64,000 nucleotides of DNA from Chromobacterium sphagni (GTDB taxonomy: Bacteria > Pseudomonadota > Gammaproteobacteria > Burkholderiales > Chromobacteriaceae). This document shows positions 1-64,000 of this stretch, piece after piece. Position numbers and translations under genes: made by a program. The stretch's first letter is position 1. Each line of letters starts with the position of its first letter. Below the pieces are notes generated by a model. It saw only the letters and a program-made list of their open reading frames with translations. It did not search any database and was not told the DNA's origin. Location of the stretch: contig NZ_MKCT01000001.1 of assembly GCF_001855555.1 (NCBI RefSeq), positions 930,001-994,000 of the forward strand, given 5' to 3'.

Positions 1-910
1 GCTGCGCAGCGCCTAGCCGGCAGGCCTGGGGCGGCGTGGCCCGGGTTTCCCGAGCCGCCAGCCAGGCGCCCAGGCTGACCAGCGCCAGTCCGGCCTCCAG
101 GTAGCCGGTCAAGGGCTCGTTCAGCAGGGGCGCCGCCAGCACGCCTGCCAGGATCGGAATCAGCGCGAACAGCGCCCCCACCCGTACCGCGCCCAGGCTG
201 GCGATGGCCCGCAGGTAGAGCAGCATCGCCAGGATGGCGGCGGCCACGCCTTGGTACAGCGCCTGGAAGGCCAGCATGCCCCAAGACGCCGCCGCCAGAT
301 GTTTGGGCAGCAGCAGCAGGTAAAGCGGCAGATAGAGCAGCGCGCCCATGATGGTGATGGCGCGCGTCAGCGGCCACGCCTGGTAGCCCCAGCGCCGCGC
401 CAGCACGCCGAAGGCCGCCCAGCATAAGGAAGCCGCCAGAAGCAGCAGATCGCCCAGCCAGGCTTGGCCGCCCGACTCTCCGTCCAGCATCGGGACGGCG
501 CTGATGGCCAGACCCAATGCGATCAGGCCATAGCCTGGCAACTTGCGGTGTTGCAGCGCCTCGCCGGCTAGCAGCCAGGCGAATAGCGCCACCAGGAAGG
601 GCTGCAGTCCCGGCAGCAGCAGGCCGCCGTGCGCGGCCGGCGCAAATTTGAAGCCGCTGTAGGCGAAGACGCTGACGCCCAGGCCGCCCAGCAGGGTGAG
701 CAGCCACAGTCTGGCGTCGCGGATGGCGCCGCGCGGCAGGCCGCCGCAGGCCAGCAGGATCAGCGCGGCGGTGCCGACCCGCAGGGCCAGGATGTCGGTG
801 CCGGCCAACACGCTTTTGCCGCCCAGACGGGAGACGATATTGAAGCCGGTCCAGATGGCTACGGCGCCGGCGGCGGCCAGATAACCCTGGCGGGATGAGA
901 GTGCGGGCAT
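1..910 (-). CDS. DMT/EamA family transporter, 3' end outside the window
   Basis: Partial gene: the frame is open from the ATG at 910 down to base 1 (303 codons) with no stop, so the C-terminus lies outside the window. The translation starts MPALSSRQGYLAAAGAVAIW and is almost entirely hydrophobic, with about ten predicted membrane segments in two homologous halves, as in EamA drug/metabolite transporters. The substrate cannot be read from sequence. It is transcribed away from the LysR gene at 1005 with only 94 bases between the starts, the usual layout of a LysR regulator and its target exporter. Confidence 0.85.
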   Translation of the reverse strand, partial: MPALSSRQGYLAAAGAVAIWTGFNIVSRLGGKSVLAGTDILALRVGTAALILLACGGLPRGAIRDARLWLLTLLGGLGVSVFAYSGFKFAPAAHGGLLLPGLQPFLVALFAWLLAGEALQHRKLPGYGLIALGLAISAVPMLDGESGGQAWLGDLLLLAASLCWAAFGVLARRWGYQAWPLTRAITIMGALLYLPLYLLLLPKHLAAASWGMLAFQALYQGVAAAILAMLLYLRAIASLGAVRVGALFALIPILAGVLAAPLLNEPLTGYLEAGLALVSLGAWLAARETRATPPQACRLGAAQ

Positions 911-954
911 CGGAAGCTCCTTGAGTGGGATGCTTGATGGTAGATCCGCAAAAT

Positions 955-971
955 ATTCATTAAAAATGAAT
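955..971. promoter_or_regulatory. Candidate LysR operator between divergent genes
   Basis: ATTCATT-AAA-AATGAAT is a perfect inverted repeat with 7-base arms and contains the T-N11-A pattern of LysR boxes. It lies between the transporter start (910) and the LysR start (1005), in an AT-rich stretch that stands out from the GC-rich surroundings. Binding is inferred. Confidence 0.5.
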
Positions 972-1004
972 TATTATGATAAAAATAATCTTCAGGAGAG
1001 AATG

Positions 1005-1916
1005 ATGGATCTGGATGAACTGCGCATCTTCCAGGCCGTGCTGCAGGAGGGCGGCATCACCCGTGCCGCGCAGCGGCTGAACCGGGTGCAATCCAACGTC
1101 ACCACCCGCTTGCGTCAGTTGGAGGACAAACTGGGCGTGGAGCTGTTTCTGCGCGAGGGCAGGCGCCTGCTGCCCACCGACGCCGCCCATCGGCTGGGAG
1201 GCTACGCCGAGCGCCTGCTGGCGCTGGCCGAGGAGGCGCGCCAGGCGATGCTGGACCAGACGCCGCGCGGCCAATTGCGCCTGGGCGCGATGGAAAGCAC
1301 CGCCGCCGCGCGGCTGGCTCCGCTGTTGGCCGACTACCATCACCGCTATCCGGAAGTGCGCCTGGAGCTGCAGGCCGGGGAGTCGCGCGCGCTGATCCAT
1401 GCGGTGCTGGACGGCAAACTGGATGCGGCGCTGGTAAGCGGGCCGGCCGACGACGACAGGCTGGAGCAGACCGTGGTGTTCGAGGAAGAAATCGTGCTGG
1501 TGGCGGCGGCCGGCTTGCGGCAGTTGTCGCTGCATTTTCTCGCCGACTCCACCCTGTTGACTTTCGGCAGCGGCTGCGCCTACCGCCAGCGGCTGGAATA
1601 CTGGCTGCGGCAGCAGGGCGTGCAGCCGCGGCGCATTGTGGAGCTGACCTCCTACCATGCGATGCTCAGTTGCGTCGCCAGCGGCATGGGCCTGGCGATG
1701 GTGCCGCGCAGCCTGCTGGACAGCATGCCGCTGATGGCCGGGCAGGTGTCGGTGCATGGGCTGCCTGCCGACCTGGCGCGCGCGCTGACCGTGCTGATCC
1801 GCCGCCGCCAGTGGCGTCAGCCGGCGCTGGACGCGCTGCGGCGGATGCTGCTGGAAAAATACCAATCGGCCAGCGGCGGCGAAGAATCGATATTGATTTC
1901 AAATGGTTTTCAATGA
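1005..1916 (+). CDS. LysR-family transcriptional regulator
   Basis: The N-terminal winged helix-turn-helix (about residues 3-60, with RIFQAVLQEGGITRAAQRLN and SNVTTRLRQLE) is followed by a periplasmic-binding-protein-like effector domain, about 303 residues in all, normal for LysR. Two ATG codons stand in tandem at 1002 and 1005; 1005 is chosen because AGGAG at 994-998 then has the better spacing. The gene diverges from the DMT transporter and probably controls it, with the inverted repeat at 955-971 as the likely site. The inducer is unknown. Confidence 0.9.
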   Translation: MDLDELRIFQAVLQEGGITRAAQRLNRVQSNVTTRLRQLEDKLGVELFLREGRRLLPTDAAHRLGGYAERLLALAEEARQAMLDQTPRGQLRLGAMESTAAARLAPLLADYHHRYPEVRLELQAGESRALIHAVLDGKLDAALVSGPADDDRLEQTVVFEEEIVLVAAAGLRQLSLHFLADSTLLTFGSGCAYRQRLEYWLRQQGVQPRRIVELTSYHAMLSCVASGMGLAMVPRSLLDSMPLMAGQVSVHGLPADLARALTVLIRRRQWRQPALDALRRMLLEKYQSASGGEESILISNGFQ

Positions 1917-2039
1917 GAAGTTATTGATAAGTATTATCTTTATATTAAAGCATTTATCTGTTTTTCATATTCATCCCGTATGATGCGCGTCGCTGCGACA
2001 AGTCAGCCATAGAACAACAGAAATCATCCGGGAGAAAAC

Positions 2040-2864
2040 ATGAAGAAGATCGTTGCATTGCTGCTGGCCGCGGGCTGCGCCGCCAACAGCGCCCAGGCGC
2101 TGGCCTGGGGCCAGGAAGGCCACCGCATCACCGGCTACATCGCCCAGCAGCTGCTGAGCGCGCAAGCCAGGACGGCGGTGAACCAGCTGATCCCGAACGC
2201 CGATTTCGCCCAGTTGGCGCTGTACATGGACCAGCACAAGCAAGAGCTGAAACAGACGCTGCCCGGTTCCGACCAGTGGCATTACAACGATGAGCCGGTG
2301 TGCTCCGGTGTGACCGAGGACGAGTGCCCGGACGGCAACTGCGCGGCCAACCAGATCGAGCGCTACCGCCAGGTGTTGGCCGACAAGTCCGCCGCCAAGG
2401 CCGATCGCGCCCAGGCGCTGACTTTCCTGATCCACATGGTGGGCGACATCCACCAGCCCTTGCACGCGGCCGACAACCTAGACCGCGGCGGCAACGATTT
2501 CAAGGTGCAGCTGCCCGGCAGCCGCAAGGTCGGCAATCTGCACTCGGTATGGGATACCGCCCTGGTGCAGCAGCAGCTTGCCGGCGCCAGCGAACAGAGC
2601 TGGGCCGGCCAGGACCTGCAGCGCTACCGGCGCGATGTCGCCGGCTGGCAGCGCGGCAGCGTGATGGACTGGGTGCATGAATCCAACCAGTACGCCAGGA
2701 GCGAAGTCTACGGCCCGCTGGCCGGCTTTGCCTGCGGCAGCTCTCCGGCCACCCCGGTCTACCTGGACAACACCTATCTGCGCGCCGGCGGACTGCTGGT
2801 AGAGCAGCAACTGGCCAAAGCCGGCGCCCGCATCGCCGCGGTGATCAACCAGGCGCTGAACTGA
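2040..2864 (+). CDS. Secreted S1/P1-type zinc nuclease
   Basis: A 274-residue protein with a signal peptide (MKKIVALLLAAGCAANSAQA-LA) cleaved just before a Trp. In this family the mature N-terminal Trp is itself a ligand of the trinuclear zinc cluster, and WGQEGHRITGYIA fits that. Further ligands are visible in HMVGDIHQPLHAAD and in NFHSVWD-like NLHSVWDTAL. Such enzymes cut single-stranded DNA and RNA and release 3'-phosphate from nucleotides outside the cytoplasm. A GGGAGAAAA ribosome site precedes the ATG. It stands alone, with an AT-rich 120-base promoter region upstream. Confidence 0.92.
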   Translation: MKKIVALLLAAGCAANSAQALAWGQEGHRITGYIAQQLLSAQARTAVNQLIPNADFAQLALYMDQHKQELKQTLPGSDQWHYNDEPVCSGVTEDECPDGNCAANQIERYRQVLADKSAAKADRAQALTFLIHMVGDIHQPLHAADNLDRGGNDFKVQLPGSRKVGNLHSVWDTALVQQQLAGASEQSWAGQDLQRYRRDVAGWQRGSVMDWVHESNQYARSEVYGPLAGFACGSSPATPVYLDNTYLRAGGLLVEQQLAKAGARIAAVINQALN

Positions 2865-2971
2865 GCTCGGGTCCGGCCAGCCCCGCTGGCAGGCGGGATG
2901 GCCGGGCCATCTGACGCGGCGCATTTCCGCGACGGCCGGGATACACTAAGATGACCGGCTCAGGAGGAAAT

Positions 2972-3613
2972 ATGTCGCTCAATCTCGCCGATGTCCGATT
3001 GGAATACTCGAAGAAAGAATTGTCGCCGGAGGACTGCCTGCCGGATGCGGTGGCGCAGTTTGAAGTGTGGCTGAACGAGGCGCTGACCGCCCAGGTGCCG
3101 GAACCGACCGCGATGAACGTGGCCTCGGTCGGCGCCGACGGCCGGCCCGCCTCGCGCATCGTGCTGCTCAAGGGGGTGGAGGACGGCCAGCTGCTGTTCT
3201 ACACCAACTATCTCAGCCGCAAGGGGCAGCAGCTGGACCACAATCCCCATGTGGCGCTGACCTTCTTCTGGCCGGAACTGGAGCGCCAGGTCCGGGTGGA
3301 GGGTAAGGTGGCCAGGGTGGCGCCTGAAGTTTCGGACGCCTACTTCGCCAGCCGGCCCTATACCAGCCGCCTGGGCGCCTGGGCCAGCGAGCAGAGCAGC
3401 GAAATCTCTTCCAAGGCGGTGCTGGTCACCCGCGCGGCGATGTTCGGCGCGCGCCATCCCATCAATGTGCCGCGTCCGCCGCACTGGGGAGGCTATGCGG
3501 TGGCGCCCGACCGGGTGGAATTCTGGCAGGGCCGCCCCAGCCGCCTGCATGACCGCGTGGTGTATATCCTGCAGTTGGATGGCGGCTGGCAGCGCTCCCG
3601 TCTCGCCCCCTGA
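2972..3613 (+). CDS. pdxH: Pyridoxamine/pyridoxine 5'-phosphate oxidase
   Basis: A 213-residue FMN enzyme that oxidises PNP or PMP to pyridoxal 5'-phosphate in the last step and salvage branch of vitamin B6 synthesis. Family landmarks are present: [21 protein letters not shown], the [18 protein letters not shown] region, [25 protein letters not shown], the PxHWGGYAV stretch and the terminal WQRSRLAP. An upstream in-frame ATG exists at 2951, but AGGAGG at 2962-2967 points to 2972 and gives the normal family length. It is followed by a GC-rich hairpin at 3624-3644. Confidence 0.97.
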
Positions 3614-5716
<2,103 letters not shown>

Positions 5717-5767
5717 TAAGCCGCCGCCAGGACCGCGGTCCCGTCCGGGGCCGCATCTGACAGCAGT

Positions 5768-5789
5768 GCCGGCGCCGGGAGGCGCCGGC
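5768..5789 (+). other. Intercistronic hairpin between the two secreted peptidase genes
   Basis: GCCGGCGCC, loop GGGA, GGCGCCGGC is a perfect 9-bp stem. No T-run follows, so it looks more like an mRNA-stabilising or partial-termination structure than a full terminator. Confidence 0.45.
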
Positions 5790-5810
5790 CTCCGCTCGGG
5801 AGCACCATAC

Positions 5811-7076
5811 ATGTTGAAACTGCGTCAAACCATACTGCTGGCCATGCTGAGCCTGGCCGGCACCGCTCAGGCCGCGCAACCGGTCTGGATTTCGCTGGGA
5901 GAACAAGGCTACCAGCTGCTGCGCAAGCTCGATGCCGGCATCAAGAGCCAGGAGAGCCGCAAGCTGGCGCCCAATAGCGCGCTGGCCAAGGGCGAGGCCG
6001 ACGAGACCGTGCATCTGGTGGCCGTGGACGAAGCGCTGCTGCCGCGCCTGTCCGACGCCATCCATGAAAACCTGCGCCACTGCGGCGGCTTCATCGTCCA
6101 CCCCAGCCTGCAGGAAGCGCGCGCTTCGCTGAGGGGGCCCGCCGCCGCGCTGGCCACGCTGGCGCCCAGCTATGCGATAGACAACCAGGCGACGGTGAAC
6201 AAGCTGTTGCCGCAGCTGCAGGACAGCAACATCCTCGGCACCATCCAGTCGCTGTCCGGCTACCAGAACCGTTTCTACACCACCAGCCACGGCGTCAATG
6301 CCTCCAACTGGATCGCCAGCCAGTGGAAGCAGCTCGCCGGCAGCCGCAGCGATGTCACGGTGGAGCAGTTCAGCCACGCCAGCTGGCCGCAGAAATCGGT
6401 GATTCTCACCATCAAGGGCACGGACAACGCCGCCGAAACCCTGGTATTGGGCGGCCATCTGGACTCTACGGTAGGCAATGGCACCGGCGAAAACAGCCGC
6501 GCCCCCGGCGCCGACGACGACGCTTCCGGCGTGGCCAGCCTGACCGAGGTGGCGCGCGTGCTGCTGGCCAGCAATTACCAGCCGCGCCGCACCATCAAGT
6601 TCATGGCCTACGCGGCGGAGGAGGTGGGCCTGCGCGGCTCGTCCGACATCGCCAAGCGCTTCAAGCAGCAGCAGGTCAAGGTGGTGGGCGCGCTGCAACT
6701 GGACATGACCAACTATCAGGGCGACGCGCAGGACATCTTTCTGTTCACCGATTACACCAACGCGGCGCAGAATACCTTCCTCGCCAATCTGGCCAAGGCC
6801 TATCTGCCCAACCTGAAAGTCGGCTACAGCCAGTGCGGCTACGCTTGCTCCGACCACGCTTCGTGGCACGCGCAGGGCTACCCGGCGTCCTTCCCGTTCG
6901 AGTCCAGCTTCGACAAGTCCAACCCTTATATCCACAGCAGTAGCGACACCCTGGCCAGCTCCGGCAACCAGGCGCGCCATGCGCTGAAGTTCTCGCAGCT
7001 GGCGCTGGCCTACGCGGTGGAGCTGGGCAGCGACGGCCCAGCCGCCAAGGCAAGCAAGGTGGCCGAGCTGCGCTGA
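5811..7076 (+). CDS. Secreted M28 zinc aminopeptidase
   Basis: A 421-residue exported peptidase, signal peptide MLKLRQTILLAMLSLAGTAQA. The M28 zinc ligands and catalytic residues are in order: GGHLDST (His), ADDDASG (bridging Asp), AAEEVGLRGS (Glu-Glu), LDMTNY (Asp) and the late SDHASWHAQG (His). It resembles Vibrio-type leucyl aminopeptidase, which removes N-terminal hydrophobic residues outside the cell. A region of about 100 residues before the catalytic domain may be a prosegment. It probably shares transcription with the M4 protease. Confidence 0.92.
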   Translation: MLKLRQTILLAMLSLAGTAQAAQPVWISLGEQGYQLLRKLDAGIKSQESRKLAPNSALAKGEADETVHLVAVDEALLPRLSDAIHENLRHCGGFIVHPSLQEARASLRGPAAALATLAPSYAIDNQATVNKLLPQLQDSNILGTIQSLSGYQNRFYTTSHGVNASNWIASQWKQLAGSRSDVTVEQFSHASWPQKSVILTIKGTDNAAETLVLGGHLDSTVGNGTGENSRAPGADDDASGVASLTEVARVLLASNYQPRRTIKFMAYAAEEVGLRGSSDIAKRFKQQQVKVVGALQLDMTNYQGDAQDIFLFTDYTNAAQNTFLANLAKAYLPNLKVGYSQCGYACSDHASWHAQGYPASFPFESSFDKSNPYIHSSSDTLASSGNQARHALKFSQLALAYAVELGSDGPAAKASKVAELR

Positions 7077-7128
7077 GCGCTCTCCGTCCAGGCGTCCGCC
7101 TGCCATGGGGCTGGCGCCATGGATTCTG

Positions 7129-7166
7129 CCGCGGTTACGGCTTCGCGCCGGGCCGCGGATTTTTTT
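7129..7166 (+). terminator. Probable terminator of the peptidase pair
   Basis: CCGCGG at 7129-7134 pairs with CCGCGG at 7153-7158, followed at once by A and seven T's. It lies between the convergent aminopeptidase and ppc genes. Confidence 0.55.
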
Positions 7167-7170
7167 ACGT

Positions 7171-9867
7171 TCAGCCGGTATTGCGCAGGCCGGCCGAGGT
7201 GCCGTTGATGGTCAGGTGGATGGCGTGCAGCGTGTCTTCGTCTTCGGGCTCGGCGCGCAGCTTGGCCAGCAGGTCGATCTGCAGCAGGCCCAGCGCGTCC
7301 AGGTAGGGCAGCCGGGTTTCCAGGCTGCGGCGCAGCGTCGGGTTGCCCTCCAGCAATGCGTTTTGGCCGCTGATGGCGAAGAAGGCGTCGTGGGTCTTCT
7401 GCCATTCCGCCTCTATCATGCCGAACAGCCGCGCCGCCAGTTCGCGGTCGGCCACCAGGCCGGCGAAACGGCGGGCGATGCCCAGGTCGGCCTTGGCCAG
7501 CACCTGTTCCATATTGGACAGCATCACCTGGAAGAACGGCGAATGGCGGTATAGGCCCTGCAGCCGCGCCAGACCGGCGTCGCCGTGCTTCTGCACATAG
7601 GCGGCCACCGCCGAACCGACGCCGAACCAGCCCGGCAGCATCAGCCGCGACTGCGACCAGGAAAACACCCAGGGAATGGCGCGCAGGTCGGTGATGGCGG
7701 ACAGGCTCTTGCGCGAGGCCGGGCGGCTGCCGATATTGAGCTTGGCGATCGCCGTCACCGGCGTCGCCTCCAGGAAGTACTGCATGAAGCCCGGCGTTTC
7801 CACCAGCGCGCGGTAGGCGGCGAAAGCGGTGCAGGACAGCTCCTCGAATGGCTGGATGTCGGTCTCGCCGCCCGGCGCATGGCCGAGGCTGGCCTCCAGC
7901 GTGGCGGCCACCAATGCTTCCAGATTGCGGCCGGCGATGGCCGGATCGGAATATTTGGCGGTGATCACCTCGCCTTGCTCGGTGATGCGGATGCGGCCGG
8001 CCACGCTGCCGGCCGGCTGGGCGACGATGGCCTCGTAGGATGGCCCGCCGCCGCGGCCCACCGAGCCGCCGCGGCCGTGGAACAGTTGCAGCCGCGCGCC
8101 GGCCTCGTCAAAACACTTCACCAGCCGGGTTTCGGCCTGGTACAGCTGCCACTGGCTGGTCAGGTAGCCGCCATCCTTATTGCTGTCGGAATAGCCCAGC
8201 ATCACCTCCTGCACCCGCGTGCGGCTGTCCAGCAACTGCCGGTACCAGGGCAGGGCGAACAGCGCCGCCATCACCGCGCTGCTGTTTTCCAGGTCGGCGA
8301 TGGTTTCGAACAGCGGCACCAGGTTGACGCTGGCGCGCGGCGCGCCGTTTTCCTGCCGGATCAGCCCGGCCTCCTTGCACAGCAGCGCCAGCGCCAGGAT
8401 GTCGCTGACGCTGGCGCAGTTGGAGATGATGCACTGGCCGATGGCGTCGACGCCGAACTCGCGCTGGATCGCCGCCGCTTCGCGGAAGATGGCCAGCTCC
8501 TTGGCGGTTTCGGCGCTGTAGCGCAGATAGGGCGAATACAACAGCCGCGGCGTGGCCAGCTCGCGGGTGAGCACCCGCACCCGCGCCGCCTCGTCCAGCG
8601 CCCGGTATTCCTCCAGGCCGGCGGCGCTGAACAGCTCGGCCACCGCGCCCTCGTGCACCGCCGCGTGCTGGCGCAGGTCCAGCGGCATCAGGAAGAAGCC
8701 GAACACATCGACGGCGCGGATCAGGTTGGCCAGGCGGCCTTCGGCCAGCAGCGCGCTGCCGTGCGCGTGCAGCGAGTCGGACAGAGCCGCCAGATCGGCC
8801 GCCAGCGCGTGGTGGTTGGCATAAGGCTGGCGTTCGTCCCAGCGGCAGTTCAGCTCGACGCCGCGCTGCTGGGCGCTGGCGCGCAGTCTGCCCTGCATCG
8901 TCGCCAGCGCGCGGCGGTACGGCTCTTCGCTGCGGCTGACCGCGCCGTCCGGCGAGTCCGCCGCCAGCTCCAGCACCGTCGGACTGGCGCTCACCAGCCG
9001 CGACGACAGCGACAGCTCGCGATACAGGCTCTGCAATTCGCGCAGATAGTGTTCGAACGCCTGCTGCGCCTGGCGCGTCACCGCCTGGCGCAGCAGGCCG
9101 GCGTCGACATTGGGATTGCCGTCGCGGTCGCCGCCTATCCAGCTGCCGACGCGGATGAAGGACGGCAGGCAGGGCACCTCGCCCCACAGCTGGCCGATTG
9201 CGCGCTCCAGCCGCTGGTACAGCGCCGGCAGCGCCTCAAAAAAGGCCAGCGGGTGGTAGGCGACGCCGTTGGTGATCTCGTCGCGCACCGTCATCTTGAA
9301 ATGGCGGATTTCCGAGGTCTGCCACAGGCCAAGGATCACCCGCTTGAGTTTGGCCTCAAGCTCCTCGCGCTCTTCAGGAGTCAGATCGGCGGCGTTGAGT
9401 TGGGACAGGAAGCGCCGCACCGCACGATGACCGTCCAGCACGCTCTGCCGCTGGACTTCGGTGGGGTGGGCGGTGAGGATGGCGCCGACCTGGGCGTGGC
9501 TGAGCAGCTGATGCAGGCTGTGGAAGCTGACGCCGTCCTGGCGCAGCTTGTGCAGCGCGCGGGCCAGGCTGCCTTGCTGCGGTAGCGAGCCCGCCAGCTG
9601 GTGGGCGCGGCGGCGGCGGTTGTGGTGCAGATCCTCGGCGATGTTGAACAGCTGCGCGTACAGGCCGCAGGCGCGCAGCAGCGAGGCGGCGGCTTCGGGC
9701 GCCAGCTGCGGCAGCGGGTGGCTGCGCTCATCGCCGCGGCGCTGGGCGATGGCCTGCACCGCGCCGTACACCACCGGGCCTTCCTGTTCGTTCACCACTT
9801 CGGCCAGCAGCCGGTCCAGGCAGGCCAGATCCGCCCGCAGCGGCAGGTCCTTGTCTTGTTCGCTCAT
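7171..9867 (-). CDS. ppc: Phosphoenolpyruvate carboxylase
   Basis: An 898-residue anaplerotic enzyme that carboxylates PEP to oxaloacetate. Diagnostic stretches are AHPTEVQRQSVLD (catalytic His), GSWIGGDRDGNPNV, MLGYSDSNKDGGYLTSQW, LFHGRGGSVGRGGGP and the C-terminal INGTSAGLRNTG, whose final Gly is needed for activity. Full length for the family. It stands alone on the minus strand, converging on the peptidase genes and diverging from hemC. In organisms of this group it refills the TCA cycle during growth on sugars. Confidence 0.98.
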   Translation of the reverse strand: MSEQDKDLPLRADLACLDRLLAEVVNEQEGPVVYGAVQAIAQRRGDERSHPLPQLAPEAAASLLRACGLYAQLFNIAEDLHHNRRRRAHQLAGSLPQQGSLARALHKLRQDGVSFHSLHQLLSHAQVGAILTAHPTEVQRQSVLDGHRAVRRFLSQLNAADLTPEEREELEAKLKRVILGLWQTSEIRHFKMTVRDEITNGVAYHPLAFFEALPALYQRLERAIGQLWGEVPCLPSFIRVGSWIGGDRDGNPNVDAGLLRQAVTRQAQQAFEHYLRELQSLYRELSLSSRLVSASPTVLELAADSPDGAVSRSEEPYRRALATMQGRLRASAQQRGVELNCRWDERQPYANHHALAADLAALSDSLHAHGSALLAEGRLANLIRAVDVFGFFLMPLDLRQHAAVHEGAVAELFSAAGLEEYRALDEAARVRVLTRELATPRLLYSPYLRYSAETAKELAIFREAAAIQREFGVDAIGQCIISNCASVSDILALALLCKEAGLIRQENGAPRASVNLVPLFETIADLENSSAVMAALFALPWYRQLLDSRTRVQEVMLGYSDSNKDGGYLTSQWQLYQAETRLVKCFDEAGARLQLFHGRGGSVGRGGGPSYEAIVAQPAGSVAGRIRITEQGEVITAKYSDPAIAGRNLEALVAATLEASLGHAPGGETDIQPFEELSCTAFAAYRALVETPGFMQYFLEATPVTAIAKLNIGSRPASRKSLSAITDLRAIPWVFSWSQSRLMLPGWFGVGSAVAAYVQKHGDAGLARLQGLYRHSPFFQVMLSNMEQVLAKADLGIARRFAGLVADRELAARLFGMIEAEWQKTHDAFFAISGQNALLEGNPTLRRSLETRLPYLDALGLLQIDLLAKLRAEPEDEDTLHAIHLTINGTSAGLRNTG

Positions 9868-10009
9868 GTTTCATCCCTGTTTTCGACTGGTCATCAATCG
9901 GCACTGCGCCAATGCCGATTCATCACCTGTCATAATCGAATGGCCATCATAAGCAGCTTGCGCGCCGTAGTGGGGAGACTACGGCAATTTCCGGCTATCG
10001 GCCTTGATC

Positions 10010-10026
10010 TTGCTGCGTCGCAGCAA
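10010..10026. promoter_or_regulatory. Palindrome in the ppc/hemC divergent region
   Basis: TTGCTGCG-T-CGCAGCAA is a perfect inverted repeat with 8-base arms. A second 8-bp repeat (GCCGTAGT / ACTACGGC, 9964-9985) lies just upstream. Either could be an operator for the divergent genes or part of a transcript leader. The regulator is unknown. Confidence 0.4.
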
Positions 10027-10057
10027 CATGTCGGCCAAGTCCATGCTGGCGGCGTGG

Positions 10058-10063
10058 TAGAAT
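10058..10063 (+). promoter_or_regulatory. Candidate -10 element of hemC
   Basis: TAGAAT preceded by TGG, an extended -10 pattern, 40 bases before the hemC ATG. No strong -35 is visible. Confidence 0.4.
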
Positions 10064-10102
10064 CGCCGCCTGACTTCACCCCTTCCGATGGGACCCGGTT
10101 TC

Positions 10103-11032
10103 ATGGACAAGATCGTCATCGCCAGCCGCGAAAGCCGGCTGGCCATGTGGCAGGCCGAACACATCCAGGCCCGCCTGCAAGCGCTGTATCCGCAACTCGC
10201 GGTGGAAATCCTCGGCATGACCACCCAAGGCGACCAGATCCTCGACCAGACGCTGTCCAAGATCGGCGGCAAGGGCCTGTTCGTCAAGGAACTGGAGGTG
10301 GCGCTGGCCGAGGGCCGCGCCGATCTGGCGGTGCATTCGCTCAAAGACGTGCCGATGACGCTGCCGGACGGCTTCGCGCTGGCGGCGGTGTGCGAGCGCG
10401 AAGACCCGCGCGACGCTTTCGTATCCAACCGTTTCCAGTGCCTGGCCGAACTGCCGGCTGGCAGCGTGGTGGGCACTTCCAGCCTGCGGCGCGAGGCGCA
10501 GCTGCGCGCCCGCTTCCCGCAGCTGGTGGTGAAGCCGCTGCGCGGCAATGTGCAGACCCGGCTGAAGAAGCTGGACGACGGCGAATTCGACGCTGTCATC
10601 CTGGCCGCCGCTGGCCTCAAGCGCCTGGGCCTGGCGGAACGGATCAAGAGCGAACTGGCGCCGTCGGAAAGCCTGCCGGCCGCCGGACAGGGCGCGCTAG
10701 GCATCGAAATCCGCGAGGGCCGCGCCGATCTAGTGGCATTGCTCGCGCCGCTCAACCACGCCGAAACCCGCGCCTGTACCATGGCCGAACGCGCGCTGGC
10801 CAAGGAGTTGGGCGGCAGCTGCCAGGTGCCGCTGGGCGCCTTCGCCACCTTGAGCGAAGGCACGTTGACGCTGGGCGGCCTGGTGGCGCATCCGGACGGC
10901 TCGGTGGTGCTGACCGCCAGCGCCAGCGCGCCGGCCGACTACGCCGAGGCGCTGGGCCGCGCGGTGGCGAAGAAGCTGATCGACGACGGCGCCCGCCCGC
11001 TGATAGACGCAGTGCTGGCCGAACCGCGCTGA
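10103..11032 (+). CDS. hemC: Hydroxymethylbilane synthase (porphobilinogen deaminase)
   Basis: A 309-residue cytoplasmic enzyme that joins four porphobilinogens into hydroxymethylbilane in heme synthesis. It begins with the typical [20 protein letters not shown] and contains [29 protein letters not shown] and the [13 protein letters not shown] region carrying the Cys that anchors the dipyrromethane cofactor. The in-frame ATG at 10088 lacks the family N-terminus, so 10103 is used. First gene of a hem run with hemD, hemX and hemY; a DUF1697 gene is inserted between hemC and hemD. Confidence 0.98.
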
Positions 11033-11063
11033 GGACAGGACCATTCAATAAAGGGAGGCTGGC

Positions 11064-11594
11064 ATGGAGCACTGCATCGCACTGATACGCGGCATCAATG
11101 TCGGCAAGGCCAAGCGCATCGCGATGGCCGATCTGCGCCAGCTGGCGGCGGAACTGGGCGGCCAGGACGCGGTTACCGTGCTCAACAGCGGCAATCTGCT
11201 GTGCCGCTATGCATCGACGGCCGCGCTGGCCGCCGATCTGGAAGCCGGCATCGCCGCCCGCTTCGGTTTTTCCGCCCGGGTGATCACGCTGGGCGCCGAC
11301 GCCCTGCCGGCCATCATCGCGGGAAATCCGCTGCGCGACATCGCCAGCAACCCTTCCCGTCTGCTGGTGGCGTTCAGCGCCGCGCCAGCGGCGTTGCAGG
11401 CCTGCCACGATCTGACCGAGCGGCAGACCGGCACCGAGCGCCTGGCGCTGGGCAGCCACGCCGCCTATTTCTGGAGCGCCGACAGCATTCTGGACAGCAA
11501 GCTGCTGCAGGCTTTCAACCAGAGGACGGGCGACAGCGTCACCACCCGCAATTGGGCCACGGTGCTGAAACTGCAACAGGCGCTGGCGCGGTGA
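11064..11594 (+). CDS. DUF1697 family protein inside the hem operon
   Basis: A 176-residue cytoplasmic protein with the DUF1697 signature: IALIRGINVGKAKRIAMADL near the N-terminus and TVLNSGNLLCR in the middle. The function of this family is not known. AGGGAGG precedes the ATG. Its TGA overlaps the GTG start of hemD (GTGA at 11591-11594), so the two are probably translated together. A DUF1697 gene is not a usual member of heme operons and may simply have been inserted. Confidence 0.85.
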   Translation: MEHCIALIRGINVGKAKRIAMADLRQLAAELGGQDAVTVLNSGNLLCRYASTAALAADLEAGIAARFGFSARVITLGADALPAIIAGNPLRDIASNPSRLLVAFSAAPAALQACHDLTERQTGTERLALGSHAAYFWSADSILDSKLLQAFNQRTGDSVTTRNWATVLKLQQALAR

Positions 11595-12322
11595 CGCGCG
11601 TCATGGTGGCCCGTCCGCCGGTCCAGGCCGCCGGCTTGCTGTCGCAGCTGCGGGCCGAAGGCTGGCAGGCGGAGCATCTGCCGCTGCTGGAGATCATGCC
11701 GCAGCCGGCGGCGCTGGCCGCCCTGCCATGGCAGGCGCAGCAGGCGGACACGCTGTTCTGGGTCAGCCCCAGCGCCATCGATACCGGCTGGCCGGCCTTG
11801 TCGGGCCAAAGCCTGGCCGGCAAGCGCCTGGCTTGCGTCGGCGCGTCCAGCGCGCGCCGCCTGCAGGCGCTTGCCGGGCAGCCGGTGCTGCATCCGCGCG
11901 ACGGCAGCGACAGCGAAGCCCTGCTGGCGCTGCCGGAGCTGTCCGAGGTGCGGGGCCAGAACTGGCTGATCGTGCGCGGCGCCGGCGGCCGGGGGCTGTT
12001 GGCCGACACGCTGAGCGAGCGCGGCGCGCAGGTAGCGTTGGCCGAGGTCTACCGCCGCGTAGACGGCGCGCCCGACTGGCACGCCTTCGACGCCGCGCCG
12101 CCGGATGCCATCGTCCTCACCTCAGGCGAAATGGTAGAGCAATTGTTCCGACTGGCTGGCCCGAGTCGGGCGGGGACGCTACAATGCCTGCTATATTGCG
12201 TGCCGCATCCGCGCATCGCCGAGCGCTTGGCCGCGTTCGGCGCGACACGCATCGTGACAACCCGAGCCGACGATGCCGCACTGGTCGCCGGCCTCAAAGA
12301 ATGGTTCCGTCGTCACCCATGA
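11591..12322 (+). CDS. hemD: Uroporphyrinogen-III synthase
   Basis: A 243-residue protein that cyclises hydroxymethylbilane with inversion of ring D. Sequence conservation in HemD is low; support comes from the N-terminal RVMVARPPVQAAGLLSQLRAEG, the HPRDGSDSEALLALPEL and NWLIVRGAGGRGLLADTLSERGA stretches, AEVYRRV, and position before hemX. The GTG at 11591 overlaps the stop of the preceding gene; an ATG at 11603 is the alternative. Its stop overlaps the hemX ATG. Confidence 0.93.
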   Translation: MTRVMVARPPVQAAGLLSQLRAEGWQAEHLPLLEIMPQPAALAALPWQAQQADTLFWVSPSAIDTGWPALSGQSLAGKRLACVGASSARRLQALAGQPVLHPRDGSDSEALLALPELSEVRGQNWLIVRGAGGRGLLADTLSERGAQVALAEVYRRVDGAPDWHAFDAAPPDAIVLTSGEMVEQLFRLAGPSRAGTLQCLLYCVPHPRIAERLAAFGATRIVTTRADDAALVAGLKEWFRRHP

Positions 12323-13356
12323 GCGAATCCCAGATCAACGAAGCCGTCCAGGCTCCGCCGCGCCCTGCCCGCAAACGCCCCAGCCTGGCCCTGTGGCTGG
12401 CCGTCGCCGCGCTGGGCCTGGCAAGCTGGCAGTTCTACACCACCCAGCAGCAGCTGGACTCGATGCGCCAAGAGCTGGCGCGCCGGCTGGCGGAAGGCAG
12501 CGGCGCCGGCAAGGAGCAGCGCGCCATCGCCGAGCAGGCGATGCTGGCCGCGCGCGCCACCGACGGCAAGCTGGCGCTGGTGGAGGCCCGCGTCAACGAG
12601 GCCGCCGGCCAGTACGCCACCCTCAACGGCATGTACCAGGAACTGACCAAGAACCGCACCGACTGGCTGCTGTCCGAGATCGAGCACACGCTGGCCATCG
12701 CCAGCCAGCAGCTGCAGCTGGCCGGCAATGTCGGCGCCGCGGTGTCGGCGCTGGAGATGGTCGACGCCCGGCTGGCCAAGTTCGACCGCCCGCAGCTGAT
12801 AGGCGTGAAGAAGGCGGTGGCCACCGATCTGGAAAAACTGAAGGCGCTGCCGTATCTGGACAGCGTCGGCCTCACCGTCAAGATCGACCGGCTGATGCTG
12901 GGCGTCGACTCGCTGCCGCTGGTGGTGGATGCCCACCGGCTGGGCGGCGTCCATGCCGCCCAGCCGGCGGCGCTGCCGGCCGGCGCGCCGTGGTGGGAGC
13001 GCCTTTCCGCCGAGATCAGCGCCAGCTTGGGCGAGCTGATCCATATCCGCCGCATGGACAAGCCCGAGGCGCTGCTGCTGTCGCCCGAGCAGGCTTTCTT
13101 CCTGCGGGAAAACCTGAAGATGCGCCTGCTCGACGCCCGCTTGGCGCTGATGCAGCGCGACGGCAAGACCTACGCCGCCGACGTCGCCGCCGCGCGCGGC
13201 TACGTGCAGCGCTATTTCGACCGCGACGCCGCCGCCACCACCCAGTGGCTGGCGACGCTATCCGAACTGGAAGGCGCGCCGCTCGACATCAGCCTGCCCG
13301 ACATGGCCGCCAGCCTGAAGGCGGTGCGCGATGCCCAAGGCAACAGCGGAGAGTAA
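12319..13356 (+). CDS. hemX: HemX-type membrane protein
   Basis: A 345-residue protein, despite the family name not a methyltransferase. A Pro/Arg-rich cytoplasmic N-terminus leads to one membrane segment (about residues 24-44, LALWLAVAALGLASWQFY), a coiled-coil stretch (QQQLDSMRQELARRLAEG) and a largely helical periplasmic domain with ELTKNRTDWLLSEIEHTLAIA, typical of HemX. ATGA overlap with hemD. HemX is thought to help organise heme-pathway enzymes at the membrane; its molecular role is not settled. Confidence 0.93.
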   Translation: MSESQINEAVQAPPRPARKRPSLALWLAVAALGLASWQFYTTQQQLDSMRQELARRLAEGSGAGKEQRAIAEQAMLAARATDGKLALVEARVNEAAGQYATLNGMYQELTKNRTDWLLSEIEHTLAIASQQLQLAGNVGAAVSALEMVDARLAKFDRPQLIGVKKAVATDLEKLKALPYLDSVGLTVKIDRLMLGVDSLPLVVDAHRLGGVHAAQPAALPAGAPWWERLSAEISASLGELIHIRRMDKPEALLLSPEQAFFLRENLKMRLLDARLALMQRDGKTYAADVAAARGYVQRYFDRDAAATTQWLATLSELEGAPLDISLPDMAASLKAVRDAQGNSGE

Positions 13357-13359
13357 ACG

Positions 13360-14568
13360 GTGAAATTCGCATTGTGGATTACCGGCCTGTTCGCGCTGGC
13401 CGTGCTGGTGGGGCTGGCCTCCACCCTGAATACCGGCTATGCCATCCTGTTTTTGCCGCCGTACCGGATGGAGGTGTCGTTCAACCTGATGATCGTGCTG
13501 GTGATCGCGCTGATCATCGTCACCCACCTGACCTTGCGTCTGATCGCGCTGGCCACCGATCTGCCGCGCCAGGTGCAGCGCTTCCAGCGCCAGAAGAAGC
13601 TGAAGGCCGCGCGCCACGCGCTGCGCGAGGCCGGCATCGCCTTCTTCGAGGGTCGCTTCCAGAAGGCCGAGCGCGAAGCCGCCAAGTCGCTTGGCGATGA
13701 ATACGCGCCGGAAAACCGCGCGCTGGCGCTGCTGATCGCCGCCCGCTCCGCCGGCGCGGCAGGCGCCGGCTCCAAGCGCGACGAATATCTCGTCCAGCTG
13801 GACCAATTGCCGGAGCGGCTGCAGCTGGCGCGCCATATGCTGGACGCCGAGCTGCGGCTGGAGGACAAGGACGCGCTGGGCGCGCTGGCGGCGATCGAGC
13901 GCGCGCGCGCCTTGTCGCCCAACCTCACCAACGCGCTCAAGCTGGAGTTGAAGGTCCGCTTGCTGCAAAGACAGCCGGAGGCCATCCTCGGCCTGACCGA
14001 GAAACTGCTGAAGGCTGACGCGGTGGAGCCGGAACAGGCGCGCCGCTACCGGCTGGCCGCCTATCAGCAACAGCTGGCGGGCATGCTGGGCGAGCGCGAA
14101 GTGCGCGACTGGCTGCGCCGCATACCGGAAGCCGAACGCGGCAACCCGCAATTGCTGCAGCAGGTGGTCAAGCATCTGATCAAGCTGCAGCAGTACGACT
14201 ACGCCGCCACGCTGTTGGCCGGCGCGCTGGCCAGCGACGAGATGGAATTGCCTGAGCTGGCGCGCGAGCTGGGCCAGCTGGCCAACCACTTGAGCGTGGA
14301 AAAGCGGCTGGAGCTGCTGAAGAACGCCGAAGGCTGGCTGAAGCAGCGGCCGCGCGACCACTGGCTGCTGCTGGCATTGGGCCGCCTGGCACAGGCGCAG
14401 CAACTGTGGGGCAAGGCGCAGAACTATCTGGAGGCCAGCGTCTCGATCCAGCCGACCTTGTGCGCGCACGCCGAACTGGCGCGGCTGTTCGAGGCCACCG
14501 GCAAGGAGCAGCAGTCGCAGCAGCATTACCAGAAGAGCCTGGAAATGGCGTTGAACCAGGGTTGTTGA
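13360..14568 (+). CDS. hemY: HemY membrane-anchored TPR protein
   Basis: A 402-residue protein with two N-terminal membrane segments (about residues 1-22 and 42-62) and a long TPR-like helical domain (LKAARHALREAGIAFFEGRF, AERARALSPN-like repeats, CAHAELARLFEATGKEQQSQQHY). This is the proteobacterial HemY next to hemX, not the protoporphyrinogen oxidase of the same name. GTG start at 13360, four bases after the hemX stop. The operon ends at the terminator that follows. Confidence 0.93.
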   Translation: MKFALWITGLFALAVLVGLASTLNTGYAILFLPPYRMEVSFNLMIVLVIALIIVTHLTLRLIALATDLPRQVQRFQRQKKLKAARHALREAGIAFFEGRFQKAEREAAKSLGDEYAPENRALALLIAARSAGAAGAGSKRDEYLVQLDQLPERLQLARHMLDAELRLEDKDALGALAAIERARALSPNLTNALKLELKVRLLQRQPEAILGLTEKLLKADAVEPEQARRYRLAAYQQQLAGMLGEREVRDWLRRIPEAERGNPQLLQQVVKHLIKLQQYDYAATLLAGALASDEMELPELARELGQLANHLSVEKRLELLKNAEGWLKQRPRDHWLLLALGRLAQAQQLWGKAQNYLEASVSIQPTLCAHAELARLFEATGKEQQSQQHYQKSLEMALNQGC

Positions 14569-14589
14569 GCCGCGCCGGCTTCGGCCGCG

Positions 14590-14622
14590 ATGCCGCCCGC
14601 CTGATTGGCCGGCGGCATTTTT
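14590..14622 (+). terminator. Rho-independent terminator of the hem operon
   Basis: ATGCCGCCCGCC pairs with GGCCGGCGGCAT with one bulge across the loop TGATT, followed by five or more T's, 22 bases after the hemY stop. Confidence 0.8.
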
Positions 14623-14931
14623 CTTGCCGTTTTCCGCCGCGGGCAAAAAAATCGGACTCCCCAGGGAGCCCGCTCATGCCAACGTGGACTGGCAACAACA
14701 AATCGATACGAGAGTGCAGGCAGGCATCCTGTCAGACAATAAGGATGCCGAGCGGCGAAAGCTGTGCCAGAATCAACCATTATGCATGGTTGGCGTGAGT
14801 CCTATGCATACCGGCTGCCGTCGCCATGTTGCCGCAGCTTGCGACAACACCAGCCCCAGCATACGTGGCGGCGCGGTTTTACACAAAGCAGTTAATCTCA
14901 TGAAAACTATGAAGAAAAGGCATGTAACAGC
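14623..14931. other. Region upstream of the LysR gene at 14932
   Basis: No convincing gene. It holds an A7 tract beside an imperfect GGACTCC/GGGAGCC hairpin (about 14647-14673), which reads as a terminator only on the minus strand, where no gene needs one. The inverted repeat at 14774-14792 is listed separately. An open frame through the region shows no homology I recognise. Confidence 0.5.
14774..14792. promoter_or_regulatory. Candidate LysR operator, CAACCAT-N5-ATGGTTG
   Basis: Perfect 7-base inverted repeat arms separated by TATGC, about 140 bases before the LysR start. The same AACCAT/ATGGTT half-sites recur at 15871-15883 after the gene, which supports a shared regulator. Confidence 0.5.
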
Positions 14932-15852
14932 ATGAAGCTGCCTCCGCTGAATGCCCTGCGCGTGTTTGTAGTCGCCGCCGAACACCTGTCGTTTACCCGC
15001 GCCGCCGCCGCGCTCAGCCTGACCCAGGGGGCGATCAGCCGCCATGTGCAGACGCTGGAAGAGTACTACGGCGCCACGCTTTTCACCCGCCAGGCCCGCG
15101 GCCTGGCCCTTACCGCCGAGGGCGAGGCGCTGCTCAAGCCGGCGCGCGAAGCCTTCCAGTTGCTGAACGAGGCCAGCGAGGCGCTGCGGCTGCGCCAGAG
15201 CGACCTCCGGGTACGGATGCCGCCGACGCCGGCGATGCGCTGGGTGCTGCCCAACCTGGCCGATTTCCAGGCCCGCCACCCCGAATACACGCTGCACCTG
15301 CTGACCCAGCTGATCCACAACAAGCCGTTCAACCGCGCCGAGTACGACCTGGCGGTGGTGGGGTTGTCCAGTCCCGAGGCTGCCGCCGACCTCAGATTGG
15401 AATGCATCTGCCGCGAGAAGCTGATCCCGGTATGCTCGCCCAGCCTGCTGGCCGGCAAGCATCCGCTGCACACACCGCACGACCTCAAGCACCACACCCT
15501 GCTGCATCCCTGGCGCGACCAAAACACCTGGAAGCGCTGGCTGAAGCTGGCGGGCGTGACCGGCGTCAATCCGGAAAGCGGCGTCACTTTCGACGCGCTG
15601 GAGTACGCGCTGCACGCGGCGGTGGCCGGCATGGGCGTGACGCTGGCGCAGGCCTCGATGGTGACCCAGGACCTGGACAGCGGCCGGCTGGTGATTCCGT
15701 TCGACACCGTGCTGGAAACCGAATGGGCTTACTACCTGGTGTATCCGCACGAACTGGCGGAGCTGCCCAAGGTGCGCGCCTTCCGCGACTGGCTGGTGGG
15801 CACCGTCGCTCTCAGCGAGGAAGCCAGCTGGCTGACCCGGCAGGGCTACTAA
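14932..15852 (+). CDS. LysR-family regulator (GcvA-like)
   Basis: A 306-residue regulator. The N-terminal helix-turn-helix (LNALRVFVVAAEHLSFTRAA, SLTQGAISRHVQTLEEYYG) and the sequence order PLNALR...AAAALSLTQGAISRHV resemble the GcvA/AmpR branch. The effector domain follows to the end. Paired AACCAT/ATGGTT half-sites lie on both sides of the gene, so it may control itself and the efflux pump downstream. The ligand is unknown; glycine, as for GcvA, cannot be assumed. Confidence 0.9.
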   Translation: MKLPPLNALRVFVVAAEHLSFTRAAAALSLTQGAISRHVQTLEEYYGATLFTRQARGLALTAEGEALLKPAREAFQLLNEASEALRLRQSDLRVRMPPTPAMRWVLPNLADFQARHPEYTLHLLTQLIHNKPFNRAEYDLAVVGLSSPEAAADLRLECICREKLIPVCSPSLLAGKHPLHTPHDLKHHTLLHPWRDQNTWKRWLKLAGVTGVNPESGVTFDALEYALHAAVAGMGVTLAQASMVTQDLDSGRLVIPFDTVLETEWAYYLVYPHELAELPKVRAFRDWLVGTVALSEEASWLTRQGY

Positions 15853-15870
15853 AGCGCCGTCACATTTCTT

Positions 15871-15883
15871 AACCATCATGGTT
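15871..15883. promoter_or_regulatory. Palindrome AACCAT-C-ATGGTT before the efflux gene
   Basis: A 13-base perfect palindrome with the same half-sites as 14774-14792, lying 19 bases after the LysR stop and 62 bases before the efflux pump ATG. It is a candidate operator of the neighbouring LysR protein. Confidence 0.45.
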
Positions 15884-15915
15884 TGGACAGCCGGGGCGGC
15901 TGTCCGGCAAAATGC

Positions 15916-15927
15916 TTGCTATAGCAA
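15916..15927. promoter_or_regulatory. Candidate MarR operator TTGCTATAGCAA
   Basis: A 12-base perfect palindrome 17 bases before the efflux pump ATG. Its TTGC...GCAA outline resembles the E. coli MarR box (TTGCC...GGCAA). The MarR-family gene at 17524 is the natural regulator. Confidence 0.6.
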
Positions 15928-15944
15928 CTATTGACTCATCAACC

Positions 15945-17531
15945 ATGAACGCTCCCTCCAATCCTTCCAGCCAGGCCAGCGGGCTGGATTTCCGCCAGCG
16001 CCTGCTGGCGATGCTGGGCCTGTGTTTCGTCCTGATCATGGTGGCGCTGGACCAGACCGTGGTCGGCACCGCGATGCCGACCGTGGTGGCCGACCTGCGC
16101 GGCTTCTCGCTTTACGCCTGGGTCGGCACCTCCTACCTGCTCACCTCGGTGATCACCGTGCCCATCTTCGGCAAGTTGGGCGACGACCATGGCCGCAAGC
16201 CCTTCGTGCTGACCGCCATCGTGCTGTTCACCGCCGCCTCCATGCTGTGCGGCCTGGCGCAGGACATGCTGCAGCTGGTGCTGGCGCGCGCGCTGCAGGG
16301 CGTGGGCGGCGGCATGCTGGTGGCGACCACCTTCGCCAGCGTGCCCGACCTGTTCCCGCACACCCGCGAGCGGCTGCGCTGGCAGGTGATGCTGTCGGCT
16401 TCCTTCGGCCTGGCCAACGCCATTGGTCCCTCGCTGGGTGGCTTCCTCACCGAATACCTGGGCTGGCGCTGGGTGTTCTTCGTCAACCTGCCGGTGGGCG
16501 TGGTCAGCCTGTGGTTCGTCTGGCGCTTTCTGCCGGTGATCCGCCATGCGGCGCACGCGCCCTCGCGGCTGGACTGGCAGGGCGCGGCGTTGATCGCGCT
16601 GTTCCTCGGCTCCTTGCAGTTGACGGTGGAGTGGCTGCCGCAACACAAGTCGCCGTGGCTGCTGAGCGCGCTGGCCGCGCTGAGCCTGGCCGCGCTGGTT
16701 GGCCTGGTGTGGTGGGAAAAGCGCAGTCCCAATCCTCTGCTGCCGCCCAGCATGCTCAGCCACCGCGGCCTGGCGCCGCTGTTCGGCCTGTCGCTGCTGA
16801 TGGGCTTCGGCATGTTCGCGGTGATGTACTACGCACCCTTGATGTTCCAGGCCGGTTTCGGCCTGTCGCCCAACCACGCCGGCATCCTGGTGACGCCGCT
16901 GGTAGTGTTCATCACCATCGGCAGCATGCTCAACGGCCGCATCGTGCAGCGGCTGCGCCACCCTACCCGCTTGCTGAGCGTGGGGCTGCTGATGTTCGCG
17001 CTGACGGCGGCGCTGCTGAGCCAGGCCGGACCGGAGACCGCTCACTGGCTGATCATCGCCAATATGGTGATGGGCGGCCTGGGCCTGGGCCTGTTGATGC
17101 CCAATCTGACTATCTTCGTCCAGCAACTGGCGCCGCGCCGGCAACTGGGCGTGTCCACCGCGATGCTGCAGTCGACGCGGATGATAGGCGGCATGCTGGG
17201 CACCGCGCTGATGGGAGCGGTGGTCAGCCACCAGTTCCAGCACGGCGTGGCCGGCATGCTGGCCACGCAGCATGCGCAAGCCTGGCTGCGCTGGCTGGCC
17301 GATCCGCAGACCCTGCTCAATCCCGACAGCCTGGCGCAGTTCCGCCACGCTGCGGCGGCCGTAGGGCCGGAGCGGCTGCTGGCGTGCACCCGCCAGCTGC
17401 TGGTGGACGCCATCCACTTCAGCCAGTGGCTGGTGGCCGGCGGTCTGTTGCTGGGGTTGTGGCTGGCGAGCAAGGTGCCGGCGGTGGTGCTGTCTTCCGC
17501 GGTTTCGCCACAGGAGCCGCAACATGACTGA
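15945..17531 (+). CDS. DHA2-family (EmrB/QacA) multidrug efflux transporter
   Basis: A 528-residue inner-membrane proton-drug antiporter with about 14 membrane segments. Motif A-type GKLGDDHGRKP follows the second segment and motif C-like ANAIGPSLGGFLTEYLGWRWVFFVNLPVG marks the antiporter class. The N-terminal MVALDQTVVGTAMPTVVADL is typical of motif D1. The ATG at 15945 is preferred to 15912, which would start inside the candidate operator; no strong ribosome site is visible. It overlaps the MarR gene by 8 bases. Expelled compounds cannot be predicted. Confidence 0.94.
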   Translation: MNAPSNPSSQASGLDFRQRLLAMLGLCFVLIMVALDQTVVGTAMPTVVADLRGFSLYAWVGTSYLLTSVITVPIFGKLGDDHGRKPFVLTAIVLFTAASMLCGLAQDMLQLVLARALQGVGGGMLVATTFASVPDLFPHTRERLRWQVMLSASFGLANAIGPSLGGFLTEYLGWRWVFFVNLPVGVVSLWFVWRFLPVIRHAAHAPSRLDWQGAALIALFLGSLQLTVEWLPQHKSPWLLSALAALSLAALVGLVWWEKRSPNPLLPPSMLSHRGLAPLFGLSLLMGFGMFAVMYYAPLMFQAGFGLSPNHAGILVTPLVVFITIGSMLNGRIVQRLRHPTRLLSVGLLMFALTAALLSQAGPETAHWLIIANMVMGGLGLGLLMPNLTIFVQQLAPRRQLGVSTAMLQSTRMIGGMLGTALMGAVVSHQFQHGVAGMLATQHAQAWLRWLADPQTLLNPDSLAQFRHAAAAVGPERLLACTRQLLVDAIHFSQWLVAGGLLLGLWLASKVPAVVLSSAVSPQEPQHD

Positions 17532-17958
17532 CACTACGCCCAATCTGCTGCAACAGCTGGGCCGCAGCAGCCGCGCCATGTACGGCGCCTTCGAAAGCCG
17601 GGTGGGCCATGCGCTGCCGCGCTGGCGCATCCTGAAATCGCTAGAAGAGCTGGAAACGGCCAGCCAGAAGCGGCTGGCCTGCCATCTGCAGATGGACCCC
17701 GGCGCGCTCACCCGTCAGTTGAAGCAGCTGGAGGCGGAGCAGCTGGTGACGCGCAGCACCGATCCGGCCGACAACCGCCAGACCCTGGTGACGCTGGGCG
17801 CCGCAGGCCACGCGCTGCTGCGCGAGGCCGCGCCGCAGCGGCAGGCTTTTTTTCTCCAGGCGCTGGAGGGGATAGAGCCGCAGCAGCTGGACAGCGCGCT
17901 GCAGGTGCTGCGGCAGCTGGAGGAGCGTTTCCGCCGGATGGCGGCGGAGACGCGCTGA
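17524..17958 (+). CDS. MarR-family transcriptional regulator
   Basis: A 144-residue winged-helix protein. The recognition helix region is KRLACHLQMDPGALTRQLKQLEAEQLV, followed by the wing TDPADNRQTLVTLGAAG, both standard MarR. The start codon overlaps the end of the efflux gene by 8 bases, so pump and regulator form one operon. By analogy it represses the pump until a drug-like ligand binds; the palindrome at 15916-15927 is the candidate target. Confidence 0.93.
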   Translation: MTDTTPNLLQQLGRSSRAMYGAFESRVGHALPRWRILKSLEELETASQKRLACHLQMDPGALTRQLKQLEAEQLVTRSTDPADNRQTLVTLGAAGHALLREAAPQRQAFFLQALEGIEPQQLDSALQVLRQLEERFRRMAAETR

Positions 17959-17973
17959 GCGTCCGGGGCCGGC

Positions 17974-19515
17974 TCAGCCGGTGGACGGGTCCGGTTGGTC
18001 GCCGGCGATTTCCATCCGGTTGCGGCCCTGCTGCTTGGCGCGGTACAGCTGGCGGTCGGCGGCTTCCACCAGCTGTCGGCTGTCCGGCGTCTCGCGCGGC
18101 AGCACCGAGGCGCCGCCCACGCTGATGGTGACGATGGCGGAGATCGCCGAGCCGACGTGGGGCAGTTGCAGATCGCGCACCGCTTCCAGCACCGCCTCGC
18201 CGACGCAGGCCACTCCGTCCTCGGTGGTGTCCGGCAACAGACAGATGATTTCCTCGCCGCCGTAGCGCGCCACCAGGTCCTGCGGCCGGCGCACGCTGCT
18301 GCGTATCGCCTGCGCCACCTCGCGCAGGCAGTAGTCGCCGCTGACGTGGCCGTAGTGGTCGTTGTACAGCTTGAAGTAGTCGATATCTATCATCAGCATG
18401 CCCAGCGGCGCGCCCAACCGGCGGGCGCGCCGCCATTCGCCGTCCAGGCTTTCCTCGAAGCAGCGGCGGTTGGCGATGCCGGTCACCGGGTCCACCCGCG
18501 ACAGGGCCAGCACTTCGGCGTGCGATTGCTCCAGCGCCAGCGTGCGAATGCGCACCTGCTGCTCCAGCAGTTCCTGCTGGCGGTCCAGCTCCTGCTTGAT
18601 CCGCAGCTGCTCGCTCATCAGCGCCCCCACGCACAGCGATACCACGGTCAGGATGCCGATATAGGTCTGCACGATGATCAGCGTGCTGTAGGCGGAGTAG
18701 CCCAGATAGGGGCCGCCGCCGTGGCGGGTGCCCCACAGCGCCAGCGTCATGATCAGCAGCAGCGCCAGCACCACCTCGCGCGGGGTGAAGCGGAAAGCCG
18801 CCCAGGCCACCAGCGGCAGCACCAGCATGTCCAGCGGATAGGTGGTGTCCAGCGTCGGGTGCCACCAGACGAAGATGCTGGCGGTCAGCAGGGTCACCAT
18901 GCCGAAATAGGCCAGCATCTCGTACCAGATTTCGCGGCCGACCCTGGGCCAGCGGTGGCGGTGGAAAATCAGCAGCATGCTGCCGAACAGCAGCACGCCG
19001 CAACCGCTGCTCAGCCAGCGCAGACAGCCTTCCGCCACCAGCTGCTTCTGCGGCAGCTGGCCGGACAGATAGAGGCTGGCGACGGCGATCAGCGTGCCCA
19101 GCAGGGTCATCGCCACCACGATGACGAAAAACAGCAGGCAGTGGCTGAAACTGTCCAGCGGATTGCCGCGGCCAATATGGCGCCGCACCAGCCAGGCGCC
19201 CAGCAGTGTCTGCGCCAGCACGCCCAGCGCCACGCCGCAGGCCGGCAGCAGCCAGCCCAGGCCGTCGATCAGGGCGGACCATTGCCAGCCCTCGGCCAGC
19301 AGCGCGCCCAGCAGCACGCCGGGCCATATCCGCCGGCCCAGCAGCAGCATCGCCGCCAGCGCCAGGCCCGGCTGCGGCCAGACCACGCTGTCCATTCCCA
19401 GCTCCAGCATCAGCAGACGGCTGCCCAGCCAGGCCGACGCGCAATACAGCGCCGCCACCAGGACGCAGGCCAGCCAGTTGGGGGCAGCCGGAAAAGCGGA
19501 AAGAATGCCGCGCAT
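17974..19515 (-). CDS. MASE1-GGDEF diguanylate cyclase
   Basis: A 513-residue inner-membrane protein. About the first 290 residues form a MASE1 sensor domain with about eight membrane segments (VVWPQPGLALAAMLLLGRRI), then a short coiled coil, then a GGDEF domain. The active site reads GGEEI, an accepted variant, and the RPQD five residues before it is an intact I-site, so the enzyme should make c-di-GMP and be product-inhibited. It starts at 19515, where GAGGG precedes MRGILSAF; the frame extends to 19614 without a ribosome site. No EAL domain. It could feed the pilus or biofilm control of this strain. Confidence 0.92.
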   Translation of the reverse strand: MRGILSAFPAAPNWLACVLVAALYCASAWLGSRLLMLELGMDSVVWPQPGLALAAMLLLGRRIWPGVLLGALLAEGWQWSALIDGLGWLLPACGVALGVLAQTLLGAWLVRRHIGRGNPLDSFSHCLLFFVIVVAMTLLGTLIAVASLYLSGQLPQKQLVAEGCLRWLSSGCGVLLFGSMLLIFHRHRWPRVGREIWYEMLAYFGMVTLLTASIFVWWHPTLDTTYPLDMLVLPLVAWAAFRFTPREVVLALLLIMTLALWGTRHGGGPYLGYSAYSTLIIVQTYIGILTVVSLCVGALMSEQLRIKQELDRQQELLEQQVRIRTLALEQSHAEVLALSRVDPVTGIANRRCFEESLDGEWRRARRLGAPLGMLMIDIDYFKLYNDHYGHVSGDYCLREVAQAIRSSVRRPQDLVARYGGEEIICLLPDTTEDGVACVGEAVLEAVRDLQLPHVGSAISAIVTISVGGASVLPRETPDSRQLVEAADRQLYRAKQQGRNRMEIAGDQPDPSTG

Positions 19516-19645
19516 GAAATTCCCTCTTGCAGACAGGCCGCATGCGCGGCCCAGCGGGGCAGTCCGATGCGGCGCCGTAAAGGCGGGAAGACAAGGACCG
19601 CGTCCTACTGTCATCGTAGTTGGCGCAGCCTGCCGACGCAGCCCG

Positions 19646-19672
19646 AAAAAAAAGCCGAAGCGGGGCTTCGGC
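19646..19672 (-). terminator. Rho-independent terminator of the oxygenase gene
   Basis: Perfect 8-bp stem GCCGAAGC/GCTTCGGC with a 3-base loop, followed on the minus strand by eight T's, 20 bases after the stop at 19693. Confidence 0.9.
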
Positions 19673-19692
19673 CTTTTCTCGCGGCGGTGGGC

Positions 19693-20535
19693 TTACATCT
19701 TCACGCCCAGCTCGCGCAGGCGCTCGTCCAGGTAGCTGCCGGCGCTGTGGCGGTCGGACAGCACCACTTCCGGGCGCGGGTGCAGGAACAGCGGCAGCGA
19801 GACCCGGCTCTTCTTCGCGCCCTCGCCGCTGGGGTTGACCACGCGGTGCTGGGTGGACGGATAGAAGCCGGCGGACGCTTCCTGCAGCATGTCGCCGATG
19901 TTCACCACCAGAGTGCCGAAATCACAGGGCACGTCTATCCAGTCGCCGTTCTTGTCCTGCACCTGCAGGCCGGGCTCGTTGGCCGCGGGCAGGATGGTCA
20001 GCAGGTTGATGTCGCCATGTGCGGCGGCGCGCAAGGAGCCGGCCGGCTCCTTGCCGGTCAGCGGCGGGTAGCGCAGCACGCGCAGCAGCGTCTGCTGGCT
20101 GTCTTCGATCATGTGCGACAGCGGCTCGCGGTAGTTGGCGGCGATGGCGGCCGGGGTGTATTGCTGCACCCAGGACAGCAGCTCGCGCGCCAGCTGGTTG
20201 GCCACCTGATAGTAGCGATCGGCGTCGGCCTTGAGCGCCGGCGGCACGCGGCCCCACGGGTAGACGTGGAAGTATTCCTTGATGTCCTTGAGGCTGGCGC
20301 CCTTGGCGGTCTCGGAGACTTCCGGTGAGAACCAGCCGTCCTGCTTTTCCATCGAGAAGGCGTAGTCGAACTTCTCTTCGCTGTTGAAGAAGCGCAGCCA
20401 GTCGGCGTAGATCTTCTCCACCAGGTCTTGCGGAATCGGATGGTTGGTGAGCACGCCGAAGCCGGTCTCGTGCAGCGAACGGGTGAAGCGTTCCGCCGCA
20501 TCCGGCGCGCGGTAATCGACAACTTTGACGTTCAT
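19693..20535 (-). CDS. Isopenicillin N synthase-like 2OG-Fe(II) oxygenase
   Basis: A 280-residue cytoplasmic non-heme iron oxygenase. The N-terminal DIOX_N-type region (TRSLHETGFGVLTNHPIP) precedes a jelly-roll core with the iron ligands HGD (in RAAAHGDINLLTIL) and the distal His in STQHRVVNPSGE, whose R-x-S neighbourhood (KKSRVSLPLFL) binds 2-oxoglutarate. Homologues include isopenicillin N synthase, ethylene-forming enzyme and flavonol synthase, but no substrate can be assigned. No secondary-metabolite genes adjoin it, so a beta-lactam role should not be assumed. Confidence 0.9.
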   Translation of the reverse strand: MNVKVVDYRAPDAAERFTRSLHETGFGVLTNHPIPQDLVEKIYADWLRFFNSEEKFDYAFSMEKQDGWFSPEVSETAKGASLKDIKEYFHVYPWGRVPPALKADADRYYQVANQLARELLSWVQQYTPAAIAANYREPLSHMIEDSQQTLLRVLRYPPLTGKEPAGSLRAAAHGDINLLTILPAANEPGLQVQDKNGDWIDVPCDFGTLVVNIGDMLQEASAGFYPSTQHRVVNPSGEGAKKSRVSLPLFLHPRPEVVLSDRHSAGSYLDERLRELGVKM

Positions 20536-20641
20536 GGGGTGGCTTTCCTGATGAACCTGACGCCGCCGGGCAATATCGGGGCGGTCGTCAGCGCGCGAAT
20601 TGTAGCCGCTAAACTACAGCGAGCCAAGCCGTCGGCATGGG

Positions 20642-21424
20642 CTACACCCGTTGGTCCATGTCCAGCGCCGGGGTGCCGGGACAAGCCTGCGCCACCACCC
20701 GCGCCGGCACGCCTGCCACCGTGGTATGCGCCGCCACGTCTTCCAGCACCACGCTGCCGGCGCCGACCTTGGCGCATTCGCCGACGCTGATATTGCCCAG
20801 CACCGCCGAGCCGGCGCCCAGCATCACGCCATCGCCTATTTTGGGATGGCGGTCGCCGCGCTCCTTGCCGGAGCCGCCCAGCGTCACGCCGTGCAGGATG
20901 GAGACATTGTTGCCTATCACGGCGGTTTCGCCCACCACCAGACCGGTGCCATGGTCCAGCATCACGCCTTCGCCTATGCGCGCCGCGGGATGAATGTCGG
21001 CGCCGGTCACTTCGGAGATGCGGTTCTGCAGGAATAGCGCCAGCGTGCGGCGGTTCTGCTGCCACAGCCAGTGGGTGATGCGCTGGCTTTGGATGGCGTG
21101 GAAGCCCTTGAAGTACAGCAGCGGCGTGGAATAGCTGTCGCAGGCCGGGTCGCGCTCATAGCAGGCGCGGATGTCGGCGCGCATCGCCGCGCTGACGGCG
21201 GGATCGGCCTGGAAGGCCTCGCGGAACAATTCCAGCAGCGCGCGCGGGTCCATCACCGGACTGGCGAGCTTGCTGGACAGATGGAAGGCCAGCACGTCTT
21301 CCAGCGTGGCGTGGCGCAAAACGGTCATGTGCAGGAAACTGGCCAGCAGCGGTTCGTCATTCACCGCCACCAGCGTTTCATCGCGGATGGCCGACCACAG
21401 CGGATCAACCAGTGGGGAACTCAT
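20642..21424 (-). CDS. cysE: Serine O-acetyltransferase
   Basis: A 260-residue enzyme that makes O-acetylserine from serine and acetyl-CoA, committing sulfur to cysteine synthesis. The N-terminal helical domain (WSAIRDETLVAVNDEPLLASF) is followed by the left-handed beta-helix of hexapeptide repeats (IHPAARIGEGVMLDHGTGLVVGE, RHPKIGDGVMLGAGSAVLGNI). The catalytic His-Asp region is visible in DIHPAA and MLDHGTG. The start is set to MSSPLVDPL at 21424 (GGAG upstream); the longer frame to 21493 has an unlikely N-terminus. Confidence 0.95.
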   Translation of the reverse strand: MSSPLVDPLWSAIRDETLVAVNDEPLLASFLHMTVLRHATLEDVLAFHLSSKLASPVMDPRALLELFREAFQADPAVSAAMRADIRACYERDPACDSYSTPLLYFKGFHAIQSQRITHWLWQQNRRTLALFLQNRISEVTGADIHPAARIGEGVMLDHGTGLVVGETAVIGNNVSILHGVTLGGSGKERGDRHPKIGDGVMLGAGSAVLGNISVGECAKVGAGSVVLEDVAAHTTVAGVPARVVAQACPGTPALDMDQRV

Positions 21425-21563
21425 TGGGGGACTCCAGGGGCAATAGCAACTAGTCGAAACATTGTAGCCTGCCGCGGGCCGCGCCGGGAGCACAACATCA
21501 TTTTGTCCGCGCCATCAGAAGCCGCCGCCATCGCCGACTAATCTGCAATCAGGGGAGAATGCG

Positions 21564-22190
21564 ATGAAACGGTTTGCGGCGTTGCTGTTGTTCAGCCTGG
21601 GCGCGTTGGCGGCGGCGCCGAAAGTGCCGGGTTGGCGCGAATACCAGGATGGGCGCTTGTCCGCCGCCCGCATTGCCTTCTGGCAGGCGGCCGAGCGCGG
21701 CGACCGGGTGGCGGCCTTCGATCTGGCGATGATGGACTGGCGCGGCGAGGCTGGGCCGGTGGACAAAACGCAGGCGTTGTACTGGCTGCGCCGCGCCGCC
21801 GACGAGCAGCTGGCGCAGGCGCAATACGCGCTGGGCTTGCTGGCGGAGCGCGGCGACGGCGTGCCCAAGTCGCTTACCGAGGCGACTCGCTGGTTCCAGC
21901 TGGCGGCGCGCCAGGGCTATCTGGCGGCCGAGATCGATCTGGGCACCCAGTATTTCCTCGGCCGCGGCGCGCCGCAGGACGACCGGCTGGCGGCCCACTG
22001 GTACGAGGAGGCCGCCAAGCAGGGCGATGTCGGCGCGCAGTACCTGATCGCCAGCATGTACGAGCATGGCGAGGGAGTGAAGCGGGACATTCCCGCCGCG
22101 ATCCGCTGGTACGCCAAGGCGGCGGTGCAGGGCGACGTCGGCGCCCGCGCCAAGGCGCTGGACCTGGCCAAGTCGCAAACCCGCCGTTGA
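21564..22190 (+). CDS. Exported Sel1-repeat protein
   Basis: A 208-residue protein with a short signal peptide (MKRFAALLLFSLGALAAA) and four to five Sel1-like repeats of about 36 residues (ALYWLRRAADEQLAQAQYALGLLAERGDG, AIRWYAKAAVQGDVGARAK). Such TPR-like solenoids mediate protein contacts in the periplasm. GGGGAGAA precedes the ATG. The partner is unknown and there is no evident operon. Confidence 0.88.
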   Translation: MKRFAALLLFSLGALAAAPKVPGWREYQDGRLSAARIAFWQAAERGDRVAAFDLAMMDWRGEAGPVDKTQALYWLRRAADEQLAQAQYALGLLAERGDGVPKSLTEATRWFQLAARQGYLAAEIDLGTQYFLGRGAPQDDRLAAHWYEEAAKQGDVGAQYLIASMYEHGEGVKRDIPAAIRWYAKAAVQGDVGARAKALDLAKSQTRR

Positions 22191-22200
22191 CGGCCGCGCG

Positions 22201-23061
22201 TTACAGCGCGTCCAGCGGCAGCTTCAGATAGCGCACGCCGTTGGCCTCGGCCGGCGGCAACTGGCCGGCGCGGATATTGATCTGCACCGCTGGCAGCAGC
22301 AGTTGCGGCATGCAGAGCGTCGCGTCGCGCGCCTCGCGCATCGCCACGAAATCGGTCTCCTCCACCCCGTCATGCGCATGCAGATTGGCGCGGCGCTGCT
22401 CGGCCACCGTCGAGCACCAGGCCGGCTCGCGTCCGGCCGGCGGGTAGTCGTGGCACATCAGCAGCCGGGTGTGGTCCGGCAGCGCCAGCAGCCGGCGGAT
22501 CGAGCGATACAGGGCGGCGGCGTCGCCGCCGGGAAAGTCGCAGCGGGCGGTGCCGGCGTCCGGCATGAACAGCGTGTCGCCGACGAACACCGCATCGTCT
22601 ATCCGGTAGGCGACGTCCGCCGGGGTATGGCCCGGCACCCATAGCACCTCGGCTTCCAACTCGCCGATGCGGAAAGTCTCGCCGTCCCGGAATAGATGGT
22701 CGAATTGCGAGCCGTCGCTACGGAAATCCGGTTCCAGGTTGAACACCTGGCGGAAAATGTCCTGCACCTGGGTGATGCGCTCGCCGATGGCGATCCGGCC
22801 GCCGGCCCGCTGCTTCAGATAGGCCGCCGCCGACAGATGGTCGGCATGGGCATGGGTTTCCAGTATCCATTGCAGCGTCAGTCGCTGGCCGCGCAGGAAG
22901 TCCAGCAGCCGGTCGGCCGAGCGGCCCGAGGTGCGGGCGGACCTGGGGTCGAAATCCAGCACCGGGTCTATCGCCGCGGCATGGCCGCCGGCCCGGTCGT
23001 AGACCACGTGGCTGACGGTGCCGGTGGCGGCGTCGTAGAAGCTTTCGATCTGCGCTGGCAT
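22201..23061 (-). CDS. Persulfide dioxygenase-like MBL-fold hydrolase (Blh/ETHE1 type)
   Basis: A 286-residue metallo-beta-lactamase-fold protein of the ETHE1/Blh group. The metal motif THAHADH lies around residue 70; later landmarks are FVGDTLFMPDAGTARCDFPGG and CHDYPP. Members oxidise glutathione persulfide to sulfite using one iron. The start at 23061 has GGGAGGA at a good distance; the frame extends far upstream, but that extension is Arg/Pro-rich shadow sequence. It diverges from a TauE-type exporter across a 20-base perfect palindrome, the layout of BigR-controlled sulfide-detoxification genes. Confidence 0.88.
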   Translation of the reverse strand: MPAQIESFYDAATGTVSHVVYDRAGGHAAAIDPVLDFDPRSARTSGRSADRLLDFLRGQRLTLQWILETHAHADHLSAAAYLKQRAGGRIAIGERITQVQDIFRQVFNLEPDFRSDGSQFDHLFRDGETFRIGELEAEVLWVPGHTPADVAYRIDDAVFVGDTLFMPDAGTARCDFPGGDAAALYRSIRRLLALPDHTRLLMCHDYPPAGREPAWCSTVAEQRRANLHAHDGVEETDFVAMREARDATLCMPQLLLPAVQINIRAGQLPPAEANGVRYLKLPLDAL

Positions 23062-23085
23062 GTTGTCCTCCCGGTATGGTCCTAA

Positions 23086-23105
23086 ATTATATAAATTTAT
23101 ATAAT
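23086..23105. promoter_or_regulatory. Twenty-base AT palindrome, BigR-box candidate
   Basis: ATTATATAAATTTATATAAT is a perfect palindrome in GC-rich DNA, 25 bases before the start of the MBL hydrolase and 79 before the exporter start. It contains TATAAT in both directions, so a bound repressor would cover both -10 regions. BigR, an ArsR-type persulfide sensor, binds a TA-rich palindrome of this size at the -10 region of blh operons. No bigR gene is in the window. Confidence 0.7.
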
Positions 23106-23183
23106 GATGGCCAGGATATTTCGCAAAGACTGCCCGATGACGCTTTTCCCGTTTGGCGCCGCAACGACGACGCAGGCGCCCAC

Positions 23184-23981
23184 ATGCTGCTGATGCTGGT
23201 CCTGGGCGCGCTGATAGGCGCGGTGCTGGGCTTGACCGGCGCCGGCGGCGGCATCCTGGCGATTCCGGCGCTGATGGCCAGCCAGGGCTGGACCCTGCCG
23301 CAGGCGGCGCCGGTGGCCTTGCTGGCGGTGGCGGCCGGCGCCGGGTTGGGCGCTTACGAGGGCTGGCGCCGGCAATTGGTGCGCTACCGCGCCGCCGCGT
23401 GGATGGCGGCCAGCGGCGTGCCGTTCGCCATGTTGGGGACCCGCGCCGCTCACCTGCTGCCGGCACCGCTGCTGTCCAGCCTGTTCGCGCTGGCGATGCT
23501 GATCGTGGCCGCGCGTTCGTGGCGTTCTGCCGGTTCCGCCGCCGCCGCGCAGCATGGGCGCGCCGCGCCGTGCCGCCTGAACCCGGATACCGGCCGGCTG
23601 CGCTGGAACCTGGCCGGCGCTTGCGCGCTGGCCGGCATCGGCGCGCTTACCGGATTTCTCACCGGCCTGCTGGGGGTGGGCGGCGGCTTCGTCATCGTGC
23701 CGGCTTTGCGCCGGTTGAGCAATCTGTCCATGCAGGCCATCGTCGCCACCTCGCTGCTGGTGATCGCTTTGGTCGGCGGCGGCGGCGTGCTGGCCGCCTG
23801 GAGGCATGGCGTACACATCCCGGCGCTGCCCAGCGCCGTTTTCGTGCTGGCGGCGATGGGCGGCATGCTGCTGGGCCGGCGCCTGATCCGCCGGCTGTCG
23901 CCGCCGCAGGTGCTGCGCGGATTCTCCCTGCTGGTGACGGCGGTGGCGGTGGCGCTGCTGCATCGGGCCTGGAGCGTTTAG
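23184..23981 (+). CDS. TauE/SafE-family sulfite exporter
   Basis: A 265-residue inner-membrane protein with about eight membrane segments in two repeats, each opening with a family motif (GAVLGLTGAGGGILAIPAL; TGFLTGLLGVGGGFVIVPAL). TauE/SafE proteins export sulfite or related anions. Divergent from the persulfide dioxygenase-like gene, whose product is sulfite, so the two make biochemical sense together. The ATG at 23184 starts the first membrane segment; no good ribosome site is seen, and the frame is open back to 23076 through the palindrome. Confidence 0.85.
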   Translation: MLLMLVLGALIGAVLGLTGAGGGILAIPALMASQGWTLPQAAPVALLAVAAGAGLGAYEGWRRQLVRYRAAAWMAASGVPFAMLGTRAAHLLPAPLLSSLFALAMLIVAARSWRSAGSAAAAQHGRAAPCRLNPDTGRLRWNLAGACALAGIGALTGFLTGLLGVGGGFVIVPALRRLSNLSMQAIVATSLLVIALVGGGGVLAAWRHGVHIPALPSAVFVLAAMGGMLLGRRLIRRLSPPQVLRGFSLLVTAVAVALLHRAWSV

Positions 23982-24039
23982 CGGCGCGGCTCCGCTCCCG
24001 GCAAAAAGCCGCAGGCGCGCCGCGGCTTGGGCACGCGGC

Positions 24040-24370
24040 GGATGCCGCCGCCGGTGTCGGAAATAGGCCTGCTCGCCGTGCAGCGCGTTATCCAGACCGA
24101 GCCTGCTGGGTGGCGGCGTCCACCTTGACCGGGGTGACGCCGTCTATTCAGCCACAACATGCCGTAGGTGAAGGCGAACGCCCACACGCCCGACACCACC
24201 GCGGCGGCCGCTTGCGTCCACAGGAAGTCGGGATTGCCCATCAGCAGGCCGCCGACGCCGTGCACACCCCATACGTCCAGCGCGTCGTCCCAGGCCAGAC
24301 GGTTTTTCAGCTGCACCGCGTAGCAGCACAGCACGGCGGCGATCACGACGATGACGGCGGCGGCGCGCTG
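24040..24370 (-). pseudogene. Decayed 3' fragment of an AmtB ammonium transporter
   Basis: On the minus strand the frame reads CYAVQLKNRLAWDDALDVWG then VHGVGGLL then NPDFLWTQ and VSGVWAFAFTYGMLWL, the C-terminal part of AmtB including the conserved D-D-x-L-D-V-x-G-V-H-G. Following bases continue the family sequence only after a one-base frame change (IDGVTPVKVDAATQQA) and then a second one (LDNALHGEQAYF). About 20 family residues seem missing between GGLL and NPDF. There is no N-terminal half and no start, so this is a remnant, not a gene. Confidence 0.85.
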
Positions 24371-24426
24371 CCGGAGCCGTGCAGGCTTGCCGGCAGGATT
24401 GGCGCGCCCGGCCGGGAAGGCGGCGT

Positions 24427-24744
24427 TCAGAGGTCGAAATCGAATTGGGCGCCGCTGCCGGCGCGGATGGCCTCGGCCAGGGTGGAGAAGAATTCCGCGC
24501 CGTCGCGGCTGGCGATCCAGGCGTCGCCTTTGCGGGCGAAGTGGTAGCCGCCGCTCTTGGCGGCGATCCACAGCTCCTGGTTGGCGGCGTGGCGGTTGAC
24601 GATCACCTTCTCGCCGCTTTCAAACTCGATCTCCAGCACATTGCCCAGCAGCAGCGCGTCGACGTCCAGATCGTAGTCGTCTATCGCGGCCTGGATCTGT
24701 TCGAAGATGGCGTCGCTCAGTTGCAGAAATTCGCTTTCGTTCAT
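24427..24744 (-). CDS. cyaY: Frataxin-like iron-binding protein CyaY
   Basis: A 105-residue cytoplasmic protein with the frataxin fold: an acidic first helix (ESEFLQLSDAIFEQIQAAIDDYDLDVDALL) followed by strands VLEIEFESGEKVIVNRHAANQELWIAAKSGGYHF. It binds iron and regulates the IscS-IscU iron-sulfur cluster machinery. Full length. It diverges from lptM, the same arrangement as in other betaproteobacteria. The amtB remnant begins just after its stop. Confidence 0.96.
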   Translation of the reverse strand: MNESEFLQLSDAIFEQIQAAIDDYDLDVDALLLGNVLEIEFESGEKVIVNRHAANQELWIAAKSGGYHFARKGDAWIASRDGAEFFSTLAEAIRAGSGAQFDFDL

Positions 24745-24833
24745 GGTGGCTTCCTGTATGGCCGGCCGGATGCAACACGGCGCGGCGTGGTTTTGCTAGT
24801 ATGCTGATTTTGCCATATCGGATTGCTGTCAGT

Positions 24834-25007
24834 ATGCGTACCCTGCTCGCTTGTGCAAGCCTGACCCTGGCCCTGGCCGCCTGTGGTTACAAAGGACCGC
24901 TGGTATTGCCCAAGGCTCCGCCGTCCCGTCCCGCGTCCCATCCTGCCGCCCCGGCTCCCCACGTGGACGCGTCCGCGGCCAAGGGCGAGGCTTCGGCCGC
25001 CCGCTGA
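24834..25007 (+). CDS. lptM: LptM (YifL-like) LPS-assembly lipoprotein
   Basis: A 57-residue lipoprotein: signal MRTLLACASLTLALAAC with lipobox LAAC, then the family motif GYKGPLVLPK. LptM binds the LptD-LptE translocon in the outer membrane and helps LptD disulfide maturation. The C-terminal part is Pro/Ala-rich and low complexity. In most proteobacteria lysA follows directly; here a HisC-like gene follows instead. The frame begins at 24801, but the signal sequence sets the start at 24834. Confidence 0.87.
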   Translation: MRTLLACASLTLALAACGYKGPLVLPKAPPSRPASHPAAPAPHVDASAAKGEASAAR

Positions 25008-25108
25008 CCCGGGAGATTCCTTTGCGCTAAGGATATTTCCAAGCGATCGTTTGTCTGAACACGCGTTGGCCTAGAATGGCCGTCGTCACCTTGGGAATCG
25101 GAACCGCC

Positions 25109-26203
25109 ATGCCACACTACGCCCGCCACCTGGAACACCATACCATCGTCAATCCCTTTCCCGGCATCGCCAAGCTGGAGGCGGCGCTGGGGCACAAGGT
25201 GGTCAGCCGGCTGGGCGCCAATGAAAGCATGAACAAGCCGGAGTCGCCGCTGCTGGCGCAGTGGGGCGAGGCGCTGGCCGAGCTGGCGCGGCTGTATCCC
25301 GATCCCTACGCGCTGGCGCTGCGCGAACGCGCCGCGCAACGCCACGGGGTGGAAAGCAGCCAGGTGATCTTCGACAGCGGCGCCGACAGCCTGATCCTGC
25401 TGGCGCTGCGGCTGCGCTGCAACGCCGGCGACGCGGTGGTGTGCAGCGCCGGCACCTATCCCGCTTTCCGCTACTTCGCCGAAGGCGTGGGCGCGCGCAT
25501 CCTGGAGGTGCCCTACCAGGCGCAGGGCATTGGTCTGCGGCCTGACCTGGCGCGCCTGTGCGAGGTGGTGCACGCCGAACGCGCGGTGGTGCTCTACCTG
25601 GCCAATCCCGACAATCCCACCGGCCACTATTGGTCGGCCGCCGACATCCAGGCGCTGCGTCAGCAACTGCCGACCCAGACCATGCTGATCCTGGACGAAG
25701 CCTATATCGATTTCTGTACCGACCCGCAGGATGCCCCTCTTGCGGGTGTCTTGCCCAATACCCTGCGGCTGCGCACGCTGTCCAAGGCCTACGGCCTGGC
25801 CGGGCTGCGCGTCGGCTTTGCGCTGGCCCAGGCCGAGATGATAGCCAAGGCCGACCAGATCCGCCCGCAGTACGCCTTGTCCGGCCTGGCCCAGCACGCG
25901 GCGCAACTGGTGCTGGACGACCCGGACTACGCGCGCCAGCTGGTGCAGGCCACCGTGCAGCTGCGCGACAAGCTGGGCGCCGCGCTGCGCGTGCGCGACC
26001 TGGCGGTGCTGCCCTCGCACACCAATTTCGTCAGCGTGCTCTATCCCAACGCCGCCAGCGGCGAGGCCATCCAACGCCAGCTGTTGGCCGAAGGCATCGC
26101 CGTGCACCGCCCGCCCCATCCGGCACTGCGCCACCTGTTGCGCGTCACCGCGCAGCCGCAGGCGCTGTCGAGCAAGGTGCTGGACGCGCTGGCCGGACAC
26201 TGA
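25109..26203 (+). CDS. HisC-like PLP aminotransferase
   Basis: A 364-residue fold-type I aminotransferase of the histidinol-phosphate aminotransferase group. It shows the N-terminal KLGANES-like RLGANESMNKP, the NPDNPTG motif (YLANPDNPTGHYW), DEAYIDF, and the PLP lysine in TLSKAYGLAGLRVGFA. It could be HisC, but standalone members also act on other amino acids and no his genes are here. A possible promoter (TAGAAT at 25072-25077) lies just upstream. The start at 25109 suits family length; the frame opens at 25076. Confidence 0.85.
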   Translation: MPHYARHLEHHTIVNPFPGIAKLEAALGHKVVSRLGANESMNKPESPLLAQWGEALAELARLYPDPYALALRERAAQRHGVESSQVIFDSGADSLILLALRLRCNAGDAVVCSAGTYPAFRYFAEGVGARILEVPYQAQGIGLRPDLARLCEVVHAERAVVLYLANPDNPTGHYWSAADIQALRQQLPTQTMLILDEAYIDFCTDPQDAPLAGVLPNTLRLRTLSKAYGLAGLRVGFALAQAEMIAKADQIRPQYALSGLAQHAAQLVLDDPDYARQLVQATVQLRDKLGAALRVRDLAVLPSHTNFVSVLYPNAASGEAIQRQLLAEGIAVHRPPHPALRHLLRVTAQPQALSSKVLDALAGH

Positions 26204-26252
26204 GGGCGGACGGGCGGTCATAGTTGCATTGACATCGCCAAATGTTATTGAC

Positions 26253-26286
26253 ATAAGCGATGCGGAAATTATTCCGTATCGCTTAT
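26253..26286. promoter_or_regulatory. Long inverted repeat overlapping a possible promoter
   Basis: ATAAGCGATGCGGAA and TTCCGTATCGCTTAT are 15-base arms matching at 14 positions, separated by ATTA. A consensus -35 TTGACA (26248-26253) abuts the left arm and the downstream ATG is at 26294. No T-run follows, so operator or leader structure is more likely than a terminator. Confidence 0.55.
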
Positions 26287-26293
26287 TCTCATC

Positions 26294-27100
26294 ATGAAAC
26301 CTATTTATCCCTTGCTTGGCCTGCTGCTATCGGCGGCAGGCGGCGCCCTTGCCGCGCCGATCACCAATTTCGACAGCGATCCGGTGATCGACCTGGCCGG
26401 TCAGCTGCGCGGGCAGCAGCATGGCGCGCGCGCCATCGCGGTGCAAACACTGGATGCCGCGGCCAGCGCGAAGATCCTGCGCGAAGTCGGCGACCGCCGC
26501 CAGTTGCTGGACCCGATGGGCATTCCGGAAGACGACAAGCGCATGATCGCGGCCCATCCTGAACTCAGCCAGCGCCAGGGCAAATTGCTGACCGTATCCA
26601 CGCCGGCCGGCCAGCGCCTGCAGTTCAAGAGCTGGAAAGTCGCCAAGGGCGATGGAGACAGCTCCACCTTCCTCTACCAGGGACCGCTGGCCGGCAATGC
26701 CCTGCAACGCGTGGATCTGCAATTCGGTCATGACGCTCCGGGCAGCCTGCTGATCGACAATCGCAGCGGCAAGGTCTTCTTCACCTACAGCACCGAAAAC
26801 ATGGTGGCCCCGTCTCCCGACGGCAGCGCGCTATTGCAGCTGCAGAGTTCGCCTGACTGGCGCCTGCAACTGGTATCGCTGCCGCAGACAGAACAGGCCA
26901 GCCTGTTCTGCAGCCTGAAAGACGCCTCGGCGGAGAGTACCTTCAAATCCTGGCGCGGCAACAGCCTGGGGCTGCAGCTGGAGAAGGGCGGCCAGAAGCT
27001 GGCATTGCGTTTCACCCGCAACGGCGGCGACTGGCAGGTCGCCTCCAGCCAGCCGGCCTTGCTGGCCAAGTTGGGCTTCCGCTGTAGCCAGCCGCGCTGA
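26294..27100 (+). CDS. Exported protein of unknown function
   Basis: A 268-residue protein with a clear signal peptide (MKPIYPLLGLLLSAAGGALA-AP). I recognise no domain. The mature part looks like a soluble beta-rich periplasmic protein, with LQFKSWKVAKGDGDSSTFLY and repeated aromatic-flanked strands and two Cys residues near the C-terminal half (LFCSLKD, GFRCSQP) that could form a disulfide. The ATG sits only 7 bases after the right arm of the inverted repeat at 26253-26286, and no ribosome site is obvious, which suggests unusual control of translation. Confidence 0.7.
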   Translation: MKPIYPLLGLLLSAAGGALAAPITNFDSDPVIDLAGQLRGQQHGARAIAVQTLDAAASAKILREVGDRRQLLDPMGIPEDDKRMIAAHPELSQRQGKLLTVSTPAGQRLQFKSWKVAKGDGDSSTFLYQGPLAGNALQRVDLQFGHDAPGSLLIDNRSGKVFFTYSTENMVAPSPDGSALLQLQSSPDWRLQLVSLPQTEQASLFCSLKDASAESTFKSWRGNSLGLQLEKGGQKLALRFTRNGGDWQVASSQPALLAKLGFRCSQPR

Positions 27101-27162
27101 GATTGGCAAAAACCACCGCTCCTCATCGCAAGGAGCGGCTTAACCGCGATGAGCAAGAAAAC

Positions 27163-27537
27163 ATGAAAACAAACCGTACCACCCGCCTCGCCGCCTTCTG
27201 TCTGCTGGCGGCCAGCCAACTGGCCTGCGCCGGCAAGGCCGTTGCCGTGCGCGAGGACGGCGAAACTCCGATCACGCTGCGCGGCACCGTGATCGGTCCG
27301 ATCTCGTCCGGCAGCAAGGCCGACGGCACCTTTTTCAAGGCCTACCATCTGAAACTGGGCCGGGCCATGACCTTTGACGACGGCGCCGATTGCAGCGAGC
27401 AGTCCAAGGCCAGCCTGGCGCTAAATCAGGAGGACATGGGCCGCTACAAGGGCAAGATCATTACGGTGAAGGCCAAGGTGTTCTGCCAGACCAACCGCAC
27501 CGGCACCTACCATCTGAGCGGCATCGTGGTGCAGTAG
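27163..27537 (+). CDS. Small exported protein, DUF4431-like
   Basis: A 124-residue protein with a signal peptide (LAAFCLLAASQLACAGKA). The mature part (TLRGTVIGPISSG, KAYHLKLGRAMTFDDGADC, YKGKIITVKAKVFCQTNRTGTYHLSGIVV) has the strand order of the OB-like DUF4431 family; this is a pattern match by eye. Two Cys in the mature part may pair. It follows the unknown exported protein by 62 bases, and the gap contains a CTCATCGC/GCGATGAG hairpin. Function unknown. Confidence 0.65.
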   Translation: MKTNRTTRLAAFCLLAASQLACAGKAVAVREDGETPITLRGTVIGPISSGSKADGTFFKAYHLKLGRAMTFDDGADCSEQSKASLALNQEDMGRYKGKIITVKAKVFCQTNRTGTYHLSGIVVQ

Positions 27538-27625
27538 CAACCAGGCTCCACGGTTCCCCACGCTGAACCTCGCCTCCCGGCGCAGGTCTATCCCGGGTCC
27601 CCGCCCGATAGCAGACCCGCGCCAC

Positions 27626-27925
27626 ATGCCCCTGATCCATCCCGAACTGATTCCGCTGATTGCCCTGCTGGTCCTCTACGCCGCCGCCTTGCTGTATTCG
27701 CTGCGCCAGGCCTGGCGCTTGCGCCGCTTGCACTGGCTGGGCTGCGTGCTGCTGCTGATCGCCGGCTTCCTGTCTATGCTGCTGGCCCGTCCGGTCACGC
27801 CCGATTCCGGCGAGATGCCGCCGGGGTTCGGCCTGGGGGTGATGCTGGCGCTGGCGGGCATTGCCGCCACTACCGGCGGCGCGATCTGGCGGGTATTTTC
27901 CTGTCGCCGTCGCCGTCGCCGCTGA
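27626..27925 (+). CDS. Small membrane protein of unknown function
   Basis: A 99-residue frame with three hydrophobic segments (LIPLIALLVLYAAALLYSL, LGCVLLLIAGFLSMLLA, GLGVMLALAGIAATTGGAIW) and a highly basic C-terminus of seven consecutive Arg after SC. I recognise no family. The positive tail and hydrophobic pattern look like real coding rather than shadow sequence, but no ribosome site is obvious. Confidence 0.5.
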   Translation: MPLIHPELIPLIALLVLYAAALLYSLRQAWRLRRLHWLGCVLLLIAGFLSMLLARPVTPDSGEMPPGFGLGVMLALAGIAATTGGAIWRVFSCRRRRRR

Positions 27926-28061
27926 CGCAACAGCCTGTTTCCCATCCTGGCCATGCTGTAGACATATTCGGCGCGCGCGCCTACGATGGCGCAAGCGCCG
28001 GCGATGCGATTGGCATCTGCGCGGTTGCCGGCCCACCTAGAGCATACAAGGAGCCGCAATC

Positions 28062-29288
28062 ATGGATGACGCCCTGCAACGGCGCGCGATATTGAAAGGC
28101 GGCCTGGCCGCCGCCGGTCTGCTGGCGCTGTCCGGCAGGCTGCGCGCGGCGCCCTGGCTGGACCAGGGCTTTGAAAACGGCTGGCGCGAGTTGGTGCCCT
28201 ATCCGCAGAAGATGCCGCTGCTGCGCATTACCACCCGGCCGGTGCATCTGGAAACGCCGTTTTCCCAGTTCGATCACAGCCTGCTCACCCCCAACGATGC
28301 GGTGTTCGTCCGTTATCACCTGGCCGGCCACCCGCTGGACATTGACGCCGCCAGCCATACCCTCGCCATCAAGGGGATGGTCAAGCAGCCGCTGACGCTG
28401 ACGCTGCATGATCTGCAAACCCGCTTCGAAACGGTCAGCCAGACGGTGGTGATGCAGTGCGCCGGCAACGGCCGCGGGCTGCTGCAGCCCAGGGTGCAGG
28501 GCGCGCAGCTGGGCAACGGCTCGATGGCCTGCGTGGAGATGACCGGGGTGCGGCTGGCCGATGTGCTGCGAGCGGCCGGCGTGCTCGACGGCGCGGTGCA
28601 GATCGCCTGCCGCGGCACCGATCAGCCGGCGCTGGAGCAAACGCCCAGTTTCATCCGCTCGCTGGACTTGGCCGACGCGCTGCGGCCGGAGACGATGATA
28701 GCCTGGGCGATGAACGGCCGGCCGCTGCCGGTGCTCAACGGCTACCCGATCCGGCTGGTGGTGCCGGGCTTCTACGCCTCGTACTGGATGAAGCACTTGT
28801 CGCAGATAGAGGTGATAGATCATGTGTTCGACGGCTGGTTCGCCAGCGCCGCCTACACGGTGCCGGATACGCCGGACTACGGCATTCCGCCTGGCAGCAA
28901 GCCGGACCGGATGCTGCGTCTCACCCGGATGAAGGTGCGCAGCTTCATCACCAACCTGGCCGGCGGCCAGACGGCGGCGGCGCCGGACGGCAGGCTGGAG
29001 TTGCGCGGCATCGCCTTCGACGGTGGCAGCGGCATCCGCCGGGTGGACGTTTCCGCCGATGGCGGCCGCAGCTGGCAGCCGGCCGTCCTTGGCGGGGAAA
29101 CCAGCCGTTTCGCCTTCCGTCCCTGGCGGCATACGCTGGACAAGGTTGGTCCCGGCCCCTTGCTGTTGATGGCCCGCGCCACCGCCAACGACGGCCAGAC
29201 CCAGCCGCTGAGCCAGCCGTGGAATCCCGGCGGCTATGCCCGCAACGTGGTGGAGCGGGTGGAAATCGCCATAAAGGGAGACGCATGA
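28062..29288 (+). CDS. sorA: Sulfite dehydrogenase, molybdenum subunit (SorA-like)
   Basis: A 408-residue exported molybdoenzyme. A twin-arginine signal (RRAILKGGLAAAGLLALSG) sends it folded to the periplasm. The sulfite oxidase fold is seen in DAVFVRYHLAGHP, VVMQCAGNGRGL (molybdenum-binding Cys at about residue 133), LRLVVPGFYASYWMKHLSQI-type sequence, and a C-terminal Mo-co dimerisation domain (IRRVDVSADGGRSWQPA). It oxidises sulfite to sulfate and passes electrons to cytochrome c. Its TGA overlaps the ATG of the cytochrome subunit. moaE and moaD for its cofactor lie at 54.3-55.1 kb. Confidence 0.9.
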   Translation: MDDALQRRAILKGGLAAAGLLALSGRLRAAPWLDQGFENGWRELVPYPQKMPLLRITTRPVHLETPFSQFDHSLLTPNDAVFVRYHLAGHPLDIDAASHTLAIKGMVKQPLTLTLHDLQTRFETVSQTVVMQCAGNGRGLLQPRVQGAQLGNGSMACVEMTGVRLADVLRAAGVLDGAVQIACRGTDQPALEQTPSFIRSLDLADALRPETMIAWAMNGRPLPVLNGYPIRLVVPGFYASYWMKHLSQIEVIDHVFDGWFASAAYTVPDTPDYGIPPGSKPDRMLRLTRMKVRSFITNLAGGQTAAAPDGRLELRGIAFDGGSGIRRVDVSADGGRSWQPAVLGGETSRFAFRPWRHTLDKVGPGPLLLMARATANDGQTQPLSQPWNPGGYARNVVERVEIAIKGDA

Positions 29289-29617
29289 TGAAGTCCGTCC
29301 TGTTCGTCCTGTTGGCCTGGCTGGCGGGTCCGGCCGGCGCCGTCTCCATCCTGCTGCCCAATGAAACCGCGATGTTGCCGGACAGCGGCCACCCCGGCTA
29401 TCTGCCGGCGCTGCAGAAATGCCTGATCTGCCATTCGGCCGACTATATCGCGCTGCAGCCGACCTTCAACCAGGCGCGCTGGCAGGCGGTAGTCGACAAG
29501 ATGCGGGTGGCGTTCAAGGCGCCGATCGCGCCGGAAGAGGTGGAGCAGATCGCCGGCTACCTGGCCGACGCCCAGCAGCGGCGCCTGCTGCAACCCAGGC
29601 CGCCGGCCCGGCCCTGA
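29285..29617 (+). CDS. sorB: Sulfite dehydrogenase cytochrome c subunit (SorB-like)
   Basis: A 110-residue exported monoheme cytochrome. Signal peptide MMKSVLFVLLAWLAGPAGA, then a CLICH heme-binding motif (QKCLICHSADYI) and a C-terminal helix (EEVEQIAGYLADAQQ). A distal Met is present in VVDKMRVAF. Translation overlaps sorA by ATGA, so the two make a periplasmic complex that carries electrons from sulfite to the respiratory chain. Confidence 0.9.
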   Translation: MMKSVLFVLLAWLAGPAGAVSILLPNETAMLPDSGHPGYLPALQKCLICHSADYIALQPTFNQARWQAVVDKMRVAFKAPIAPEEVEQIAGYLADAQQRRLLQPRPPARP

Positions 29618-29691
29618 GCGGCGGGCTTTTGCCGGACCACCGCCTGCCGTTATCATCGGAGGCTTATGCCATTCAACGCCACGGAGTCGCC

Positions 29692-30513
29692 ATGCCCCTG
29701 CCGCCCACCCTGACGCTGGCCGCCTTCGCGTTGCTGGCACTGGGCCTTATCGCCGCCAGCCTGCGCCACGCCGCCCCGGGCTGGATCGCCCTGATTACCA
29801 GCGCGATGCTGGCGCTGGCCGCCGGCGTGCTGCAGCCGCTGGGCGTGTTGGCGACCGCGGCCGCCGTCGGCCTGACTTTCAGCCTGCGCCGCTACCCGAA
29901 GCCGGAGCTGTTCCTGGTATGGGTGGCGCTGCTGTTGGCGCTGGCGGTGCATGCGCTGCCCGGTTTCGACAACCCGCTGCTGTGGCAGGGCAAGGCCAGC
30001 GCCGGCAGCGCGCCCTACCAGCTGTTCTGGAGCTACGACAAGGGCCTGGCCGGCCTGCTGCTGCTGCTGCAGCTGAGCCATGCGCCATTGCCCAAGCGCA
30101 CGCTGGGCTGGCCGGCGGCGGCGGTGGGCGGCTTGGCGCTGCTGTTCGTGTTCGGCATCGCTGCCGGCTTCGGCATCATAGCCCTGGCGCCTAAATGGCC
30201 GGCCTGGCTGCTGCCCTGGTTGTTCGCTAACTGCTTCCTGGTGTCGCTGGTGGAAGAGGCCTTCTTCCGCGGCGGCGTGCAGCGCTGGCTGGAAATCCGC
30301 ACCGAACCGTTCGCCGCGCTGATGGCGGCGTCGCTGTTGTTCGGCCTGGCCCATCTGGCCGGCGGCTGGGTCTGGGCGGGGCTGGCCACGCTGGCCGGCA
30401 TAGGCTACGGCCTGGTCTATGCCGCGCGCCGCCAGCTGTGGCTGGCGGTGCTGGCGCACCTGGGCTTCAATACCCTGCAGCTGTTGCTGTTCACCTATCC
30501 GAAACTGGCGTGA
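29692..30513 (+). CDS. CPBP-family intramembrane metalloprotease
   Basis: A 273-residue protein with about eight membrane segments. The CPBP (Abi) motifs are in order near the C-terminus: EEAFFRGGVQRWL (Glu-Glu-x3-Arg), FGLAHLAGG (His) and HLGFNTLQL (His-x3-Asn). Family members include CAAX-prenyl proteases and bacteriocin-immunity proteins; the bacterial substrate is usually unknown, and none is suggested here. It is downstream of sorAB but 74 bases away with its own region. Confidence 0.88.
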   Translation: MPLPPTLTLAAFALLALGLIAASLRHAAPGWIALITSAMLALAAGVLQPLGVLATAAAVGLTFSLRRYPKPELFLVWVALLLALAVHALPGFDNPLLWQGKASAGSAPYQLFWSYDKGLAGLLLLLQLSHAPLPKRTLGWPAAAVGGLALLFVFGIAAGFGIIALAPKWPAWLLPWLFANCFLVSLVEEAFFRGGVQRWLEIRTEPFAALMAASLLFGLAHLAGGWVWAGLATLAGIGYGLVYAARRQLWLAVLAHLGFNTLQLLLFTYPKLA

Positions 30514-30636
30514 ATCACGGGCAAGGAGAAATTTTCCGTCTGCTAACTATCTTGATCTGAAAATAAAAAACCATTCCGGGTAGGCCCCGCAGTCGGGTAA
30601 AATCGCCGTTTACTCTCCACTGCGAGCAGCATCTCC

Positions 30637-31125
30637 ATGATTGAAGTCGGCATCGTGATGGGCAGCAACAGCGATTGGGAAGTGATGCAGCACGCCGCGC
30701 GCATGCTGAAGAGCTTCGGCATCGCCTGCGAAACCCGCGTCGTCTCCGCCCACCGTACCCCGGACCTGTTGTTCCAGTACGCCGAACAGGCCGCCGGGCG
30801 CGGCTTGAAGGCCATCATCGCCGGCGCCGGCGGCGCCGCCCACCTGCCGGGCATGCTGGCGGCCAAGACCCACCTGCCGGTGCTGGGCGTGCCGGTGCCG
30901 TCCAAATACCTGCGCGGCGAGGATTCGCTGCTGTCCATCGTGCAGATGCCCAAGGGCATTCCGGTGGCCACCTTCGCCATCGGCGAGGCCGGCGCCGCCA
31001 ACGCCGCGCTGTTCGCGGTGGCCATGCTGGCCAGTGTCCGGCCGGAACTGGCCGCGCAACTGGTGGCCTTCCGCAAAGAGCAGGAAGAAACCGTGCTGGC
31101 GATGACGCTGCCGGAGATCGAATGA
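30637..31125 (+). CDS. purE: N5-carboxyaminoimidazole ribonucleotide mutase
   Basis: A 162-residue class I PurE that moves the carboxyl group of N5-CAIR to C4 (CAIR) in purine synthesis. Motifs: [36 protein letters not shown] and [34 protein letters not shown] -10-like TAAAAT lies at 30598-30603. The stop overlaps the purK start (ATGA). Confidence 0.97.
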
Positions 31126-32255
31126 TGGCCGCCATCCTGCCGCCGGCCATGCTGGGCATCCTGGGGGGGGGCCAGCTGGGCCGCATGTTCGTCGTAGCCG
31201 CCAAGACCATGGGCTACCGCGTCACCGTGCTGGACCCCGACGAAAACGCCCCGGCGGCGGCCTTCGCCGACCGCCACATCCAGGCGTCCTACAACGATCC
31301 GTCCGCGCTGCGCGAGCTGGCCGACAGCTGCGCCGCCGTCACCACCGAATTCGAAAACGTCAATGCCGGCGCGATGCGCGAGCTGGCCAAGCGCACCCGC
31401 GTGTCGCCGTCCGGCGACTGCGTCGCCATCGCCCAGGACCGCATCGCCGAGAAGAGCTGGATCGCCAAGGCCGGCTTGGCCACCGCCCCCTATCTGGCGA
31501 TAGAGAGCGTCGAGGACATCCAGGTTGACCTGACGCCCTATCTGCCGGGCATCCTGAAAACCGCGCGGCTGGGCTACGACGGCAAGGGCCAGGTGCGGGT
31601 GGGCACCCAGGACGAGGCGCGCGCCGCCTACGCCGATCTGGGCGGCCAGGCTTGCGTGCTGGAAAAGATGCTGGACTTGAAGCTGGAAGTGTCGGCCATC
31701 GTCACCCGCGTCAGCCCCGCGCAGAGCGCGGTGTTCCCGCTGGCGGAAAACATCCACAAGAACGGCATTCTCGACGAATCCATCGTCCCGGCGCGGGTGG
31801 CGCCGCAGCTGGCCGAGCAGGCGCGCAAGATGGCGCAGCGGCTGGCCGAGGAGCTGGACTACGTCGGCGTGCTGGCGGTGGAGTTCTTCGTGCTGGGGGA
31901 CGACAGTCTGGTGGTCAACGAGATCGCGCCGCGTCCGCACAACTCCGGCCACTACACGCTCACCGCCTGCCTCACCGACCAGTTCCAGCAGCAGGTGCGC
32001 GCGATGTGCGGCCTGCTGCCGGGCCGCACCGACCTGCTGTCGCCGGTGGTGATGGTGAACCTGCTGGGCGAGGCGTGGAAGGAGGACGGCCGCGAGCCGC
32101 ACTGGGATGTGCTGGCGGAAGCGCCCAATGCCCAGCTGCATCTCTACGGCAAGAAGCAGCCGCGTCCCGGCCGCAAGATGGGCCACTTCAGCGTGATGGC
32201 GGCCAGCGTCGACGAGGCGCTGGAGCAGGCCAGGGCGTTGAAGGACACCCTGTAG
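31122..32255 (+). CDS. purK: N5-carboxyaminoimidazole ribonucleotide synthase
   Basis: A 377-residue ATP-grasp enzyme converting AIR, bicarbonate and ATP to N5-CAIR, the substrate of PurE. Signatures: [56 protein letters not shown] and [17 protein letters not shown] codons stand at 31122 and 31125; the first overlaps the purE stop. Bases 31164-31171 are a run of eight G, a spot prone to slippage, but the frame is intact. A strong terminator follows at 32267. Confidence 0.97.
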
Positions 32256-32266
32256 CATGGGAACAG

Positions 32267-32295
32267 ATGGCGAAGCCGGCGGCTTCGCCATTTTT
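32267..32295 (+). terminator. Strong Rho-independent terminator between purK and fosA
   Basis: ATGGCGAAGCC, loop GGC, GGCTTCGCCAT is a perfect 11-bp stem ending in TTTTT, 12 bases after purK. The fosA ATG starts only 5 bases after the T-run, so this stem occupies the whole ribosome-binding region of fosA. Confidence 0.9.
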
Positions 32296-32300
32296 CCGCG

Positions 32301-32720
32301 ATGAAACTGAACGGACTCAACCACCTGACCCTGGCCGTGACCGACCTTGACCGCTCCTGGTGTTTTTACCATGCGCAGTTGGGCGCCGCGCCGCACGCGC
32401 GCTGGGCGCGCGGCGGCTACCTTAGCCTGGGCGGATTATGGCTATGCCTGGCGCTGGACGACGCGGCTAGCGGCGGCGGCTACACCCATTACGCTTTCAG
32501 CGTCGATCAGGCGGATTTCGCCGCCTGGAAGGCGCGGCTGACCGATGCCGGCGTGCCATGCTGGAAAGACAACCGCAGCGAGGGCGACTCGTTTTACTTC
32601 CTGGATCCGGACGGCCATCGGCTGGAGCTGCACGTCGGCTCGCTGGCCAGCCGCCTGGCGGCCTGCCGCGCCCAGCCCTATCCGGCCATGGTGTTTTACG
32701 ATGAAGAGCCGAAACCATGA
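32301..32720 (+). CDS. fosA: Fosfomycin-inactivating thiol transferase FosA
   Basis: A 139-residue VOC-fold, Mn-dependent glutathione transferase that opens the epoxide of fosfomycin. Metal ligands align as His8 (LNHLTLAV), His63 (YTHYAF) and Glu109 (LELHVG). Thr10, Lys89, the potassium loop [15 protein letters not shown] and Arg118 ([10 protein letters not shown]) are also present, so it should be active and is full length. No ribosome site is visible: the ATG follows the terminator T-run by 5 bases. Its stop overlaps the next gene. Chromosomal FosA is common in Gram-negatives and need not mean recent transfer. Confidence 0.93.
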
Positions 32721-33405
32721 ATGTTGCGCTTGAATTGGCCGACCTGCGCCTCCGGCTTGAGGCGGCCGCCGATCCCGCCAGGCGGCCGGCGATGCGCGCC
32801 TATATGCGCGAACAGTTCGATTTCCTGGGCGTGGCGACGCCGGCGCGGCGCAAGCTGGCCGCGCCGTGGATGAAGTCGTTGAAGAACGCCGGTCCGGAAG
32901 CCTGGCTGGCGTTGGCGGAAGCATTGTGGCGGCAGCCGGAGCGCGAATTCCAATACACCGCAGTGGACCTGCTGGCCAAATGCGCGGCGCGGCTGCCGGC
33001 CGACAGCCTGCCGCGGCTGCTGGCGCTGGCGGCGGAAAAATCCTGGTGGGACACCGTCGACGGTCTGTCCGCCTGGGTGGTGGGCGAGCTGGTGCGCGCC
33101 AACCGCCCCTTGCAGCAGCGGATGGACGCGTTGAGCGTGGATGGCGACTTCTGGCTGCGCCGCGTCGCCATCCTGCACCAGTTGTATTGGAAGCGCGAAA
33201 CCGACGCCGAGCGCCTGTTCGTCTACTGCGCCGCAAATGCCGGCGAAGGCGAGTTCTTCATCCGCAAGGCGATAGGCTGGGCCTTGCGCGAATACGGCTA
33301 TACCGATCCAGACTCCGTGCGCGGCTTCGTCGCCGCCACGCCGCTGTCGCCGCTGTCGCGGCGCGAAGCGCTCAAACGCATTGAACCCTTGCCCTCGAAG
33401 GAAGC

Positions 33406-33409
<4 letters not shown>
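32717..33409 (+). CDS. AlkD-type DNA alkylation repair protein
   Basis: A 230-residue HEAT-like repeat protein of the AlkC/AlkD DNA glycosylase family. Landmarks are [20 protein letters not shown] near the N-terminus, [17 protein letters not shown] and [22 protein letters not shown] toward the end, the last typical of AlkD. Enzymes of this type excise bulky or positively charged alkylated bases such as 3-methyladenine. ATGA overlaps join it to fosA before and purC after, so the three are translated as a unit. Confidence 0.92.
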
Positions 33410-34287
<878 letters not shown>

Positions 34288-34309
34288 TTCCGGATCCGCA
34301 GCCGTCCAT

Positions 34310-34372
34310 GCCGGCCCCCGCGGCGGCGAGTCCCGAGATTTTCCACCGGGGTTCGCGTCCGCGGGGGCCGGC
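34310..34372. other. Long GC-rich stem-loop after purC
   Basis: GCCGGCCCCCGCGG (34310-34323) pairs perfectly with CCGCGGGGGCCGGC (34359-34372) over 14 bp, with a 35-base loop that can itself fold weakly. No T-run follows. It may end purC transcription or be a structured 3' RNA. Confidence 0.55.
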
Positions 34373-34461
34373 CCGTTTCCGGCCATCCTCCACCGCGGCT
34401 TGAGCCGCTGCCCGCTTGCGGCTAACATCCAGTTTCTTGTCATAAAAACAGGCCGCCAGCG

Positions 34462-35043
34462 ATGAGTCTCGCCCAACCCGTGCTGTCCACCTCCCGGCTG
34501 CAGTTGCTGCCGGCCGATCCGGCGCTGGCGCGCTCGATGCTGGAATACCAGCTGCGCAACCGCGCCCACTTCGCGCCGTGGGACCCGATGCCGGGCGAGC
34601 TGTTCTACACCGAGTTGTACTGGGAGATGCAATTGCGCCAGCGCGCGCGCGACTGGGAGAACGGCAGCGGCGCGCGCTTCCTGTTGACGATGTCGACAGA
34701 GCCTGACCGCGTGATCGGCACCGTCAGCCTCAGCAACATCGTCCGCGGCGTGTTCCAGGCCTGCCACCTCGGTTACGGCATAGACCAGGCGCACGAAGGC
34801 CGGGGCCTGATGCGCGAGGCGCTCGAGGCGCTGATCGCCTTCGCTTTTGGCGAGCTGAAGCTGCACCGCATCCAGGCCAACTACCAGCCGCAAAACATCC
34901 GCAGCGCGGCGCTGCTAGAGCGGCTGGGCTTCACCGTGGAAGGCCAGGCCAAGGACTACCTGTTCCTGGCCGGCGGCTGGCGCGACCACGTGCTGACCGC
35001 GCTGACCAACCCCGATTTCGACGACAAGCCGCTGCTGGCCTGA
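34462..35043 (+). CDS. GNAT acetyltransferase, RimJ-like
   Basis: A 193-residue GNAT enzyme. The acetyl-CoA binding loop and helix are in GYGIDQAHEGRGLMREALEALIAFAF, followed by HRIQANYQPQNIRSAALLERLGF. The N-terminal LSTSRLQLLPADPALARSMLEYQLRNRAHFAPWDP resembles RimJ, which acetylates the N-terminus of ribosomal protein S5, but the substrate is not certain. Stands alone on the plus strand. Confidence 0.88.
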   Translation: MSLAQPVLSTSRLQLLPADPALARSMLEYQLRNRAHFAPWDPMPGELFYTELYWEMQLRQRARDWENGSGARFLLTMSTEPDRVIGTVSLSNIVRGVFQACHLGYGIDQAHEGRGLMREALEALIAFAFGELKLHRIQANYQPQNIRSAALLERLGFTVEGQAKDYLFLAGGWRDHVLTALTNPDFDDKPLLA

Positions 35044-35068
35044 GCCGGCGCCCTCCAAGGAAAATGCG

Positions 35069-35239
35069 ATGAAGACAACCCTGCTGGCGATAGACGTGCA
35101 AAGCCATATGTCCGACCAGACGCCGTTCCTGGACGACGGGGAGGCGGCGCGCGCGCACAACAGCTTCGCGCTGGGCAACCTGAAGAGTTTCGGCACGCCC
35201 ATTGAAGTGCGGGACGCCGCCACCATCTGCTTCGCTTGA
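35069..35239 (+). CDS. 56-residue hypothetical protein, possible isochorismatase-family remnant
   Basis: ATG at 35069 with AAGGA eight bases upstream, 26 bases after the acetyltransferase stop and 18 bases before the next gene. The product starts MKTTLLAIDVQSHMSDQTPF; TLLAIDVQ resembles the first strand of isochorismatase-like hydrolases (LLVIDVQ), but nothing after it matches and the length is far too short. It is either a small gene or a degraded hydrolase start. The ribosome site and tight spacing favour translation. Confidence 0.5.
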   Translation: MKTTLLAIDVQSHMSDQTPFLDDGEAARAHNSFALGNLKSFGTPIEVRDAATICFA

Positions 35240-35256
35240 GCCGACGAGGACGCCGC

Positions 35257-36195
35257 ATGCACCGTACCACCCTGGAAGCCGCCGACGGCGTGGCCATTCC
35301 GCTGTGCCAATGGTTGCCCGCCGCCGCGCCGCGCGCGGTGCTGCTGATCTCGCACGGCATGAGCGAATACGCTGCGCGCTACCAGCGCTTCGCCGAGGTT
35401 CTCGCCGCCGCCGGCTACGCGGTGTACGCGCACGACCACCGCGGCCACGGCGAATCGCCGACTGCGCGCGGCTTTTTCGCCGAGCGGGATGGCTGGCGCA
35501 AGGTGGTGGACGATGTGGAGGCGGTGCGCCGCCACGCCGCCGCCAGCCATCCCGGCTTGCCGGTGATGCTGTTGGGCCACAGCATGGGCAGCTTCATCGC
35601 CCGCGCCTATTTCCTGCGCTACGGCGGCTTGCTGTCCGGCCTGCTGCTGTCGTCCACCGGCTACCGCCAGCGGCCGCTGGCGCGCCTGCTGGGCGCCATC
35701 GCCCGCTTTCTCGGCCGGCGCAACGGTTGGGACCGCCCCAGCCGGCTGATGGCGGCGCTGGTGTTCGGCAGCTTCAACCTCGGCTTCATCCCCAGCCGCA
35801 CCCGGATGGACTGGCTCAGCCGCGACGCGGCCGAGGTGGACGCCTATCTGGCCGATCCGCAATGCGGTTTCGATCCGACGCCCGGCCTGTGGGCCGACCT
35901 GTTCGCCGGCATCGTCGAGATGGAGCGGGGCGAGGCGGCCGGAGACGGCGTCAACCGCCGCTGCCCGGTGCTGCTGTTCGCCGGCAGCCGCGACCCGGTC
36001 AGCCTGGGCCGGCTGGCGCTGGGCCAGCTGGAAATCCGCTACCGCGACGCCGGCGTGCTGGACCTGCAGAGCAAAGCGTATCCCGGCGGCCGCCATGAAA
36101 TGCTCAATGAAAGCAATCGCGCAGAAGTGGAAGGCGATATCCTGGCCTGGCTGGCCAGGGTGGTACCTGCCGACTGCGCGCCGCCTCTCCTCTAA
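35257..36195 (+). CDS. Alpha/beta hydrolase, monoacylglycerol lipase/lysophospholipase-like
   Basis: A 312-residue hydrolase of the lysophospholipase (PldB/MGL) type. After LISHGMSEYAARY (oxyanion region) and HDHRGHGES comes the nucleophile elbow GHSMGS, then a cap region, then the acid in LFAGSRDPVS and the catalytic His in GGRHEMLNE. No signal peptide, so probably cytoplasmic or membrane-associated. The start at 35257 is used because the frame to 35236 adds only basic residues. Confidence 0.9.
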   Translation: MHRTTLEAADGVAIPLCQWLPAAAPRAVLLISHGMSEYAARYQRFAEVLAAAGYAVYAHDHRGHGESPTARGFFAERDGWRKVVDDVEAVRRHAAASHPGLPVMLLGHSMGSFIARAYFLRYGGLLSGLLLSSTGYRQRPLARLLGAIARFLGRRNGWDRPSRLMAALVFGSFNLGFIPSRTRMDWLSRDAAEVDAYLADPQCGFDPTPGLWADLFAGIVEMERGEAAGDGVNRRCPVLLFAGSRDPVSLGRLALGQLEIRYRDAGVLDLQSKAYPGGRHEMLNESNRAEVEGDILAWLARVVPADCAPPLL

Positions 36196-36213
36196 TTTTC
36201 CCCGGAGTTCGCC

Positions 36214-36825
36214 ATGATAGAAGTGCACCACCTGAATGAATCGCGCTCGCGCCGCATCACCTGGCTGCTGGAGGAGCTGGGCCTGGAGTACCGGGTGATC
36301 CGCTATCAGCGCAACCCGCAAACCCGGCTGGCGCCGCCTGAATTGCAAGCCATCCACCCGCTGGGCAAGGCGCCGGTGCTGCGCGACGGCGAGCAGGTGC
36401 TGATCGAGTCCGGCGCCATCATCGACTACCTGATCCGCACATACGGCCAGGGCCGCTTCGCGCCGGCGCAGGACAGCGCGGACTACAACCGCTACGTGCA
36501 GCTGCTGCACTATGCCGAAGGTTCGGCGATGTTGCCCATCCTGCTGCAGCTGTACGTGGGCTTCCTGGGCGAGGCCGGCGCGCCGCTGCATCCGCGCATC
36601 CACAGCGAGCTGGAAAACCACCTGGGTTATCTGGACGGCGAACTGGCGGGACGCGACTATTTCGTCGGCGATGACTTGACCGGCGCCGACGTGCAGCTGT
36701 CCTTCGTCGCGCAGATCGCGGCCAAGGGCGACGGCCGCGGCCGCTACCCCAACCTGGCGCGCTTCGTCGAGCGCATCGAAGCCCGGCCGGCTTACCGCCG
36801 CGCGGCCGACCAGCACGGCGAATAA
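36214..36825 (+). CDS. Glutathione S-transferase family protein
   Basis: A 203-residue two-domain GST. The N-terminal thioredoxin-like domain ends in HPLGKAPVLRDGEQVLIESGAIIDYL, holding the cis-Pro and the Glu-Ser glutathione contact. The C-terminal helical domain carries DDLTGADVQLSF, the N-capping box. CCGGAG precedes the ATG. Substrate unknown. The gene closes with a strong terminator. Confidence 0.93.
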   Translation: MIEVHHLNESRSRRITWLLEELGLEYRVIRYQRNPQTRLAPPELQAIHPLGKAPVLRDGEQVLIESGAIIDYLIRTYGQGRFAPAQDSADYNRYVQLLHYAEGSAMLPILLQLYVGFLGEAGAPLHPRIHSELENHLGYLDGELAGRDYFVGDDLTGADVQLSFVAQIAAKGDGRGRYPNLARFVERIEARPAYRRAADQHGE

Positions 36826-36832
36826 GGCGCCG

Positions 36833-36863
36833 CGCCGCCCCCGGCATCAGGGGGCGGCGTTTT
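36833..36863 (+). terminator. Rho-independent terminator after the GST gene
   Basis: CGCCGCCCCC / GGGGGCGGCG form a perfect 10-bp stem with loop GGCATCA, then TTTT, eight bases after the stop. Confidence 0.9.
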
Positions 36864-36904
36864 GCTCCGAACGCAAGCTACCCGCCCGGTCGCTCCCGGC
36901 CGGG

Positions 36905-37471
36905 TCAGACGATCAGGGTTTCCACCTTGCCGTCCATCCCCATCAGGTATGCCTCCACTTTCAGCCGCGGGTATTTGTCGTTGATCAGCCTGCGCAATTG
37001 CCCCAGCTTGCCTGCATGCACCAGGGTTTCCCTGGCCGGGTCCTGCGCCAGGTCCTCGCCCAGTATCACCTTGTAGGCGCCGCAGTCGCGGTGGTCCAGC
37101 AGCATCACCCGCTTGACGCCGTGCAGGTCTATCGCCACCTGCAGGTGTTGCCAGAAAGTGGTGTTCCAGGCCGGGTACTTGTCGGTAACGGCGCCCAGCG
37201 AGGCGCCGGCCAAAATGATATGGTCGTACTTGTCGCGCAGTCCCTGCTGGTTCATGAAAGTCGAAGTTTCGTCGATCAGCCGGTAATCCATGCACGACAG
37301 CAGCAGCACGTCGGTGCCGTCCGCGGCCCAGGCGGCGCGCGGCAGGAAGCTGGCCAGCAGCGCGGCGCCGCCGCCCAGGGTGGCCAGGCGCAGGAAACTG
37401 CGGCGGCCGAGCGGGCGCTGCGGCAGCGGGGCGAGGCAATCGGTATGAGCGTGGGGCGGGTGCTGGCACAT
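36905..37471 (-). CDS. Tat-exported beta-carbonic anhydrase-like protein
   Basis: A 188-residue protein with a twin-arginine signal (LGRRSFLRLATLGGGAALLASFLPRAAWA when read through) and a beta-carbonic-anhydrase-like core. The zinc-binding Cys and its Asp-Arg dyad appear as SCMDYR; the second and third ligands are in LDHRDCGAYK. It is shorter than housekeeping beta-carbonic anhydrases. It may hydrate CO2 in the periplasm, but related Tat-targeted members are poorly studied. The start at 37471 has GGAG upstream. Divergent from the dienoyl-CoA reductase gene. Confidence 0.78.
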   Translation of the reverse strand: MCQHPPHAHTDCLAPLPQRPLGRRSFLRLATLGGGAALLASFLPRAAWAADGTDVLLLSCMDYRLIDETSTFMNQQGLRDKYDHIILAGASLGAVTDKYPAWNTTFWQHLQVAIDLHGVKRVMLLDHRDCGAYKVILGEDLAQDPARETLVHAGKLGQLRRLINDKYPRLKVEAYLMGMDGKVETLIV

Positions 37472-37562
37472 GTTTTTCTCCTTATGTCTGACGGCGGATG
37501 CCATCTGTGGCGATTATAGGTGGACAGCCGCGGCGCATGACAGTTGCCTGCGGCGCCATCCG

Positions 37563-37591
37563 TTGACAACTTACTTACCAGTAAGTATCTT
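37563..37591 (+). promoter_or_regulatory. Promoter of fadH with an embedded TetR-like operator
   Basis: Consensus -35 TTGACA (37563-37568), 17-base spacer, -10 TATCTT (37586-37591). The spacer contains TACTTAC-CA-GTAAGTA (37572-37587), an inverted repeat with perfect 7-base arms typical of TetR-family operators. A bound repressor would block the polymerase. The regulator is not in the window. Confidence 0.7.
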
Positions 37592-37619
37592 GATGGCCAG
37601 GGCTGACATCGCCAGATGA

Positions 37620-39692
<2,073 letters not shown>

Positions 39693-39725
39693 TCGGCCGC
39701 GCGCCGATGGCGCGGCATGGCGGCG

Positions 39726-39765
39726 ATGCCGTCCGCTTGAGCCAAGCGGACGGCATTTTCATTTT
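39726..39765 (+). terminator. Rho-independent terminator of fadH
   Basis: ATGCCGTCCGCTT / AAGCGGACGGCAT, a perfect 13-bp stem with loop GAGCC, followed by TTTTCATTTT. Confidence 0.92.
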
Positions 39766-39846
39766 CATGGCGGAAAACGACACAGCCCGCGGCGCGGGCT
39801 GCGTCGGGCGGTGCTCCCGGCGGGAACGTTTTGGATGGCCGCCGGA

Positions 39847-40581
39847 TCAGCCCTGGCGCTGGGCCGACACCAGCAGCAACATGGGCCGCTCTCTTTCCTC
39901 GGCCAGCGCGGGCTGCGCCGCTACCTGTTCGGCGCTGGGACCCCATTCCTCGACATGGCGCAGCGTGAAGCCGGCCGCCATCACCAGATTCAGCAGCGTT
40001 CCCAGGGTGCGGTGCTGCTTGACTACGCCGTCGGCCAGCCAGTTGGTCACTCGCGGGCCTTCCGCCTGATAGCCTCTGACCGGCCAGCATAGCCTGCCCT
40101 GCTGGTCCCGCTGCCATTGCGGCTGTTCGGCGGCCATGAAGATAGGGTGCTCGATCGAGAACACCAGATGGCCGCCCGGCTTCAGCGCGCGGTGGACGGC
40201 GGCCAGCAGGCCCGCCAGGTTTTCGATGTAGTGCAAGGTCAGCGAGCTGTAGACCAGGTCGAAGGCCTGCTCGTCCAGCCGCAGCTGCTCCAGGTCCTGG
40301 CGCTGGTAGCGGATGGCATCGTCGCGGGTGTCGGCGACGGCCTTTTCCAGCATCTTTTCCGACACGTCCAGGCCCAGCGCCTGGCCGGCGCCCGCCTCCC
40401 GCGCCCAGCGGCAGAACCAGCCGTAGCCGCAGCCGAGATCCACCACCGCGCGGCCTTTCAGGTCCGGCAGCAGCGTTTGCAGGCTGGGCCACTCCGGCGC
40501 GCCGGCCAAGCCATGGACCGAACGGTTCAGCTGGCTGTAGCCGTGGAAAAACTCGGGGTTGTCGTAGATGTTTTGCGTCAT
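39847..40581 (-). CDS. Class I SAM-dependent methyltransferase
   Basis: A 244-residue methyltransferase. Motif I is VVDLGCGYGWFCRWA, followed by LGLDVSEKMLEKA (acidic loop), FDLVYSSLTLHYIENL (motif II) and LKPGGHLVFSIEHPIF (motif III). The substrate is unknown; UbiE/BioC-type small-molecule enzymes are the nearest style. The ATG at 40581 has GGAG ten bases upstream. It is convergent with fadH. Confidence 0.9.
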   Translation of the reverse strand: MTQNIYDNPEFFHGYSQLNRSVHGLAGAPEWPSLQTLLPDLKGRAVVDLGCGYGWFCRWAREAGAGQALGLDVSEKMLEKAVADTRDDAIRYQRQDLEQLRLDEQAFDLVYSSLTLHYIENLAGLLAAVHRALKPGGHLVFSIEHPIFMAAEQPQWQRDQQGRLCWPVRGYQAEGPRVTNWLADGVVKQHRTLGTLLNLVMAAGFTLRHVEEWGPSAEQVAAQPALAEERERPMLLLVSAQRQG

Positions 40582-40980
40582 TGTCAAAAAACTCCATGTG
40601 GTGGAATGCCGACCGCTGGGCGTTTGATGCCAATAGCCAAGCCCAGCCGGATGCGGCGGGGCTTGTGAAGGACGGAGCTAGGCTCCCGGGACGCGCGCGC
40701 ACCCCTCCCCCTCACCCCGCGATGGGGTGATGCCGGGTCTGGAGACGATCAGGGTGTCGAGTTCGCGCATCCCGCCATGTTAACAGTTTTGCCGCCGCGC
40801 CGCATGCGGTGGATAAGTTCCTGGATAGGCAGGCTGTTGTGCATAAGTTTGTACATCGTTAATAAGTGTTGCGCAGGACTGCGGCTTCACACTCCCTACA
40901 CAATATTCAATCAGCATGGCGCGCGGTCGCTATTGCGGCGCGTACTTACCCATGTCGATATAAATACAAAGGAGAAACCC
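40582..40980. other. Intergenic region between the methyltransferase and DNase II genes
   Basis: It is about 400 bases with divergent promoters expected. It contains a small CACCCC-gcgat-GGGGTG hairpin (about 40713-40729) and an AT-richer stretch at 40845-40975 that probably holds the DNase II promoter. The in-frame extension of the DNase II frame upstream has no signal peptide character. I see no gene. Confidence 0.55.
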
Positions 40981-42252
40981 ATGCCCACTCTGCCCTCATG
41001 GCGCCACGTCTGCCTGGTGCTGGCCATGGTTGCCGGCGCCCAGTTTGCCGGCGCCGCTGCCATCCCGGCCAATGTCCCCGCTCCGCTGCTGGACAGCAGC
41101 CATCCGGTGGACTGGTGGTTCGCCTTCAAGTTCAACGCCTATTCCTTCCCCGGTTGCGGTGGCGGAGCGCAGGTCAACAGCTGTCAGTTTGGCGGTAGCC
41201 CGCAGACCTACACCAGCGGCAAGAGCTACAGCCAGCAGTATATCTACGCCAGCAGCAGCCAGCCCAGTCTGAGCCAGGGCGGAGGCTGCGTCGGTGACAC
41301 CCTGACCGACCCGGTGGGTGCCACCTTCAATCAGATCTACAACGGTCAGCTCAACTACGTGGTGTGGAACGACCAATTCTACGACGACCCGTCCATCGCC
41401 AGCTGTTCCGGCGATTCCTGCTCGGCGCCGTGGGGCCACTCCAAGGGCGTGCTGGCCTGGGATGCGCAGGGCAACGGCGTGGTGATGCAGGTGAGCACGC
41501 CATCGTGGCCGGCTTCGGGCAATGCGCGATACCCGCGCAGCAGCGACGGCAACACCCTGGGTTGTGTCGCCGACAACGATGTCAAGGTCAGCCAGCATTT
41601 CTTCTCGCTGCGCTTGAACCACAATGATGTGCTGGCGGTATTGCAGGGCCTGGCCAACGCCAGCGTGGTGACCGATCCGGGCAACCCGCAAATCGTCAAG
41701 AACGGCGGTCCGGCCGACATTCAGGCGGCAGTGGGCCTGCTGGGCCAGCAGTCGGGCAGCGCCATGCCGACCGTCAGCGCGCTGTCCAGCGGAGTCAGCC
41801 TGATTTCCAAGCCGTCGGCGCTGCAAGTGGCGCCGTGGCAGCTGGTGTCGGCCGAACTGGGCGGCGTGGCCCTGCGCGCCGCCACCTGGTGGGAAGGCAG
41901 CAAGAGCACGGCGATTCCCAGCACCACCAAGGCCGGCAAGCCGGCCTGCTGGGACAGCAGCCTCGCCACGCCGGGCCCGGTGGCCATCGCCACTTCCGGC
42001 AGCTGGCAGGGCCAGAGCTTTTCGTTGAAGGGCGGCCTGGGCAACAACTTCAATCACGCCAAGATCGGCGTCAGCACCAGCGGCGGCAAGCCCTACGTGA
42101 TCTTCGGCGACATGAACCAGGAAGGTTCGCTGTCCGGCGATTGCGCCAGCTCGCAGAACGGCCGCGGCGGCCTGTTCTTCGTGCTGCAGAACGCCACGCT
42201 GGCCAAGTCGGTAGGCGCGCTGATCGGCGGCAGCACCGCGGCGGCGCGCTGA
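40981..42252 (+). CDS. Secreted DNase II-family nuclease
   Basis: A 423-residue exported protein (signal HVCLVLAMVAGAQFAGAAA). Two DNase II active-site regions are recognisable: WGHSKGVLAWD, matching the first H-x-K motif (HTKG in animal enzymes), and NHAKIGVS followed by GDMNQEGSLSG and GRGGLFFV, matching the second H-x-K motif, the GDLNR stretch and the RGGG of DNase II. Multiple Cys (CGGG, CQFGG, GGCVGD, CSGDSC) suggest disulfides. DNase II cuts double-stranded DNA without metal, leaving 3'-phosphates, best at acid pH. AAGGAG precedes the ATG. The frame to 40777 is rejected. Confidence 0.8.
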   Translation: MPTLPSWRHVCLVLAMVAGAQFAGAAAIPANVPAPLLDSSHPVDWWFAFKFNAYSFPGCGGGAQVNSCQFGGSPQTYTSGKSYSQQYIYASSSQPSLSQGGGCVGDTLTDPVGATFNQIYNGQLNYVVWNDQFYDDPSIASCSGDSCSAPWGHSKGVLAWDAQGNGVVMQVSTPSWPASGNARYPRSSDGNTLGCVADNDVKVSQHFFSLRLNHNDVLAVLQGLANASVVTDPGNPQIVKNGGPADIQAAVGLLGQQSGSAMPTVSALSSGVSLISKPSALQVAPWQLVSAELGGVALRAATWWEGSKSTAIPSTTKAGKPACWDSSLATPGPVAIATSGSWQGQSFSLKGGLGNNFNHAKIGVSTSGGKPYVIFGDMNQEGSLSGDCASSQNGRGGLFFVLQNATLAKSVGALIGGSTAAAR

Positions 42253-42288
42253 TCCTGTCCGGCGCGTGGCCGCAAGGCCAGGCCGCCA

Positions 42289-42315
42289 ATGGCCGACGGC
42301 GATACCGTCGGCCAT
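42289..42315 (+). terminator. Probable terminator of the DNase II gene
   Basis: ATGGCCGACGG / CCGTCGGCCAT, a perfect 11-bp stem with loop CGATA, 36 bases after the stop. Only a weak T content follows. Confidence 0.55.
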
Positions 42316-42520
42316 CTGGCCCGTTCTTGCGGCCGATTCGCTCCCGGATGTCGCCTATTCCGTCCCAGTCTAACGGCCACCACCGACGCGCATGGATGGC
42401 GCATCCTCGCCATGATCATTGATTTTCAATGGAATATTTGCCATTTTCATACTCGATCATTCCCCCGCACCCTGAAGTCATCCCGCCGGCGCGCCCGGCT
42501 TTCCCTTCCAAGGAGCATGT

Positions 42521-43513
42521 ATGAGCATCAGGCATTTGATCCTGCTGGCGGCCCTGCTGGCTTTGCCGGCCTGGGCCGCGGAGCCGTTGCCGGCCTTCCA
42601 CGGCGATGCGCGGCAATCGTCGGTGTCCGGGTTGTCGTCCGGCGCTTTCATGGCGGTGCAGTACCAGGTGGCCTTTTCGGCCTCGGTGGTGGGAGTCGGC
42701 GTGGTGGCCGGCGGCCCGTATTACTGCGCGTTGGGCGCCTTCGCCGGCGCCGCGGCCTGCATGAGCGGCCCGCCGCCCAGCGCCGTCCAGCTGCTGGCGG
42801 CCGCCAGCACCTTCGCCGCCGGCGGCCACATCGATCCCTTGCCGAACCTGGCCAGGCGCCGGGTCTACCTGTTCAGCGGCAGCCAGGACAACACGGTGAA
42901 GACTCCGGTGGTGGATAGCGCCGCCGCCTTCTTCCGTCTGGCCGGCGTGCCGGAGCGGCAGATCCAGTATGAACGCCGCTTGCCGGCCGGCCATGCGCAG
43001 ATCACGCCGGTTTTCGGCAACGACTGCGACGTCACCGCCGCGCCCTATATCAACCATTGCAGTTGGCAGGGCCAGGGCTACGACCAGGCCGGAGTCATCC
43101 TGCAGCACATCTACGGCCCTCTGCAGCCCAGGGCGCAGGCGCTTGGCGGCCGCATCGTGCGCTTCGACCAGCGTCCCTACGCCGGCACCGGCAGCAGCTT
43201 GGCCGACGAGGGCTTCGTCTACGTGCCGCGCGCCTGCGCCGAGGGCGAGGCCTGCAAGGTACACATCGCGCTGCACGGCTGCAAACAGTACGCCGGCGCG
43301 GTGGGCGACGATTTCTACGCCCACACCGGCTACAACAACTGGGCCGATAGTAACCGCATCCTGGTGCTATACCCGCAGACCACCACCTCCGCGGCCAATC
43401 CGCAGGGCTGCTGGGACTGGTTCGCCTATACCGGCCCGGCTTATGCCTGGAAGGAGGGTATCCAGATGCGGGCGCTGAAGGCGATGGCCGATCATCTGGT
43501 GTCGGCGCGCTGA
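42521..43513 (+). CDS. Extracellular polyhydroxybutyrate depolymerase, type-II domain order
   Basis: A 330-residue exported esterase (signal MSIRHLILLAALLALPAWA). The lipase box GLSSGAF comes early (about residue 40), while the oxyanion-hole motif LHGCKQ comes late (about residue 250). This is the type-II (permuted) order of PHB depolymerase catalytic domains. The likely acid is in SGSQDNTV and the His in AGHAQITP. The region from SWQGQGYDQAG onward is typical of these enzymes. No linker or substrate-binding domain is attached, so it may prefer native or short-chain granules. AAGGAG precedes the ATG. Confidence 0.88.
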   Translation: MSIRHLILLAALLALPAWAAEPLPAFHGDARQSSVSGLSSGAFMAVQYQVAFSASVVGVGVVAGGPYYCALGAFAGAAACMSGPPPSAVQLLAAASTFAAGGHIDPLPNLARRRVYLFSGSQDNTVKTPVVDSAAAFFRLAGVPERQIQYERRLPAGHAQITPVFGNDCDVTAAPYINHCSWQGQGYDQAGVILQHIYGPLQPRAQALGGRIVRFDQRPYAGTGSSLADEGFVYVPRACAEGEACKVHIALHGCKQYAGAVGDDFYAHTGYNNWADSNRILVLYPQTTTSAANPQGCWDWFAYTGPAYAWKEGIQMRALKAMADHLVSAR

Positions 43514-43533
43514 AGCCGGCTGGACAAGACAAT

Positions 43534-43560
43534 GCCCCGCATCGCGCGGGGCGTTGTTGT
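43534..43560 (+). terminator. Terminator between the convergent depolymerase and aroG genes
   Basis: GCCCCGC-ATCGC-GCGGGGC, a 7-bp perfect stem followed by a T-rich tract (GTTGTTGTTG) on the plus strand, 20 bases after the depolymerase stop. It may act in both directions. Confidence 0.65.
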
Positions 43561-43580
43561 TGCGCGGGAGAGGCGCGGGC

Positions 43581-44645
43581 TTATTCGGCGGCGCGGGCGC
43601 GGCGTGCCTTCACCGCCTCGGCCAACTGGGCCAGCAGCTTCTCGGTGTCGTCCCAGCCCAGGCAGCCGTCGGTGATGCTCTGGCCGTAGGTCAGCTCGCA
43701 GCCAGGCTTCTGGTCCTGCCGGCCTGCCACCAGGTGGCTTTCCACCATCACGCCGAAGATGCTTTGCTCGCCGGCGGCCAGCTGGCCGGCGACGTCGGCG
43801 CTCACTTCCATCTGGCGGCGATAGTCCTTGCGGCTGTTGGCGTGGCTGAAGTCCACCATCAGCTTGTGAGGCAGGCCGACCGCGGTCAGTTCCGCCGCCG
43901 CGGCGCGCACATGCTCGGCCGAGTAATTGGGTTCCTTGCCGCCGCGCAGGATCACGTGGCAGTCCGGGTTGCCGCCGGTGGAGACGATGGCGGAGTGGCC
44001 GGTTTTGGTCACCGACAGGAAATGGTGCGGCACGCTGGACGAACGGATGGCGTCCACCGCGATCTTCAGATTGCCGTCAGTGCCGTTCTTGAAGCCCACC
44101 GGGCAGGACAGGCCGGACGCCAGCTCGCGGTGCACTTGGCTCTCGGTGGTGCGCGCGCCGATGGCGCCCCAGCTGATCAGGTCGGCGAAGTACTGCGGCG
44201 TGATCATGTCGAGGAATTCGGTGGCGGCCGGCACGCCCATGCTGTTCAGCGTCAGCAGCAGGCGGCGGGCGATGCGCAGGCCGGTGTTGATGTCGTAGGA
44301 CTCATTCAGGTGCGGGTCGTTGATCAAGCCCTTCCAGCCCACCGTGGTGCGCGGCTTCTCGAAATACACCCGCATCACCACCACCAGCTCGTCCGCCAAC
44401 GCGGCGCGCAGCGGCGCCAGCTTCTGCGCGTATTCGATGGCGGCCTCGGTGTCGTGGATCGAACAGGGGCCGATCACCACCAGCAGGCGGTCGTCCTCGC
44501 CGCGCAACAGGGCCGAGATCTCGCGCCGGGTGTTGTAGATCAGCTCGGAAGCCGATTCGCTGATAGGCAGTTCGTACAGGTGGGCGATGGGCGGAAGGAG
44601 TTCCTTGATCTCGCGGATTCTGACGTCGTCGGTCTGGCGTTGCAT
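43581..44645 (-). CDS. aroG: 3-deoxy-7-phosphoheptulonate synthase (DAHP synthase, class I)
   Basis: A 354-residue enzyme condensing PEP with erythrose 4-phosphate, the first step of aromatic amino acid synthesis. Motifs: VVIGPCSIHDTEAAIEYA, MRVYFEKPRTTVGWKG, GARTTESQVHRELASGLSCPVGFKNGTDG, GGNPDCHVILRGG and VDFSHANSRKDY. The N-terminal extension typical of feedback-regulated AroF/G/H enzymes is present, but which amino acid inhibits it cannot be stated. It stands alone. Confidence 0.95.
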   Translation of the reverse strand: MQRQTDDVRIREIKELLPPIAHLYELPISESASELIYNTRREISALLRGEDDRLLVVIGPCSIHDTEAAIEYAQKLAPLRAALADELVVVMRVYFEKPRTTVGWKGLINDPHLNESYDINTGLRIARRLLLTLNSMGVPAATEFLDMITPQYFADLISWGAIGARTTESQVHRELASGLSCPVGFKNGTDGNLKIAVDAIRSSSVPHHFLSVTKTGHSAIVSTGGNPDCHVILRGGKEPNYSAEHVRAAAAELTAVGLPHKLMVDFSHANSRKDYRRQMEVSADVAGQLAAGEQSIFGVMVESHLVAGRQDQKPGCELTYGQSITDGCLGWDDTEKLLAQLAEAVKARRARAAE

Positions 44646-44735
44646 GCTGGTGTCCCTTGGCTAACTCGTTTTCTGCATAGCAGCAAGATAACCGCATTTG
44701 TCGGCGGCCGACAACCTCGGCGCGCCCGGCCATGC

Positions 44736-44768
44736 AAAAAGCGCCACGGCCTGGCGGCGGTGGCGCTT
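44736..44768 (-). terminator. Rho-independent terminator of dksA
   Basis: AAGCGCCAC / GTGGCGCTT, 9 bp, followed on the minus strand by TTTTT, 20 bases after the dksA stop. Confidence 0.85.
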
Positions 44769-44788
44769 GATGCAAAACGGCGCGATGT

Positions 44789-45199
44789 TCAGTCGGCGTA
44801 CTGGCGCTTCATGCGCTCGCGGCGCTCCTGGGCCTCCACCGACAGCGTGGCGGTCGGACGGGCCATCAGACGCTTGAGGCCGATGGGTTCGCCGGTGTCC
44901 TCGCAGAAGCCGTAGGAGCCGTCGTCGATCTGGCGGATGGATGCCTGGATCTTCTGCAGTAGCTTGCGCTCGCGGTCGCGGGTGCGCAGTTCCAGCGCGT
45001 ACTCTTCTTCCAGCGTGGCCCGGTCGGCGGGATCGGGGGTAGCTTCCTGTTCCTGCAAATGGTTGGCAGTGGCGTTGGCGTTTACCAGCAACTCCTGCTG
45101 CATTTGCAACAACCGGTCCTTGAAGAACTCAAGATGGTCGGCGTTCATGTAATCATCGCCTTCCCAGTTGAGGATATCCTGTTCGGTCAGTTTAGCCAT
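44789..45199 (-). CDS. dksA: DksA-family RNA polymerase-binding factor without the zinc finger
   Basis: A 136-residue regulator that acts with ppGpp in the RNA polymerase secondary channel. The coiled coil carries the tip DPADRA with both Asp residues needed for function (LEEEYALELRTRDRERKLL follows). The globular part keeps only one Cys: YGFCEDTGEPIGLKRLMARPTA is followed by LSVEAQERR where classical DksA has C-x2-C. This resembles zinc-independent DksA2 proteins. The start at 45199 (MAKLTEQDIL) is preferred to 45217. Confidence 0.93.
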   Translation of the reverse strand: MAKLTEQDILNWEGDDYMNADHLEFFKDRLLQMQQELLVNANATANHLQEQEATPDPADRATLEEEYALELRTRDRERKLLQKIQASIRQIDDGSYGFCEDTGEPIGLKRLMARPTATLSVEAQERRERMKRQYAD

Positions 45200-45481
45200 G
45201 TTTGGTGCTTCCAGCATAGAGTTGGCAACAGGCGGAGAAGATTACCGGCGGGCCAATGTTTGCGCAACTGTCTTGAGCTTGAAATCCAAATAATCACCCA
45301 CTGCCGCTAACATTCTATATAGCCCGGTTTGACACCGATAACAAGTCCACCCATTTGGGTAAAGGTAATGAGAATGCCGGTTTCGACCAGATATCCCGAT
45401 ACAAGTTCAAAGGCGGCAACGGCCGCCTTTGATGTTTGCAAGCCTAGTTGCAGGCTTGCCGCACACAGATAATACCCGTGT
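45200..45481. other. Upstream region of dksA with two stem-loops behind the cytochrome gene
   Basis: About 280 bases with no gene. Two adjacent perfect hairpins stand at 45407-45432 (TCAAAGGCGGC/GCCGCCTTTGA, 11 bp, loop AACG) and 45438-45459 (GCAAGCCT/AGGCTTGC, 8 bp). Both follow the minus-strand cytochrome stop (45482) and may end its transcription, though neither has a good T-run. The rest probably holds the dksA promoter. Confidence 0.6.
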
Positions 45482-45787
45482 TTATTTCTGGCTGAGCACC
45501 CATTTCACCAGCGCCTTCAGGTCGGCGTCGGGAATATTGGGGTGCGGAGTCATCGGAATCGGCCCCCACACGCCGGAGCCGCCGTTTTTCACTTTGGCCA
45601 TCAGCATCGCTTCGGCGCCCTTCTGGCCGGCGTATTTCTTGGCGACATCCTTGTAGGCCGGGCCTACGATCTTCTTGTCCACCGCATGACAGGCGGTACA
45701 GCTGTACTTTTGCGCCAACTGCAGATTGGCCATCGCCGGCATGGCGGCCATGCCCAGCAACAGGGCGGCAAGCAGGGTTTTTCTCAT
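45482..45787 (-). CDS. Exported cytochrome c, class I (c551/c5-like)
   Basis: A 101-residue periplasmic monoheme cytochrome. Signal MRKTLLAALLLGMAAMPAMA, then CTACH (SCTACHAVDKKIVGPAYKDVA) and a distal Met in WGPIPMTPHPNI, the pattern of cytochrome c551. It should shuttle electrons between membrane complexes. The start at 45787 is set by the signal peptide and AGGAGAAC. Possibly partner to sulfite dehydrogenase or a terminal oxidase; not determinable. Confidence 0.93.
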   Translation of the reverse strand: MRKTLLAALLLGMAAMPAMANLQLAQKYSCTACHAVDKKIVGPAYKDVAKKYAGQKGAEAMLMAKVKNGGSGVWGPIPMTPHPNIPDADLKALVKWVLSQK

Positions 45788-45865
45788 CGTAGTTCTCCTG
45801 ATCGTTTCACGTAAGCGCCGGCCACGGCAGCCGGCGACTATCAAAAGTATGACAAATAACCTGCT

Positions 45866-46450
45866 TTACTGGATCACCACCTTGAGTTGCATCAAGAAGC
45901 TTGCTTCCAGCATCCGCACCGGCAGCATCATGATTACCTGGATGATCAGCAGCAGCACCAGCGGCGACAGGTCCACCCCGCCCACCACCGCGCGGCGGAA
46001 CGGCCTGAGGAAGGGGTGGGTCAGGCTGTCCAGCACCGGTGCGATGGGATTGTAGGGATTGACCCAGCTGAGCACCGCCTGCACGATCACCGCGCCCATC
46101 AGCAGCGTCAGCGATTGCTTGAACACTTCCAGCACCGACAGCAGGAACAGCGCCACCCACACTTGCGGGAAAGTGAACACTTCCGGCAGCGAGCCCAGCA
46201 GCAGCATCAGGACGTTGGCCAGCAGGCACACCAGCCAAGCCAGCAGCATGGTGGCGGTGTCGTAATTGCGCACCGAGGGTACCAGCTTGCGCGCCGGCAG
46301 CACCAGGAAATTGGTGGCGGACATCACGAACTGGCACAAGGGATGCTTGAACGGCGCGCGCGCCACCTGCAGGTAGAAACGCAGCAGCAGCACCAGCACG
46401 AACAGGCCGGACAGGGTTTTGATCAGAAACTGCAAGGTATCGACAAACAT
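45866..46450 (-). CDS. YggT-family membrane protein
   Basis: A 194-residue inner-membrane protein made of two YggT repeats (LVLLLRFYLQVARAPFKHPL...LPARKLVP and VIVQAVLSWVNPYNPIAPVLDSLTHPFLRPFRRAV), each with two membrane segments. It follows proC and yggS on the same strand, the common gene order. YggT is linked to osmotic stress and cell-division neighbourhoods, but its molecular role is unknown. Confidence 0.92.
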   Translation of the reverse strand: MFVDTLQFLIKTLSGLFVLVLLLRFYLQVARAPFKHPLCQFVMSATNFLVLPARKLVPSVRNYDTATMLLAWLVCLLANVLMLLLGSLPEVFTFPQVWVALFLLSVLEVFKQSLTLLMGAVIVQAVLSWVNPYNPIAPVLDSLTHPFLRPFRRAVVGGVDLSPLVLLLIIQVIMMLPVRMLEASFLMQLKVVIQ

Positions 46451-46459
46451 GATCTTGGC

Positions 46460-47260
46460 TTACTCCTGGCTGAGTTGTTGACCCATTTCGACAGAGCGCT
46501 CGCGGCAGTCCATCGCGCCGGCGACGATGGCCGCCTTGACGCCTTCGGCCTCGAAGCGGGCGATGGCGCGTTCGGTGGTGCCGCCCTTGGACATCACGTT
46601 GCGCCGCAGCGTCGCCACCGGCAGCGGGCTCTGCCGCGCCAGCTCCACCGCGCCGTCGAAGGTGGCCAGCACCAGCTCGCGCGCCTGGCTCTCGCTGAAG
46701 CCGGCCTTGACGCCGGCTTCTATCATGCTCTCGATGAAGTAGAACACATAGGCCGGGCCGCTGCCGGAGACGCTGGTGATATCGTCTATGCCGGCTTCGT
46801 CGTCCAGCCAGACGGTGAGGCCGGCGGCGCGCATGATGGTCTCGGCGGCGGCACGGTCGGACGCCGGAACGGCGGCGGCGAACAGGCCGGACACGCCCTT
46901 GCCCACCATGGCCGGGGTATTCGGCATCACCCGCACGATGCGGCCGCTGCCCAGCCAGCGTGCCAGCGCGTCCAGACGGATGCCGGCGGCGATGGACACC
47001 ACCAGCGCGCCGCCTAGCCGCGGCGCCAGCTCCAGGCACAATTCACGCAGTTGCTGCGGCTTGACCGCCAGCACCACTACATCATCCGCAGAGAAACGCT
47101 CCGGCAGCGCCTGGCCGCCGCTGCAGCCGAAGTCGGCCGCCAATTGGTCCAGCTTGTCCTGCTGGTGCTCCACCACATGGATGCGGTGGCCGCCCTGGCG
47201 GGCCAGCCCGCCGATGATGGCGCCGGCCATATTGCCGCCGCCGATGAAAGTGATCTGCAT
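46460..47260 (-). CDS. proC: Pyrroline-5-carboxylate reductase
   Basis: A 266-residue NAD(P)H enzyme making the last step of proline synthesis. The Rossmann motif ITFIGGGNMAGAIIGGL opens it, and the C-terminal VSGSGPAYVFYFIESMIEAGVKAGFS...GGTTERAIARFEAEG is diagnostic. It lies between yggT (9 bases away) and yggS (50 bases), forming yggS-proC-yggT on the minus strand. Confidence 0.97.
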   Translation of the reverse strand: MQITFIGGGNMAGAIIGGLARQGGHRIHVVEHQQDKLDQLAADFGCSGGQALPERFSADDVVVLAVKPQQLRELCLELAPRLGGALVVSIAAGIRLDALARWLGSGRIVRVMPNTPAMVGKGVSGLFAAAVPASDRAAAETIMRAAGLTVWLDDEAGIDDITSVSGSGPAYVFYFIESMIEAGVKAGFSESQARELVLATFDGAVELARQSPLPVATLRRNVMSKGGTTERAIARFEAEGVKAAIVAGAMDCRERSVEMGQQLSQE

Positions 47261-47310
47261 CTGCTTATCCCCTGGATGCTGCGGCTCCCGGCTGGGCCGG
47301 AAGCGGATTG

Positions 47311-48006
47311 TCAATGTTGGTAATCGCGCCGGCCGAAGATGGCCGAGCCCACCCGCACCAGCGTGGCGCCTTCGGCCACCGCCAGCTCCAGGTCGGCCGA
47401 CATGCCCATCGACAGCGTGTCTAGCGCCAGGCCTTCGGCCCGCAACTGCTCCGCCAGCGCGCGCAAGGCGGCGAACTGCGCCGCCTGCCGCACCGGGTCG
47501 GGGCCCGGCTCGGGAATGCACATCAGGCCGCGCAGCCGGATGCCGGGCAGAACCACCGCCGCGCGCGCCAATGCCGCCGCGTCTTGCGGCGCGCAGCCGC
47601 TCTTGCTGGCCTCGCCGGAGACGTTGACCTGCACGCAGAGGTTGAGCGGCGGCATGTCGGCCGGCCGCTGCGCCGACAGCCGCTCGGCGGTTTTCAGCCG
47701 GTCTATCGAGTGCACCCAGTGCGCGCGTTCGGCGACGATGCGGGTTTTGTTGGACTGGAGCGGGCCGATGAAGTGCCATTCTATCGCCAGGTCGGAGAGC
47801 GCCCCGCTCTTCTGCTCCAGCTCCTGCACGTAGTTCTCGCCGAAGGCGCGCTGGCCGCAGGCATAGGCCTCGCGCAGGTCGGCGGCGGGAAAGGTCTTGC
47901 TCACCGCCAGCAGGGCGACTTCGTCTGGCGCGCGCCCGGCCCGGCGGCAGGCCTCGGCCAGCCGCGCGCCGACCTGCTGCAACCGGATGGAAAGGGTGTC
48001 TGTCAT
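47311..48006 (-). CDS. yggS: YggS/PLPBP pyridoxal phosphate homeostasis protein
   Basis: A 231-residue single-domain alanine-racemase-like barrel. The PLP lysine lies in VALLAVSKTFPAADLREAY; FGENYVQELEQKS, WHFIGPLQSNKTR, HSIDRLKTAERLS, QVNVSGEASKSG and LSMGMSADLELAVAEGATLVRVGSAIFG are all family signatures. It keeps free PLP in balance. Divergent from pilT and followed by proC, both common contexts. Confidence 0.97.
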   Translation of the reverse strand: MTDTLSIRLQQVGARLAEACRRAGRAPDEVALLAVSKTFPAADLREAYACGQRAFGENYVQELEQKSGALSDLAIEWHFIGPLQSNKTRIVAERAHWVHSIDRLKTAERLSAQRPADMPPLNLCVQVNVSGEASKSGCAPQDAAALARAAVVLPGIRLRGLMCIPEPGPDPVRQAAQFAALRALAEQLRAEGLALDTLSMGMSADLELAVAEGATLVRVGSAIFGRRDYQH

Positions 48007-48140
48007 GTCGTCTGTATCCGTGAGCCGGCCGCCACGGGGGATATCCGACGGCCCGAGCAGCGCTTACAATGCACTGCAGGACCGGCCATGCCAGCAGGGC
48101 GTCGGCGGGCGGCGGCGATGTCATCATCGTGGAGAATTAT

Positions 48141-49178
48141 ATGGAAATTTCCGAGCTCCTGGCTTTTACCGTCAAGAACAAGGCTTCCGACCTGCACTTG
48201 TCGGCGGGCCTGCCGCCGATGATACGGGTGAACGGCGATATCCGCCGCATCAATCTGCCGCCGTTGGACCACCATGACGTGCACGACATGGTGTATGACA
48301 TCATGAACGACTACCAGCGCAAGATCTTCGAAGACGTCTACGAGTGCGACTTTTCGTTCGAGCTGCCCGGCATCGCCCGCTTCCGCGTCAACGCCTTCGT
48401 GCAGAACCGCGGCATGGCCTCGGTGTTCCGGGTGATTCCCAGCAAGGTGCTGTCGCTGGAGCAATTGGCGGCGCCCAAGATCTTCCAGGATATCGCCGGC
48501 TACCCGCGCGGCCTGGTGCTGGTGACCGGTCCCACCGGTTCCGGCAAGTCCACCACGCTGGCGGCGATGATAGACTATGTCAACGAAAACGACTTCTCGC
48601 ACATTCTTACTGTGGAAGATCCGATCGAATTCGTCCACGAAAGCAAGAAAAGCCTGGTCAACCAGCGCGAACTGGGCCTGCAGACCCAAAGCTTCGCCAA
48701 CGCGCTGAAAAGCGCGCTGCGCGAAGACCCCGACGTGATCCTGGTGGGCGAGCTGCGCGATCTGGAAACCATACGGCTGGCGCTGACCGCGGCTGAAACC
48801 GGCCACCTGGTGTTCGGCACGCTGCACACCAGCAGCGCGGCCAAGACCATAGACCGCATCGTCGACGTGTTTCCGGCCGGCGAGAAGGAAATGGTGCGTT
48901 CGATGCTGTCGGAGTCGGTGCGGGCGGTGATTGCCCAGACCCTGCTGAAAACCAAGGACGGCCAGGGCCGGGTGGCGGCGCACGAGATCATGATAGGCAC
49001 GCCGGCGATCCGCAACCTGATCCGCGAAAACAAGATCGCGCAGATCAACTCGATGATACAGACCGGGCAGCAGCACGGCATGCAAACCCTGGACCAGTGT
49101 CTGGCGGATCTGGTCCGGCGCAATATGGTCTCGCCGGGCGAAGCCCGCGCCAAGGCCAGCAACAAAGACTCGTTCTGA
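48141..49178 (+). CDS. pilT: Type IV pilus retraction ATPase PilT
   Basis: A 345-residue hexameric ATPase. The PAS-like N-terminal domain (ISELLAFTVKNKASDLHLSAGLPPMIR) is followed by Walker A GPTGSGKSTT, the Asp box (TVEDPIEFVHES), the Walker B region (DPDVILVGELRD) and the His box (GHLVFGTLHTSS). It powers retraction, twitching motility and DNA uptake. ATG at 48141 with GGAG upstream; the frame to 48069 is not PilT. pilU follows after 95 bases. Confidence 0.97.
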   Translation: MEISELLAFTVKNKASDLHLSAGLPPMIRVNGDIRRINLPPLDHHDVHDMVYDIMNDYQRKIFEDVYECDFSFELPGIARFRVNAFVQNRGMASVFRVIPSKVLSLEQLAAPKIFQDIAGYPRGLVLVTGPTGSGKSTTLAAMIDYVNENDFSHILTVEDPIEFVHESKKSLVNQRELGLQTQSFANALKSALREDPDVILVGELRDLETIRLALTAAETGHLVFGTLHTSSAAKTIDRIVDVFPAGEKEMVRSMLSESVRAVIAQTLLKTKDGQGRVAAHEIMIGTPAIRNLIRENKIAQINSMIQTGQQHGMQTLDQCLADLVRRNMVSPGEARAKASNKDSF

Positions 49179-49273
49179 GCCGCGCTTTTGGCAGAAAGCC
49201 ACGGCTACAATCGCCTGCTGCGCGCGGCGTTAGCAGGCTAGACTGGAAGCAGCCCACGCAGGATTAAGCCGCC

Positions 49274-50410
49274 ATGGAAAAAGACCAGGCATCCAAATTC
49301 ATTCATGATCTGCTGAAGCATGCCATCGGCAAGAATGCCTCCGACATTTTCATTTCCGCCGACTTTCCGCCGGCGATGAAGATAGACGGCAAGATCACCC
49401 CGGTGGCGCCGCAGCCGTTGTCCGCCCAGCAGAGCAAGGAACTGGTGCGCGCCATCATGAACGACCGCCAGACCGAGGAGTTCGAGGGCCGCAAGGAGGC
49501 CAATTTCGCGATCAATCCGCCCGGCGTCGGCCGTTTCCGCGTCAGCGCCTTCGTGCAGCAGGGCACCGTGGGCATGGTGCTGCGCAAGATCAACACCGAC
49601 ATCCCCAACTTCGACCAGCTCACCCTGCCGGAGGTGCTGAAGGACATCGCGCTGATCAAGCGCGGGCTGGTGATCTTCGTCGGCGGCACCGGCTCCGGCA
49701 AGTCCACCTCGCTGGCGGCGCTGGTGGACTGGCGCAACACGAACAACCAGGACCACATCATCACGGTCGAGGACCCGATCGAGTACGTGCACACCCACAA
49801 GAAGTCCATCGTCACCCAGCGCGAGATCGGCGTCGACACCGACAACTGGGAGGTGGCGCTGAAGAACACGCTGCGTCAGGCGCCGGACGTGATCATGATG
49901 GGCGAGATCCGCGACCGTGAAACCATGGCCTACGGCCTGCAGTTCGCCGAAACCGGCCACCTGTGCCTGGCCACGCTGCACGCCAACAACGCCAACCAGG
50001 CGCTGGACCGCATCCTCAACTTCTTTCCGGAGGAGCGCCACCAGCAGGTGCTGATGGATTTGTCGCTGAACATGCGCTCCATCATTTCGCAGCGGCTGGT
50101 GCCGCATAAATCGGGCCGCGGCCGGGTGGCGGCGGTGGAGATCCTGCTCAACAGCCCGCTGGTGTCTGACATGGTGTTCAAGGGCGAGATCGCTGGCCTG
50201 AAGGAAGTGATGTCGCGCTCGCGCGAGGCCGGCATGCAAACCTTCGACCAGTCGCTGTTCGAGCTGTTCGAGGCCGATCTGATCACTTACGAGGACGCGC
50301 TGCGCAACGCCGACTCCATCAACGACCTGCGCTTGAGAATCAAGCTCTACAGCGAAAGCGGCCGCAACCGCGACCCGCTGGAAGGCATCGACCACCTGGA
50401 TATAGTCTGA
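49274..50410 (+). CDS. pilU: PilT-like accessory retraction ATPase PilU
   Basis: A 378-residue PilT paralogue. It has Walker A GGTGSGKSTS, Asp box TVEDPIEYVHTHKKSIV, DVIMMGEIRDRE and the His box GHLCLATLHANNANQ, plus the longer C-terminal tail of PilU (SESGRNRDPLEGIDHLDIV). It supports PilT-dependent retraction. The upstream region carries a 14-base element that recurs before the second receiver-TPR gene. Confidence 0.95.
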   Translation: MEKDQASKFIHDLLKHAIGKNASDIFISADFPPAMKIDGKITPVAPQPLSAQQSKELVRAIMNDRQTEEFEGRKEANFAINPPGVGRFRVSAFVQQGTVGMVLRKINTDIPNFDQLTLPEVLKDIALIKRGLVIFVGGTGSGKSTSLAALVDWRNTNNQDHIITVEDPIEYVHTHKKSIVTQREIGVDTDNWEVALKNTLRQAPDVIMMGEIRDRETMAYGLQFAETGHLCLATLHANNANQALDRILNFFPEERHQQVLMDLSLNMRSIISQRLVPHKSGRGRVAAVEILLNSPLVSDMVFKGEIAGLKEVMSRSREAGMQTFDQSLFELFEADLITYEDALRNADSINDLRLRIKLYSESGRNRDPLEGIDHLDIV

Positions 50411-50434
50411 ACTGGCGCCACGCCATAGCCCATC

Positions 50435-52048
50435 ATGCATTTTGACGCCAATACCACCGTACTCATCATCGAAGATTCCCACACCGTGCGCCAGGGTCTG
50501 CGCACCATGCTGTCCATGGCCGGAGTGACCCGCTCGGAGGCCGTCAGCAACGCCAGCGAGGCGCGCAACCGCCTGCGCGGCAAGCCGTACGACGTCGTGC
50601 TGTGCGACTACAATCTGGGCGAGGGCATGGACGGCCAGGAGCTGCTGGAGGCGATGCGCAAGAGCGGCAACCTGCCGCTGTCCACCATCTGGATCATGAT
50701 CACCGGCGAGCGCCACTACGAAAGAGTGGTGGCCGCCGCCGAAATGGCGCCGGACGACTACATCCTCAAACCGTTCGCCTCGCAGCTGCTGCTGGACCGG
50801 ATGAGCCTGGCCGGCCAGCGCAAGGCTTTCCTCGCGCCGGCGCACAAGCTGCTGTCCGCCGGCAAGGTGGAGCAGGCGATCCAGGTGCTGCAGCAACTGG
50901 CGCGCGAAACCTCCAACGCGCAATACCGGCTGGACGCGCAGCGGCTCGCCGCCGAGCTGCTGGTCAACGAAGGCCGCCAGGGCGAGGCGCTGTCGATCTA
51001 CCAGGAGCTGCTGACCCAGCGGGTGATTCCCTGGGCCAAGATGGGGGTGGCGCGCATCGTCGCCGAGCAGGGCGAGAGCCAGGAGTCCAATGCGCTGCTG
51101 CGAGAGATCATCGCCGACGCGCCGCGCTATACCGACGCCTATGACCTGCTGGCGCAAAACCTGATCGACGAGGGCCAGTACCAGACCGCCGCCATCGTGC
51201 TGGAAAAGGCGGTGGCCATCTCGCCGCGCAACTTCAACCGGCTCAAGAGCTGCGGCACCGCGCTGTTGCGCTGCGGCGACGCCACCAAAGCGGCCGATTA
51301 TCTGCAGCGGGCGGTGGAGGTGGGGCGCAACAACAATTTCTTCGGCCCCGACGTGCTGGTGGACCTGCTGCAGGCTTACAGCGAAAGCGGCCAGACCCAA
51401 CATCTGGACCGGCTGCAGGCGGAAATCTCCAGCCGGATGGACGAGCTGCCCGGCGGCCAACTGACCATGGCGGTGTGCCGCGCGCTGACTGCGCTGGCGC
51501 AGAAGCGCCCCAGCGACGCGCTGGCCCAGCTGCAATCGGTGGCGGAGCACTTGCGCGCGCGGGAAACCGACTTCCCCAGCGCGCAGCGCTTCCTCGCCGC
51601 CGCGGTGCGGCTGACCGCCGAGCAAAGCAATGAGCTGCCGCAGCAGTGGGCGCACAGCATCGCGCTGCGTTTCGCCGACGGCCGCCATGAGCTGGGCACG
51701 CTGCTGGAGATCGCCCACAAGCACGAGGCCTGCCATGGCGCCATCGAAACCGCCTACGACATGCTGCAGACCGAAAGCAACAAGGCGGTGGAACTGGCCA
51801 GCACCGGCAAGCTGGAGGAGGCCGCCGCCATGCTCTACCTGTTGTCGCAGAATACGCTGAACGAACGCATCAGCATGAACGCCTGCGCGCTGCTGCTGCG
51901 CACTTGCGAAAGCCGCAGCAAGGCCGGCCAGCCATATCCCGAGGAGGACCGCCAGGTGCTGAAGCTGATGCACTGGCTGCCGCAGGACAACGAGCGGGTG
52001 CGCGGTTTCATCCGCCGCCATCAGGCGCTGGATCCGGAATGCGAATGA
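50435..52048 (+). CDS. Response regulator with receiver and TPR domains (copy 1)
   Basis: A 537-residue protein. Residues 8-120 form a receiver domain with Glu13-Asp14, phospho-acceptor Asp58 (VVLCDYNLG), Thr90 and Lys112 (DDYILKPF). The remaining about 400 residues are TPR-like helical repeats (IQVLQQLARETSN, GEALSIYQELLTQ, ALLREIIADAPRYTDAYDLLAQNLIDEGQYQTAAIVLEKAV). No DNA-binding or catalytic output domain follows, so the output is protein contact, as in Vibrio VieB-like proteins. It starts 24 bases after pilU and is a full-length paralogue of the next gene. Confidence 0.9.
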   Translation: MHFDANTTVLIIEDSHTVRQGLRTMLSMAGVTRSEAVSNASEARNRLRGKPYDVVLCDYNLGEGMDGQELLEAMRKSGNLPLSTIWIMITGERHYERVVAAAEMAPDDYILKPFASQLLLDRMSLAGQRKAFLAPAHKLLSAGKVEQAIQVLQQLARETSNAQYRLDAQRLAAELLVNEGRQGEALSIYQELLTQRVIPWAKMGVARIVAEQGESQESNALLREIIADAPRYTDAYDLLAQNLIDEGQYQTAAIVLEKAVAISPRNFNRLKSCGTALLRCGDATKAADYLQRAVEVGRNNNFFGPDVLVDLLQAYSESGQTQHLDRLQAEISSRMDELPGGQLTMAVCRALTALAQKRPSDALAQLQSVAEHLRARETDFPSAQRFLAAAVRLTAEQSNELPQQWAHSIALRFADGRHELGTLLEIAHKHEACHGAIETAYDMLQTESNKAVELASTGKLEEAAAMLYLLSQNTLNERISMNACALLLRTCESRSKAGQPYPEEDRQVLKLMHWLPQDNERVRGFIRRHQALDPECE

Positions 52049-52162
52049 GCGCGCCGCCGCGACGCGGCAGGCTAGACTGGTAACAACGCAGGCCGGGGTC
52101 GCCCGGCTGCCGCCATCCAACCCCGCCGCGGCCGCTGGCCGCCGGCCCCCGCGAGGCTGCCC

Positions 52163-53776
52163 ATGGCTTTCAGCGCGAACACCACGGTATTGATCGTCGA
52201 CGATGCGCTGACCATGGCGCAGGGCATCCGCGCCATCCTGGCGATGGCCGGGGTCACCCAGTCGGAAACCGCCAGCCACGCCGGCGAGGCGAGCAACCGG
52301 CTGCGCAGCAAGCGCTTCGACGTGGTGTTGTGCGACTACAACCTGGGCAAGGGCATGAATGGCCAGGAGCTGCTGGAGGCGATGCGCAAGAGCGGCACGC
52401 TGCCCTTGTCGACGCTGTGGGTGATGATCACCGGCGAGCGCAACTACACCCAGGTGGTGAGCGCCGCGGAAATGGTGCCCGACGACTACATCCTCAAGCC
52501 TTTCACCTCGCAGCAGCTGCTGGACCGTCTGGAACTGGCCGTCCAGCGCAAGGCCTTCCTCGCGCCGGCGCACAAGCTGCTGGACAAGGGCAAAACGGAG
52601 CAGGCGATCCAGGCGCTGCAGGAGCTGGCGCAGCAGGCCGACAACCGCCAGAGCCGGCTCGGCGCGCTGCGGCTGCGCGCCGAGCTGATGGTGCGCGAAG
52701 GCCAGTACGAGCAGGCGCTGCGGATTTATCAGGGGCTGCTGGAGCAGGACGAGATTCCCTGGGCCAAGATGGGCGTGGCGCGCATCTTGTCCGAGCAGGG
52801 CGACAGCCCCCAGTCCAACGCGCTGCTGGACGAGGTGATCGCCATCGCGCCGCGCTACACCGAAGCCTACGATCTGCTGGCGCAGAACATGATAGACGAC
52901 GGCGCTTACCAGGAAGCCGCCGCGGTGCTGGAAAAGGCGGTGGGCATCTCGCCGCGCAATTTCACCCGCTTGCACAGTTACGGCAACGCGCTGCTGCGCA
53001 GCGGCGAGGCTGCCAAGGCGGTCGATCAGCTGCAGCGCGCGGTGGACATCGGCCGCCACAACAGCTTCTTCGGTCCGGAAGTGCTGGTCGACCTGATGCA
53101 GGCGCGCAGCGAAAGCGGCCAAATCCAGCAGATGGACCGGCTGCAGAACGAAATTTCCACCCAGCTGGGCAAGCGGCCCGGCGGACAGCTGATGCTGGCG
53201 GTGTGCCGGGCGATGGCCGCGTTGGCGCAGCAGCGGCCGGAGCAGGCGTTGAGCCAGCTGGAGGAAGGAGCGGAATGGCTGCGCGCGGCGGAGACCGACT
53301 TCGACAGCGCCCTGCGCTTTCTGGCGGCGACGGCGCGGTTGCCGTCCGGTCACGGCGCGGAACAGGCGCCGCAATGGGCGCACACTATCGCGCTGCGTTT
53401 CGCCGACGGCCGCCACGAGCTCGGCAGCCTGCAGGAGGCCGCGCGCCAGCATCCGGCCTGCCTGCAGTCGATCAAGACCGCCTACGAGCAGTTGCAGGGC
53501 AAGAGCCAGGCGGCGCTGGAACAGGCCAATCAGGGACAGCTGGAGGCGGCGGCCGACATGCTGCACCGCGACGCGATGGCCACGCTCAACCAGCGGCTGG
53601 GCATGTATGGCTGCGCGATGCTGCTGCGCATCTGCGAAAACCGTCAGCAGGCGCAGCAAGACTATGCCGAGCCATTGCAGGCTTTGCGCCAGCTACTGCA
53701 ATGGTTGCCGCACGACAACGAACGGGTGCACGGCTTCGTCAGGCGGCGGCAGGCGCTGTTGCGCCACCACGAATGA
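52163..53776 (+). CDS. Response regulator with receiver and TPR domains (copy 2)
   Basis: A 537-residue paralogue of the preceding gene, equal in length and colinear throughout, so the pair arose by tandem duplication. The receiver keeps Asp13-Asp14, Asp58 (CDYNLG), Thr90 and Lys112; the acidic pocket is Asp-Asp here against Glu-Asp in copy 1. The TPR part includes ALRIYQGLLEQDEIPWAKMGVARIL, nearly the same as copy 1. Many substitutions between copies suggest different partners. It lies 115 bases after copy 1 and overlaps thpR (ATGA). Confidence 0.9.
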   Translation: MAFSANTTVLIVDDALTMAQGIRAILAMAGVTQSETASHAGEASNRLRSKRFDVVLCDYNLGKGMNGQELLEAMRKSGTLPLSTLWVMITGERNYTQVVSAAEMVPDDYILKPFTSQQLLDRLELAVQRKAFLAPAHKLLDKGKTEQAIQALQELAQQADNRQSRLGALRLRAELMVREGQYEQALRIYQGLLEQDEIPWAKMGVARILSEQGDSPQSNALLDEVIAIAPRYTEAYDLLAQNMIDDGAYQEAAAVLEKAVGISPRNFTRLHSYGNALLRSGEAAKAVDQLQRAVDIGRHNSFFGPEVLVDLMQARSESGQIQQMDRLQNEISTQLGKRPGGQLMLAVCRAMAALAQQRPEQALSQLEEGAEWLRAAETDFDSALRFLAATARLPSGHGAEQAPQWAHTIALRFADGRHELGSLQEAARQHPACLQSIKTAYEQLQGKSQAALEQANQGQLEAAADMLHRDAMATLNQRLGMYGCAMLLRICENRQQAQQDYAEPLQALRQLLQWLPHDNERVHGFVRRRQALLRHHE

Positions 53777-54315
53777 GGCCGGGCATGCGGGTCTTCTTCG
53801 CTTGCCTGCCGCCAGCCGACTGCCTGCCGCGGCTGGCGCAGTGGCAGGACGCCATGCATGTTCTGGCCGGCGGCCGCAAGCTGCCCTTGCCGCAGTTGCA
53901 TCTGACCCTGGCTTTTCTGGGCGAGGTCGGCCCGCTGGCGCTGCAGCGCGCCGCCGACTGCGCCGAACAGGCGGCGGCCAGCCTGCCCGACAGCCTGCTG
54001 CTGGATAGCTGCGGCAGCTGGGACAGCGGCATAGGCTGGTGCGGACCCGCCAGGTCCGATGCTGCGCTGCAGGCCTGGGTGTACCGTTTGCGGCGGGCGT
54101 TGCGCCTCGAGGGACTGGCGGTGGAAAACCGGCCCTACCAGCCGCATCTGACCCTGTTGCGCAAGCTGCAGCAGGCATTGCCGCCGCAGCCGCCGCAGCC
54201 GGTGCCGCTGTTGCGGCTGGAATTGCGCGAGGTGGCGCTGATCGCCTCCAGCCGGCGCGCCGACGGCGCAGGCCATCTCAGGCTGGATGGCTGGCGCCGC
54301 GCTCCCGGCAGTTGA
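53773..54315 (+). CDS. thpR: RNA 2',3'-cyclic phosphodiesterase (2H family, ThpR)
   Basis: A 180-residue 2H phosphoesterase. It has both H-x-T-x motifs, HLTLAFLG and HLTLLRK, and starts MRPGMRVFFACLPPAD. It hydrolyses 2',3'-cyclic phosphates at RNA ends; the older name is 2'-5' RNA ligase. The first ATG overlaps the stop of the second receiver-TPR gene; a second ATG at 53785 is possible. Converges on moaE. Confidence 0.94.
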   Translation: MRPGMRVFFACLPPADCLPRLAQWQDAMHVLAGGRKLPLPQLHLTLAFLGEVGPLALQRAADCAEQAAASLPDSLLLDSCGSWDSGIGWCGPARSDAALQAWVYRLRRALRLEGLAVENRPYQPHLTLLRKLQQALPPQPPQPVPLLRLELREVALIASSRRADGAGHLRLDGWRRAPGS

Positions 54316-54324
54316 CGGACAGGT

Positions 54325-54807
54325 TCAGCGGGGCTTCGCGCCGGCATCGGCGTCCCAGCGCGCCGCCGCCTGCGCGTCGCCGGCGCGCGCTTCCACCCAG
54401 TGGCGGCTGCCGTCGGCCAGGATTTCGCATTTCCAGAATGGCGCGTGCTGCTTCAGGTAGTCCATCAGGAAGTTGGCGGCTTCGAAGGCGTCGCGGCGGT
54501 GACTGCTGGCCGCCACCACCAGCACGATGGGCTCGCCCAGAGCCAGGCGGCCGACGCGGTGGATCAGCGTCACCCCTTTCAGCGACCAGCGTTGGCGCGC
54601 CTCGCAGACGATGCCGGCCAGCGCCTTTTCCGTCATGCCCGGATAATGCTCGAGCTCCAGCGCCACCACGTCCTGGCGGTCGCCGTAATCGCGCACTAGG
54701 CCGGTGAAGCTGACCACCGCGCCGCAGGCTGGGTTGGCGGACCAGCGCCTGACCTCGGCGCCGACGTCGAAATCCTCGACCTGCACCCGGATATGATTGA
54801 CCGCCAT
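54325..54807 (-). CDS. moaE: Molybdopterin synthase catalytic subunit
   Basis: A 160-residue large subunit that inserts sulfur carried by MoaD into precursor Z to make molybdopterin. Motifs: GAVVSFTGLVRDY, LELEHYPGMTEKAL, LIHRVGRLALGEPIVLVVAASSHRRDAFEA and LKQHAPFWKCEI with the catalytic Lys. One base separates it from the moaD stop. It supplies the cofactor needed by SorA in this window. Confidence 0.96.
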   Translation of the reverse strand: MAVNHIRVQVEDFDVGAEVRRWSANPACGAVVSFTGLVRDYGDRQDVVALELEHYPGMTEKALAGIVCEARQRWSLKGVTLIHRVGRLALGEPIVLVVAASSHRRDAFEAANFLMDYLKQHAPFWKCEILADGSRHWVEARAGDAQAAARWDADAGAKPR

Positions 54808-54808
54808 T

Positions 54809-55060
54809 TCAGCCTCCGGTCACCGGCGGGAATACCGCCACTTCGTCGCCATCGGCCAGCGGGGTGTCGCCGGTGGCCATGTCCTGGTTGACCGCCACCC
54901 GGAACGTCTGGCCGAGCGCCAGCGCGCGCGCCCACTCGCCGCCGCGCTGGCGCAATTCCGCCATCAGCTCGTCCACCGTGGCGGCCTCGCTGTCCAGCGT
55001 TTCCGCATCCAGGCCCAGCGCGTCGCGCAGCCGGGCGAAATACAGCATGTTCAATTGCAT
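54809..55060 (-). CDS. moaD: Molybdopterin synthase sulfur carrier subunit
   Basis: An 83-residue ubiquitin-like carrier. It starts MQLNMLYFARLRDALGLDAE and ends PPVTGG; the terminal Gly-Gly is adenylated and thiocarboxylated by MoeB. The middle VAVNQDMATGDTPLADGDEVAVFPPV is the standard MoaD hydrophobic face. First gene of a two-gene moaD-moaE operon. Confidence 0.96.
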   Translation of the reverse strand: MQLNMLYFARLRDALGLDAETLDSEAATVDELMAELRQRGGEWARALALGQTFRVAVNQDMATGDTPLADGDEVAVFPPVTGG

Positions 55061-55171
55061 CGCATGACCCTCCCTGGGTTGCCGCTTCGGCCGCGGCTTT
55101 CATTCATCAGGCAGTGTAAGCAATCGGCGCCGGCCGGCCAATGCCGATGCGGTGGGAGCGGCTGGCGGCGC

Positions 55172-56047
55172 TCAGGGTTTGGGCGGATGGTCGCGCAGAG
55201 GGTCGAACCACATCGACTTGTCGCTCAGCGGCGCGCTGTCGGGCAGCAGCGGGTTGGAGAGGGGAATCAGGCGGCGTTCGCTCATCTTCGCCTGGCGCAG
55301 CACGTCGCGGTGGTATTTCCAGAAGATGGCGTCGAAGCTGCCGTCGGCGCGCATCCGCGCCAGTCCCAGCCGCAAGCGCTCCGCCAGCAATGGATTGTTG
55401 CGGTTGCAGAAGAAGTAGTAGGGCCAGGGGTAATAGAACAGCAGATGCTGCTCGACTTCGAGATTAGGATATTCGCTGTGGAAGCGCTGGTATTCGTCGA
55501 ATATTTCCAGCACGCTGCGCGGAAACAGGTCGAAGCGGTGGTGGCTGAGCATGCCGAACAGCTTGTCGTAGCGGCCGGTGCTGACCTGGATGTCAGCGGC
55601 CTGGTAGACCTGGATGTCGCCCCAGCCCTTGCCCTGGCCCACCAGGAAACGGCCTAGGTCGGAGCGGCTCCGCACCTGGTCGAACTCCTCCTGGCGCTTG
55701 CCGTCTATCAGCGCGATGCGATAGCCGAGCAAGCCTTTGCGCAAATCCACCCGTACCGGCCGCAGATGCAGTTCCCGCTCGTCCGAGGTGGAGCTCCAGG
55801 CGACATTGATGGCATTGCCTTGCCGCAATTCCACCAAGGCGCGGTCCTCGTCCATCGGCCAGCCGCTGGCTTGCAGCGAGTAGGGGCCATAGCTGTCGAC
55901 GGTCTTGTCCAGCGCGGTGCGCAGGATTTCCCGGATATCGTCGTAGCGGAGGTCGCTTGCGCTTTCGCCGGCGGGATAAACCACTCTCATGGCTTCGGCC
56001 GCGTGGCCGGCCTGAGCCAGGCAGAACAGTAATAGCCACTTCCACAT
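55172..56047 (-). CDS. Orphan periplasmic solute-binding protein, family 3-like
   Basis: A 291-residue exported protein (signal MWKWLLLFCLAQAGHA) with the pattern of family 3 solute-binding proteins: an N-terminal lobe (MRVVYPAGESASDLRYDDIREILRTAL), WPMDEDRALVELRQGNAINVAW, a hinge region around GRFLVGQGKGWGDIQVYQAADIQV, and a C-terminal lobe with PLLAERLRLGLARMRADGSFDAIFWKY. No permease or ATPase gene is nearby. Ligand unknown; it may be a sensor-associated or moonlighting binding protein. Confidence 0.82.
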   Translation of the reverse strand: MWKWLLLFCLAQAGHAAEAMRVVYPAGESASDLRYDDIREILRTALDKTVDSYGPYSLQASGWPMDEDRALVELRQGNAINVAWSSTSDERELHLRPVRVDLRKGLLGYRIALIDGKRQEEFDQVRSRSDLGRFLVGQGKGWGDIQVYQAADIQVSTGRYDKLFGMLSHHRFDLFPRSVLEIFDEYQRFHSEYPNLEVEQHLLFYYPWPYYFFCNRNNPLLAERLRLGLARMRADGSFDAIFWKYHRDVLRQAKMSERRLIPLSNPLLPDSAPLSDKSMWFDPLRDHPPKP

Positions 56048-56375
56048 CGCCGTGTCCCCTATCCCGCCATCCACTTAATTTAGCACAGCCGCTCCGGGCC
56101 GCCGGCTGGCCGCGCAAGCAGGTTTTGCAACAGCGATAGCGCTGGCTTCAAGATGGCCGCGGAATAAAAAAACCCGCCTTGGCGGCGGGTCGGGTAATCA
56201 GCATGGGTTTGGCTGGCCTGAACTGGCGGCTATTGCCGCGGTGGTCCGGCAAGCAAAATTGTCATGCAAACCCCTTTCCTGAAATGACAAATGAATTATT
56301 GCAGTGGGCGGCGCGGCTTGCAAGGCGTTTTACATGCCGATTACATATCGGCGCCGCATCCATCGTCATGCAGGC
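56048..56375. other. Region between the solute-binding protein and fba
   Basis: About 330 bases with no gene. The terminator at 56166-56190 is described separately. The part from 56190 to 56375, after the fba stop on the minus strand, contains no hairpin I would call. Confidence 0.5.
56166..56190 (-). terminator. Rho-independent terminator downstream of fba
   Basis: ACCCGCC / GGCGGGT, 7 bp with a 5-base loop, followed on the minus strand by a run of T's (TTTTTTTATT). It is 186 bases past the fba stop. Confidence 0.75.
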
Positions 56376-57440
56376 TCAGCGCACGATTTGCGAGAGTTCG
56401 CCCTTCAGGTATTTATTGGCCATGGTGTCCAGATTGATGGCTTTGATCTTGCTGGCCTGGCCGGCGGCGCCAAAAGCCTCGTAGCGGGCGATGCAGATGT
56501 CGCGCATCGCCTCTATGGTCTTGGTCAGGTATTTGCGCGGGTCGAATTCAGCCGGGTTTTCCGCCAGGAAGCGGCGGATGGCGCCGGTGGAGGCCAGGCG
56601 CAGATCGGTGTCGATGTTCACCTTGCGCACGCCATGCTTGATGCCTTCGACAATCTCTTCCACCGGCACGCCGTAGGTCTCGCCCAGATGGCCGCCGTGC
56701 TGGTTGATGATCTGCAGCCATTCCTGCGGCACGCTGGAGGAGCCGTGCATCACCAGGTGGGTGTTGGGAATGCGGGCGTGGATTTCCTTGATGCGGTCGA
56801 TGCGCAGCACGTCGCCGGTGGGCTTCTTGCTGAATTTGTAGGCGCCGTGGCTGGTGCCGATGGCGATGGCCAGCGCGTCCACGCCGGTATCCTTGACGAA
56901 GCGGGCGGCCTCTTCCGGGTCGGTCAACAGCTGGCTGTGGTCCAGCACGCCCTCGGCGCCGACGCCGTCTTCCTCGCCAGCCATGCCGGTTTCGAGGCTA
57001 CCCAGGCAGCCGATTTCGCCTTCCACCGACACGCCGCAGGCGTGGGCGAAGCCGACCACGGTGCGGGTGACGCCGACGTTGTAGTCGTAGTCGGCCGGGG
57101 TCTTGCCGTCGGATTTCAGCGAACCGTCCATCATCACCGAGCTGAAGCCCAGCTGGATCGAGCGCTGGCAGACGTCCGGGCTGGTGCCGTGGTCCTGGTG
57201 CATCACCACCGGGATGTGGGGGAATTCTTCGATCGCCGCCAGGATCATGTGGCGCAGGAAGGGGGCGCCGGCGTATTTGCGGGCGCCGGCCGAAGCCTGC
57301 ACGATCACCGGGGCGTCGACCTTGTCGGCCGCTTCCATGATGGCGCGCATCTGCTCCAGATTGTTGACGTTGAAGGCCGGCAGGCCGTAGCTGTACTCGG
57401 CAGCGTGGTCCAGCAGCTGACGCATAGAAACGAGTGCCAT
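56376..57440 (-). CDS. fba: Class II fructose-bisphosphate aldolase
   Basis: A 354-residue zinc aldolase that splits fructose 1,6-bisphosphate into the two triose phosphates, or the reverse. Motifs: [23 protein letters not shown] (zinc His), [48 protein letters not shown] and [13 protein letters not shown], then [11 protein letters not shown]. The start is MALVSMRQ at 57440 (the frame to 57455 has no support). Downstream partner of gap-pgk across the LysE gene. Confidence 0.97.
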
Positions 57441-57484
57441 GAATTTCTCCCTCATGGGCTCCGCTCGCGGCGGAGCCTGTTTGC

Positions 57485-57518
57485 AAAAAACGGGGCGGCC
57501 GGCATGGCGCCGGCCGCC
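57485..57518 (-). terminator. Rho-independent terminator of the LysE-family gene
   Basis: GGCGGCCGG / CCGGCCGCC, 9 bp, followed on the minus strand by CCCG and six T's, immediately after the stop at 57523. Confidence 0.85.
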
Positions 57519-57522
57519 GGAA

Positions 57523-58152
57523 TTATTGGCGCGACAGGCTGGTCAGCAGCACGCCGGCGCCGACGAAAGCGCCGCCGCTGAAACGGTTGACCAGCCGCAG
57601 CCGGCGCGCGCTGTTCAGCCAGCCGGCAAGCCTGGCGCCGCAGCTGGCGTAGGTCAGCTGCCAGGACGACTCGACCACGAAGAAGGTCAGCGCCAGGATG
57701 GCCAGCTGCGGCCCCTGCGGTTGATGCGCGTCCATGAACTGCGGAAACAGCGCGGCGAAGAAGATCAGCGCCTTGGGATTGCTCATCGCCACCAGGAAGC
57801 CGCGGCGGTACAAGGCCCACGGGCCGTGCTGACCCGTCGCGTCCTCGCGCAGTTCCGCCACCGGCTGCGGCGGGCTGCGCCAGGTCTTCACCCCCAGATA
57901 CACCAGATACACCGCGCCGGCGTATTTGATGACGGAGAACAGCACTTCCGATGTGGCCAGCACCGCGCCCAGCCCCGCCACCGAGGCCAGCATCAGCAAG
58001 CCCAGCGCGCTCATCAGGCCGAAACAGGTCATAAGCGTGCGGCGCACGCCGTAATGGATGCCGTGGGTCATCGCCAGCAGCATATTGGGGCCGGGGGTGG
58101 CGGACACGAAGAACATGGTGGTGACGAACAACAGCCAGGTGTGCAGGGGCAT
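57523..58152 (-). CDS. LysE/RhtB-family amino acid exporter
   Basis: A 209-residue inner-membrane protein with about six membrane segments. The N-terminal [14 protein letters not shown] motif and [17 protein letters not shown] are typical of the LysE/RhtB group, which exports amino acids such as threonine, homoserine, leucine or lysine. Specificity is not readable. The ATG at 58152 has GGAGAG upstream. It is set between pgk and fba with its own terminator, so it is not part of the glycolytic unit. Confidence 0.9.
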
Positions 58153-58288
58153 GACTCTCTCCGTGGGGGCTTGACCGGGTAGTATAACGAATGCCTCGGC
58201 GGCTGGCTGGAAACGCCGTGTTCCGGCCAGGTTCCATCTGGCTGGCAGGCCGTGGCGGTAGGGGCGCCGCCACGGTCGCTCGGCCAGG

Positions 58289-59464
<1,176 letters not shown>

Positions 59465-59472
59465 CGTTTCAC

Positions 59473-60558
59473 TCACTCGGGTTTGGATGCGGGATGATCA
59501 GGCAAGGCGGCTGGCCGGGCCACGGCGCCGCCGCATTTCTTGCAGAACGGGAAAAAGGCGAAATTGCGCGCGCCGCAGGCGCAGACGCGGAACAGCTGCA
59601 GGCCGCAGTGGATGCAGTAGTCGGCGTCGTCGCCGGCGATATTGTACTGGTGGTCGCACGACGGGCAGCTGCGCTTCTGGTACGACTGCAGCGCCTTGGG
59701 GTAAGCGACGTGGCTGGCGCGCTCGCTCTGGCTTTGCTTGAGCTCGACGCGCTTCTTCTCGGCGTAGCGCTGGAAGGCCTGGATCATGCGCATGCCGGCG
59801 AACACGGTGAGCGCGATGCCGACCAATAGCCGTACATAGCCGCCGAAATTGGGCAGGTAAGGCAGCAGTTCGACGAAGAAGGCGAACAGCGAAAACAGGC
59901 CGAAGCCGTAGACGAAGAACCAGTAGCGGTGGCTGCGGTAGCGTAGGAATAGCCACACGCCGAGCAGCAACAGCGGCAGGATCACCGCCAGCCTGAGCGC
60001 GAACACTTTCAGTTCAAAGCGGCTGTAGGCCTGCTGGTATTGCCGCCCAGCCTGCTGTTCCAGTGCGCCGACGCGGCCCTGCAATGCCTGCTGCTGCTGC
60101 GCCAGCGCCAGCAGGCCAGCGCTGGCCTGGTCTTCCCGCTTCTGCCATTGCAGGATCTGCGCCTGCAAGGCGTCCAGCGCGCGGGTGCGCTTCAGCACTT
60201 CGGCGCTCTGGCCGGCATCGGCGGTGACCGCTCGGCTGGCCAGCCAGTTGTCGAGTCCCTGGCGCTGGGTCTGGTAGCCGCGCTCCAGCTGGCCGCGGGT
60301 GGTTGCCAGCTTTTCCTGCTCGGCGCGCAAGGCCTCGGTCTGCCGTTGCAGCTGTTCTTGCTGGCGCTTCAACGGATCCAGCCCGATATGCTGTCGGAAA
60401 ACTTCCTGTTGCGGCGGGCCGCCTTCCGGTAGGTAGAACAGGTCGCGGATTACCAGTTCGCCCAGGCTGACCAGCAGGCCGGCGAATACCAGCGCCACCA
60501 GCCACGAGGCCAGCCGCACCATTTTTTCCGGCCGGGACAAGGCCTGACCCTGCTGCAT
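59473..60558 (-). CDS. Membrane protein with coiled coil and C-terminal zinc ribbons, function unknown
   Basis: A 361-residue protein I do not recognise. One N-terminal membrane segment (about residues 15-35), then a long coiled coil (about 60-190, rich in Q/E/L/A heptads such as [21 protein letters not shown]), then three membrane segments ([45 protein letters not shown]), then a cytoplasmic tail with four C-x(1-2)-C pairs (CPSC, CIHC, CAC, CKKC), a double zinc ribbon. The start at 60558 is chosen because GGAG lies six bases upstream; the ATG at 60570 has none and is 12 bases from the terminator. It is between gap and pgk. Confidence 0.8.
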
Positions 60559-60581
60559 CCTGTTCTCCATCGCGTTCTAAG

Positions 60582-60600
60582 AAAACCCCGCCCAGGCGGG
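60582..60600 (-). terminator. Rho-independent terminator of gap
   Basis: CCCGCC-CA-GGCGGG, 6 bp with a 2-base loop, followed on the minus strand by TTTTCTT. It lies 150 bases past gap and 24 bases before the next gene's chosen ATG. Confidence 0.7.
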
Positions 60601-60750
60601 ACTGTCTTCCCTAGCAAGCAGTGTATGCCGAAATGACGGCGCCACTTTAACACCAATCAAATTTCATGCGCGGCTTTATGTAACAAAACAACAGGGCGAA
60701 TGGCATATAAAGCCGGCCCGCCCCGTCGCCGGTTGCGCCTGAAACCCGTG

Positions 60751-61761
60751 TCAGCAGCTGAACATCGCGCGCGCGGTGCGCAGCATCTGGCAGCTGAAGC
60801 CCCACTCGTTGTCGTACCAGGCCAGCACCTTCACCATATTGCCGCCGGTCACCTTGGTCAGCGTGGAGTCGAAGGTGGAGGCCTCGTCGGTGTGGTTGAA
60901 GTCGCCGGACACCAGCGGCAGCGTGTTGTAGCCCAAGATGCCCTGCATGCCGCCTTCGGCCGCATTCTTGAGGATCTCGTTGACCTCGTCCTTGCTGGTG
61001 TCGCGGCTGGCGGTGAAGGTGAGGTCCACCAGCGACACGTTGATGGTGGGCACCCGCACCGAGAAGCCGTCCAGCCGGCCCTTCAGCTCCGGCAGCACCA
61101 GACCCACCGCCTTGGCGGCGCCGGTCTTGGTGGGGATCATGTTGTCGGTGGCGGAGCGGGCGCGGCGCAGGTCCTTGTGCTTGACGTCGGTCAGCACCTG
61201 ATCGTTGGTGAAGGCGTGGATGGTGGTCATCAGGCCTTTCTTGATGCCGATGGCGTCGTTCAGCGCCTTGGCCACCGGCGCCAGGCAATTGGTGGTGCAG
61301 CTGGCGTTCGACACCACGGTCATTTCCGGCTTCAACGTGTCGTGGTTGACGCCGTAGACGATGGTGGCGTCGACGTCGTCGCCGCCCGGCGCCGAGATCA
61401 GCACTTTCTTGGCGCCGGCGTCGATATGGGCCTGGCACTTTTCCTTGCTGGTGAAGGCGCCGGTGCATTCCAGCACCAGGTCGACATCCAGGTCCTGCCA
61501 CGGCAGCTCGGCCGGGTTGCGGGTGCTGAAGAACGGAATCTTGTCGCCGTTGAGGATCAGGTGTTGTTCATCCTGCTCCACGCTGCCGGGGAAACGGCCG
61601 TGCACGGTGTCGAACTGGGTCAGGTGGGCGTTGATGTTCAGGTCGCCGGAGGCGTTGACCGCCACCACCGTGAAATCATCGTGCAACTTGTTTTCATAGA
61701 TGGCGCGCAGAACTTGGCGGCCAATGCGACCGTAACCGTTGATGGCGAGGCGGATGGTCAT
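60751..61761 (-). CDS. gap: Glyceraldehyde-3-phosphate dehydrogenase with an NADP-type cofactor site
   Basis: A 336-residue phosphorylating GAPDH. Catalytic Cys is in SNASCTTNC, with [30 protein letters not shown] and [12 protein letters not shown]. At the end of the second strand it reads [11 protein letters not shown], where NAD-specific enzymes have N-D (position 33); an Ala-Ser here is seen in NADP-preferring GapB enzymes. So it may prefer NADP or accept both. It lies between tkt and the membrane protein/pgk. Confidence 0.93.
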
Positions 61762-61815
61762 GCTGCAGGGTCTCCCGGTAAAACTTTTGTAGTGCGGCGA
61801 CTACATGGCATGGCG

Positions 61816-61846
61816 AAAAAAAGGCCATCGCGCTGCCGCGATGGCC
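61816..61846 (-). terminator. Rho-independent terminator of tkt
   Basis: GGCCATCGCG / CGCGATGGCC, a perfect 10-bp stem with loop CTGC, followed on the minus strand by seven T's, 11 bases after the stop. Confidence 0.92.
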
Positions 61847-61857
61847 TGACTTCTAAC

Positions 61858-63846
61858 TCAACGGATAACCGCGCGGGTCTTGGCGACCACGTTTTCCACG
61901 GTAAAGCCGAATTCCTTGAACAGCTGCGGCGCCGGCGCCGATTCGCCGAAGTGGTTGATGCCCACCACTTCGCCTTCCAGGCCGACATACTTGCGCCAGA
62001 AGTCCGGATGGCCGGCCTCTACGGCCACGCGCGGCAGGCCGGCCGGCAGCACGCTCTGCCGCCAGGCCTTGTCCTGCGCGTCGAACACATTGGTGCAGGG
62101 CATGGACACCACGCGCACCGCGATGCCTTCGGCCGCCAGCGCTTCCTGCGCCTTCAGCGCCAGTTCCACTTCGGAACCGGTGGCGATCAGCACGGCGCGG
62201 GCGCCGGCCGCGTCGCGCAGCACGTAGCCGCCCTTGCGGATGGCGGCCATCTGCGCCGCGTCGCGGGCGACGAAGGGCAGGTTCTGCCGGCTCAGCACCA
62301 GGCTGGACGGAGTGGTTTTCTGCTCGATGGCGTGCGCCCAGGCCACCGCGGTTTCGCTGGTGTCGCAAGGACGCCAGGTGTGGTGGTTGGGGATGTAGCG
62401 CAGCGTGGCCACCTGTTCCACCGGCTGGTGGGTGGGGCCGTCTTCGCCCAGGCCGATGGAGTCGTGGGTGAACACGAAGATCGGGTTGATCTTCATCAGC
62501 GAGGCCATGCGCAGCGCGTTGCGGGCGTATTCGCTGAACATCAGGAAAGTGCCGCCGTAGGGGCGCAGGCCGCCGTGCAGCGTCATGCCGTTGATGATGG
62601 CGGCCATGCCGAACTCGCGCACGCCGTAGCTGATGTAGTTGCCGTTGCCCTGGCCGTCTATCCACTTGCTGCCGGACCAGTTGGTCAGGTTAGAGCCGGT
62701 CAGGTCGGCGGAGCCGCCGACGAACTCGGGCAGGGACGGCGACAGCGCTTCCAGCGCGATCTGGCTGGCTTTGCGGGTGGCCACGGTCTGGGCGGCGTCG
62801 GCGATCTTGGCCAGCGCGGCGTTCAGCGTCTCTTCCCAGCCGGCCGGCAGCTCGCCCGCCATGCGGCGGCTGAATTCTGCGGCCAGCTGCGGGTGGGCGG
62901 CGCGGTAGGCGTCGAAGCGCTTGGTCCATTCGGTTTCGGCGGCGGCGCCCTTGTCGCGGGCGCTCCACTCGGCGTAGATCTCGGCCGGAATCTCGAACGG
63001 CGCGTGCGGCCATTTCAGCAGCTCGCGCGAGGCGGCGATTTCGGCGGCGCCCAGCGCGGAGCCGTGGCAGTCGTGGCTGCCCTGCTTGGTGGGGGCGCCG
63101 AAGCCGATGGTGGTCTTGCAGCAGATCAGCGTCGGCTTGTCGGCGCTCTTCTTGGCGGTGGCGATGGCGGTGGCCACTTCCTGCGGATCGTGGCCGTTGA
63201 CGTTGCGGATCACTTGCCAGCCGTAGGCTTCGAAGCGGCCCGGAGTGTCGTCGCTGAACCAGCCTTCGACATGGCCGTCGATGGAGATGCCGTTGTCGTC
63301 CCAGAAGGCGATCAGCTTGGACAGGCCCCAGGTGCCGGCCAGCGAGCAGGCCTCATGGCTGATGCCTTCCATCAGGCAGCCGTCGCCGAGGAAGGCGTAG
63401 GTGCGATGGTTGACGATGTCGTGGCCGTCGCGGTTGAACTGGGCGGCCAGCATTTTCTCGGCCAGCGCCATGCCCACCGCGTTGGTGATGCCCTGGCCCA
63501 GCGGGCCGGTGGTGGTTTCGATGCCGGGCGCGTAGCCGTATTCCGGGTGGCCCGGCGTCTTGCTGTGCAACTGGCGGAAGTTCTTGAGGTCGTCGATGGA
63601 GAGGTCGTAGCCGGTCAGATGCAGCAGGCTGTAGATCAGCATCGAGCCGTGGCCGTTGGAGAGAACGAAGCGGTCACGGTCGGCCCAGGACGGATTGGCC
63701 GGATTGTGCTTCAGGTGATCGCGCCACAGGACTTCGGCGATGTCTGCCATGCCCATCGGGGCGCCCGGATGGCCGGATTTGGCTTTCTCCACGGCGTCCA
63801 TGGAGAGGAAGCGGATGGCGTTGGCAAGCTCGGTGCGGGTAACCAT
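61858..63846 (-). CDS. tkt: Transketolase
   Basis: A 662-residue thiamine-diphosphate enzyme of the pentose phosphate pathway. Features: [74 protein letters not shown] (ThDP motif GDG), [22 protein letters not shown], and the C-terminal [10 protein letters not shown]-like [12 protein letters not shown]. It provides erythrose 4-phosphate for the DAHP synthase at 43.6 kb. First gene of the tkt-gap-(membrane protein)-pgk group, but with its own terminator. Confidence 0.97.
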
Positions 63847-64000
63847 TTCGGTAAAACCTCAAGACTATTGGGAACCGGTACGACGGTCCATCCCTTACGC
63901 CCCATGCTGCTGGAGACAGGGTCCACCGCCGCAAAACCGCCGGATTATCGCCGATTTTGCCCTTTGCCGGCAACCAGCCATGCCGCTCGCAAATTGCGTA

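Follow-up and report, generated by a model that had tools for sequence, protein, structure and literature searches.

A duplicated receiver-TPR gene directly behind pilT-pilU in Chromobacterium sphagni: candidate orphan phospho-switched adaptors with a possible link to type IV pili

What is the role of two receiver-TPR proteins whose genes stand directly behind those of the two pilus retraction ATPases in Chromobacterium sphagni? The locus lies in the window, by which we mean the whole 64,000-nucleotide stretch analyzed here (contig NZ_MKCT01000001.1, positions 930,001 to 994,000), and all its genes are on the + strand. pilT (48141..49178, with the start set at MEISELL as in an Aquitalea relative) and pilU (49274..50410, 378 aa, whose orthologues adjoin pilT in the genus) encode PilT/PilU-family retraction ATPases that match TIGR01420 with E-values of 3.7e-153 and 5.4e-135, respectively. 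They are followed, after a gap of 24 bp (50411..50434), by RT1 (50435..52048) and, after a second gap of 114 bp (52049-52162), by RT2 (52163..53776), each of which encodes a receiver-TPR protein of 537 aa. The initial annotation, made from the letters and open reading frames of the window, had described this arrangement, and the Response_reg, TPR and TIGR01420 matches agree with it; the first of its two spacings (24 bases) is exact, while the second (115 bases) is one too high.

RT1 and RT2 are colinear duplicates with many diverged positions, as had been claimed: their gapless alignment contains 348/532 identities (65%). Response_reg is matched at the N-terminus with E-values of 1.3e-19 (RT1) and 1.1e-18 (RT2), and TPR matches, several of them above the Pfam cut-off, lie behind it. 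Neither the domain scan nor the model recognized any domain besides receiver and TPR, in line with the annotated lack of an output domain. The RT1 receiver domain (residues 9-126, 50459..50812) contains D58, T90 and K112, and this complete phosphorylation pocket, also annotated before, is present in both sequences. The remainder of RT1 (residues 127-537, 50813..52045) is a TPR superhelix whose first helix prolongs receiver alpha-5 without a break. Both proteins are thus full-length members of a REC-TPR family of about 540 aa that consists of an N-terminal Response_reg domain and a TPR superhelix and is colinear throughout. The AlphaFold2 model of RT1 (pLDDT 90.2, pTM 0.81) predicts a CheY-like receiver whose last helix (116-141) runs directly into a single superhelix that is TPR-like up to the C-terminal end. 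With the whole model as query, Foldseek listed generic TPR superhelices, which are uninformative on function, and 49 of the 50 VIA-align matches listed were receiver domains and one was TPR, so that the search for closer folds hardly covered the TPR part.

The layout also bears on expression. A simple consensus scan of 47900-54500 found no terminator-like site on the + strand, the pilU-RT1 gap included. Because RT1 begins only 24 bp behind pilU and such a site was not found, the RT genes are probably co-transcribed with pilTU and made together with PilT and PilU. In the other ten genomes where both copies are complete, this gap measures 21-28 bp. The sole promoter-like site on the + strand of the same interval lies at 50442-50469, just inside RT1, and has 9/12 matches, where 0.4 such sites are expected by chance.

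RT is genuinely linked to pilU, but only locally, in two genera. An RT gene was found in 13 of 19 Chromobacterium genomes and in all 10 Aquitalea genomes, and in 23/23 of these carriers it stands directly behind pilU. Eleven Chromobacterium genomes have a complete RT1-RT2 pair and one (G021) has a single copy; the pair also occurs in G013, where RT1 is split over two contigs with one piece behind pilU, and this genome was therefore left out of the copy comparisons. In the Chromobacterium and Aquitalea loci inspected, with genes recognized by eye, gene order shifts after RT and never between pilU and RT. Conserved linkage, which had been set as a check, holds for these two genera and fails beyond them: Vogesella carries one copy in 13/13 genomes and beside pilU in 0/13, the two genes being on separate contigs in seven genomes and 36-67 kb apart on the same contig in six. 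Neither pilT nor pilU occurs in the flanks, of at most 1.5 kb on each side, of 22 loci from other families in the order sample (L038-L059). In 22 out-of-family loci inspected by eye (12 + 10, some being the same locus twice), the neighbors recognized are kinase, recG, RNase R/selO-like, secA/aspS-like and HDOD genes and no pilus genes. Neighboring genes were taken from a simple ORF picker, which listed some spurious frames, and were named by eye except for a domain-scanned subset. Among the best 80 of at least 571 named loci, eight have pilTU within 5 kb, and these belong to Chromobacterium, Aquitalea and one record labeled Xenophilus sp. AP218F. Moreover, yggS, proC and yggT (named by eye), which adjoin pilT, are syntenic as well, so the adjacency of RT to pilU may be inherited synteny. 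Finally, 6 of the 19 Chromobacterium genomes (G011, G014, G015, G016, G023 and G024) keep pilTU without an RT gene, which indicates that the PilT/PilU ATPases do not need RT. These six form one group of modest support (82/77) on the PilT-PilU tree, a placement that would fit one loss.

Divergence between the two copies was examined in the 11 genomes in which both are complete. Neither D58 nor K112 is replaced in either copy (11/11 genomes each); position 90 is T in 11/11 first copies, and in the second copies it is T in nine and S in two. Mean identity among genomes is 87.5% for RT1 and 75.0% for RT2, and mean dN/dS over the 55 genome pairs is 0.21 and 0.41, respectively. Both copies are under purifying selection, and nothing suggests chance. 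The RT2 TPR body has a mean identity between species of 76% for residues 127-320 and of 70% beyond. On the protein tree, all RT2 proteins form one clade (100/100) on a long stem, all RT1 proteins form another and Aquitalea falls outside; the Chromobacterium group is supported at 93/91, and long branches elsewhere on this tree call for caution. This topology fits one duplication that would have given RT1 and RT2. The single G021 gene groups with RT1 (97/91), a position that reflects either loss of RT2 in this genome or a misplacement; in the PilT-PilU tree, G021 diverges ahead of the two-copy genomes. At 17 fixed RT1/RT2 differences, the Aquitalea residue is shared by RT1 in 12 cases, by RT2 in three and by neither in two.

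The family-conserved positions tell the copies further apart. Fifty-three positions are kept in at least 53 of 56 relatives, a set in which RT1 and its orthologues are included and K and R are pooled, and RT2 has replaced four of them in 11/11 genomes: R19 in alpha-1, the alpha-4 residues E96 and R97, and, in the TPR part, R196, which immediately precedes the conserved PWA motif. Alpha-4 belongs to the partner-meeting face in CheY-like proteins. Conserved positions 53, 90, 167 and 282 vary in some RT2 proteins, and positions 53, 148 and 282 vary in some RT1 proteins, none of them throughout. In a wider set of 177 rows, partly redundant because overlapping loci can supply one gene more than once, K/R196 is absent only in the 23 RT2 rows and kept in all 154 others, while variation at positions 96 and 97 extends to other branches. 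We considered a salt-bridge latch between E96 and R196 and rejected it, because 18 non-RT2 rows replace E96 or R/K97 yet keep K/R196, so that covariation does not support it. Taken together, the sequence comparisons suggest that RT1 is the ancestral-like copy and RT2 a faster-evolving, derived one in which the pocket has been retained.

The initial annotation had regarded receiver-TPR proteins without DNA-binding output as rare. This view is contradicted by our searches, in which relatives were found in 96/300 genomes of the order, its own family included, at E<=1e-45, and in 27/398 genomes of the phylum, all of the same order or class, at E<=1e-30; the architecture is therefore not rare, and the REC-TPR family is fairly common and little studied. 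A scan of named genomes confirmed at least 571 places; the analysis continued with the best 80. Of these, 77 are open frames of 525-562 residues, and the other three (L139, L199 and L201), which a contig end or a stop interrupts, were excluded from alignments; to limit its size, one alignment (A3) also omits 22 of the remaining 77. Among 72,556 plasmid records there were two distant matches.

A recurrent neighbor of these relatives is a short kinase. At four loci (L100, L101, L103 and L104) a protein of 221-243 residues with an H[ED].KN box is encoded directly 3' of a REC-TPR gene, and the two of these proteins that were scanned match HATPase_c (E 2.8e-11 and 4.4e-10). The REC-TPR proteins of the four loci have the length of RT1, are colinear with it throughout, are 29-33% identical to it and have the same pocket. 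A model built from the four short kinases found, at E<=1e-28, 73 places in 66/300 genomes of the order. Of these 73, 58 have one of the 110 REC-TPR places found outside the family of C. sphagni (f1) on the same strand and no more than 1 kb away, with the kinase gene downstream in 38 cases and upstream in 20; 58/110 is a lower bound, as both cut-offs are strict and G075 holds such a pair with a weaker REC-TPR match. Among the best 80 of the at least 571 named loci, the short kinase is directly downstream in 24, pilTU is linked in eight and neither is present in 48. Within f1, G042, G043 and G046 have the short kinase beside distant REC-TPR genes (kinase E<=4e-45), and the best matches in Chromobacterium (6.9e-15), Aquitalea (1.0e-16) and Vogesella (9.6e-20) are far weaker. 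The C. sphagni genome itself has no match at E<=1e-28, its best being 5.3e-13 and lying in long open frames, and no short HATPase kinase with an H[ED].KN box neighbors RT1 or RT2. In accord with the annotated absence of a histidine kinase, none of the 53 HATPase_c matches of the genome falls within the 64-kb window. The wider family points to a kinase partner more than to a pilus partner. As the short kinase stands beside 58 of 110 relatives and was not found here, the pilU-linked branch resembles an orphan lineage within a family whose members are often, in about half of those sampled, kinase-paired. Compared with the kinase-paired type, the Chromobacterium, Aquitalea and Vogesella branch is without such a kinase at the strict cut-off, and the Chromobacterium genes, unlike those of the four loci, are duplicated and pilU-linked.

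We tentatively propose, at somewhat less than an even chance, that RT1 and RT2 are orphan phospho-switched adaptors whose likeliest target is the pilus machinery. As no kinase gene was found near RT1 and RT2, the phosphate must come from elsewhere: an off-locus kinase would phosphorylate D58, the receiver would change, and this change would be passed through the continuous alpha-5 helix to the TPR superhelix, which may bind partner proteins, most likely parts of the type IV pilus motor. RT1 would keep the ancestral interface. Given that RT2 has kept its chemistry but lost conserved residues of both receiver and TPR parts, it would probably either answer a signal of the kind that RT1 answers, through a changed partner, or compete with RT1. 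A search by PilJ domain found no Pil-Chp receptor in the genome; its only match, labeled by eye, is a NarX-like kinase, and the same search of 14 control genomes, none of them a known Pil-Chp genome, gave a match only in E. coli. Given this single NarX-like match, the pili could conceivably take their input from another source. A bolder version, in which retraction is steered without Pil-Chp by two tandem phospho-gated TPR adaptors, one ancestral and one rewired, that are made together with PilT and PilU and couple an unlinked kinase to these motors, and in which opposed interfaces set retraction up or down, we consider unlikely.

The domain content and model, the position behind pilU in 23/23 carriers, the stable order of pilU and RT, the lack of a + strand terminator-like site in the scan, the conserved pocket, the residues lost from RT2, the PilJ-domain result and the precedents of EmvR and SgmX speak for a pilus adaptor. 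Several observations weigh against it: the unlinked Vogesella genes (13/13), the 6/19 Chromobacterium genomes with pilTU and without the gene, the possibility of inherited synteny, the non-pilus neighbors in out-of-family loci and the promoter-like site inside RT1. The main rival is that RT1 and RT2, like VieB, hold a histidine kinase from some unrelated pathway in check by binding it and that their adjacency to pilTU is functionless inherited synteny. We regard it as a serious though doubtful alternative, since the short kinase beside 58/110 out-of-family relatives and the Vogesella genes away from pilU speak for it, whereas the linkage to pilU persists across two genera and the C. sphagni genome yielded no short kinase at the cut-off given above. 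The diverse contexts of the relatives, some of which adjoin HDOD, EAL/HDOD-like (by eye) or LytTR genes, would suit a general scaffold of another process, such as c-di-GMP or envelope signaling, that merely shares the pilTU transcript; yet none of the Chromobacterium loci inspected by eye has such a gene directly adjoining the pair, and this explanation appears improbable. RT2 could also shield RT1 as a phosphate sink or decoy, leaving RT1 as the only copy with an output. Its retained pocket, the lost alpha-1, alpha-4 and TPR positions and a dN/dS about twice that of RT1 would agree with such a role, but purifying selection still acts on RT2, and different species share a conserved RT2 TPR body, which leaves the sink very improbable. 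The favored reading, in which RT1 and RT2 help to control pili, is a plausible proposal, and the interpretation given in the initial annotation, a phospho-controlled adaptor of pilus retraction, is as a whole partly supported.

A putative phospho-switch encoded behind pilTU, together with species that naturally have pilTU only, makes PilT/PilU coordination testable by simple deletions; according to excerpts of a Pseudomonas study, the way in which Pil-Chp coordinates the localization and activity of PilT and PilU is still incompletely understood (PMC12632253). The analysis further highlights a widespread gene pair, encoding a short kinase and a REC-TPR protein. In open-licence PMC text, judged by titles and abstract starts, no paper on receiver-TPR genes behind pilTU and none naming the kinase/REC-TPR arrangement was found among the matches listed.

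Compared by description, RT1 and RT2 resemble VieB of Vibrio cholerae, which in excerpts of PMC4352251 has an N-terminal receiver with a conserved Asp, a TPR region behind it and no DNA-binding domain. VieB, however, is encoded in an operon with its sensor kinase VieS, whereas no kinase gene was found in our window, and its C-terminal half is described there as without known homology, while the RT1 model is predicted to be TPR-like to its end (PMC4352251). PilG and PilH of the Pil-Chp system are CheY-like receivers that act on type IV pili and, in the parts of PMC12632253 available, sit in a chemosensory system with PilJ and ChpA. A PilJ receptor was, by contrast, not found by domain search in the C. 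sphagni genome. RT1 and RT2 are also not receivers without a further domain, as they have a TPR body of about 400 residues that PilG and PilH are not known to have. The phrase "response regulator with TPR" appears once in the available text of an Aeromonas paper (PMC10272739), and a paper on the TPR proteins RcbA and RcbB, from whose text the word "receiver" is absent, was set aside (PMC12282931). SgmX of Myxococcus is likewise a TPR protein that controls type IV pili via a motor ATPase, being important for the polar placement of PilB, but its partner in excerpts of PMC7519303 is the GTPase MglA and not a receiver. EmvR of Xanthomonas is an orphan receiver that, according to excerpts of PMC11973254, binds PilB and interacts with ColS, the kinase of another two-component system, and it thereby offers a precedent for phosphate from an off-locus kinase; EmvR is described there as a single-domain receiver without TPR, whereas RT1 and RT2 carry a TPR body.

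By eye, we compared the start regions of the tandem receiver-TPR (REC-TPR) genes RT1 and RT2 behind pilT-pilU, using the gaps at 50411-50434 and 52049-52162 of the window and the equivalent gaps in ten other genomes. GAGG/GAGAGG-like Shine-Dalgarno sequences precede most RT2 starts, and a clear Shine-Dalgarno sequence was not seen at the RT1 starts of these genomes; as judged from sequence, translation of RT1 may be coupled to pilU. The open frame of 1473 codons on the minus strand opposite pilU, RT1 and RT2 (window 49238-53659) is most likely a by-product of high-GC codon use in the plus-strand genes.

Among the six Vogesella genomes with REC-TPR gene and pilU on one contig, the two are 36-38 kb apart in five (G049, G055, G056, G058 and G060) and 67 kb apart in the sixth (G059). 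This spacing hints at an old REC-TPR/pilU neighbourhood that was broken up later.

C. sphagni itself encodes a third, distant REC-TPR protein of 607 amino acids (L090:8949-11509, contig C1), about 100 kb before the RT1/RT2 pair. On one side of its gene stands what by eye is a UvrD-like helicase gene; on the other, a gene for a LytTR-type response regulator overlaps its end by ~13 bp. Elsewhere, an HDOD protein is encoded directly behind the REC-TPR gene at L203:6627-8225, where the domain scan also gave a GAF match, and at L105:11091-12665 (named by eye).

In alignment A3, 17 of the 57 aligned relatives (L152, L153, L156, L163, L193, L203 and 11 more), from Azoarcus, Aromatoleum, Zoogloea, Sapientia and other genera, carry Glu instead of the phospho-acceptor Asp at the D58 column, so some REC-TPR family members may have pseudo-receiver domains in which the acidic residue is built in.

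A short kinase gene adjoining a REC-TPR gene is a widespread two-gene arrangement; searches of open-licence PMC text turned up no paper naming it. It is exemplified by L100:8258-10545, L101:8750-11052, L103:8971-11255 and L104:7193-9585 (minus strand), whose kinases are 221-243 amino acids long with an H[ED].KN box and HATPase_c (domain scanned in two of the four). Counting same-strand matches within 1 kb (kinase E<=1e-28, REC-TPR E<=1e-45) in the order sample of 300 genomes, at least 58 of the 110 REC-TPR places outside f1, the taxonomic family to which the RT1/RT2 genome belongs, are paired with a short kinase, and at least 58 of the 73 short-kinase places are paired with a REC-TPR gene.
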